Shown here piece by piece: positions 1-35,173 of a DNA stretch of 35,173 nt. This DNA comes from Pararcticibacter amylolyticus (lineage in GTDB: Bacteria; Bacteroidota; Bacteroidia; Sphingobacteriales; Sphingobacteriaceae), in contig NZ_QEAS01000024.1 of assembly GCF_003130405.1 (NCBI RefSeq), positions 1,632 to 36,804 of the forward strand, in the 5' to 3' direction. The notes under the pieces are model-generated. The model was not told the origin of the DNA, searched no databases, and worked only from the letters and a program-made list of their open reading frames with translations. Positions within the stretch are counted from its first letter, which is position 1. Every line of letters begins with the position of its first letter. Position numbers and translations under genes: made by a program.

Positions 1-7
1 ACAAGGT

Positions 8-397
8 ATGTTTTTAAAAGTAGTGTATATATTATTTGTTGCATTAGCTGATTTTTTACTTTATTCGATATTGAATAAAACAGTAAAGATAAGCCAATCT
101 CTATTTTGGTCTTTTTTGGGAGTGCTTTTGCTGGTAATTTTGTTGCACTCACCTTTATTCACAATACCCTCCTTGATGTCTTGGGTGCAATTTTTGCTGA
201 TAGTTCAATTCCTTGTTGAACTAGTCATTTTTCACTATGTCGGAAAGTATTATATCAAAAGGACGGAAAGATCAACGCAGTTAAGTGAACAGATAGCCAA
301 GCTTTCTGTTAAAATGGCTTCTTTTATATTCTTAAAGGCCATTTATATACTTGTATTTATCGTACAAGTAATGTTTATTCTTTCGGGCCAGGTTTAA
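8..397 (+). CDS. Small four-helix membrane protein, unknown function
   Basis: This 129-residue protein is not recognised. It is almost entirely hydrophobic, with probable membrane segments near residues 2-21, 30-50, 56-78 and 104-126. A charged cytoplasm-like linker (KRTERS and following, about 83-103) lies between the last two. The ATG lies 8 bases into the window, so the promoter and any longer N-terminus cannot be judged. The gene stands upstream of another small membrane protein (590-955) with a similar C-terminal layout and of the pseudopilin operon from 1090. Co-location with that operon is the only hint of a role. The reading frame is open and uses ordinary codons, so it is probably real. 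Confidence 0.6.
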   Translation: MFLKVVYILFVALADFLLYSILNKTVKISQSLFWSFLGVLLLVILLHSPLFTIPSLMSWVQFLLIVQFLVELVIFHYVGKYYIKRTERSTQLSEQIAKLSVKMASFIFLKAIYILVFIVQVMFILSGQV

Positions 398-589
398 GTA
401 GTAAAATACTAATTTAATACATTTGCTTACTGCGCATACGCTTTACCAGTTTCTGCGTCACTGATGACGGCATTAGCCAGGAACAGGAGTGGAATTACTA
501 CATTAGGGTATACAGATCATATAATTTAGTGTCTGATATTTTTCAGCTAAAGGTATAATGGATTCGGCAATTGTTTATAGAGTTAAATA

Positions 590-955
590 ATGCATGTAGT
601 ATTGTTCCACTTGGCTGCTTTATACAGCGCATTTAGAAGATCGCAGGTCACGAAAGTCGAGTATAATTCAATAAGAAGATTCGCAGAGGCTGTATTTGAG
701 GCTTCGTTGGGTAATTCGTTATATGTTCGGCATATATTCCTGCTTTCGGGAAATCCTGATTATAATTTGTATTTTAAGTATGCTTTTCTGCTGTTTATAG
801 TTATGTTTTCGGTTGTATGTTATTACTATAGTGGGAGAATTGCACAGTTAGCGCGAAAAATGGACGATAAGGATGTGTTGATCTCGAAATTGGGAGTGTA
901 TGTTTATTACATCTTTTCTATTTTGTTAATTTTTATACTGGATATTTTTATTTAA
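590..955 (+). CDS. Small membrane protein, unknown function
   Basis: This 121-residue protein is not recognised. The N-terminal 60 residues are polar to amphipathic. Two membrane segments follow at about 62-79 and 100-120, joined by a short charged linker (ARKMDDKD). This helix-charged linker-helix ending resembles the end of the protein at 8-397, so the two may be distant paralogues, although identity is low by eye. The ATG at 590 has no clear ribosome binding site. The unusual N-terminal half and the 192-base gap upstream leave open that the gene is an eroded copy that has lost its first helices. Confidence 0.45.
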   Translation: MHVVLFHLAALYSAFRRSQVTKVEYNSIRRFAEAVFEASLGNSLYVRHIFLLSGNPDYNLYFKYAFLLFIVMFSVVCYYYSGRIAQLARKMDDKDVLISKLGVYVYYIFSILLIFILDIFI

Positions 956-1068
956 CACAGGTTTGTAAATAACACTGCAATAGATAAATATCTCTGACAA
1001 TCAGAAAAATTAATATATAAAGGCTGCTTTCATCTCTCTTATGATAGAATGATCCTTTTGAAATAGTT

Positions 1069-1076
1069 TAGATTTG
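1069..1076 (+). promoter_or_regulatory. Bacteroidota -7 element for pseudopilin operon
   Basis: TAGATTTG fits the Bacteroidota -7 consensus TAnnTTTG and lies 13 bases before the ATG at 1090, so the leader would be very short. No good TTG/TTTG -33 element is seen at the right spacing, so only the -7 element is supported. Confidence 0.45.
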
Positions 1077-1089
1077 TCGTTTATTAAGT

Positions 1090-2343
1090 ATGTCTAGCTT
1101 TATGCTCAAAGCCTCGGCCTTATATATGGTCATTGTAATTGCGCTGGTGATAGCGATTTTTTCATCGTCTTTGATCGCCACTGCTTATTATTACAGGCTT
1201 GAGTATCAAAAGAACATTCGTTTAGGGAAACTCGAAACCAACCTTCATTCCGGGATCTCCATGGTACTTTCAGCAAGTTATCCTGCGAATCAGAATGGTT
1301 TGGAACAAAGAGTTGATCTTTTTGGAGAGCAAAATGACAGCTTGTTGCTCAGGAAGGAAAAATGGGGGATCTTTGAAGTAGGGACTGTCCGTTCGTTCGT
1401 ACTGGCTGATACTCTCAAGAAAGCGTTCTTTGTGGCAGAGGAATGCACGAAGGATCAGACGGCGCTTTATCTCAGTGATGAGGACCGGCCCCTCTCGGTA
1501 AGCGGAAGTACTCAGATCACAGGAGATGCGGAGCTTCCTAAAGCTGGAATTAAAGAGGCCTATGTAGATGGGAAACCTTACGCGGGAAAAAAGCTGGTGG
1601 ACGGCAAGATCACTGATAGTTCAAGAGAGCTTCCCAAGCTGAATCAATCAGTGCTGGATGATCTGGAAAAGTACTTCGCCGATAGCCTGGCAGAACAGGA
1701 AGAGATTCGAGACACCCTGATTAATTCTTTTTTCAGCGAAGCACGCATCATTAGGATCCCTAAATCACAGCCATTGATCAGTAATCGTTTTATAAAGGGC
1801 AAGATCGTGCTTCTATGTGATACGGTGTTAACTATAGGTGAGAACACAGAACTGAGAGATGTAATGGTGTTTGCTCCGGCAATTGTCGTGAAGGAGGGCT
1901 TTAAAGGCAGCTGTCAGCTCTATGCCAGGGACTCTGTTGTTGCTGCAGCCAAAACGGTATTTGAATATCCTTCGGCTATAGGGGTCTTAAGAAAGAGCGA
2001 CAACGGCCAGCCGCGGATTGAACTGGGCAGTGAATGCCGCTTTTCCGGGGTCCTCTTTAGCTGGGAGAGGAAACGTTCGGAGCTGCAGACCATCATCAGC
2101 CTGGGGAAGGATGCATTAGTGAAAGGGGAGGTGTTTGCTACAGGCTTTGTGAAGATGGCGAAGCCATTAACGATCGATGGGCGCGTGGCATGCAACCGTT
2201 TTATCATTCAAACCCCCTCGACGCTCTATGAAAACTATTTGATTGATATCACGATCAACCGGAAACGAAGGAGCAAGTATTATCTTAGTTCTTTTTTATT
2301 TGACAGAAAATCTCCTAAACAGATCCTGCAATGGCTGAACTGA
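1090..2343 (+). CDS. Membrane-anchored GspK/PilX-like protein of pseudopilus operon
   Basis: This 417-residue protein has a single N-terminal membrane segment (about residues 10-33) followed by a large extracytoplasmic domain. The N-terminal helix resembles those of minor pilin-like proteins (PilX/GspK type) but lacks the Phe/Glu5 prepilin signature, so it may not be processed by a prepilin peptidase. The middle and end hold many short strands with regularly spaced Gly and Val (about 130-180 and 225-370), which suggests a beta-helix or bactofilin-like fold; that is an inference. It is the first gene of an operon: the next ATG (2331) overlaps its end by 13 bases. The likely role is as a scaffold or tip component of a type II secretion or type IV pilus-like assembly. 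Confidence 0.6.
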   Translation: MSSFMLKASALYMVIVIALVIAIFSSSLIATAYYYRLEYQKNIRLGKLETNLHSGISMVLSASYPANQNGLEQRVDLFGEQNDSLLLRKEKWGIFEVGTVRSFVLADTLKKAFFVAEECTKDQTALYLSDEDRPLSVSGSTQITGDAELPKAGIKEAYVDGKPYAGKKLVDGKITDSSRELPKLNQSVLDDLEKYFADSLAEQEEIRDTLINSFFSEARIIRIPKSQPLISNRFIKGKIVLLCDTVLTIGENTELRDVMVFAPAIVVKEGFKGSCQLYARDSVVAAAKTVFEYPSAIGVLRKSDNGQPRIELGSECRFSGVLFSWERKRSELQTIISLGKDALVKGEVFATGFVKMAKPLTIDGRVACNRFIIQTPSTLYENYLIDITINRKRRSKYYLSSFLFDRKSPKQILQWLN

Positions 2344-2693
2344 CAAAAAAGATAGAAGCCTCCACACTAGTTGAGGTGCTGATCGCGATGGTGATCATTG
2401 TCGCAGTGTTTGGCGTTGCTATTGGCATCTATACCAATGTGACGCAGTCTGGTTATTCTGTCAGTACCACGCAGTCGCAGCAACAGATGAGAAAGATTGC
2501 GGACGAAAGTATTCTTAATCACGACTGGGAGGACCAGGAACTGATGGAGGACAGCATTATTTACCGGAAAACCGTGAGTGCCTGGCCGGGCTATCAGGAC
2601 CTGGTACTGATAGAGGTTCAGGCTTTACAGAATGAGAAGGTGCTGGGCAAGTTGCGGCAAGTGGCTAGAAAGGAGGAAAAGGCGGGTGAGTAA
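2331..2693 (+). CDS. Prepilin-type (pseudopilin) protein, GspI-like
   Basis: This 120-residue protein has a class III prepilin signal: a short basic leader (MAELTKKIEA) followed by STLVEVLIAM and a hydrophobic helix to about residue 32. Cleavage after Ala10 would place Glu at mature position 5, as in all type II/IV pseudopilins. The residue at -1 is Ala instead of the usual Gly. The short mature domain fits a GspI-like minor pseudopilin. The start overlaps the preceding gene by 13 bases and its end overlaps the next pseudopilin by 8, so the three are translationally coupled. A prepilin peptidase must be encoded outside this window. Confidence 0.8.
   Translation: MAELTKKIEASTLVEVLIAMVIIVAVFGVAIGIYTNVTQSGYSVSTTQSQQQMRKIADESILNHDWEDQELMEDSIIYRKTVSAWPGYQDLVLIEVQALQNEKVLGKLRQVARKEEKAGE
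2671..2676 (+). promoter_or_regulatory. Shine-Dalgarno site fixing the GTG start at 2686
   Basis: AGGAGG lies nine bases before the GTG at 2686. Such a strong site is unusual in this window. It selects the GTG over the in-frame ATG at 2632, which would add 18 implausible residues in front of the prepilin leader. Confidence 0.7.
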
Positions 2694-3159
2694 GGGAAGG
2701 CTTCAGGCGTTTACCATCCTGGAAGTGACGATTGCTATGCTGCTGGCTGCGATTGTTATCGGGATTTCTTATACAGCTTATACGATGATGAGCCGCTCTT
2801 ACCAGCAGTATGATGATAGAAATGAAAAGGTTGCTGAGTTTGTGCTGCTGAATAAATTGCTCAGGAGAGATATCTCGAATGCGGAGAAAATTGTAAGGTC
2901 GCCCGAAGGGATTAATCTGGAGGGCCCTGAAGGAAGTATCATCTATAGCTTCAGTGATGAGTACATTACCAGGAACCAGTATTCCGTTAAGATCGATACC
3001 TTTAAGGTTTCGAACAGCGACCTGATAACCTCATTTGAAGAAAAGGAAGTAACAGAAGAAGGGATGATTGACAGGATTAGCTTTACTGGTGTGCTGCAGG
3101 AAAGGAAAATACCTCTTGTATATGTGAAAACATATAGTGCAGAAGAGAAGTTTGAGTAA
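2686..3159 (+). CDS. Prepilin-type (pseudopilin) protein, GspJ/PulJ-like
   Basis: Read from the GTG at 2686 this is a 157-residue protein with leader VSKGRLQA followed by FTILEVTIAMLLAA, a classic prepilin N-terminus with Phe at +1 and Glu at +5. As in its neighbour, the residue before the cleavage site is Ala. The mature domain is about 150 residues and polar, the size of GspJ or GspH minor pseudopilins. The GTG start is preceded by AGGAGG and overlaps the upstream pseudopilin by 8 bases. The upstream in-frame ATG at 2632 would give a prepilin leader of an unusual length, so it was not used. Confidence 0.8.
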   Translation: MSKGRLQAFTILEVTIAMLLAAIVIGISYTAYTMMSRSYQQYDDRNEKVAEFVLLNKLLRRDISNAEKIVRSPEGINLEGPEGSIIYSFSDEYITRNQYSVKIDTFKVSNSDLITSFEEKEVTEEGMIDRISFTGVLQERKIPLVYVKTYSAEEKFE

Positions 3160-3278
3160 TGAATTGTACTGTATTCGTTTTGATGCGCTTATTTTCTCTA
3201 TCTTGCACCTGATAATAGTGATGGACATATAATGAATACCACTAAGCTTTATATCGCAGCCTTTTAAAAAAGAACTCC

Positions 3279-4433
3279 GTGCCACAGATCGATCTCTCGC
3301 AATACAAAACAAAAGTTCCTCCAAAGAAAAAGAGCTCCGGAAGGAAGGACAACAGTTTTAACTGGGGAGAGTTGCTGAATAAAGATATTTCATTTGGCAA
3401 GCCAAAAGTAAACGATAAGCGTAAAGAGGCTTTTTATGTCGAACTGAGTACCTTACTGCTTTCGGGCATAGACCTGAAGACTGCTCTTGATCTCATTCTG
3501 GTAGACCAGGACAGAGCAAAGGACAGGATCCTGTTTGAGGATATAAAGGATAAGGTGCTTCATGGAAGTTCACTTTCGGATGCTTTGAAGAGCACCGGGA
3601 TGTTTACGGATTACGAATATTACAGTGTGAAGATCGGTGAAGAGACCGGTCGGATTGGCGAAGTGCTGACTGACCTGGCCAAATACTATAAGAACCGGAT
3701 CTCCCAGAAAAGAAAGATCATCAGTGCTGTCACATATCCCATCATTGTGCTGATGACGTCCCTTGGAGCGGTGTTTTTTATGCTGAAGTTCGTGGTGCCG
3801 ATGTTTGCCGATGTGTTTCAGCGATTTGGAGGTCATCTTCCCTGGGTGACCTCGGTGATCATCCGCTTTTCTGCTTTTACTGATAAATACTTTATGGTCT
3901 TTCTGCTGCTCATTATCGGGCTGGCTGTTTTTATATTTCTTAGTAAGGAAAAGCTATGGTTCCGCAAGGCTGTTTCTACCGCGATTCTCAGGATTCCTCT
4001 TGCCGGGGATATCGTCAGGAAAGTGTACCTGGCACGTTTTGCCAATACCATGCGGCTGCTGGTGAGTACAGACACCCCCTTATTGCGGTCCATCGCCCTG
4101 GTAAGACAGATGATCGGTTTTTATCCCCTGGAAACAACATTGGGGGAAGTGGAGAAATCTATTCTGAAGGGAGAGTCCCTTCATCAGAGCCTGTCACGGT
4201 TCAGCTTTTATCCTCCCAAGCTGGTGCAGCTGATCAAAGTAGGGGAGGAAGTCAATCGGCTGGATTATTTCTTTGGTAAGATTTCTGATCAGTATACTGA
4301 AGAAGTTGAATACAAGACCGGTACGATCAGCAGCTTGCTGGAACCGCTGATCATTATATTCCTGGGCCTGGTTGTCGGCCTCATTCTGATCGCCATGTAC
4401 CTGCCGATGTTCCAGATGAGTAATAGTTTTTAG
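3279..4433 (+). CDS. Type II secretion system F family inner-membrane protein
   Basis: This 384-residue GspF/PilC-type platform protein has a basic, Pro/Lys-rich N-terminus (about 1-45) and then two T2SF domains (about 50-175 and 250-375). Membrane segments lie near 149-175, 203-220 and 353-375. Family features visible are the LSTLLLSGIDL stretch, KIGEETGRIGEVL in the first domain and the matching LIKVGEEVNRLD in the second. The family couples the assembly ATPase to pseudopilin insertion. The only plausible start is a GTG at 3279, since the next in-frame ATG is about 100 codons in. It lies 119 bases after the pseudopilins and probably belongs to the same transcription unit. Its partner GspE ATPase is not in this window. 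Confidence 0.9.
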   Translation: MPQIDLSQYKTKVPPKKKSSGRKDNSFNWGELLNKDISFGKPKVNDKRKEAFYVELSTLLLSGIDLKTALDLILVDQDRAKDRILFEDIKDKVLHGSSLSDALKSTGMFTDYEYYSVKIGEETGRIGEVLTDLAKYYKNRISQKRKIISAVTYPIIVLMTSLGAVFFMLKFVVPMFADVFQRFGGHLPWVTSVIIRFSAFTDKYFMVFLLLIIGLAVFIFLSKEKLWFRKAVSTAILRIPLAGDIVRKVYLARFANTMRLLVSTDTPLLRSIALVRQMIGFYPLETTLGEVEKSILKGESLHQSLSRFSFYPPKLVQLIKVGEEVNRLDYFFGKISDQYTEEVEYKTGTISSLLEPLIIIFLGLVVGLILIAMYLPMFQMSNSF

Positions 4434-4437
4434 CCGC

Positions 4438-4467
4438 TTGCAGAACGCCTTATTTTGTCTATGTTTG
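4438..4467 (+). promoter_or_regulatory. Bacteroidota promoter for the EamA transporter
   Basis: TTG (4438-4440), a 19-base spacer and TATGTTTG (4460-4467) match the Bacteroidota consensus TTG-N17-23-TAnnTTTG. The predicted transcription start is about 4473-4475, some 30 bases before the ATG at 4505. It begins immediately after the stop of the GspF-like gene. Confidence 0.7.
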
Positions 4468-4469
4468 AG

Positions 4470-4481
4470 GACTGATCAGTC
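4470..4481. promoter_or_regulatory. Perfect 12-bp palindrome over predicted transcription start
   Basis: GACTGATCAGTC is a perfect palindrome that begins three bases after the -7 element and covers the predicted transcription start of the EamA gene. The position suits a repressor operator. No regulator gene stands next to it. Confidence 0.4.
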
Positions 4482-4504
4482 AGTTATTTAAACTATCAGC
4501 AGTT

Positions 4505-5368
4505 ATGTTCTATGTAATTATCAGCGTTTGCTGCAGTGTTACGGTGTCTGTTTTTCTGAAGCTCGCCAGGCGTTATGAAATAAGCGTGGCGCATGCAGTG
4601 GTGTGGAATTATCTTGTTTGCTCTTTACTAACTCTTTTGATATACAGGCCGGAAATCAGCGTGAAGGCTTTGGGTAGTGCACCTTTGGGTATTTATGGAT
4701 TGCTGGCGGTGTTATTGCCTGCTTTGTTTATTATCATGGGGTTATCGGTCAGATATACCGGTATCGTCAGGACAGATCTAGCACAGCGGCTGTCCCTTTT
4801 TATTCCCCTTACCACTGCTTTTCTTTTGTTTGGGGAAACCGCTTCTTATGTGAAGATTGCCGGGATAATTCTGGGCTTTGCCGCGATTGTTTGTACTATT
4901 CCGTGGCACAAAAATGTGCAGAAACCAGACAAGAGCGGGGTCTGGATCTATCCACTGGTTGTCTTTGCAGGGATAGGAGTTGTAGATGTGTTTTTTAAAC
5001 AAATAGCGTCATTTAAGGCTCTTCCTTATACTGGGTCTCTTTTTATTATTTTCTCACTTGCATTTATTCTGTCTCTGTTGGTATTTGTTGGAGCTATCTT
5101 GTTAAAAAAGACCAGGTTCAGCTGGGTTAACCTTTTTTGCGGAGTGATACTGGGGCTTTTCAATTTTGGGAATATCCTGTTTTACCTGAAAGCGCATCAG
5201 GCTCTTCCTAACAACCCATCCGTTGTCTTTTCTGCCATGAACATTGGAGTGATAGTAGCCGGGGCGTTAACCGGGGTTTTTGTGTTTAAAGAAAAACTGA
5301 GCCTGTTAAATAAAGCGGGACTACTCATCGCGGTAGCGGCTATTATGATCATTGCTTTTGCCCGCTGA
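4505..5368 (+). CDS. EamA-family (DMT superfamily) transporter
   Basis: This 287-residue protein has about ten hydrophobic segments arranged as two EamA-like halves of roughly 140 residues, the normal size of drug/metabolite transporters. The short helix pairs and the ending FKEKLSLLNKAGLLIAVAA, with the Glu of the last helix pair, are typical of the family. The substrate cannot be told from sequence; relatives move amino acids, sugars-phosphates or drugs. It has its own promoter at 4438-4467. Its TGA is separated by a single base from the stop of the convergent permease gene, with no terminator between them. Confidence 0.85.
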   Translation: MFYVIISVCCSVTVSVFLKLARRYEISVAHAVVWNYLVCSLLTLLIYRPEISVKALGSAPLGIYGLLAVLLPALFIIMGLSVRYTGIVRTDLAQRLSLFIPLTTAFLLFGETASYVKIAGIILGFAAIVCTIPWHKNVQKPDKSGVWIYPLVVFAGIGVVDVFFKQIASFKALPYTGSLFIIFSLAFILSLLVFVGAILLKKTRFSWVNLFCGVILGLFNFGNILFYLKAHQALPNNPSVVFSAMNIGVIVAGALTGVFVFKEKLSLLNKAGLLIAVAAIMIIAFAR

Positions 5369-5369
5369 T

Positions 5370-6587
5370 CTATTCGTAGCGCAATGCCTCAATAGGATCC
5401 AGTTCTGATGCTTTTTGTGCCGGGTAATACCCGAAGAAAATACCGGTCAGGGCACAAACAATGAACGATATGATAATGGAGGATTCGGAAATGATGGTCG
5501 GCCAGTTCAGCAGGGAGGCGATTGTCAGAGACGCTGATACGCCAATGAAAACTCCGATAAGCCCTCCCGTGACGCTGATCAGGATCGCCTCGATCAGGAA
5601 CTGTAAGAGGATGTCTATGCCGCGGGCACCGATTGACATGCGCAGCCCGATTTCTTTTGTCCGTTCGGTTACAGATACATACATGATATTCATAATTCCT
5701 ATGCCTCCGATCACAAGAGATATGCTGGCAACAGCCGTCAGCAAGCCTGTCAGCATACTGCTGGTAGAGCCAAGCGTTTTGATCAATTCCGCCTGTGTTC
5801 TGACACTGAAGTCGTCCTCTTCATCTGTCCTCAGCCGGTGCGTCTGACGAAGGATACTGGTGATTTGATTAGTAGCTGCATCGGAAGCAGCCTCGCTGAC
5901 AGCAGAAGCATAGATGCTTTGCAGGTAGGTGGTAGCCAGCACCCGTTTCATTACGGTGGTATAAGGGGCCAGGATAATATCATCCTGGTCCTGGCCAAAA
6001 CTGCTTTGCCCCTTTTCTTCCAGGATACCGATCACCTGGAAGGGGATCTTTTGAAAGCGGATGATCTGCCCTATGGGGTTCTCTCCGGAAGAGAAGAGGT
6101 TCTTGACTACCGTTTGCCCGAGCAGACATACTTTTGCTGAGGAGCGGACATCTTCTTCGGAGAATATGATCCCGTCTTTGAGCTTTAGCTTTCGAATGTC
6201 GAGATACTCCGGACTAACGCCCTGTATAGACGAAGACCAGTTTAAAGCGCCTTTAATTGCCTGGCCGCTGCTTGCCACCTGGGGAGAGACAGACGCCACA
6301 TCAGATGCATCTCTTTCAATGGCTTTTACGTCGTTTAGTGTCAGGGTTTGGAAATTGCTTCCTGCCATGCGGACACCGGGCATATTACTCGACGGCATAA
6401 CAGTGATCATATTGGAGCCCATATTAGAAAGGGAGGTTTGGATACTTTGTTTGGATCCTTCTCCGATAGACATCATCGTGATCACTGCGGCGACACCAAT
6501 AATGATACCGAGCATGGTCAAAAATGCTCTTAATTTATTCCTTTGTAATGCTCTGAAAGCTACCCTTACCAGATTTTCCGGATTCAT
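5370..6587 (-). CDS. MacB-type ABC transporter permease (FtsX domain)
   Basis: This 405-residue permease has the MacB layout: an N-terminal helix in LRAFLTMLGIIIGVAAVITM (about 18-42), a periplasmic MacB_PCD domain (about 45-265), then three C-terminal helices forming the FtsX domain with the family sequence TERTKEIGLRMSIGAR. The start at MNPENL lies four bases after the stop of the ATPase gene. Two in-frame ATGs further upstream, inside the ATPase gene, were rejected because MacB-type permeases normally begin just before this position. It is the last gene of the TolC - MacA - ATPase - permease operon. The complex would use ATP to drive export of a periplasmic substrate, such as a macrolide, peptide or lipid, through TolC. 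Confidence 0.92.
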   Translation of the reverse strand: MNPENLVRVAFRALQRNKLRAFLTMLGIIIGVAAVITMMSIGEGSKQSIQTSLSNMGSNMITVMPSSNMPGVRMAGSNFQTLTLNDVKAIERDASDVASVSPQVASSGQAIKGALNWSSSIQGVSPEYLDIRKLKLKDGIIFSEEDVRSSAKVCLLGQTVVKNLFSSGENPIGQIIRFQKIPFQVIGILEEKGQSSFGQDQDDIILAPYTTVMKRVLATTYLQSIYASAVSEAASDAATNQITSILRQTHRLRTDEEDDFSVRTQAELIKTLGSTSSMLTGLLTAVASISLVIGGIGIMNIMYVSVTERTKEIGLRMSIGARGIDILLQFLIEAILISVTGGLIGVFIGVSASLTIASLLNWPTIISESSIIISFIVCALTGIFFGYYPAQKASELDPIEALRYE

Positions 6588-6591
6588 AATT

Positions 6592-7341
6592 TTAATAATC
6601 ATCTGTAGCCGGGAGGGTGTCAAGGGCTTCCCGTGCTGATTTCCTGTTTTCGTTTATACTATCTTTTTGCAGGCGGCCGTCCCGCAGCATAATCGTTCTG
6701 CTGCTGAATGAAGCGATGTCGGGTTCGTGCGTAACAAAAACGATCGTCTTGTCTTGCTGCTGGTTTAATTCCTGCATCAGCGCCATAATTTCATATGACG
6801 TCCTTGTGTCGAGGTTTCCTGTCGCTTCGTCTGCAAGGATCATTACGGGTTCATTCACCAGTGCCCGAGCGATTGCCACCCTCTGCTGCTGACCTCCCGA
6901 CAGCTGATTGGGGGTGTGGTCGAGACGGTCGGCAAGTTTTACTGCTTCCAAAGCATACATTGCCCGTTCTTTCCGTTCTTTTGCGCTGATGGATGAGTTA
7001 TAGAAGAGCGGCAGCTCTACGTTTTCCAGAGCACTGGTTCGCGGCAGCAAATTATAAGCCTGGAATACAAAACCGATTTTCGTATTCCTTAACCTGGCAA
7101 GTTCGTTCTTGTTCAGGTCTTTGATATTGACGCTGTCGAGGAGATAAATGCCTTCGGTGGGCTTATCGAGGCATCCAAGGATGTTCAGCAGGGTAGTTTT
7201 TCCTGATCCGCTGCTGCCCATGATCGTCACAAATTCTCCTGCTTCTACATTAAACGAAACACCCTTTAATGCCCTCACTGTTTCCGAACCTACTATGAAT
7301 TCGCGTTTCAGGTTCTGTATTTCCAGTATTTTTCTGTTCAT
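6592..7341 (-). CDS. ABC transporter ATP-binding protein (LolD/MacB type)
   Basis: This 249-residue ATPase carries Walker A (GSSGSGKTT, about 42-50), Q-loop (FVFQAYNLLP), signature LSGGQQQRVAIARAL (about 146-160), Walker B (VMILADEATGNLD) and H-loop (FVTHEP). The sequence near LDKPTEGIYLLDS is typical of the LolD/MacB branch, in which the ATPase powers mechanotransmission and not simple import. It overlaps the upstream adaptor gene by four bases (ATGA) and the permease follows after four bases, so the subunits are tightly coupled. All catalytic motifs are intact. Confidence 0.95.
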   Translation of the reverse strand: MNRKILEIQNLKREFIVGSETVRALKGVSFNVEAGEFVTIMGSSGSGKTTLLNILGCLDKPTEGIYLLDSVNIKDLNKNELARLRNTKIGFVFQAYNLLPRTSALENVELPLFYNSSISAKERKERAMYALEAVKLADRLDHTPNQLSGGQQQRVAIARALVNEPVMILADEATGNLDTRTSYEIMALMQELNQQQDKTIVFVTHEPDIASFSSRTIMLRDGRLQKDSINENRKSAREALDTLPATDDY

Positions 7342-8549
7342 TTTTTTCTTCCCGGAGGTTTTGGCATGAATGGACTGGAGCCGGCAGCTGCCTGAGCTTC
7401 CGCTCCTCCAAGCGATCCTGTGATCAATACATCGTTTGCTGACAGTCCTTCGAGGACCTCAACCTGTGTATTGTTGTTCAATCCTGTCTTTATTCTTTTC
7501 TGAAGTATTTTGTTGCCCTGCAATGTCCATACAAAAGCATCCTGTGATAAACCTGCATTTATCTCTGTTTTATGTGGCGGTCCTCCCGCCCGGCGCTGCG
7601 CGAGCGGTACTATGATATATTTGGGTACCAGCGAAGAGTCGGGGTTGAATTTCAATGCTTTTGCCGGGGCAAGCAGCGTGTTTTTTGATTCCTGCGTATA
7701 GATCGTAACGTTGGCCGTCATACCCGGCTTCAGCTTTTTGTCTTCGTTAGGAGCATTGATGATGGTGGTATAAGTGACTACGTTTGAGGAGACCACCGGA
7801 CTTAACCTTATTTCCTCAACGGTTCCGTTGAATACAGAATTGAGATAGGCATCGACGGTGAATGTAGATTTCAGCCCTTTGGCAACGTTTCCTATATCAG
7901 CTTCATCCACCTTCGCCTGTACCTGCATTTTCGTAATGTCCTTGGCTATACTGAAAAGAGTAGGCGTGCTGAAGCTGGCAGCAACAGTTTGTCCGACACT
8001 TACCGTCCGGTTCAGAATGACGCCATCTACGGGTGCGTAGATCTTTGTGAACGAAAGGTTTCGTTCGGCTGAATATAACTGTGCTTCTATGTTTTTTACA
8101 CTGGCTTTCGCATTATTATAACTGTTTAAAGCCAGTTCGTATTCTGCCCGGCTCAGGGCGCCGGTTGTGTATAATTCCTTTTGCCTGTTAAAGTTGCTTT
8201 GCTGATAGTCGAGGTTGCTCCTGGTTTCTGTCAGGCTTGCCTTAAACTGGTCTACACTTGCCTGCATAATGGAGGGATCGAGCTCTGCAAGCAGCTGGCC
8301 CTTTTTTACCGTTGAATTAAAATCGGCGTAAAGAGCCTCTATCGTTCCCGATACCCGGCTTCCGACTGCAGTGGTATCCACCGGCTGGATAGTTCCGGTT
8401 GCCGTTACGGTCTCTGCTATATCTCCCCGTTGAGGCTTCTCTGTCTGAAGGCTGACCATCTGTTCTTTTTTCCGGAAGAAAAGAAGCCATGCAAGAAGTA
8501 TCAGTGCGACCGCTGCTACCGGAATAATTATTTTTCTGTTTCGTTTCAT
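7338..8549 (-). CDS. MacA-like periplasmic adaptor (HlyD/RND-MFP family)
   Basis: This 403-residue membrane fusion protein has an N-terminal anchor (about residues 7-26), a biotinyl-lipoyl half (GSRVSGTIEALYADFNSTV), a long coiled-coil hairpin (about 95-165), the second lipoyl half (KIYAPVDGVILNRTV) and beta-barrel and proximal domains. This is the MacA arrangement, bridging the inner-membrane MacB-type pump and the TolC channel. The C-terminus is Pro/Gly/Lys-rich (KPPGRKK). It starts seven bases after the outer-membrane gene and overlaps the ATPase gene by four bases. The substrate cannot be inferred from the adaptor. Confidence 0.93.
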   Translation of the reverse strand: MKRNRKIIIPVAAVALILLAWLLFFRKKEQMVSLQTEKPQRGDIAETVTATGTIQPVDTTAVGSRVSGTIEALYADFNSTVKKGQLLAELDPSIMQASVDQFKASLTETRSNLDYQQSNFNRQKELYTTGALSRAEYELALNSYNNAKASVKNIEAQLYSAERNLSFTKIYAPVDGVILNRTVSVGQTVAASFSTPTLFSIAKDITKMQVQAKVDEADIGNVAKGLKSTFTVDAYLNSVFNGTVEEIRLSPVVSSNVVTYTTIINAPNEDKKLKPGMTANVTIYTQESKNTLLAPAKALKFNPDSSLVPKYIIVPLAQRRAGGPPHKTEINAGLSQDAFVWTLQGNKILQKRIKTGLNNNTQVEVLEGLSANDVLITGSLGGAEAQAAAGSSPFMPKPPGRKK

Positions 8550-8556
8550 GTTCGTA

Positions 8557-9876
8557 TTAAAGTTTTACGGGTATTCCTGAATAGAAGTCGTATATGCTTA
8601 CCGAAAGCGCTGTGGTGTATTTTGCCTGGACATAGGATTGCAATGCCTGTACATAAGAGTTCCTTCGCTGGTAAAAATCGTAGATATTTGCAGCGCCAAG
8701 TCTTAACTCTTCGTTTGCAATGCGATATACCTCCTGGTTGTATTTAAATTGCTCTGATGCCGCTTTATACTGGCTTCGTGCGTTGATTGCTGTGATATAA
8801 GCCTGTTCGACAGCCTGGGAAAGTACAGTTTTTGTATTCTCAAGTGTGAGCTGCGCCTGGTCAATACTAATCTTTGCTTTTTCGATGTTCGTTTTGTTCG
8901 TTCTCTTTGTGAAGATGGGAATAGAAAGGCTGAGGCCTGCCTGTTGGTAAAAATTGTCACCTAATTGCGCGGATGATGTTTTAAGTGCATTACTGCCTGC
9001 ATAACTGGTGCCTGCTCCCATGCCCGCACTTAATACTGGCTTGTAACCGGCATTTGCTTTTTTCAGGTCGAGCTGTGCGCTTTGAAGTCCTAACACATCA
9101 TTCTTCACCTCGGGCCTGTTTTGCAGAGCGTATTGCCGTACCTGCTCAAGGGAGGGGATCATGACATCGGCCATCACGGTATCGGGTTTTACAATATCGA
9201 ATTCTGTTTCCAGGGGAAGCTGAAGCAGTTGTTTCAGATTGAGTAAATCCTTCCTCTGCGCATTTTCTGAAGAAGTCAGGGTATACTGATCATTGGCAAG
9301 CTGTGCCTCAAACTGAACCACATCTTTTCTGGCGATGCTTCCAGCCTTATACCGCTGACGGGCCTGCTGCAACTGGGCAGTGGAGGTGTTTACCAGGTCC
9401 TGCGAGTAAACAATGCTTTCCTTGTCCAGGAGAATATTCAGGTAAGCCTGAGTAATCTGTAGTGTGAGGTCATTTTCCTGCTGGAGAACATTCAGATTGG
9501 CCTGCTGAACTGCCAGATCCTGTTGCCGGATGCTGGCCTTCAGGTAACCTCCGTTGTAAAGCGTCCATGAGGAATTAAGGCCGTAGGATCCGGATGTATT
9601 TGTTCCTGAGCCTTGTGTATTGGTAAATGTCTGGCTTGCGGAACCATATAGGTCAGGGAGAACGGCCGATTTTGCTAAAAGGAGATTTTGCTCATTTGTT
9701 TTGGTGTTTAACTTTAATGAGCGGATCTGAATATTATTCGTCTTGGCATAATTGAGACATTGCTGCAGGTCCCATGTTGCCGGCGGCCCGGCGGATACGC
9801 TATCCTGTGTTTCTGCCTGAAGGAAAGAACAGCAGCAAATACATATTAAACAGCCTGTTAAAATCTTATATATCAT
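8557..9876 (-). CDS. TolC-family outer membrane efflux protein
   Basis: This 439-residue protein begins with a signal peptide rich in Cys (CICCCSFLQA, cleavage likely near residue 21), followed by two outer membrane efflux protein repeats. Each has long alpha-helical stretches rich in Gln, Ala and Asn (for example TLQITQAYLNILLDKE and SQAVEQAYITAI) that form the trans-periplasmic tunnel. The conserved N-terminal sequence WDLQQCLNYAKTNN is typical of Bacteroidota TolC proteins. It is the first gene of the export operon. The region upstream is shared with the divergent LytS/LytTR pair and contains the inverted repeat at 9975-9999. Confidence 0.93.
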   Translation of the reverse strand: MIYKILTGCLICICCCSFLQAETQDSVSAGPPATWDLQQCLNYAKTNNIQIRSLKLNTKTNEQNLLLAKSAVLPDLYGSASQTFTNTQGSGTNTSGSYGLNSSWTLYNGGYLKASIRQQDLAVQQANLNVLQQENDLTLQITQAYLNILLDKESIVYSQDLVNTSTAQLQQARQRYKAGSIARKDVVQFEAQLANDQYTLTSSENAQRKDLLNLKQLLQLPLETEFDIVKPDTVMADVMIPSLEQVRQYALQNRPEVKNDVLGLQSAQLDLKKANAGYKPVLSAGMGAGTSYAGSNALKTSSAQLGDNFYQQAGLSLSIPIFTKRTNKTNIEKAKISIDQAQLTLENTKTVLSQAVEQAYITAINARSQYKAASEQFKYNQEVYRIANEELRLGAANIYDFYQRRNSYVQALQSYVQAKYTTALSVSIYDFYSGIPVKL

Positions 9877-9974
9877 ATTGTCGTTTCTTATTTATCAGCT
9901 GGCAGCATGATAATCTGTACTAACAGGACAAAAGAAGTAAGCTTGTTTAATCTGTTAAAATAGAATAGACGCAG

Positions 9975-9999
9975 ACTTCCTGATTATAGATCAGGAAGT
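9975..9999. promoter_or_regulatory. Perfect 10+10 inverted repeat between divergent operons
   Basis: ACTTCCTGAT, five bases (TATAG), ATCAGGAAGT: a perfect dyad in the 284-base region between the efflux operon (start 9876, minus) and the histidine kinase operon (start 10161, plus). It has no T-run on either side, so it looks like an operator more than a terminator. A second, weaker hairpin (CCGGAG/CTCCGG) lies at 10036-10055. Confidence 0.45.
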
Positions 10000-10108
10000 A
10001 TAGTTTATGGATAAAACAACAGGGGTGAAAGAAACCCGGAGCTTTTGCACTCCGGTAGATAAAAGTGGTGCTTTCGTCTGTAATAAAGGCCTTTCCGCCG
10101 ATGCCGGG

Positions 10109-10139
10109 TTTGTTGATAAAAGAATGTTAGCTATACTTG
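10109..10139 (+). promoter_or_regulatory. Bacteroidota promoter for the LytS/LytTR operon
   Basis: TTTG (10109-10112), a 19-base spacer and TATACTTG (10132-10139, one mismatch to TAnnTTTG). It lies 21 bases before the ATG at 10161. It overlaps the alternative ATG at 10137, which argues for the later start. Confidence 0.6.
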
Positions 10140-10160
10140 TTCATAGTGAGGTATTGGATC

Positions 10161-11228
10161 ATGAAACAGACGGAAAGAAACCGGTTATTCACTTTCTTAG
10201 TCCATATTATGCTGTGGCTGCTGTTTGGGCTGCTGCTGTTATTTTATCTGCCCTGGACATGGGGCGGGCATCTGCCACCTGAATTCTGGATTAAGCAGAC
10301 AATAATCTTTGTGCTCCTGGTGGGCGTATATTACCTCAATTCGCTGGTGATCGTTCCGCATGTGTTACAGCGGAACCGGTTTTTAAATTTTGTTCTTGCC
10401 GCTATTCTTGTTTCTGTTTTTGTCACATACCTTGCTCAGTCTACCGAGAAAGTCCTTCATCTGCAGGAACTGATGGATAAGGCCGGGCAGCAGAGGCGAA
10501 TTGAAAACCGGCCGGAGAGACCTGTCATTGATATGTTTATGCTACTGATGTCTTTCCTGGTGATGGGTATCAGTACCAGTATTGCTGCTGTTCAAAACTG
10601 GCAGCGTGATGCCAGGGAAAGACAACTCCTGGAGCAGCAAAAAGTAAGCTCTGAATTATCCTTATTAAAGGCTCAGATCAATCCTCATTTTTTCTTCAAT
10701 ACCCTGAACAACATTTATGCGTTAACTCATATAGATATTGAGAGTTCGCGAAATGCACTTCATAAGCTTTCGAGGATGATGCGTTATGTCTTGTATGAAA
10801 CACAGGCTCCCATGACGTTTCTCTCAAAAGAGGTTTCATTTGTGGTGGATTATATCGAACTGATGAAGCTGAGGCTTACGGATAAGGTGAAAGTTAAGTT
10901 TGATCCGCCGGAGATCGTGCATGATCTTGAAATTGCCCCGATGTTGCTCTTGCCTTTTGTTGAAAATGCATTTAAGCATGGGATCAGCTCATTTGAACCG
11001 GGGTATATTAGCATCAGTATCCGTGCAGATGATAAATCGCTGGAACTGGATATGAGAAACAGTATTTATTCTCAGAACAGGACAATACTGGAAGAAGGCA
11101 GCGGAATAGGAATGAGCAATACGCGCCGCAGGCTGGATCTATTGTACCCGGAACGATATAAACTGGAGATAGCAGAAAACCGGGATGCTGGTGAATTCAG
11201 GGTATCTCTTAAAATTTTTCTGTTATGA
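10161..11228 (+). CDS. LytS/YpdA-type sensor histidine kinase
   Basis: This 355-residue kinase has about four N-terminal membrane segments within the first 145 residues, a short coiled linker, and then the His_kinase domain with KAQINPHFFFNTLNNIYAL; the phosphoacceptor is His176. A HATPase-type domain follows (LLLPFVENAFKHG, the N-box, and GSGIGMSNTRRRL, the G-box). The start at 10161 is preferred over the ATG at 10137 because the promoter's -7 element covers the latter. It overlaps the response regulator by four bases. Kinases of this type in Bacteroidota pair with LytTR regulators. The divergent efflux operon is a possible target, but that is inference from position. Confidence 0.9.
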   Translation: MKQTERNRLFTFLVHIMLWLLFGLLLLFYLPWTWGGHLPPEFWIKQTIIFVLLVGVYYLNSLVIVPHVLQRNRFLNFVLAAILVSVFVTYLAQSTEKVLHLQELMDKAGQQRRIENRPERPVIDMFMLLMSFLVMGISTSIAAVQNWQRDARERQLLEQQKVSSELSLLKAQINPHFFFNTLNNIYALTHIDIESSRNALHKLSRMMRYVLYETQAPMTFLSKEVSFVVDYIELMKLRLTDKVKVKFDPPEIVHDLEIAPMLLLPFVENAFKHGISSFEPGYISISIRADDKSLELDMRNSIYSQNRTILEEGSGIGMSNTRRRLDLLYPERYKLEIAENRDAGEFRVSLKIFLL

Positions 11229-11956
11229 TATTAACATGTATAGCGGTTGACGATGAACCCCTGGCCCTTGGCCTGATTGGAGGTTTTATTGAGCAAACAC
11301 CGTTTTTGCAGTTGCTGGGCAAATATAGCAGTGGGATTGCGGCTATGAAGGAATTGCCGGAACTAAAGCCTGATGTGATCTTCCTGGATATCCAGATGCC
11401 CGACCTCAGTGGGATGGAACTTACCCGCTGGTTAAGCCAAAGTCCGAATTTGGCTCCTGCGGTAATTTTTACTACCGCCTTTAATCATTTTGCTCTTGAA
11501 GGGTATAAAGTCAATGCACTCGATTATCTGCTTAAACCGTTCAGCTACGAGGAATTTTTGCGGGCTGCAAATAAGGCACTCAACTGGCGCGAGATGCTGG
11601 GGGCCGGTGAGGCTGGAAAGATAAAAGATGATCCCGATGAATTTCTGTTTCTGAAGTCGGAATATCAGCTCGTAAAGGTGATGTTCAGGGATATCCTGTA
11701 TGTAGAGGGCTTAAAGGATTATGCGAAAGTGCATTTTAGTACTGGCGAAAAGTCACTGCTTTCCCTGATTACTTTAAAATTACTGGAACAGAGGTTGCCT
11801 GCGAGGCAATTTATGAGGGTACACCGGTCTTTCATCATCTCGCTGGACAAGATCAAATCGGTAACCCGCAACACTATCCAGATTGGTGATATCCATATTG
11901 CGGTGGGAGAACAATATAAGGACAGCTTTAACCGGTTCCTGAGCCGCTGGATGTAA
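11225..11956 (+). CDS. LytTR-family response regulator
   Basis: This 243-residue regulator has a receiver domain (about 1-120) with the acidic pair in VDDEPLAL, the phosphoacceptor Asp55 in FLDIQMPD, Thr in IFTTAF and Lys in LLKPF. A LytTR DNA-binding domain follows (about 140-240), with the typical ILYVEGLKDYAKVH and FMRVHRSFIISLDKI. Such proteins bind pairs of short direct or inverted elements upstream of their targets. It is coupled to the kinase by an ATGA overlap. Its stop abuts the stop of the convergent MgtC-family gene with no base in between. Confidence 0.95.
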   Translation: MILTCIAVDDEPLALGLIGGFIEQTPFLQLLGKYSSGIAAMKELPELKPDVIFLDIQMPDLSGMELTRWLSQSPNLAPAVIFTTAFNHFALEGYKVNALDYLLKPFSYEEFLRAANKALNWREMLGAGEAGKIKDDPDEFLFLKSEYQLVKVMFRDILYVEGLKDYAKVHFSTGEKSLLSLITLKLLEQRLPARQFMRVHRSFIISLDKIKSVTRNTIQIGDIHIAVGEQYKDSFNRFLSRWM

Positions 11957-12592
11957 CTAATAGAAATCGGTTATTTCCGGCATTTGCATCATCTCTTCCT
12001 GAAGCCTGTTCAGGTTTTCTTTGGTTCCGGAGATCAATATGACCACGCTGAGTTTATTGTCTTTTTTGGAAACCTGGACGATCTTGCATTTCAACCTGTT
12101 CGCCTGGATCTTCTCTTTCAGCAGCTCGAGATAAGAACAGTCGGCGTCACTGAAGTCTATATTGATGGTCTTGTTCTTCTGAAGCTTCTCGATCAGCGTT
12201 TCAATTTTGGTGACCAGCGAAAGAACGATAAAAGTGATGACGGTAAAGACCAGGGCCATTCCATAGTAGCCAATCCCTACCGTCATCCCGATAGCGGCGG
12301 TCGTCCATATCACAGCTGCTGTAGTCAGCCCGAGAACGGAAAGCTTGTCTTTAAAGATCACTCCGGCTCCTATAAATCCGATGCCTGTAATAATGTTGGC
12401 AGAAACCCTGTCGTCGCTTCCCACGCCGAAGCGCGAGACAATCGTGAAAAGCGTTGATCCTAAACAGATCAGGACGATGGTCCGGAATCCCGTCGATTTA
12501 TTCTTAAATTCACGCTCAAATCCAATGATCCCTCCGCAGATCACCGAAACAGCAACACTGACCAGATCTTCATACGCAACGGTGAAATCCAT
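11957..12592 (-). CDS. MgtC/SapB family membrane protein
   Basis: This 211-residue protein shows the MgtC signature GGIIGFEREFKNKSTGFRT followed by ICLGSTLFT, and GIGFIGAGVIFKD, within about five membrane helices (residues 1-130). A soluble C-terminal domain of about 75 residues looks ACT-like (KCKIVQVSKKDNKLSVVILI). MgtC-family proteins affect Mg2+ homeostasis and, in pathogens, survival at low Mg2+ through the F-type ATPase; the role in free-living Bacteroidota is less clear. No Mg2+ riboswitch-like leader was recognised upstream. Confidence 0.9.
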   Translation of the reverse strand: MDFTVAYEDLVSVAVSVICGGIIGFEREFKNKSTGFRTIVLICLGSTLFTIVSRFGVGSDDRVSANIITGIGFIGAGVIFKDKLSVLGLTTAAVIWTTAAIGMTVGIGYYGMALVFTVITFIVLSLVTKIETLIEKLQKNKTINIDFSDADCSYLELLKEKIQANRLKCKIVQVSKKDNKLSVVILISGTKENLNRLQEEMMQMPEITDFY

Positions 12593-12702
12593 AGTAACTT
12601 TTCAATTGTAAGATGCTTAATCCGAACGGATATCATACTAAAAGGTTTGAAACAATATAAAGTTGAGAGGGTTGTAAAAATATAAGAGTAAAAATCAGCC
12701 AT

Positions 12703-12882
12703 ATGAAAACACCATTGAAAGAGAAGGACACTAAAGAGTCACCATTGACTGAACAGCCGCTTTCTGAGAAAGATGAGGTAAAAGCTGCGGAGCAACGGAC
12801 GATGAAGGCACAGGACCAGTCTTCAGTAAAAGGAGAGTTGAAAAACAGGACTGACGATAAAAAAGATAAAGCAAAAAAATAA
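12703..12882 (+). CDS. Very small charged protein, unknown function
   Basis: This 59-residue reading frame begins MKTPLKEKDTKESPL and ends in a Lys-rich tail, DDKKDKAKK. It is highly charged, has no Cys or Trp and no membrane segment, and is probably disordered. Similar short Lys/Glu-rich proteins are common in Sphingobacteriaceae, which is why it is listed. The frame ends at a run of seven A followed by TAA. The +1 frame stays open from there to 12976, just before the promoter of the next gene. The gene is alone between MgtC (minus) and the purine permease (plus). Confidence 0.45.
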   Translation: MKTPLKEKDTKESPLTEQPLSEKDEVKAAEQRTMKAQDQSSVKGELKNRTDDKKDKAKK

Positions 12883-12979
12883 CGGAGCTCCTGATTTTGC
12901 TGTTGACAGTAAGAGCTATCCTCAGATAGATGGCGAAACGGAGGTTCAGGTACGTATTATTAAGTACAAGAGCTGACGT

Positions 12980-13010
12980 TTTGTAAATAAAAGCAATTTA
13001 TCTAAGTTTG
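12980..13010 (+). promoter_or_regulatory. Bacteroidota promoter for the purine permease
   Basis: TTTG (12980-12983), exactly 19 bases, then TAAGTTTG (13003-13010): a full match to the phylum consensus. The ATG at 13032 lies 22 bases downstream. The 16 bases AATTTATCTAAGTTTG recur before the GNAT gene (25098-25113). Confidence 0.75.
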
Positions 13011-13031
13011 GCGGCTTATCGGGTATAGCCA

Positions 13032-14336
13032 ATGGATTCTTATTTTGAACTGAGGAAGAACGGGAGTTCTGTTACTACAGAAATTGTTGCCGGGATTTCA
13101 TCCTTTTTAGCAACTTCCTACATTATTGTTGTGAATCCTTCTGTTCTGAGCCAGACGGGAATGCCCTTTACCGGCGTGCTAACGGCTACTGTGATTGTTT
13201 CATTCTTCAGCAGCCTGATGATGGGTTTTTACGCAAAAAATCCCATCCTGGTGGCGCCCGGAATGGGACTTAATGCCTTTTTTACTTTTTCTGTAGTCCT
13301 CGGCCTTAAGGTATCGTGGCAGGTGGCGCTGGGAGCTGTCTTCTGGTCGGGCATTGTCTTTTTTCTGCTTTCGGTCTTCAACATCCGTACACATATTGTA
13401 AAAGCAATTCCCAGGCCGGTCAGGTATGCCGTATCGGCCGGAATAGGCCTTTTCATCACCATGATCGGACTTTCAAATGCGAAGTTCATCGTATCCGACC
13501 CTGCTACGCTGGTTTCGATGGGAAAGCTGACGCCTGCTTTGCTGACTTTCGTTGCCGGATTGCTGGTAACGGCTATACTGGTTATCAGGAATGTGAAAGG
13601 GGGCATTTTAATCGGTATTCTTTTTACGACGCTTGCTGCTTATCCTCTGGGACGGTGGTGGGGACTTGAAGCTGCACCGCTCATTTCATGGAAAGGGCTG
13701 GTTTCGGCTCCTGACTTCAGCCTTCTATTTCAGCTTGATCTCGTTAATTCACTCACCTGGGCGGTAGTGCCGGTGATATTTGCGTTTGTATTTACCGATA
13801 TGTTTGACAGCTTGTCTACCTTCGTGGGAATTGCGGAGGCGGCTAATCTCCTGGATGAGCAGGGCGAACCCAGGAATATTAAGAAATCTCTTCTGACGGA
13901 TGCGGTATCTACCACACTGGCGGGACTTGTAGGGTCGAGCCCCGGCACTGCTTATATTGAATCGGCGGTTGGGGTTGAAGCCGGAGGGCGCACAGGGCTG
14001 ACTGCCGTAGTAGCCGGCTTTTTATTCCTGCCCTTTCTTTTTCTTGCACCTTTGCTGTCGGTTGTTCCTGCTATTGCCACAGCTCCGGCTCTTGTGCTGG
14101 TTGGTGTTTTCATGATCCGGCCGGTTGTGAAAATAAACTGGATGAAACTGGACGATGCCATTCCGTGCTTCATCGCCATGGCACTCATTCCCTTCACTTA
14201 TTCGATCACGCACGGGATTACGTGGGGATTTCTGAGCTGGACGGTCATAAAGATCGCTTCGGGAAAGAAAAATGAAATAAGTCCGGCACTACTGATCATA
14301 GATGTCTTCATCATTCTTTCCATGCTGATAGGATAG
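13032..14336 (+). CDS. NCS2 family purine permease (AzgA/PbuG-like)
   Basis: This 434-residue transporter has about 12-14 membrane segments. It shows features of the adenine/guanine/hypoxanthine branch of NCS2: TEIVAGISSFLATSYIIVVNPSVL near the N-terminus, APGMGLNAFFTF, FVFTDMFDSLSTFVGIAEAANLLDEQG and SSPGTAYIESAVGVEAGGRTGLTA. These carry the charged and polar residues that line the purine site. It would import purine bases by proton symport. It is monocistronic with a textbook promoter. Whether it prefers adenine or guanine/hypoxanthine cannot be settled by eye. Confidence 0.92.
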   Translation: MDSYFELRKNGSSVTTEIVAGISSFLATSYIIVVNPSVLSQTGMPFTGVLTATVIVSFFSSLMMGFYAKNPILVAPGMGLNAFFTFSVVLGLKVSWQVALGAVFWSGIVFFLLSVFNIRTHIVKAIPRPVRYAVSAGIGLFITMIGLSNAKFIVSDPATLVSMGKLTPALLTFVAGLLVTAILVIRNVKGGILIGILFTTLAAYPLGRWWGLEAAPLISWKGLVSAPDFSLLFQLDLVNSLTWAVVPVIFAFVFTDMFDSLSTFVGIAEAANLLDEQGEPRNIKKSLLTDAVSTTLAGLVGSSPGTAYIESAVGVEAGGRTGLTAVVAGFLFLPFLFLAPLLSVVPAIATAPALVLVGVFMIRPVVKINWMKLDDAIPCFIAMALIPFTYSITHGITWGFLSWTVIKIASGKKNEISPALLIIDVFIILSMLIG

Positions 14337-14362
14337 CATGTCGTCAACCATGCTCAGAGGTG

Positions 14363-14902
14363 TCAGTGTACTTTTTGTGGTGCCTGATGCAATTTCCATT
14401 TGCCGCTCTCAAGTACAAACCCGGCTTCGTGCTTTTTTTCTTTTTTCAGATCATCCATGCATGCAGAAGAGAAAGGGGTGATGTTTTTGAATACGGTGGT
14501 GTACTCAACAGTTGCCTCTTTCTTATTATCACTGAGCCGGATATCTGTTATGGAAGAGATATCTTCTTCCGCCACTTTTACTCTTTGCACCCCGCGGCTT
14601 TTCTCTTCAGCGGTAACAGGGATAAGATAGGGAGCAGCCTTGTCATTCAGAATAATCTGCTGTTGTCCCATGTCGCCAAGAGAAACCGCTTCTTTTATCG
14701 TGATGAATTCTGCTTTTTCTAAGTCCGTATTTATCAGCCTGGCAGCCTGGTTTGGGTCGGTGGTGATAATTTCTACGTCCAGTGTCCGCGGATATATTTT
14801 GCTCTCCTTCAAAACCTGAAGAGCCTGTTCCTTATCCAGCTTTTTCTGAGTACAGGACTGGATGAGAAAGATAACCAATGCAGATAATATCCATTTTTTC
14901 AT
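14363..14902 (-). CDS. Secreted lipoprotein, unknown function
   Basis: This 179-residue protein starts at MKKWILSALVIFLIQSCTQKK, a lipoprotein signal peptide whose lipobox ends at Cys18, so it should be membrane anchored. The rest is polar, about 160 residues, with no recognised domain. An upstream in-frame ATG at 14932 is rejected because the -7 promoter element at 14922-14929 overlaps that extension. It is convergent with the purine permease and divergent from the Asp-box protein at 14974. Confidence 0.75.
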   Translation of the reverse strand: MKKWILSALVIFLIQSCTQKKLDKEQALQVLKESKIYPRTLDVEIITTDPNQAARLINTDLEKAEFITIKEAVSLGDMGQQQIILNDKAAPYLIPVTAEEKSRGVQRVKVAEEDISSITDIRLSDNKKEATVEYTTVFKNITPFSSACMDDLKKEKKHEAGFVLESGKWKLHQAPQKVH

Positions 14903-14921
14903 AGTTCTTACCTTATTATAA

Positions 14922-14929
14922 CAAACGTA
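14922..14929 (-). promoter_or_regulatory. Bacteroidota -7 element for the lipoprotein gene
   Basis: Read on the minus strand this is TACGTTTG, a full match to TAnnTTTG, 19 bases before the ATG at 14902. A one-mismatch element, TATACTTG, lies at 14942-14949 on the plus strand for the divergent gene. Neither has a clear TTG at -33. Confidence 0.5.
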
Positions 14930-14973
14930 CAAAATTGTTTATATACTTGTAACAGCGGCTTTATTATAAAACA

Positions 14974-15987
14974 ATGAAGAAATTTTCTGTTTTCGTATTC
15001 TTATTGTTTATCTGTCATGGCTTGTCCGCCCGGCAGGTGACTGAACTTCCGAAAGGCCCTGCAACAAGTATCCGTGGGATGAGTGTAGCCAGTCCAACCG
15101 TTGTCTGGCTTAGCGGAAGTAAAGGATGGTTTGCCCGCAGTAAAGATGCGGGCAGGACCTGGGAATGGAAGCAACTTAAGGAATATGTTGCCTTTGATTT
15201 CCGCGGAGTAGCAGCGTTTTCTGCAAGTAAGGCTGTTTTGATGAGTTCGGGAAGCCCGGCGGTGATCCTGTATACGGAAGACGGTGGTGAAAACTGGAAA
15301 GAATCCTACCGGAACGAGTCAAAGGAAATATTTCTGGACGGGATAAGTTTTTATAATGGGAGTGAAGGGTTGGTTTACGGAGATCCTATCCTGGGGAAAA
15401 TGCAGCTGCTGAAAACGGAAGACGGCGGAAAGTCATGGTTTAATATTTCGGAAAAACTTACGATCCCGCTTGCCGAAGGCGAAGCGAGTTTCGCTGCCAG
15501 TAATACGGGGATTGAAACAAGGTCTGACGGGAGTACATGGATCATTACAGGCGGCAAAGCTTCAAGCGTTTTTTATTCAGCTGATAAAGGAGAGAGCTGG
15601 CGGGCTTTTGATAGTCCGATGCTCCGGGGAAAAGAGACGCAGGGCCCTTTTTCAATCTGTTTCTATGACAAAAGCCGGGGTGCTCTGTCAGGAGGGGATT
15701 ATCAGGAAGATACGCTCAGCAGGAAGAATTTTTTTGTAACTGAGGATGGAGGGGCCATCTGGAGGGCGCCTGTCCGCGGGCCATCGGGATTCCGCTCCTG
15801 CGTAGCCTATATCAGCAAAAATATCCTGATCGCGACAGGTACCTCGGGCACGGATATTTCAAAAGACGGAGGCCGGTCGTGGAGTTCCTTATCCTCACAG
15901 GGGTATCATGTTGTATCAGTACTTCAGAAACAACGCTCAGCACTGCTTGCGGGATCGGACGGGAGGATAGCTCTTATCCGGCTCTGA
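14974..15987 (+). CDS. Secreted Asp-box (BNR/YCF48-like) beta-propeller protein
   Basis: This 337-residue protein has a signal peptide (MKKFSVFVFLLFICHGLSA) and six Asp-box repeats of the form (S/T)-x-D-x-G-x-x-W: SKDAGRTW, TEDGGENW, TEDGGKSW, SADKGESW, TEDGGAIW and SKDGGRSW, near residues 56, 100, 148, 201, 256 and 296. The spacing of about 40-55 residues suits a propeller with one box per blade. Relatives are annotated as photosystem II assembly-factor-like or oxidoreductase proteins, without a proven reaction. No sialidase catalytic set (FRIP, Arg triad) is seen, so an enzymatic sialidase role is unlikely. Confidence 0.8.
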   Translation: MKKFSVFVFLLFICHGLSARQVTELPKGPATSIRGMSVASPTVVWLSGSKGWFARSKDAGRTWEWKQLKEYVAFDFRGVAAFSASKAVLMSSGSPAVILYTEDGGENWKESYRNESKEIFLDGISFYNGSEGLVYGDPILGKMQLLKTEDGGKSWFNISEKLTIPLAEGEASFAASNTGIETRSDGSTWIITGGKASSVFYSADKGESWRAFDSPMLRGKETQGPFSICFYDKSRGALSGGDYQEDTLSRKNFFVTEDGGAIWRAPVRGPSGFRSCVAYISKNILIATGTSGTDISKDGGRSWSSLSSQGYHVVSVLQKQRSALLAGSDGRIALIRL

Positions 15988-16036
15988 AGTACTGCCCGCC
16001 TTACCTATCATTCCATTGTCATGAATCAGGCTTTAA

Positions 16037-16068
16037 TTGGAATATCGGAAAAAGTCGATATATCTTTG
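16037..16068 (+). promoter_or_regulatory. Promoter of the ArsR-OYE operon, nearly leaderless
   Basis: TTG (16037-16039), 21 bases, then TATCTTTG (16061-16068). The ATG of the ArsR gene is at 16073, only four bases after the -7 element, so transcription would start at or next to the start codon. Confidence 0.6.
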
Positions 16069-16072
16069 TGTT

Positions 16073-16357
16073 ATGGATCAGCTGGAAATATTTAAAGCAC
16101 TTTCTAACAAGACCAGGCTTGAGATACTGCAATGGCTGAAAGAGCCTGAAACGCACTTTCCTGTACAGGAGGAGGGGGTATGTGTGGGACTTATACAGAA
16201 GAAGGCAGGGCTTACCCAATCAACAATTTCTGAATACCTGAGCATTCTTCAGCGTGCAGGTCTCGTGGAGGCAACAAGAGTGGGACAGTGGACTTACTAC
16301 AAACGTAATGAGCAGGCATTTGAAAAACTTAAGGAACTTATCAGCACAACTTTGTAA
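16073..16357 (+). CDS. ArsR-family winged-helix transcriptional regulator
   Basis: This 94-residue regulator starts MDQLEIFKALSNKTRLEIL, the usual N-terminus of the family. The winged helix-turn-helix follows (QKKAGLTQSTISEYLSILQRAGL, then the wing VGQWTYYKR). The metal-binding motif of classical ArsR/SmtB proteins (ELCVCDL type) is replaced by GVCVGL, leaving one Cys (Cys37), so arsenic or zinc sensing by a Cys pair is unlikely. It lies 13 bases before the Old Yellow Enzyme gene and probably represses its own operon in response to a reactive or redox signal. An upstream in-frame ATG at 16037 is rejected because it lies in the promoter. Confidence 0.88.
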   Translation: MDQLEIFKALSNKTRLEILQWLKEPETHFPVQEEGVCVGLIQKKAGLTQSTISEYLSILQRAGLVEATRVGQWTYYKRNEQAFEKLKELISTTL

Positions 16358-16370
16358 ATAAAAAACAAAC

Positions 16371-17471
16371 ATGAATACAGATAGTCTTTTCAGTCCGTTT
16401 AAACACAAGAGTTTAAACCTCAGGAACCGTATTGTGATGGCTCCAATGACGCGTTCTTTTTCGCCTGGCGGTATCCCGACAGACGGCGTCGCTGAATATT
16501 ATGAAAAAAGGGCGGCGGGTGAAGTTGGATTAATTCTTTCGGAGGGTACTGTGATCGGCCGGCCTTCGTCTTCAAATGATCCGAATGTGCCTCATTTTTA
16601 TGGAGAGCAGGCGCTGAACGGATGGAAGAATGTGATAGACGGCGTGCACAGCGCCGGGGGAAGCATGGGACCTCAGATCTGGCATATGGGCGTGATGAAT
16701 AATCACCATTCGGGATGGGTGCCAGAGGTTCCTTTTGAAGGTCCGTCAGGTTTAAATAACCCTGAACTGGAAAATGGCAGGTCTATGTCTGAGTCTGATA
16801 TTGCCGATACGATAGCTGCTTTCGGAAAAGCTGCTGCTGACGCAAAGAGGCTTGGCTTTGACTGTGTTGAAATTCACGGAGCACATGGTTATCTCATCGA
16901 CCAGTTTTTCTGGGAAGCTACCAATCTGCGTAAGGATATCTACGGAGGGGCAACTTTGGCAGAAAGAAGCCGTTTTGCAACTGAAGTAATCCGTGAAGTA
17001 AGGAGGCAGGTGGGAGATGATTTTGCTGTGATCATTCGCTTGTCACAATGGAAAGCCACAGCTTATACAAATAAGCTTGCCCGGACGCCCCAGGAAATGG
17101 AATTATGGTTGAATCTCCTGGCAGATGCAGGTGCTGATATCTTCCATTGTTCTCAGAGAAGGTTCTGGGAGCCTGAATTTGAAGGTTCGGACCTGAACTT
17201 TGCCGGCTGGGCTAAAAAGCTGACCGGTAAGCCGACGATCACCGTAGGCTCGGTTGGATTGACAGGAGAATTCCTAGCCGCATTCCAGGGAGAGAGCTCA
17301 GATCCGAGCAGCCTGGATGAACTGATTCGCCGTTTTGATCGCGGAGATTTTGACCTGGTTGCAGTGGGCCGTCCCTTGCTTGCAGATCCTCAATGGGTGA
17401 AGAAGATCCATGAGGGAAGGACAAATGAGCTGAAAGGTTTTACGCGGGAGGCATTGGCAGAACTGGTATAA
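16371..17471 (+). CDS. Old Yellow Enzyme family NADH:flavin oxidoreductase
   Basis: This 366-residue FMN-dependent ene-reductase has the OYE barrel: start NRIVMAPMTRS, the HGAHGYLIDQFFW motif with the substrate-binding His169 and His172, then NLRKDIYGG, and the phosphate-binding end VGSVGL and FDLVAVGRPLLADP. The family reduces the C=C bond of enones and related electrophiles with NAD(P)H. It lies 13 bases after an ArsR regulator and ends before a strong terminator at 17502-17528, so the two genes form a closed unit. The physiological substrate is unknown. Confidence 0.93.
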   Translation: MNTDSLFSPFKHKSLNLRNRIVMAPMTRSFSPGGIPTDGVAEYYEKRAAGEVGLILSEGTVIGRPSSSNDPNVPHFYGEQALNGWKNVIDGVHSAGGSMGPQIWHMGVMNNHHSGWVPEVPFEGPSGLNNPELENGRSMSESDIADTIAAFGKAAADAKRLGFDCVEIHGAHGYLIDQFFWEATNLRKDIYGGATLAERSRFATEVIREVRRQVGDDFAVIIRLSQWKATAYTNKLARTPQEMELWLNLLADAGADIFHCSQRRFWEPEFEGSDLNFAGWAKKLTGKPTITVGSVGLTGEFLAAFQGESSDPSSLDELIRRFDRGDFDLVAVGRPLLADPQWVKKIHEGRTNELKGFTREALAELV

Positions 17472-17501
17472 TAACATATACCATAATCATATTTACAGAA
17501 G

Positions 17502-17528
17502 GACCCGGATATTCCGGGTCTTTTTTTT
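17502..17528 (+). terminator. Rho-independent terminator of the ArsR-OYE operon
   Basis: GACCCGGA, loop TAT, TCCGGGTC, followed by eight T: an 8-bp perfect GC-rich stem 30 bases after the OYE stop codon. Confidence 0.9.
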
Positions 17529-17638
17529 GCTGAGGAACCTTTGTTTTTATTTTTTTTGCTGACTGAATGTCTTTAATATTGCGACCGTTTAAATTATCCT
17601 GAAAAAAGAAGAATTCCGGATAGATAATCAGGGCATTT

Positions 17639-18625
17639 ATGAAAATTACTGCATTCGAGACAAGAGACGATGAAAAAAGGGCGTTTAAAAAGTTAGCCGA
17701 CAGCCTGAATATTGAAATTGTCTTAATCAATAAACCGCTAAGCCAGCATACAATAGAATTAGCAGCTGGAAGTCAGGGCGTAACCGTGCTTGGGCATAGC
17801 AAAGTGGATGAAGGAATCCTTTCTAAACTAAAAGAGCTTGATATTCATTACTTGTCAACCCGTACAATCGGGTATAATCACATTGATCTTGAAGCAGCAA
17901 AGAAGCTGAATATCAGGATCAGCAACGCCTGTTATGAACCTCATGGAGTCGCAGATTATACCGTTATGTTAATCCTGATGTCTTTACGTAAATACAAACA
18001 GGCACTGTTCAGGGCGAACGTGAATGACTATTCATTAAAGGGATTACAGGGCCGTGAAATGAGGGATATGACAGTGGGGATTATCGGAACCGGGAAGATC
18101 GGCGCGAAAGTGATCGATAACCTCTCGGGTTTTGGCTGCCGGATCCTGGCGTATGATACTTACCGGAACGGGAATATACTGCAAAAGGCAGAATATGTAA
18201 GCCTGGATGAACTTTATCAACAGTCAGATATTATCAGCCTGCATGTACCGCTTCTTGATAGTACATATCAAATGATCAGCCAGGACAGCATTGCTAAAAT
18301 GAAAAACGGGGTGATCCTTGTGAATTGTGCAAGAGGAGAACTGATGAACATAGCAGATCTGATCTATGCTATTGAACATGAAAAGATAGGGGCACTGGCC
18401 CTGGATGTTTTTGAAAAGGAGGAGGGAATCTATCACTTTGACAGAAGGACCGATATCATCAAAAACAGGGATATGGCCTACATCAGACAATTCCCTAATG
18501 TAATTATGACCCAGCATATTGCATTTTATACCGACAGGGCAGTAGAAGAAATGGTGGTATGCGGTGTCCAAAGCCTGCATTCTTTTATCAAAGGTGAAAA
18601 AGCCAGTACTGAGCTTCTTTATTAG
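17639..18625 (+). CDS. VanH-like D-lactate dehydrogenase (D-2-hydroxyacid dehydrogenase)
   Basis: This 328-residue NAD-dependent dehydrogenase carries the family catalytic set: Arg232 (NCARGE), Glu261 (FEKEE) and His293 (TQHIAFYT). The spacing of 29 and 61 residues is the same as in Lactobacillus D-LDH (Arg235, Glu264, His296). The Rossmann motif is VGIIGTGKIG. Several stretches look closest to VanH/D-LDH: STRTIGYNHIDLEAA, GVADYTVMLILMSLR, FGCRILAYD and SDIISLHVPL. It would interconvert pyruvate and D-lactate. The usual Pro before the catalytic His is Gln here. No D-Ala-D-Lac ligase or VanX gene is adjacent, so a fermentative or cell-wall role cannot be decided from context. Confidence 0.9.
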   Translation: MKITAFETRDDEKRAFKKLADSLNIEIVLINKPLSQHTIELAAGSQGVTVLGHSKVDEGILSKLKELDIHYLSTRTIGYNHIDLEAAKKLNIRISNACYEPHGVADYTVMLILMSLRKYKQALFRANVNDYSLKGLQGREMRDMTVGIIGTGKIGAKVIDNLSGFGCRILAYDTYRNGNILQKAEYVSLDELYQQSDIISLHVPLLDSTYQMISQDSIAKMKNGVILVNCARGELMNIADLIYAIEHEKIGALALDVFEKEEGIYHFDRRTDIIKNRDMAYIRQFPNVIMTQHIAFYTDRAVEEMVVCGVQSLHSFIKGEKASTELLY

Positions 18626-18788
18626 AATATCTTTGATAACGACTCTTTTGTCTTCAATTCCTGTTGATAAAATCAAAATTGGAAGGCGTGATTTATCTCA
18701 CATTTTGATAATATCGTAAAATGCAATCGTTTGTCATGAATTATTTGTAATAATATCTTAAATATTTATCAATATATAAATATTTGTT

Positions 18789-18796
18789 TACTTTTG
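18789..18796 (+). promoter_or_regulatory. Bacteroidota -7 element before the PepSY-like gene
   Basis: TACTTTTG matches TAnnTTTG and lies 14 bases before the ATG at 18811. The AT-rich region 18626-18788 has no other feature; the -33 region has TTTA, not TTTG. Confidence 0.5.
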
Positions 18797-18810
18797 TTGT
18801 GAAAATAACA

Positions 18811-19320
18811 ATGAAACAAATGAAAACGATTTTATATTTCGCATTTTTAGTTCTCGCTTTATCATTTAAAGGTTACGCGGACGAAAAGAACAAAGGAGAA
18901 AAGAAAGGAGCTGAGGTATCCTATTTCGCTGAAAATAATTTTCTTGCTAAATACCAGGGAGCGGAAAATGTAAAGTGGACTGTAACCAATCAATTCCAGA
19001 AAGCAACCTTCACATTAAAAGGTGTAAAGCTTGCTGCTTTCTTCGATATGAACGGTGAATATATCGCTACTACACAGTTTGTGGATGCAAAAAAATTACC
19101 TGCGGTAGGAAAGAACAGATTAGAGAAGCTTTATAAAGGTTATGAGATCGAAGAAGTTGTCAGATATGACCTGGATTCTCAGGAAGATTCACGTCTGGAA
19201 ATGCTGACAGGCAAGAGAGCTTATAATACTATCTATTTTGCAAGCCTTAAAAACAACGATGAGAAGGTAGTTTTGAAAATTACCCCTGACGGAGATGTAT
19301 CTTATCTTAAAAATCTATAA
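18811..19320 (+). CDS. Secreted PepSY-like protein
   Basis: This 169-residue protein has a signal peptide (MKQMKTILYFAFLVLALSFKGYA) and a mature domain that resembles the PepSY-like/BLIP-like periplasmic proteins common in Bacteroidota, with the pattern NVKW...ATF...AFFDMNGEYIATT. These are small alpha/beta proteins of unknown role, often induced by stress; no enzyme motif is seen. The frame opens at an upstream ATG (18784), but that would place the promoter element inside the gene, so 18811 is used; 18820 is also possible. A terminator follows at 19342-19377. Confidence 0.75.
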   Translation: MKQMKTILYFAFLVLALSFKGYADEKNKGEKKGAEVSYFAENNFLAKYQGAENVKWTVTNQFQKATFTLKGVKLAAFFDMNGEYIATTQFVDAKKLPAVGKNRLEKLYKGYEIEEVVRYDLDSQEDSRLEMLTGKRAYNTIYFASLKNNDEKVVLKITPDGDVSYLKNL

Positions 19321-19341
19321 TAATCAGTCAGATTAGAGCAA

Positions 19342-19377
19342 AAAAAAAGCTTCTGCATCCCTGCAGAGGCTTTTTTT
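19342..19377 (+). terminator. Rho-independent terminator
   Basis: AAAAAAAGCTTCTGCA, loop TCCC, TGCAGAGGCTTTTTTT: a 9-bp stem (one T-G wobble) flanked by A- and T-runs, so it can work on both strands. It follows the PepSY-like gene. Confidence 0.85.
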
Positions 19378-19469
19378 GTTTAACGCCTGTTTTTTGCGCG
19401 ATTATAATCTGGGTTTGTAACAAATTTGGTAGATTAGTCGTCTATCTGAGGATAATCAACCTTAAAATA

Positions 19470-21461
19470 ATGAGAAGAATTTATTCAACCATGATGGTTT
19501 GCCTCGCTACGGTGGTCGTTTCAGCCCAGGAAAAAACTGCCGGACTCCCTGGTGACACAACATTGCCTTCAACTAAAGAAGAGCTGACTAAACTGGCTGC
19601 ATCTGAAGTTAAAACCTTTAAGTATGCAGTAGAAGATTATTTCGCCCGGCCGAAACAATCGGTCTTTAAATTGTCTCCTGACGGAAAGTATTTTTCATAC
19701 AGGGAGAAGGACGCTTCAGGGAAGCGCCATGTCTTTGTGAAAAATATTCAGACCGGCGAAACAAAAAAGGTGCTGGAAGAGGGGAAAGAACTTATCCGTG
19801 ACTATGGGTGGGTGAATAGCAGGCGCCTGATCTATATTCAGGATCAGGGAGGAAATGAGAATTACCAGCTTTACGCAGTTGACCTGGACGGAAGCAATGA
19901 TCTGGCATTGACTCCTTTCAGCAATGTGAGGGTGAGTATACTAAAAGTTTTAAAGGATCAGCCCGATTTTCTGATCATTCAGATGAACAAGGACAATCCT
20001 GAGATCTTCGAACCTTATAAGATCAATATCCGCACCGGTGCTTTGGAAAAACTCTATGAGAACAAGGATGCGGCTAATCCTATTGCCGGGTATGATTTTG
20101 ATAAGGACGGCAACCTGAGAGGCTATTCAAAACAGGAGGGCGGAACAAATTATAGCTTCTTTTATCGTGAATCCGTGTCCTCTCCGTTTAAGAAAATAAA
20201 GGAAACGACATGGAAGGATAATTTTTCCATCATTGATTTTGATTATACCTCGAAGAACAAAAACCTTGCTTATGTATTATCGAATCTGACCAGTAATACG
20301 GCAGAAATTCAGTTGTACGATCTCAAGACTAACACACCCGTCAAAACGCTTTACAGCAATAAAGTTTTCGATTCTGAGGGGCTTGAAACTTCGAGAAAGC
20401 GCAATTATGAGATAGATTATTTTAGTTATACCGGAGAAAAATCAGAGATAGTGCCGGTTAGCGCTGCTTTTAAGAAACTATACGCCCGGTTTAAGTCGCA
20501 GTTCGGAAAGTATCAGTTTGGTATTATCAGCAAAACGGATGAAGAAGACCAGTATCTGCTGATTGTAACGAGCGATAAGCTATACGGGAAATATTATACC
20601 TACGATCTTAAAACCGATAAGTTTACACTTCTTGCTGACCTGATGCCAAAACTGAAAGAAGAGGATATGGCGGAGATGAGGCCGGTTAAATTCAAATCGA
20701 GAGACGGGCTGGATCTTTACGGCTATATCACCATCCCGAAGGAAGCAAAATCCGGCGCAAAGGTGCCTTTAATCGTCAACCCTCACGGAGGGCCTTACGG
20801 GCCGCGTGATGAATGGGGATTTAACCCTGAAACGCAGCTGTTTGCAAGCCGCGGGTATGCGACTATTCAAGTCAACTACCGCGGATCAGGCGGGTACGGG
20901 AAGTCTTTTTCCCTGGCCGGCAGTAAGCAGATTGGCAGAAATATGCTGAATGACCTGGAGGATGGTGTGGCATATGCTAAGTCTCTCGGCTTTATAGACG
21001 GGGATAAAGTTGCTATTTATGGCGGAAGTTACGGCGGGCTGGCTACATTGGGCAGCCTCGTAAAAACTCCCGAATTGTATAAGTGCGGGGTTGATTATGT
21101 GGGGGTGTCGAATCTCTTCACTTTTTATAAATCATTCCCTCCTTACTGGAAGCCTTTCCTGGCGCAGGTGTACGAACAATGGTATAACCCGGAAGATGAA
21201 CAGGAGAAAAAGATAATTGAACAGATATCTCCGGCGCTGAATATTGATAAAATTAACAAACCATTATTTGTTGTCCAGGGCGCTAACGACCCAAGGGTAA
21301 ATATTCATGAATCTGATCAGATCGTTAAGAGTTTAAGAAGCCGGGGCTTTGATGTTCCTTATATGGTAAAGTATAATGAAGGTCATGGTTTTGGTCATGA
21401 AGATAACAGGATTGAATTATACAAATGTATGGTAGGGTTCTTTGCCTATCATCTTAAATAG
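19470..21461 (+). CDS. S9 family peptidase (prolyl oligopeptidase/acylaminoacyl type)
   Basis: This 663-residue serine peptidase has an N-terminal signal peptide (cleavage likely near residue 19, VVVSA-Q), a seven-blade-type beta-propeller (about 60-410) and a C-terminal alpha/beta-hydrolase domain (about 420-663). The catalytic triad is Ser520 (GGSYGG), Asp607 (GANDPRV) and His639 (NEGHGFGHE). VNYRGSGGYG and NPHGGPYGPRDEWG are family landmarks. It would cleave small peptides in the periplasm. It has its own region after a terminator and ends in a hairpin shared with the convergent GH25 gene. Confidence 0.93.
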   Translation: MRRIYSTMMVCLATVVVSAQEKTAGLPGDTTLPSTKEELTKLAASEVKTFKYAVEDYFARPKQSVFKLSPDGKYFSYREKDASGKRHVFVKNIQTGETKKVLEEGKELIRDYGWVNSRRLIYIQDQGGNENYQLYAVDLDGSNDLALTPFSNVRVSILKVLKDQPDFLIIQMNKDNPEIFEPYKINIRTGALEKLYENKDAANPIAGYDFDKDGNLRGYSKQEGGTNYSFFYRESVSSPFKKIKETTWKDNFSIIDFDYTSKNKNLAYVLSNLTSNTAEIQLYDLKTNTPVKTLYSNKVFDSEGLETSRKRNYEIDYFSYTGEKSEIVPVSAAFKKLYARFKSQFGKYQFGIISKTDEEDQYLLIVTSDKLYGKYYTYDLKTDKFTLLADLMPKLKEEDMAEMRPVKFKSRDGLDLYGYITIPKEAKSGAKVPLIVNPHGGPYGPRDEWGFNPETQLFASRGYATIQVNYRGSGGYGKSFSLAGSKQIGRNMLNDLEDGVAYAKSLGFIDGDKVAIYGGSYGGLATLGSLVKTPELYKCGVDYVGVSNLFTFYKSFPPYWKPFLAQVYEQWYNPEDEQEKKIIEQISPALNIDKINKPLFVVQGANDPRVNIHESDQIVKSLRSRGFDVPYMVKYNEGHGFGHEDNRIELYKCMVGFFAYHLK

Positions 21462-21472
21462 CGTTTTAATTT

Positions 21473-21507
21473 GTTCCGGCTCCTGTTATTCTACCAGGTG
21501 CCGGAAC
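21473..21507. terminator. Hairpin shared by convergent S9 peptidase and GH25 genes
   Basis: GTTCCGGC, T, CCTG, nine-base loop, CAGG, T, GCCGGAAC: 12 paired bases with one T-T mismatch. The stop codon of the GH25 gene (21486-21488) lies in the loop. There is no T-run on the far side, so termination efficiency is uncertain. Confidence 0.5.
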
Positions 21508-22346
21508 TCTGTACTGTCTCCTCTGAAAACATTAAAATCAACAGAATGGTTGATCCCGTTCACCTTCGCTTTATCGGAATGCTGCCAGAATACCCAGTTT
21601 GTGTTTTTTCCGGCGTTTAGTTCGTGTTTATAGTAATGGGCTATCCAAAGCTTATAAGTATCGAAGTGGCCTTGTAAATAATCCCTGTAGAAACTCAGTC
21701 CCGTATAAATAACAGGGCGCTTTTTAGTTTTCTTCTCAATGTGATCCAGGAACGCTTTCAGCTCCCGGCGCATCTTTTCCGGAGAATGCCCATCGAGCGT
21801 TTCTACGTCGGCAACCATTGGCATGTCGCCGTTTTCGAAAGACACTGTCTGAAGGAAAAATCGGGCTTGCTGTTTTCCGCTTGCACGCGGATGGAAATAA
21901 TGATAGGCTCCGCAAACGATCCCCACCTTCGCCGCCTCGCGCCAGTTGCGCTGGAAATAAGGATCAACAAGCGTTAATCCCTCAGTCGCTTTTATGAAGG
22001 AGAAGTGGATCTTCACTCCGTCGTCTTCCATCGCACGTACTTTTTGCCAGTCAATCTTTCCCTGCGCATAAGACACGTCAATTCCATGAATGCTGTATCG
22101 GGTGGGGATCCTGATGTCAAAGCTGGTATAGGTACGGTAGTGAGGATCTTCCCCGATGTCGCGTACCCACCTCCATGCTGATGTCAGGGTTTTTAATACG
22201 TACCCGTAATACCATGGCGAGAGCAGGATCAGAATCACGATGAAGGCCGAGAGCTTAAACCTTAACGGCCATTTATTATCGCCCTTTTTCTTCCGTGTTG
22301 TTCTTTTTACGCTTTTTCTCTGACTGGGTTTTCTCGGGGTTTGCAT
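21486..22346 (-). CDS. GH25 family lysozyme-like protein, membrane anchored
   Basis: This 286-residue protein has a very basic N-terminus (about 1-27), a single membrane helix (about 31-50) and a GH25 muramidase domain (about 85-280). Family landmarks are HGIDVSYAQGKIDW with the catalytic Asp, FSFIKATEGLT, GAYHYFHP, MPMVADVETLDG with the catalytic Glu, KRPVIYTGLSFY and the ending WVFWQHSD...NHSVDFNVF. It would cleave the beta-1,4 bond between MurNAc and GlcNAc of peptidoglycan, from the outer face of the inner membrane. A weak -7-like element (TACCTTCG, minus strand) lies at 22355-22362. Confidence 0.93.
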   Translation of the reverse strand: MQTPRKPSQRKSVKRTTRKKKGDNKWPLRFKLSAFIVILILLSPWYYGYVLKTLTSAWRWVRDIGEDPHYRTYTSFDIRIPTRYSIHGIDVSYAQGKIDWQKVRAMEDDGVKIHFSFIKATEGLTLVDPYFQRNWREAAKVGIVCGAYHYFHPRASGKQQARFFLQTVSFENGDMPMVADVETLDGHSPEKMRRELKAFLDHIEKKTKKRPVIYTGLSFYRDYLQGHFDTYKLWIAHYYKHELNAGKNTNWVFWQHSDKAKVNGINHSVDFNVFRGDSTEFRHLVE

Positions 22347-22503
22347 GTACGCCGCGAAGGTACTTAATTTTTAGATTCATTATTCAGGTAGCCTGAGCAG
22401 GTTAAACGAAACACCGTTCTTTGAAAACCAGCGGAAGTTTTATAATATTGGCTGGCTTGTCTGGCAATCAGATAGTGTGATGATAAAGTAAATAACCCGT
22501 TAT

Positions 22504-23328
22504 ATGAAAAGATTTGGTTTTATTCTGCTCGTTTTATTCTGGATTCAGGGGTCGGCCCAAACCGATACATATGAACTGAAGGAGAATGTTCATTATTATC
22601 CTGATTCCGACAATAAGAAAGACTCTTATATAAACGAGCGCTGTTTGCTTGATGTTTATTATCCAAAGAATAAAAAGGGGTTTGCTACGATCGTATGGTT
22701 TCATGGAGGCGGCATTACGGGGGGAAATAAATCGATCCCTGAAGCACTGAAAAATAAAGGGTACGCGGTTATTGCCGTAGGGTACCGGCTTTCTCCAAAG
22801 GTTTCTGCTCCGGCTTATATCCGGGATGCGGCTGCGGCGGTGGCGTGGGGCTTTAAGCATATTAGTGAATTTGGCGGCAACGCCGACCGGATTTTTCTTT
22901 CGGGGCATTCAGCCGGTGGCTATCTGACGATGATGATCACGCTTGATAAGGAATACCTACAGGTATACGGGATCGATGCAAACAGGATAGCCGGCCTGAT
23001 ACCGTTCAGCGGCCAGGCTATTACGCATTTTACCGTCCGTAATGAACAGGGTATAAAGGAAACACAGCCGACAATCGATCAATATGCTCCATTATATCAT
23101 GTAAGGGCTGACGCACCGCCAATGCTCCTGATAACAGGTGACCGGGAAATGGAGCTTCTGGGACGGTATGAGGAAAACGCTTATCTGTGCAGGATGATGA
23201 AGCTGGCGGGACATAAACAAACGAAGTTGTATGAACTGGACGGGTTTGACCATGGAGGGATGGCGGAACCAGCGTTTCCGCTGCTTTTGAAAGAAGTGGC
23301 AGCGATATTGAAAAGTGGTGGCAAATGA
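22504..23328 (+). CDS. Secreted alpha/beta hydrolase (carboxylesterase type)
   Basis: This 274-residue hydrolase has a signal peptide (about residues 1-18, ending QGSAQ). Oxyanion-hole motif HGGG is at 67-70, nucleophile Ser136 in GHSAGG, then Asp213 (TGDRE) and His250 (FDHGGM), a complete triad of the hormone-sensitive-lipase/carboxylesterase branch. The sequence SPKVSAPAYIRDAAAAVAWGF is typical of BD-FAE-type esterases that deacylate small ester substrates. The substrate is not predictable. It lies alone between the divergent GH25 gene and the MFS transporter. Confidence 0.88.
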   Translation: MKRFGFILLVLFWIQGSAQTDTYELKENVHYYPDSDNKKDSYINERCLLDVYYPKNKKGFATIVWFHGGGITGGNKSIPEALKNKGYAVIAVGYRLSPKVSAPAYIRDAAAAVAWGFKHISEFGGNADRIFLSGHSAGGYLTMMITLDKEYLQVYGIDANRIAGLIPFSGQAITHFTVRNEQGIKETQPTIDQYAPLYHVRADAPPMLLITGDREMELLGRYEENAYLCRMMKLAGHKQTKLYELDGFDHGGMAEPAFPLLLKEVAAILKSGGK

Positions 23329-23392
23329 TCTTCTGACACTATTTTCATGTTTTTTTGTTCTGAAGTTTATATCTGAATCCGGAGGGGTATGT

Positions 23393-23400
23393 TACTTTTG
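23393..23400 (+). promoter_or_regulatory. Bacteroidota -7 element for the MFS gene
   Basis: TACTTTTG matches TAnnTTTG and is followed 26 bases later by the ATG at 23427. A TTTA sits 23 bases upstream in place of the usual TTTG. Confidence 0.45.
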
Positions 23401-23426
23401 CACCTGGTTTTCGGGTATAACAGAGA

Positions 23427-24623
23427 ATGGGGAAAGAATCGGAGTATTCGCTTAGAAGAACGAGAGTTGAGATCGCAGGTTTTGTATTTCTTACTTTTTT
23501 AGGATATTTAATTATTGGCTTATCACTGGCAGTTCTGCCGGTTTTTATTCATCAGACATTAGGGTATAATACGATTGTTGCTGGTGGGGTTATCAGTCTC
23601 CAGTATGTTATGACATTCCTGGTAAGGGGATATTCCGGGAGTATTGTAGACAGAAAGGGGCCTAAACCAGCCGTGTTGCAGGGGATGGGAACATTTGCAT
23701 TAAGCGGCCTGCTGCTCGCCCTGGCAAGCATGTTTACCGGGAATGGCTTTATTTGCCTGGTTTTGATTGCTATTACCCGGCTGGTGACGGGCTTCGCAGA
23801 GGGAATGATTGGAGCAAGTCCTGTTAACTGGGCGATGCTTAAGGTAGGAGAAAAGCATACCGCTACAGCCATCTCATTTAACGGCATTGCCAGCTACGGA
23901 GCACTTGCCATAGGAGCCCCTTTGGGTGTGGTCCTCCAAAAGTGGATAGGGCTTTCCGGACTGGGGGGGCTGATTGTCCTGATCAGTGCAGTTGGCTTTG
24001 TCATTTCCATGCGAAAAACTGCTATTAAAGGTGACCGGAAATCGCAGAGGCATTCTTTCCTGAAAGTATTGCAAAAAGTATCGCCTTACGGTATTTGCCT
24101 TGCGCTTGGCGGAATTGGATTTGGAACAATTTCGACTTTCATCACACTGTACTTTGAGTATCTCCACTGGGAAAATGGGGCACTTTCCCTGACAGTTTTC
24201 GGCGTTGTATTTATTCTTTGCCGCGTGTTCTTTAGCGGGATGATCGATAAATATGGAGGATTATGGGTAAGCACTATAAGCCTTGCATTCGAAGCTGCCG
24301 GACTATTGATCCTTTGGCTTGCGAAAGATCCGGTGTGGGCAATGGCCGGTGCCGGCGTTACCGGACTGGGATTTTCCCTGGTGTTCCCTGCATTGGGTGT
24401 GGAAGCCGTAAAATTGGCATCTCCTTCTAACAAGGGATCTGCTCTGGCCGGATATGCTTTATTCATTGATGTTTCCCTTGGGGTTACAGGCCCGCTGATT
24501 GGTGCTGTAGCTTCGCAGTTCGGAATGCTCAATATTTTCCTTTTCAGTATGTTGCTGGTGTTCTCGGGGCTTATTATTTGTTATAGCATTCAAATGCGCA
24601 CGAGAGTACCGGAAGCTGCGTAG
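23427..24623 (+). CDS. MFS transporter (YhhS/YfcJ-like)
   Basis: This 398-residue protein has 12 membrane segments and the MFS signature after helix 2 (GSIVDRKGPKPAVLQG, the GxxxDRxG-type loop) and its counterpart in the second half (SGMIDKYGGLW). Helix 4-5 includes RLVTGFAEGMIGASPVNWAM, a feature seen in the YhhS-type sugar/drug efflux group. The likely job is export of a small molecule, but the substrate is unknown. It is convergent with the DUF1801 gene with 17 bases between stops and no clear terminator. Confidence 0.88.
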   Translation: MGKESEYSLRRTRVEIAGFVFLTFLGYLIIGLSLAVLPVFIHQTLGYNTIVAGGVISLQYVMTFLVRGYSGSIVDRKGPKPAVLQGMGTFALSGLLLALASMFTGNGFICLVLIAITRLVTGFAEGMIGASPVNWAMLKVGEKHTATAISFNGIASYGALAIGAPLGVVLQKWIGLSGLGGLIVLISAVGFVISMRKTAIKGDRKSQRHSFLKVLQKVSPYGICLALGGIGFGTISTFITLYFEYLHWENGALSLTVFGVVFILCRVFFSGMIDKYGGLWVSTISLAFEAAGLLILWLAKDPVWAMAGAGVTGLGFSLVFPALGVEAVKLASPSNKGSALAGYALFIDVSLGVTGPLIGAVASQFGMLNIFLFSMLLVFSGLIICYSIQMRTRVPEAA

Positions 24624-24640
24624 AACTGTATCCTGATATC

Positions 24641-25012
24641 TTATTTCTTTGCTTTCTTTATTTCCTGTTGTTGTTTGATCCTGAATTGCACAATCCTTTT
24701 TATAAGATCCAGGGGCATAGGCTGATCAAGGGGAAACTGAACGGATCCTTTTCCGGTCTTAAAAACCGAAAGTTCTTCTGCAAAAGTTTCAGTTCCCGCA
24801 GGAGTGGGGTAGAAGCCTATGTGATTTTTAAAAGCAGCAAAATGCACGAGGTTGCCGTTCTGGATAAATGTGGGAATCGCATATTTGATTGCTTCACTAG
24901 CTTCAGGGGCAGCATCCCTAATGGTCTGACGTACTTCCTGAAGAACTTTTTGAATATCTTCGGGGAAACTGCTGATATATCCGTCGATAGTTTCTGGTTT
25001 ATCTGTGTTCAT
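24641..25012 (-). CDS. DUF1801/YdhG-like protein
   Basis: This 123-residue protein has the family pattern ETIDGYISSFPEDIQKVLQEVRQ, then APEASEAIKYAIPTF, and FAAFKNHIGFYPTP near the middle. The fold is the YdhG/frataxin-like alpha/beta domain; members have been discussed as iron chaperones, but no activity is established here. The Lys-rich tail (KQQQEIKKAKK) is normal for the family. An upstream in-frame ATG (25048) was passed over in favour of MNTDKPETI, where homologues begin. Confidence 0.85.
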   Translation of the reverse strand: MNTDKPETIDGYISSFPEDIQKVLQEVRQTIRDAAPEASEAIKYAIPTFIQNGNLVHFAAFKNHIGFYPTPAGTETFAEELSVFKTGKGSVQFPLDQPMPLDLIKRIVQFRIKQQQEIKKAKK

Positions 25013-25078
25013 GGCGTTGATTGCTGTCAGGTAAAGGTAGCTTAACAATTCCTGATAAGAAGGGGCAATAGCGACATT

Positions 25079-25113
25079 TTTGCGGGTAATAAGCGGTAAT
25101 TTATCTAAGTTTG
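25079..25113 (+). promoter_or_regulatory. Bacteroidota promoter for the GNAT gene
   Basis: TTTG (25079-25082), 23 bases, then TAAGTTTG (25106-25113). The -7 element matches fully; the spacer is at the long end of the accepted range. The ATG at 25161 lies 47 bases further on. Confidence 0.5.
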
Positions 25114-25160
25114 AGCTGTGGCCAGGCTATCCTCAATTTAGCTCACTCAGATATTAGATT

Positions 25161-25652
25161 ATGAGCACTGTTTTTAAAGAAATAACTAAAGACGACTTCA
25201 CGGTAATTAAGGAGATCTACGATCATTATATTCTTCATTCGACTGCTACATTTCACACAGAGGAGGTGTCGCTGGAAGAACTTAAAGAGATCATCCCTCT
25301 TGGTCATGCTAAATATAAATCCTTCCTGATATACGACAGGGACTCTGTTTGCGGCTATTGCTATATGGCTCCTTATAAAAAAAGGCAGGCATACGACAGA
25401 AGTGCAGAAGTGACACTCTATCTAAGGCCGGGTTGTACAGGCCGTGGAATTGGCAGAAAGGCCATGGAGAAAATGGAGGAAGTGGCTTCTGCAAATGAAA
25501 TAAAAGTGCTGCTTGGTATCATTACAGGGGAAAATACCGATAGCATCCGTCTTTTCGAACGGAACGGATACGAGAAGTGTGCTCACTTTAAGGGAGTGGG
25601 AGAGAAGTTCAACCGGGTGCTGGATGTTGTTGCTTATCAGAAGATGTTGTAA
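25161..25652 (+). CDS. GNAT N-acetyltransferase (phosphinothricin acetyltransferase-like)
   Basis: This 163-residue acetyltransferase has the acetyl-CoA loop RPGCTGRGIGRKAM (about 90-104) in the R/Q-x-x-G-x-G/A form, preceded by the strand AEVTLYL. Near the N-terminus are the IYDHYILHSTATFHTEEVS region and CGYCYMAPYKKRQAYDRSAE, which place it in the Pat/YncA-like branch that acetylates the amine of phosphinothricin or Met derivatives. The end NGYEKCAHFKGVGEKFNRVLDV is also typical. The natural substrate is not known. Confidence 0.88.
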   Translation: MSTVFKEITKDDFTVIKEIYDHYILHSTATFHTEEVSLEELKEIIPLGHAKYKSFLIYDRDSVCGYCYMAPYKKRQAYDRSAEVTLYLRPGCTGRGIGRKAMEKMEEVASANEIKVLLGIITGENTDSIRLFERNGYEKCAHFKGVGEKFNRVLDVVAYQKML

Positions 25653-25744
25653 AAGTTTTTCAGGCAGTCATGATTAACCTGATCAAGCTCCACGCGAAAA
25701 ACTTAATATTGGTAGAATTACAGGCTTTAACAGCTGGATTTTTT

Positions 25745-26326
25745 ATGAAGACACAGAAAGAAAAGATGTTTGACGGGGAACCGTACGACGCGCACAGCGA
25801 CGAAATGATCGCTATCAGGACAAAAGTTAAGCGAATACTTCACAGGTTAAATGTAACGGAGTACTATACAGAGAATTTTAAAGCGGTACTGAACGAGCTG
25901 TGCCCCAATTCTGCAAAGAACATTCACTTTGAGCCGCCATTCTATTGTGATTACGGTGACCATATTTATGCTGGAGAAAAGGTCTTCATAAATTTCGGAG
26001 GGGTGATCCTCGACGGCGCGAAAGTGACTATAGGCGCTCACACCATGCTGGCGCCGGGCGTCCATATTTATACCGCCCGTCATCCGCTTGATGCCGATGA
26101 GCGGGATACCTGGGAAGATTGCAGGCCCGTAACCATCGGGGAACGTTGCTGGATTGGCGGGCATGTGACTATCTGCCCCGGTGTTACTATTGGCGATCGC
26201 TGTGTAATTGGTGCGGGTTCGGTTGTGGTGAAAGATATTCCGGCTGATTCTCTTGCCGTGGGTAACCCTGCGAGAGTTATCAGAAAGCTGAACGGAACGG
26301 AAGATCCGAAGGATCTTGCTTGTTAG
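25745..26326 (+). CDS. Sugar O-acetyltransferase (maltose acetyltransferase type)
   Basis: This 193-residue left-handed beta-helix enzyme has the N-terminal Mac domain (EKMFDGEPYDAHSDEMI), the family segment FYCDYGDHIYAGEKVFINFGG, the catalytic His113 in TARHPLDADERD, hexapeptide repeats from about residue 120 (VTIGERCWIGG, CPGVTIGDRCVIGAGSVVVKD) and the ending GNPARVIRKL. It would acetylate maltose, glucose or a related sugar using acetyl-CoA. The start at 25745 is preferred to an upstream in-frame ATG (25670), because homologues begin near MKTQKEKMF. It may be cotranscribed with the GNAT gene 92 bases upstream. Confidence 0.9.
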   Translation: MKTQKEKMFDGEPYDAHSDEMIAIRTKVKRILHRLNVTEYYTENFKAVLNELCPNSAKNIHFEPPFYCDYGDHIYAGEKVFINFGGVILDGAKVTIGAHTMLAPGVHIYTARHPLDADERDTWEDCRPVTIGERCWIGGHVTICPGVTIGDRCVIGAGSVVVKDIPADSLAVGNPARVIRKLNGTEDPKDLAC

Positions 26327-26425
26327 ATCATCGCTTCCCGGCAAAATCTAAGCTACACGGAGGATATATAATCATCAGTCGGTTTAAAGTTAGTGTACCG
26401 GTAGTGGTATTTAGACTTAAATACT

Positions 26426-26460
26426 GATAATATCCTGGCGTATCGCGTCAGGATATTATC
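26426..26460. terminator. Strong inverted repeat, possible terminator
   Basis: GATAATATCCTG and CAGGATATTATC form a perfect 12-bp stem that extends by three further pairs (one wobble) to a five-base loop. It lies 100 bases after the sugar acetyltransferase and 28 bases beyond the stop of the minus-strand beta-barrel remnant. There is no T-run after either end. Confidence 0.5.
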
Positions 26461-26488
26461 TTCTTCATCCAGCTCTCTGATCTATCTC

Positions 26489-26593
26489 TTAGAAGCTTAC
26501 GTGGACTCCCAATGAATAATAATCTACCAGCCTTCCTTCTAATCTATTATTCATGTCAAAACGTGAATACAGGATGTAATCTTTAGCAATCAT
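26489..26593 (-). pseudogene. C-terminal remnant of an outer-membrane beta-barrel gene
   Basis: The minus strand encodes 34 residues that read as alternating beta strands and end in DYYSLGVHVSF, with the terminal Phe typical of outer-membrane barrel proteins. A stop codon immediately precedes its ATG, and no continuation is seen upstream. It is far too short to make a barrel, so it looks like the last strands of a decayed gene. The family could not be named. Confidence 0.4.
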
Positions 26594-26910
26594 TTATTCG
26601 CGGATCCGTTGCAATGTTGACTTTCTGTATGTTCGCCGTGCAGAGAGATGGAAGGCCATTGGATAAAGAGTTAATTGAGAGGAAATAATGAGATTTTGAG
26701 ACGATTTGACGAGTGGTTTAGGTTTTTATTTTCTTTCTTTAGGGAGAAAATGTAAACCTCTGCAAGACAGCGATCATTATTTTATGCTGATATTTTATTA
26801 TCCGGACTAATCAACGATCTTTTTGATCTAACCGAAATGAACATCGCAGGTTGAGGTAAGGGCATGTTTTTACGTGAAATATAATCTTATTGTGCTTGAA
26901 TAAACCAATT

Positions 26911-27366
26911 ATGAGACCCCTGATTAGTAAGCTTGCATTAATTTCTTTATGCTTGTTTTGTGACCGCGTAGCTTTGGCTGCTTTAGTAAAAAGTGGTGCT
27001 TTCTGCTGCGGGAAGTATTACAATAACCATAATGAATGCCGCATCTATAAAGACTCCTCCCTTTTTCTTCCTGTTTCCACGTTAAAAGCAGGAACCGCTG
27101 TCCTGACCGGCCATATTAAAGGCTATAGACCTGAAATGCGGAGTAAGGCCCAGGTGCTTGTCAGCGATCCGGTAACTAATGACCAGAAACAAATTCCATT
27201 CGATATTGATAGCCTTGGCGAATTCAGGATAAATGTACCAATGATTTGTGACGCACAGGTTACGCTGGCAGATCTTCCCCGTAAGAATAAAATAGTTATA
27301 TTATTATCTCCGGGAAACGAAACATCTGTCTATTTAAACCAGTATCATAAAAGAGATTATAGATAA
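26911..27366 (+). CDS. Secreted protein resembling the N-terminal domain of the next gene
   Basis: This 151-residue protein starts MRPLISKLALISLCLF, a signal peptide ending near VALA-A. The rest is a small beta domain (about 60-145) with the pattern GHIKGYRPEM...DSLGEFRINVP...ILLSPGNETSVYLN. The same pattern opens the following TlpA-like protein (GKVIHYNPDL...DSAGNFYVTF...LVYPGDSLHVEF). It has no thioredoxin domain and no CxxC of the redox type. It may be a stand-alone domain, or a truncated duplicate. The start is the ATG at 26911; an upstream in-frame TTG (26890) is less likely. The TlpA gene follows after 39 bases. Confidence 0.6.
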   Translation: MRPLISKLALISLCLFCDRVALAALVKSGAFCCGKYYNNHNECRIYKDSSLFLPVSTLKAGTAVLTGHIKGYRPEMRSKAQVLVSDPVTNDQKQIPFDIDSLGEFRINVPMICDAQVTLADLPRKNKIVILLSPGNETSVYLNQYHKRDYR

Positions 27367-27405
27367 AGAGTTTTGAAACCATACGATCATGATAATAAAT
27401 AAACG

Positions 27406-28926
27406 ATGAAGAGATACAAAATTCTCCATGGCTTTCTGCTTGCATGTTTCTTGTTGTTATTTTTCGGCGGTAACAGCCAAACTATATTGAATACCCCTAA
27501 ACAGGTAATTATAAGCGGAAAAGTTATTCATTATAATCCGGATCTTCCTTTGAAGATTTATGTTAACAGATTAGGGTTTAGCAGTTCAGAAATTACAGCC
27601 AAGACGGACAGCGCCGGGAACTTCTATGTGACTTTTGAAAGTTATATTCCAACAGATGCCTGGATAACGTATAAAAGCAACTTTTTGGTACTGGTTTATC
27701 CGGGGGATAGCCTGCACGTGGAATTCGACGGACGTTCAGACCAAAGACAGGAGATCTTGTCTGCGGTCAGGTATGGCGGAAATCATGCTGAGACTAATCG
27801 TTGTGCTTCTGCATTTCAAATGATGTGTTATTCAGACCTGGTTTATACGGATTACAGAAGGAAAAAACAGGCTATAAAGGAATACGAGCCTGACAGGTAC
27901 TCTCTGTATCTGGATACTCTTAAATCACATTTTGATAGTTTATATAACGCTTTTACAGTCCGCTATCATCCTGACGAAAGGAGTAGGAAATGGGCACAAC
28001 TATTTATCGGGCAAGAATATTATGACAACCTGGCTTTTTATCCAATGGATCACCGGGAGGCTAATAATATGGCTTTGTCAAACAGCTGGGATGTGCCGAA
28101 AGGTTTCTTTCAACGACTTGCAAACCGGTTGCCTATTGATACGGGTATGCTGGTCAGCGGATACAGCCTGGTGCGTTTTGCTGACCGGTTCAAAAAATAT
28201 CTTGCGGACCAGATGAAAGACAACCTTCCTGAAAACTCGGCGGTGGCAGCGGGGATCTGGTTTTTGCCAGTTGAAATTGGTGATTCGGTTATTCTTCATA
28301 GCACTATTAAGTGCGTTTCTGATACCCTGTTACGGCAAATCATGCTGACAAGTTATTTCTCAGCGCAGTTGGAAAAGCAGCAGATTGCGGGATATCAGAA
28401 ATTCGGAAGAATTATAAACGATTTTATTAAGTTGCCTTTCCTCAAAGAACCACTAAGAGAGTTATACCTTCAGACAAAGGCGAGGATTGAACATCCAGAA
28501 GTGTATACAGAAGCCGTATTGAAAGAAGCCGGTAGCTCATCAGTAGCGCAACTCCTGGACAGTATTTTCCATAACAATAAAAATAAAATCATATACATTG
28601 ATGTTTGGGCAACCTGGTGTGGCCCCTGTCTGGCTGAGTTTCCTAACTCAAAATTGGTGGAACAGCAGATGAAAGGACGTGAGGTTGCTTTTGTTTATTT
28701 GTGTACAGCTTCGGAAAAGGATCAGTGGAAGGCTATCCTGGATAAATACCAGCTTGGCGGGCAGCATTACTTTCTTTTACCTCGCCAAAGTACGGAGCTA
28801 ACCCGGACTTTTGAGATAAAAGGAATTCCCTTTTACATCTTAATTGATAAAAAAGGCATCATCAGGGAAAAGGGAAACCAGCTGAGGCCACTGGATGCCA
28901 GGGATAAAGTATTAGAGTTATTGTGA
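27406..28926 (+). CDS. TlpA-like thioredoxin with long N-terminal domain
   Basis: This 506-residue protein has a signal peptide (about 1-25), an N-terminal beta domain (about 35-110, like DUF4369), a long helical middle (about 125-375) and a C-terminal thioredoxin domain (about 385-506). The redox motif is WCGPC with Cys405 and Cys408, and the cis-Pro loop is KGIPFYILID. This architecture is common in Bacteroidota secreted oxidoreductases, whose partners are unknown. The beta domain matches the protein encoded just upstream, suggesting duplication or a two-gene unit. Confidence 0.92.
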   Translation: MKRYKILHGFLLACFLLLFFGGNSQTILNTPKQVIISGKVIHYNPDLPLKIYVNRLGFSSSEITAKTDSAGNFYVTFESYIPTDAWITYKSNFLVLVYPGDSLHVEFDGRSDQRQEILSAVRYGGNHAETNRCASAFQMMCYSDLVYTDYRRKKQAIKEYEPDRYSLYLDTLKSHFDSLYNAFTVRYHPDERSRKWAQLFIGQEYYDNLAFYPMDHREANNMALSNSWDVPKGFFQRLANRLPIDTGMLVSGYSLVRFADRFKKYLADQMKDNLPENSAVAAGIWFLPVEIGDSVILHSTIKCVSDTLLRQIMLTSYFSAQLEKQQIAGYQKFGRIINDFIKLPFLKEPLRELYLQTKARIEHPEVYTEAVLKEAGSSSVAQLLDSIFHNNKNKIIYIDVWATWCGPCLAEFPNSKLVEQQMKGREVAFVYLCTASEKDQWKAILDKYQLGGQHYFLLPRQSTELTRTFEIKGIPFYILIDKKGIIREKGNQLRPLDARDKVLELL

Positions 28927-29057
28927 TATTTGTGCTGGGTTTAATCAGTATGGATTTGGTTATGCAATTCTGAAGACGGATGCGATAAGTATCATAAAAG
29001 CAAATCATCGTTAAAGACCCGGCCCCTGTTTCGATAAATCCTGATACCGGTGAGAAC

Positions 29058-29079
29058 AAAAAAGGCCGGTTTCCCGGCC
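29058..29079 (-). terminator. Rho-independent terminator (minus strand)
   Basis: Read on the minus strand: GGCCGG, tetraloop GAAA, CCGGCC, then six T. It lies 24 bases after the stop of the NTF2-like gene at 29103. On the plus strand it has no T-run, so it serves the minus-strand gene. Confidence 0.85.
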
Positions 29080-29102
29080 CGTGAACATATGTATTTTAAA
29101 TC

Positions 29103-29540
29103 CTATTGATAGGAAGTAGAGTAGGAGGAGGAGATATTCGTGATTTTCCAGCCTTTGCTTGTATTTGAAAGAGTAACGAAGTTGACTTTTGTGAAGCTTT
29201 CATATTTCAGGTTGACCTTCACGATGGACTGAACCGGGTTGGACTCAATGATTGAGTAATCGGTATCACAGTTCTGGATGATGTTTTCGTGGTTCTTGAG
29301 CTCGGCTAACAGCTCTGTTTTGTTATAGTTCAAAATGACATCTCCACGTGATATCGTATACTTTAAGTCCTGATCGAACAAAGCAGACAAGTCTTTTACT
29401 TTGCCATTTTTCATAGCATCCACATAGGTAACGACAGTGGCTTCCATTTTAGATTTAGCGTTTTTGTTGTTTTCATCAGCGAATGCACTTACTGAGAAGA
29501 TGATCAGAAGGACGGCAGTGAGGGCTTTTAGAGTTTTCAT
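29103..29540 (-). CDS. Secreted NTF2-like protein (putative lumazine-binding type)
   Basis: This 145-residue protein starts MKTLKALTAVLLIIFSVSAFA, a signal peptide, followed by an NTF2-like fold (about 35-140) with TYVDAMKNGKVKDLSALFDQDLKY and the closing GWKITNISSSY. This matches the secreted SnoaL/lumazine-binding-2 type seen across Bacteroidota; a ligand or reaction is not known. Upstream in-frame start codons (to 29600) would overlap the promoter region. Its own promoter (29598-29628) and terminator (29058-29079) make it a single-gene unit. Confidence 0.8.
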   Translation of the reverse strand: MKTLKALTAVLLIIFSVSAFADENNKNAKSKMEATVVTYVDAMKNGKVKDLSALFDQDLKYTISRGDVILNYNKTELLAELKNHENIIQNCDTDYSIIESNPVQSIVKVNLKYESFTKVNFVTLSNTSKGWKITNISSSYSTSYQ

Positions 29541-29597
29541 GATTGTAATAATTTTGTGTATGAGTTTGTTGATTTGTTGCGTTTGTTTTTGTTGAAT

Positions 29598-29628
29598 CAA
29601 ATGTAGTGTGGAGCTGGTACCCGGGCAA
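29598..29628 (-). promoter_or_regulatory. Bacteroidota promoter for the NTF2-like gene
   Basis: On the minus strand TTG (29628-29626), 20 bases, then TACATTTG (29605-29598). The ATG at 29540 lies about 57 bases downstream. Confidence 0.6.
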
Positions 29629-29919
29629 TGCTAATTAGGTGACCGGCAGAAAGTTTTCGGTGAACGGCGGATATAAGCCGGTGAGAATATTTCGTTATTT
29701 TCCATTTTCATTTATTGTGTTTGCCTCTATAGATGCCAATCAGATACCATTTGGGTATTTTCCTTATAATCAATTGTTTGACATATGTCTGTGCGGCAAA
29801 AATGTTCGCTTATGAATGTGTATTGTCCGCTTTCGTACGGGAGGTGGCTATGTTGTGTTCTACTGCTACAGGTCACGGATATAAATAACCTGGATCATTT
29901 TTAGAATGCTGCCGGCTGA
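29629..29919. other. Intergenic region between divergent genes, no gene seen
   Basis: The stretch between the NTF2-like promoter and the alcohol dehydrogenase promoter has no open frame of note and no repeat that stood out beyond GC-rich copies of CGGTGA-like words near 29640-29700. No riboswitch or small-RNA structure was recognised. Confidence 0.4.
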
Positions 29920-29927
29920 TATTTTTG
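29920..29927 (+). promoter_or_regulatory. Bacteroidota -7 element for the alcohol dehydrogenase gene
   Basis: TATTTTTG matches TAnnTTTG, 24 bases before the ATG at 29952. Upstream is a T-rich TTTTTAG near 29898 that could stand in for the -33 element. Confidence 0.5.
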
Positions 29928-29951
29928 ACGGAAAATAGAACCACATTTTTT

Positions 29952-31109
29952 ATGGAACCAGTAAGAAGAATTTATTTCCCTCCTGTAAACCTAGTTGGAC
30001 CGGGAGCGATACAGGAAGCAGGTGCAGAAGTTGAAAAGCTAAATCTTAAGAAACTTCTGGTCGTAACGGACAAAGTGTTGCGGTCGGTAGGTGTTGTAGC
30101 CAAGGTTACTGATGTTCTGGATAAAGCCTCGATAGATTATGTAATTTTCGATGATGTAAAACCTAATCCAACGACGAAGAACGTTTATGACGGTCTTGAG
30201 CTTTTTAAAGCTGAAGGATGCGACGGCTTGCTCTCTATCGGCGGCGGTTCACCTCAGGATGCTGCAAAAGCAATAGGTATCCTCTTTACAAATGGCGGCG
30301 AAATGCCTCAGTACGAAGGTGTTTGTAAGTCGAAGAATAAGTCGGTGCCGATTGTTGCGGTAAATACCACTGCCGGGACAGCTTCAGAAGTGACGATCAA
30401 TTATGTGATTACCGATGAGGTTCGCAAAATTAAAATGGTGATCGTAGATCCTAACTCGCTGGCTTCGGTTGCGATAAACGACCCCGAACTCATGCTCAAT
30501 AAACCGGCAGGGCTCACTGCGGCTACCGGAATGGATGCCTTGACACACGCGATTGAGGCTTATATTACGAAAGGTGCTTTTCGCCTTTCAGACACGCTGG
30601 CTCTTGAAGCAATCCGCCTGATAGGAGAAAGCCTTGAAGATGCGGTAAAAGATGGAAAGAACCTGGAAGCACGCTCGAAAATGGCCTGGGCTTCTTATAT
30701 CGCCGGCCTGTCATTCTCTAACTGCGGACTGGGTATTGTGCATTCAATGGCACACCAGCTGGGTTCTGAATATGATCTCCCTCATGGTGTTGCAAATGCG
30801 TTATTGCTGCCTTATGTTGAAGAGTTCAACTCTGAAGTGTGCGCTGAAAAATTTAAGGATATTGCAGCAGCTTTGGGGGTTGATGTTGAAGATCTTTCTG
30901 TTGAAGAAGCTCGTCAGGCTGCTATTAAAGCCTTGAAGGATATGGCGGTTAAATTGAACATTCCAAAATTGAATGAGACTGCCTTCAATCCGGCAGACCT
31001 GGACAAGCTGGCTGCCCAGGCAATGGCGGATGCCTGCACCGGAGGAAATCCAAGAGAGGTGACTGCTGAAGATATTAAAGCGATCTTCATGAAAGCATAC
31101 CAGGGTTAA
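29952..31109 (+). CDS. Iron-containing alcohol dehydrogenase
   Basis: This 385-residue enzyme has the Fe-ADH fold: nucleotide-binding GGGSPQDAAKAIG (97-109), and metal ligands Asp195, His199, His264 and His278 in MDALTHAIEAY, VHSMAHQLG and PHG. These positions are within one residue of those of E. coli FucO (lactaldehyde reductase). All are present, so it should be active on a primary alcohol/aldehyde pair with NAD(H) or NADP(H). The start MEPVRRIYFPP is used; a TTG nine codons earlier would overlap the promoter. A terminator follows. Confidence 0.95.
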   Translation: MEPVRRIYFPPVNLVGPGAIQEAGAEVEKLNLKKLLVVTDKVLRSVGVVAKVTDVLDKASIDYVIFDDVKPNPTTKNVYDGLELFKAEGCDGLLSIGGGSPQDAAKAIGILFTNGGEMPQYEGVCKSKNKSVPIVAVNTTAGTASEVTINYVITDEVRKIKMVIVDPNSLASVAINDPELMLNKPAGLTAATGMDALTHAIEAYITKGAFRLSDTLALEAIRLIGESLEDAVKDGKNLEARSKMAWASYIAGLSFSNCGLGIVHSMAHQLGSEYDLPHGVANALLLPYVEEFNSEVCAEKFKDIAAALGVDVEDLSVEEARQAAIKALKDMAVKLNIPKLNETAFNPADLDKLAAQAMADACTGGNPREVTAEDIKAIFMKAYQG

Positions 31110-31127
31110 GATATACCTTACACAGAA

Positions 31128-31162
31128 CAAGGGGCCGGTTTTATCCGGCCCTTTGTGTTTTA
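31128..31162 (+). terminator. Terminator of the alcohol dehydrogenase gene
   Basis: CAAGGGGCCGG, loop TTTTAT, CCGGCCCTTTG (one G-T wobble), followed by TGTTTTAA. An 11-bp GC-rich stem 18 bases after the stop codon. Confidence 0.85.
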
Positions 31163-31165
31163 ATC

Positions 31166-31414
31166 TTATCGTGTCAGCAATTCCAGCTTTTGTGCGATTG
31201 CCTCTAAGATCCCGGGTTTTATCTTGTGTGAGGTCTCTGTATGCTCCGGGGAGATTAGTGCCCTGTAAGTGCGTTCCTCGTCAGGTTCGAACAGAACCGG
31301 GATATCTTCCACGATGACTTCAATTTTGTGGGTATAGCCGGTAATTCTTAATCTTGCTTCAAATTCAAGCTGTTTATCCTGATAAGCAATTTCAATCATA
31401 AAGGAATCTTCCAT
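31166..31414 (-). CDS. Small conserved cytoplasmic protein, unknown function
   Basis: This 82-residue protein starts MEDSFMIEIAYQDKQLEFE and looks like a single small alpha/beta domain: strands in RLRITGYTHKIEVIVEDIPV and an amphipathic helix at the end (ILEAIAQKLELL). It has no signal peptide or membrane segment. Comparable short proteins are encoded in many Sphingobacteriaceae, but no function is known to me. An in-frame ATG further up (31453) would overlap the promoter element at 31442-31449, so the later start is used. Confidence 0.7.
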   Translation of the reverse strand: MEDSFMIEIAYQDKQLEFEARLRITGYTHKIEVIVEDIPVLFEPDEERTYRALISPEHTETSHKIKPGILEAIAQKLELLTR

Positions 31415-31441
31415 CGTACAAATTTGATTATAATTTGCAGA

Positions 31442-31449
31442 CAAAAGTA
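31442..31449 (-). promoter_or_regulatory. Bacteroidota -7 element for the 82-residue protein
   Basis: Read on the minus strand this is TACTTTTG, a full match to TAnnTTTG, 27 bases before the ATG at 31414. It sits in the short gap after the FtsX permease gene, giving the small gene its own promoter. Confidence 0.5.
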
Positions 31450-31458
31450 CCATTTGTG

Positions 31459-33828
31459 CTATTCGGTTCGTAAACTTCTTACGGGCTTAGTCATAGCCGC
31501 CCTGATTGCCTGAAAACTAACGGTACCAAGAGCAATGAGTATTGTCAGCATACTGGCCAGAACAAATGTCCACCATTCGATCTCAATCCTGTAATCGTAG
31601 TTCTTCAGCCAGAGGTTCATGGCATACCAGGCAACCGGAGATGCGATGAGAAAAGAAAGGACCACCAACTTCAAAAAATCGATTGAAAGAAGCGAGGTGA
31701 TACTGTAGATACTTGCCCCGAGAACTTTCCGGATCCCTATTTCTTTTGTACGGTTTTCGGCCATGTATGCGGCAAGGCCAAACAGTCCCAGGCATGATAT
31801 GAAAATGGTAAGTCCGGCGAAGAGGCTTGCCAGAGTTCCCGTACGTTGCTCCTCTTTGAATTTTTCGGCATAGGAGTCGTCGGTGAAGGTATACTGAAAC
31901 GGATATTCAGGATTATATTTTTTAAAGATCTCTCCGGCTATACGCAGGCTTTCTTCTGTAGTTTTTGCAGGGTTGAGTTTATAGTGCATAACGTTAAACC
32001 ATGACTTCGGGCCCAGGACAAAGAGAGGATTCACTTTAGCATAGGGAGATTCGAAAATGAAATCCTTTATGACACCAATGATATGCCAGGTGCCGCCGTC
32101 CCCCTTTATTATCTGTCCAACAGGGTTCTTTATGCGCATTAGTTTTAAAGCAGTTTCATTTATCAGCATCGCATTGGAGTCGGTTGCATATTTATAGATG
32201 TCTATATCTCTGCCTTCAATAAGCTTAACGCCCATTGTCCGGGTAAAATCCGCATCTGCCGACATCCTTATAAAGTCTATTTTCTTATCCTGTTCAGTGC
32301 AGTCCTGCCATTCATAACCCCAGCCGTCACTGTATCGCTGTGTGATGGGACTCATGTTCTTGCTGACCGAAACAGCGGCTCCTGAACTGAGCAGTTCATT
32401 TCTGATCAGAAGATAGTTCTTCTCCGTTTCGCCCTGGAGATAGCTGTACACCAGCTGGTCCCGGGAGTACCCGGAATCGCGGGAAAGGGCAAAATTGATC
32501 TGGTGTTTTACGATGATGGTGCATATAATCAGTATAACAGCAAATGTAAATTGCAGTACAACCAATACCTTCCTGGGATTAATTGCTGCCTGAACTTTTT
32601 TGAATGTGCCTTTTAGTACCTTAACCGGCTTGAAAGAGGAAAGGAAAAATGCAGGATAGCTTCCGGCGAGTATGCCCGTAAATAATATGAACAGGATAAA
32701 CACAAGCCAGAAGCCGGGGCTGGAGAAATCGAGAGAAAGCTCGATCCCTACCAGTTGATTGTAACCTTTTAGACTAACCAGGACTAAAATCAGGGCTACA
32801 ATACCGGCAATAAAAGATAGCAGGATACTTTCACTGATAAACTGAATAATCAAATGAATGCGGGGGGCTCCGACCACTTTTCGTATCCCTACTTCCCGCG
32901 CTCTTTTCTCACTTCTGGCTGTGCTAAGGTTCATAAAATTAATGCACGCAATAAGCAGGATAAAGCCTGCAACAATTGTAAACAGCCTGACCATCTCGAT
33001 CCGTCCGGAAGTGTAATAGCCATTTACAGGCTTGGAATAAAGCCATGAATCACCCAGGTTTTGGGTGAAGACTTCTGTTGTAGAAGTTTCGCCTGCTTTG
33101 GAGCTGTGATTTATTGTAATGTTTTTTATTTTTTTGTCAAATCCCTGCTGATTCACACCCTGTTTCAGGAGGATGAATGTTCTGATGGAGTTATTGCCCC
33201 AGAACTGGTCGTCCCATCCGAGCTTCTTCATATATAACCAGGGCAGGAGATATTCTCCTCTGAAAATTGTATTATTGGGGAAATCTTTCAGTATTCCGCT
33301 TACCACCATATAGTGGGCACTGTCTATCTTCACTGTTTTGCCTATAGGGTCTTCATCTCCAAATAGTTTTCCGGCGAACTTCTCGGTTAAGACAATTTTG
33401 TTCGTGGAACTGAGCGCATCGCTGATGTTCCCTTTGATGAGCGGGAAGCTGAACATCTTGAAAAAACCGGGATCTGTGAAAAGTCCTTCTGCCTGCATTT
33501 TCTTCTCGCCGAGAGTGAAAAAGAAATTGCAGTTATTGGTGCGTGCAAACTCCTCTACCTCCGGGTAGTCCTGTTTTAAAGTAGGACCCATGATTTTCGG
33601 GGTGCTTGACCAGGCCCACATATTTCCGCTGAAATGATCCCTGTTATTCATTACGAAGATCCTGTCCGTTTTTTCGTGAAAACGATCGTGACTTACCTGA
33701 TTGTAGATCCAGAGAAAAATAAGGATCGCACTGGCCATTCCAATAGCGAGACCTAGAATATTAATGAATGAAAACGATTTGTTTTTTAGGAGGTTGCGCC
33801 AGGCAGCTTTTAAGTAATTTCTGATCAT
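31459..33828 (-). CDS. Large FtsX-family ABC transporter permease, orphan
   Basis: This 789-residue permease has two MacB_PCD/FtsX modules. The N-terminal helix lies in NILGLAIGMASAILIFLW (about 22-40), and the first FtsX block (about 285-410) holds RSEKRAREVGIRKVVGAPR. The second block (about 670-789) holds NRTKEIGIRKVLGAS. The closing PVAWYAMNLWL and IRAAMTKPVRSLRTE are hallmarks of the Bacteroidota group of duplicated FtsX permeases. Usually several copies exist per genome and share an ATPase encoded elsewhere; none is adjacent here. Export of a lipoprotein, peptide or drug is possible, not established. Confidence 0.9.
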   Translation of the reverse strand: MIRNYLKAAWRNLLKNKSFSFINILGLAIGMASAILIFLWIYNQVSHDRFHEKTDRIFVMNNRDHFSGNMWAWSSTPKIMGPTLKQDYPEVEEFARTNNCNFFFTLGEKKMQAEGLFTDPGFFKMFSFPLIKGNISDALSSTNKIVLTEKFAGKLFGDEDPIGKTVKIDSAHYMVVSGILKDFPNNTIFRGEYLLPWLYMKKLGWDDQFWGNNSIRTFILLKQGVNQQGFDKKIKNITINHSSKAGETSTTEVFTQNLGDSWLYSKPVNGYYTSGRIEMVRLFTIVAGFILLIACINFMNLSTARSEKRAREVGIRKVVGAPRIHLIIQFISESILLSFIAGIVALILVLVSLKGYNQLVGIELSLDFSSPGFWLVFILFILFTGILAGSYPAFFLSSFKPVKVLKGTFKKVQAAINPRKVLVVLQFTFAVILIICTIIVKHQINFALSRDSGYSRDQLVYSYLQGETEKNYLLIRNELLSSGAAVSVSKNMSPITQRYSDGWGYEWQDCTEQDKKIDFIRMSADADFTRTMGVKLIEGRDIDIYKYATDSNAMLINETALKLMRIKNPVGQIIKGDGGTWHIIGVIKDFIFESPYAKVNPLFVLGPKSWFNVMHYKLNPAKTTEESLRIAGEIFKKYNPEYPFQYTFTDDSYAEKFKEEQRTGTLASLFAGLTIFISCLGLFGLAAYMAENRTKEIGIRKVLGASIYSITSLLSIDFLKLVVLSFLIASPVAWYAMNLWLKNYDYRIEIEWWTFVLASMLTILIALGTVSFQAIRAAMTKPVRSLRTE

Positions 33829-33923
33829 GAGCTTTACGAAAAAATCTTAATTAGATTTACAGAATGTGTGCCGGCGGTGTAAGTGTTTGTTTATCAGTTT
33901 TTTGGTTTTTGGGATGTGGTCTA

Positions 33924-33945
33924 TAGTGTCCGGTTCCGGACGCTA
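33924..33945. promoter_or_regulatory. Near-perfect dyad between divergent genes
   Basis: TAGTGTCCGG, TT, CCGGACGCTA: 10-bp arms with one mismatch and a two-base centre. Such a tight centre suits protein binding more than a hairpin. A related half-site, CCGAACA (the reverse of TGTTCGG), lies just downstream at 33959-33965. The dyad is 96 bases upstream of the FtsX permease start and 136 bases upstream of the flavin oxidoreductase start. Confidence 0.45.
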
Positions 33946-34080
33946 CAGCCGTTCTTTTCCGAACAGCAGGGTTGTGAATTGAAAGTCATTTCTCCGGGAG
34001 ATGCTGGTGCCTGAATGTCATTTGATTTACCTTCGTATAAAGTGAGACCGGCGTACAACATCAATCCTGCCGGAAGAATA

Positions 34081-35091
34081 ATGACACGAAAAACACTATC
34101 TGATATTACTATCTCGGTTCTTGATCTGGCCGCTATCAGCGAGGGCCAGACGGCTGCGGATTCCTTTCGTAACAGCCTTGACCTGGCTTTACTGGCCGAA
34201 AAATTAGGATACGAACGTTACTGGTTTGCCGAACATCATAATATGATCAATGTGGCTAGCTCAGCTACAGCCGTGCTGATTGGATATATAGCCGGGAACA
34301 CAAATACTATAAGGGTCGGGTCAGGGGGAATAATGCTTCCTAACCATGCGCCATTGATCGTCGCCGAGCAATTTGGTACACTTGAATCGCTGTATCCGGG
34401 AAGGATAGACCTTGGGCTCGGAAGAGCGCCGGGAACTGATCAGGCTACCGCACTCGCGATCAGGGGAGAGAACTTCCATTCACATCATCATTTTCCGGCT
34501 GACGTGGAAAAGCTTCAGCAATTTTTTTCATCGGATAACAGCGATGCCAAAGTCAGAGCTAATCCGGGAGAGGGCCTTAACATACCTATATGGATCCTTG
34601 GATCGAGCACAGACAGTGCTTACCTTGCGGCATCAAAAGGTTTACCGTATGCTTTTGCCAGCCATTTCGCCCCTGCACAGTTTCTGACAGCTATTGATTT
34701 GTACAGGAAGAACTTCCGTCCATCTGAAAACCTGAAGGAGCCTTATGTGCTGGCTTGTGTAAATGCCATTGTTGCAGATACGGATGAAGAAGCAGAATAC
34801 CTTTCGACATCATTACTGCAATTTATTGCCGGAGTGGTGTCGGGGAGGAGAAGTCTGCTTCAGCCGCCGGTAACGAATATGGATGAGGTTTGGAGTGTAT
34901 ATGAGGAACAGGCTGTAAAACAAATGCTCGGATATGCCTTTATTGGCGGTCCTTCGAAGCTGAAGACAGAATTACAGGATTTTGTGATGAAAACCGGGGT
35001 TGATGAGATTATGATGGCATCGCATATATTTGATCATCAGGCAAAACTACACTCATTTAAGCTGTTTTCCGAAGTTTTTAAGCAGGGTTAA
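34081..35091 (+). CDS. Luciferase-like flavin-dependent oxidoreductase (MsnO8-like)
   Basis: This 336-residue LLM-class enzyme starts [17 protein letters not shown] and shows the family features [45 protein letters not shown] split over two strands, and [12 protein letters not shown]. These form the TIM-barrel core that binds reduced FMN. Such enzymes are annotated as monooxygenases of the bacterial luciferase superfamily; the substrate is unknown and no flavin reductase is adjacent. An upstream in-frame ATG at 34015 adds 22 residues without family resemblance and was not used. A weak AAAGC/GCTTT hairpin with a T-run overlaps the stop region. Confidence 0.9.
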
Positions 35092-35110
35092 AGCTAATAA
35101 AGCTTTTTTG

Positions 35111-35154
35111 CCGGGGCACAGCAAGCAGTCTGGTATAAACTGCTTTTGCCCTGG
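35111..35154. repeat. Imperfect inverted repeat at window end
   Basis: CCGGGGCA pairs with TGCCCTGG (one wobble) outside, and AAGCAGT with ACTGCTT inside, around a nine-base loop; the arms are offset by an unpaired CAGC. It could be a terminator for a gene beyond the window or a repeated element. Its role cannot be judged at the edge. Confidence 0.4.
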
Positions 35155-35173
35155 TACTTGTATTATCCGGATA

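Follow-up and report, generated by a model that had tools for sequence, protein, structure and literature searches.

A stand-alone D-2-hydroxyacid dehydrogenase of Pararcticibacter amylolyticus in a putative sister subfamily of the VanH-containing clade

Introduction

D-2-hydroxyacid dehydrogenases share a chemistry in which NADH, an arginine and a histidine/glutamate pair have set roles, as given in passages of PMC6303947. According to the same passages, the best substrates of VanH are pyruvate and 2-ketobutyrate, and an Asp in the betaB-alphaD loop goes with NADH. Substrate size is related to position 51 in the beta3-alpha3 loop: Phe51 of Escherichia coli LdhA excludes substrates larger than pyruvate, and Leu51 of D-2-hydroxyisocaproate dehydrogenase (HicDH) and Gly54 of VanH permit broader specificity (PMC6303947). 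A survey of vanHAX beyond Actinobacteria lists Terrabacteria classes only in the portion of its text used here, in which the term 'Bacteroid' is absent, and it excluded MAGs as well as any locus without vanH, vanA or vanX (PMC9689679). A remote member of pfam02826, the PbfF racemase, appears in parts of PMC12366243. Among the literature records listed, no title or abstract beginning pointed to the clade described below.

Here we analysed a stretch of 35,173 nucleotides, called the window throughout (assembly GCF_003130405.1, contig NZ_QEAS01000024.1, positions 1,632 to 36,804, forward strand), that carries a VanH-like dehydrogenase gene.

The gene and its product

The reading frame at 17639-18625 on the plus strand is open, begins with ATG and encodes 328 amino acids. 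Both Pfam domains scored above their cut-offs (2-Hacid_dh_C, 162.5 bits; 2-Hacid_dh, 73.6 bits). Arg232 and Glu261 are 29 residues apart and Glu261 and His293 32 apart, identical to the spacing in Lactobacillus bulgaricus D-lactate dehydrogenase (D-LDH), which agrees with the sequence-only reading that the catalytic residues are spaced as in D-LDH. With two 2-Hacid_dh domains, the Arg/Glu/His triad and a D-LDH fold, the protein has the marks of a D-2-hydroxyacid dehydrogenase. The GC content of the gene was 42.0% and that of the window 44.1%, and base composition gives the gene no strong foreign mark. The features of the gene are the following (all on the plus strand).

17639..18625, plus: coding sequence of a 328-residue D-2-hydroxyacid (D-lactate-type) dehydrogenase of the VanH-sister clade (reading frame, profile matches, tree and fold comparison)
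17789..17794, plus: Leu51-Gly52 in the beta3-alpha3 substrate loop, clade signature (Leu51 in 27/28 rows, Gly52 in 28/28; loop role after passages of PMC6303947)
18155..18157, plus: Asp173 at the end of the second Rossmann strand, predicting NADH (alignment; rule from passages of PMC6303947)
18332..18334, plus: catalytic Arg232, kept in 99/99 aligned rows
18419..18421, plus: catalytic Glu261, kept in 99/99 aligned rows
18434..18436, plus: His266, clade signature in a poorly predicted stretch of the model (28/28 clade rows, 1/71 elsewhere)
18512..18517, plus: Gln292-His293, a clade-specific Gln (27/28 clade rows, 0/71 others) ahead of the catalytic His (99/99)

The AlphaFold model, built from 18 sequences, had a mean pLDDT of 85.8 and a pTM of 0.80; it was weak at residues 121-132 and 262-264, and Asn129 and His266 lie in or beside such stretches. 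Foldseek returned L. bulgaricus D-LDH as the top matches. By VIA-align the closest structures were 1dxy (HicDH; Z 37.6, rmsd 2.4, 321 aligned residues), 2yq4_C (Z 36.8) and 1j49 (D-LDH; Z 36.5). This comparison of a predicted model supports the fold and not a substrate.

Among NCBIfam models the VanH models ranked first, led by vanH_gen (327.7 bits, E 6e-98), and the first general D-LDH model came after them at 209 bits. The vanH_gen score fell short of its cut-off of 540, the other VanH models gave 259-279 against cut-offs of 550-750, and none of the 21 models listed for the protein passed its own cut-off. The same six VanH models were matched at E 1e-20 or better by all 18 members of the 18-sequence alignment, of which the window protein alone was compared with the cut-offs. 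The best 60 of 2687 matching records in a plasmid collection were all annotated vanH (39-42% identity). Thus, the likeness to VanH noticed in some stretches of the sequence is borne out by the best curated models, but every VanH cut-off was missed.

Phylogenetic placement

Relatives were collected by scanning one genome per species with short peptide patterns, one of which (MTQHIAFY) includes the Gln ahead of the catalytic His. This gave 17 loci with 51-76% identity, six in Bacteroidota (a Sphingobacteriales MAG, two Mangrovibacterium, Maribellus, Sunxiuqinia and Draconibacterium) and 11 in Bacillota (Lachnospiraceae, Oscillospiraceae and others). A first tree held 93 of the 114 collected rows and was rooted on eight remote paralogues; a careful tree held 55 of the 114, none of them HicDH, and was rooted by our own choice on 13 LdhA rows.

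In the 55-row tree the window protein fell inside a clade of 23 rows (bootstrap 96, SH-aLRT 95), called the query clade here. Its sister was a clade of 14 rows (100/97), and the two joined at 98/93. The sister clade, or VanH side, comprised VanH-A, VanH-B, VanH-M, an actinomycete VanH, the clostridial protein L161 and nine further clostridial proteins. L161 adjoins a van-type ligase, and the van-operon rows of the tree were this protein and the four VanH, no more. The other nine clostridial proteins had no match to the Van ligase or VanX queries within flanks of ~1.5 kb on each side. The Lactobacillus D-LDH, 4xkj and HGDH rows joined outside both clades (97/92), and LdhA was split from the query, VanH-side and lactic acid bacterial D-LDH/HGDH rows at 100/99. 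The 93-row tree gave the same groups, with SH-aLRT values of 95 for the query clade, 98 for the VanH side, 94 for both joined and 98 for LdhA.

At the L161 locus (1438-3575) the VanH-like gene is directly followed by a ligase gene whose product is 53% identical to VanA and has the van-type loop; this locus is probably a van operon.

Approximately unbiased (AU) tests rejected three groups: the window protein joined to the van-operon rows (p 1e-57), the query clade joined to LdhA (p-AU 0.007), and the query clade joined to the van-operon rows to the exclusion of the other VanH-side rows (p 0.004). Two of the three were shaped after the tree had been seen; whether the window protein groups with VanH had been asked beforehand, in the sequence-only reading. 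The protein therefore does not lie deep in the LdhA clade. On these sequence comparisons it is placed in a sister subfamily to the VanH-containing clade, a subfamily without a name that spans Clostridia and their relatives and some Bacteroidota. The suggestion of an environmental relative of VanH holds in the phylogenetic sense, but not for VanH itself, since the cut-offs were missed and the D-Ala-D-Lac machinery was not found.

The Bacteroidota members formed a single group (8 rows, 98/94) among Bacillota rows in the 55-row tree, which suggests one transfer from Clostridia. The gene was thus probably obtained by horizontal transfer from Clostridia, a direction that we infer. Of 395 genomes sampled from Bacteroidota, 33 gave a match at E 1e-60 or better, all except the window's own at 35-41% identity. 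In a clostridial class sample drawn around one carrier, 14 of 391 genomes matched at E 1e-70; six of the 14, the centre included, have query-clade rows in the 93-row tree. Genomes G457 and G459 contain a second query-clade paralogue (L143 and L144) with 50-51% identity to the window protein.

Signature residues of the clade

Signature positions were compared between 28 rows of the clade and 71 D-LDH-type rows from outside it, with 15 of the 114 rows left out (14 remote paralogues and L160, which falls outside the tree groups). Besides His266, the clade is marked by Leu51 (27/28 against 2/71), Gly52 (28/28 against 2/71), Asn129 (28/28 against 6/71), Tyr281 (28/28 against 0/71), Gln284 (27/28 against 3/71) and Gln292. 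Residues 291-293 of the window protein read T-Q-H; the residue ahead of the catalytic His is Pro in 14/14 VanH-side rows and in 4/4 LdhD/4xkj/HGDH rows. The Gln that had been called unusual is real, but it is no quirk of one gene: its presence in 27/28 rows inside the clade and 0/71 outside makes it a clade mark. The loci L045-L061 were found through the short patterns, one of which holds this Gln, and their rows may be biased towards it. Among ten clade rows that came from a whole-protein search, each of the seven signature positions was kept in 9 or 10, the exceptions being L166 at position 51 and L158 at positions 284 and 292.

The Asp of the betaB-alphaD loop that goes with NADH is present in the window protein as Asp173, but in only 15 of the 28 clade rows, so NADH preference would be no clade-wide property. 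We considered whether the clade might differ from VanH in its cofactor but gave up the idea, since VanH-A and VanH-M do not have the Asp, VanH-B and the actinomycete VanH do, and in the query clade both states occur.

The window protein is 39-41% identical to four VanH encoded in vanHAX operons and shares their fold family and catalytic residues. It differs from them in having no van operon around it, in scoring under the VanH cut-offs, in Leu51-Gly52 of the beta3-alpha3 loop where VanH-A has Gly54, and in the Gln ahead of the catalytic His where VanH has Pro. The lactobacillar LdhD (1j49, 2dld) and HGDH (1xdw) share the fold, the triad spacing and Tyr99 with the window protein, and LdhD also shares His-x-Ala-Phe-Tyr-Thr. 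However, LdhD and HGDH join outside the VanH and query group and have Pro ahead of the His, and LdhD has Tyr52 where the window protein has Leu51.

Function of the enzyme

We consider it probable, from the sequence comparisons, that the window protein is a stand-alone NADH-dependent D-2-hydroxyacid dehydrogenase, likely a pyruvate reductase, that it belongs to a VanH-sister subfamily and came from Clostridia, and that it serves as a side enzyme of redox balance or fermentation and is no resistance gene. For this protein we infer the substrate, the reaction direction, the cofactor and the physiological role, as well as the direction of transfer. In the proposed mechanism NADH would bind the Rossmann domain and give the hydride, Arg232 would hold the carboxylate of the 2-oxo acid substrate, and His293, paired with Glu261, would pass the proton. 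The product would be a D-hydroxy acid, with pyruvate to D-lactate as the default and perhaps also somewhat larger 2-oxo acids. Pyruvate is taken as the default because it is, along with 2-ketobutyrate, what VanH works on best, and because the closest relatives of known structure are D-LDH.

The same genome encodes a protein above the cut-offs of both L-lactate dehydrogenase (L-LDH) models, and less well above one malate dehydrogenase model; that it already has an L-LDH counts against this reading. There is also a GlcD/YdiJ-like FAD oxidase, below cut-offs. Together, the L-LDH and the oxidase make it plausible that lactate is made and re-oxidised. At locus L179 (432-2400) of this genome, an L-lactate dehydrogenase gene whose product scores above its NCBIfam cut-offs comes after a SerA-like gene.

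Against pyruvate as the preferred substrate, position 51 resembles that of HicDH (Leu), not Phe51 of E. coli LdhA or the lactobacillar Tyr, and three residues, His266, Tyr281 and Gln292, are peculiar to the clade. The chief alternative to pyruvate, given Leu51 and the changes around His293, is a larger 2-oxo acid. The enzyme would then be a broad or larger 2-oxo-acid reductase of HicDH type, acting on branched-chain or aromatic substrates and no lactate dehydrogenase, a reading that partly overlaps with the preferred one and that we regard as possible but doubtful. Leu51, the substrate-size residue of HicDH, is present in the window protein as in nearly the whole clade, clade-specific residues adjoin the catalytic His, and the best structural Z belongs to 1dxy, 1.1 above that of 1j49 and level with that of 2yq4. 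However, phmmer gave 221 bits for the D-LDH chain 5z21 against 169 bits for 1dxy, Foldseek put L. bulgaricus D-LDH first, and the presumed pocket-narrowing residues Tyr99 and Phe296 are conserved; HicDH itself is absent from the tree rows.

A plain fermentative D-LDH of the LdhA type would have the same fold, triad and likely reaction, and the Asp for NADH is shared with LdhA of E. coli and Fusobacterium nucleatum (5z21). Nevertheless, LdhA forms a separate clade (100/99; p-AU 0.007), has Ser, Gly, Ala or Pro ahead of the His, and carries Phe51 in 53/53 LdhA-group rows (38 of the 53 are in the 93-row tree), which the window protein lacks. Membership in LdhA was rejected on the tree, the AU test and the missing Phe51, and this reading is very unlikely. 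The sequence-only proposal of a plain fermentative D-LDH fails as a label for the LdhA clade but may hold for the function.

Genomic neighborhood

Upstream of the gene lie an ArsR-type regulator, above its NCBIfam cut-off, and an old yellow enzyme (OYE) gene, and this pair matches the OYE operon named in the sequence-only reading. The downstream gene (18784-19320), earlier called PepSY-like, encodes a protein of 178 amino acids that neither Pfam nor NCBIfam models matched at E 0.001, so the label is unconfirmed. The following element was recognised by eye after the OYE gene; the terminator scan did not report it.

17503..17519, plus: hairpin followed by a run of T after the OYE gene

This hairpin and T run suggest separate transcription; with a gap of 167 bases as well, co-transcription of the D-LDH gene with the OYE gene is thought unlikely. 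A sigma-70 consensus fits Bacteroidota poorly, and a promoter scan using it gave 14 promoter-like matches against 8.1 expected. At 29925-31109 the window contains an iron-containing alcohol dehydrogenase near lactaldehyde reductase (503 bits against a cut-off of 523).

No neighbor family was common to both phyla within the flanks compared, and recurrence was seen among close relatives only: in a Prolixibacteraceae trio, a Lachnospiraceae trio and one pair of clostridial loci. One peptidase family was common to L047 and the window, both Bacteroidota. Within the genus, four of six genomes have the D-LDH gene. Two of them (G001 and G005) have a common neighborhood, judged from protein starts, and share with the window only the D-LDH gene and a weak hit of 23%. 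A short contig of G003 (L045) has one more gene in common with the window (34015-35091, 74% identity); a single gene separates it from the D-LDH gene in G003, and in the window the two are 15 kb apart. G002, without the D-LDH gene, contains counterparts of two window genes ~11 kb from each other, the S9 peptidase (82%) and the gene at 22504-23328 (80%); neither the OYE nor the small gene was matched within the 19 kb taken. The differing neighbors across the genus show that the D-LDH gene has changed places, alone or with few neighbors; given the extra common gene in G003, it may not have moved alone.

In a Lachnoclostridium MAG (L049, 1990-8173), larB, larC, an aldo-keto reductase gene, the VanH-like dehydrogenase gene and two CobW-type GTPase genes form a tight run. 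A role as partner of nickel-dependent lactate racemase (Lar) metabolism would fit this locus, where the gene sits 3 bp after that of the aldo-keto reductase, and LarC was found in 4/5 Prolixibacteraceae carriers, a family with no non-carriers in the comparison. However, these neighbors occurred at no other carrier locus within the flanks compared, LarC was found in 0/4 of the window genome and its three carrier congeners, and 9/15 Bacillota carriers had it against 14/29 clostridial non-carriers. It was also found in 0/27 non-carriers of the window's family, and G817, a carrier by the tree, was left out of the count. The racemase link drawn from L049 was thus unsupported by LarC co-occurrence, and we hold it to be highly improbable.

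Cell-wall ligases and VanX

As the sequence-only reading had stated, vanA and vanX are not nearby: searches with VanA, an actinomycete Van ligase, DdlB and two VanX found nothing at E 1e-5 among the window reading frames of at least 80 amino acids. The genome, whose assembly is 97.7% complete, has one clear Ddl, which scores above the cut-offs of D-Ala-D-Ala ligase models (e.g., 327.9 bits where 310 is needed) but below that of the general D-Ala-D-Lac model (159 bits where 550 is needed) and keeps Tyr at the column of DdlB Tyr216. Tyr at that column marks D-Ala-D-Ala ligases. Another six loci matched PF07478 at E 2e-10 or more weakly and were regarded as different ATP-grasp enzymes; four of them (L009, L011, L012 and L014) did not match the Van ligase or DdlB queries, and L010 and L013 gave weak Van ligase matches of 25-27% identity. 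The genome search for D-Ala-D-Lac ligases proposed earlier thus ends with a sole clear Ddl of D-Ala-D-Ala type and none of van type. PF01427, the VanX family, had no hit in this 97.7% complete genome and was found in 3/14 control genomes.

Twenty carrier genomes, the window's included, were also searched: 19 gave 28 Ddl at E 1e-20 or better and G455 gave none, and all 28 had the Tyr. Among the ligases compared, the van-type loop occurred only in the four Van ligases and in the one that adjoins L161. The D-LDH gene is therefore probably not part of glycopeptide resistance and stands alone beside an ordinary-looking cell-wall ligase. That it is a functional VanH supplying D-lactate for D-Ala-D-Lac cell-wall precursors, as its best curated matches and the sister position of its clade might suggest, is scarcely credible and was rejected, given the AU test against direct grouping with VanH, the missed vanH cut-offs, the single D-Ala-D-Ala-type Ddl, the lack of a van ligase and of the VanX family, and the Tyr kept in every Ddl found in 19 of the 20 carrier genomes.

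Significance

The window protein is an additional D-LDH/VanH-type dehydrogenase, which may act on a distinct substrate. In a Gram-negative genome, a strong match to VanH is no proof of glycopeptide resistance, and T-Q-H with Leu-Gly, against T-P-H, gives simple markers that tell the query clade from VanH. With the sister sequences at hand, VanH falls among clostridial enzymes that have no van ligase near them, which bears on the origin of the resistance enzyme. One study argues that the core van genes arose in streptomycetes (PMC11273654); there is no conflict, because the placement among clostridial enzymes concerns an older step.

A bolder proposal, which we put forward tentatively, is that the query clade is a distinct enzyme type in which Leu51, Gly52, Asn129, His266, Tyr281, Gln284 and Gln292 rebuild the pocket near the catalytic His for a 2-oxo acid other than pyruvate, and that VanH was recruited from the same stand-alone clostridial stock. 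If this is true, the query clade and its sister would be a non-resistance reservoir from which a resistance enzyme arose.
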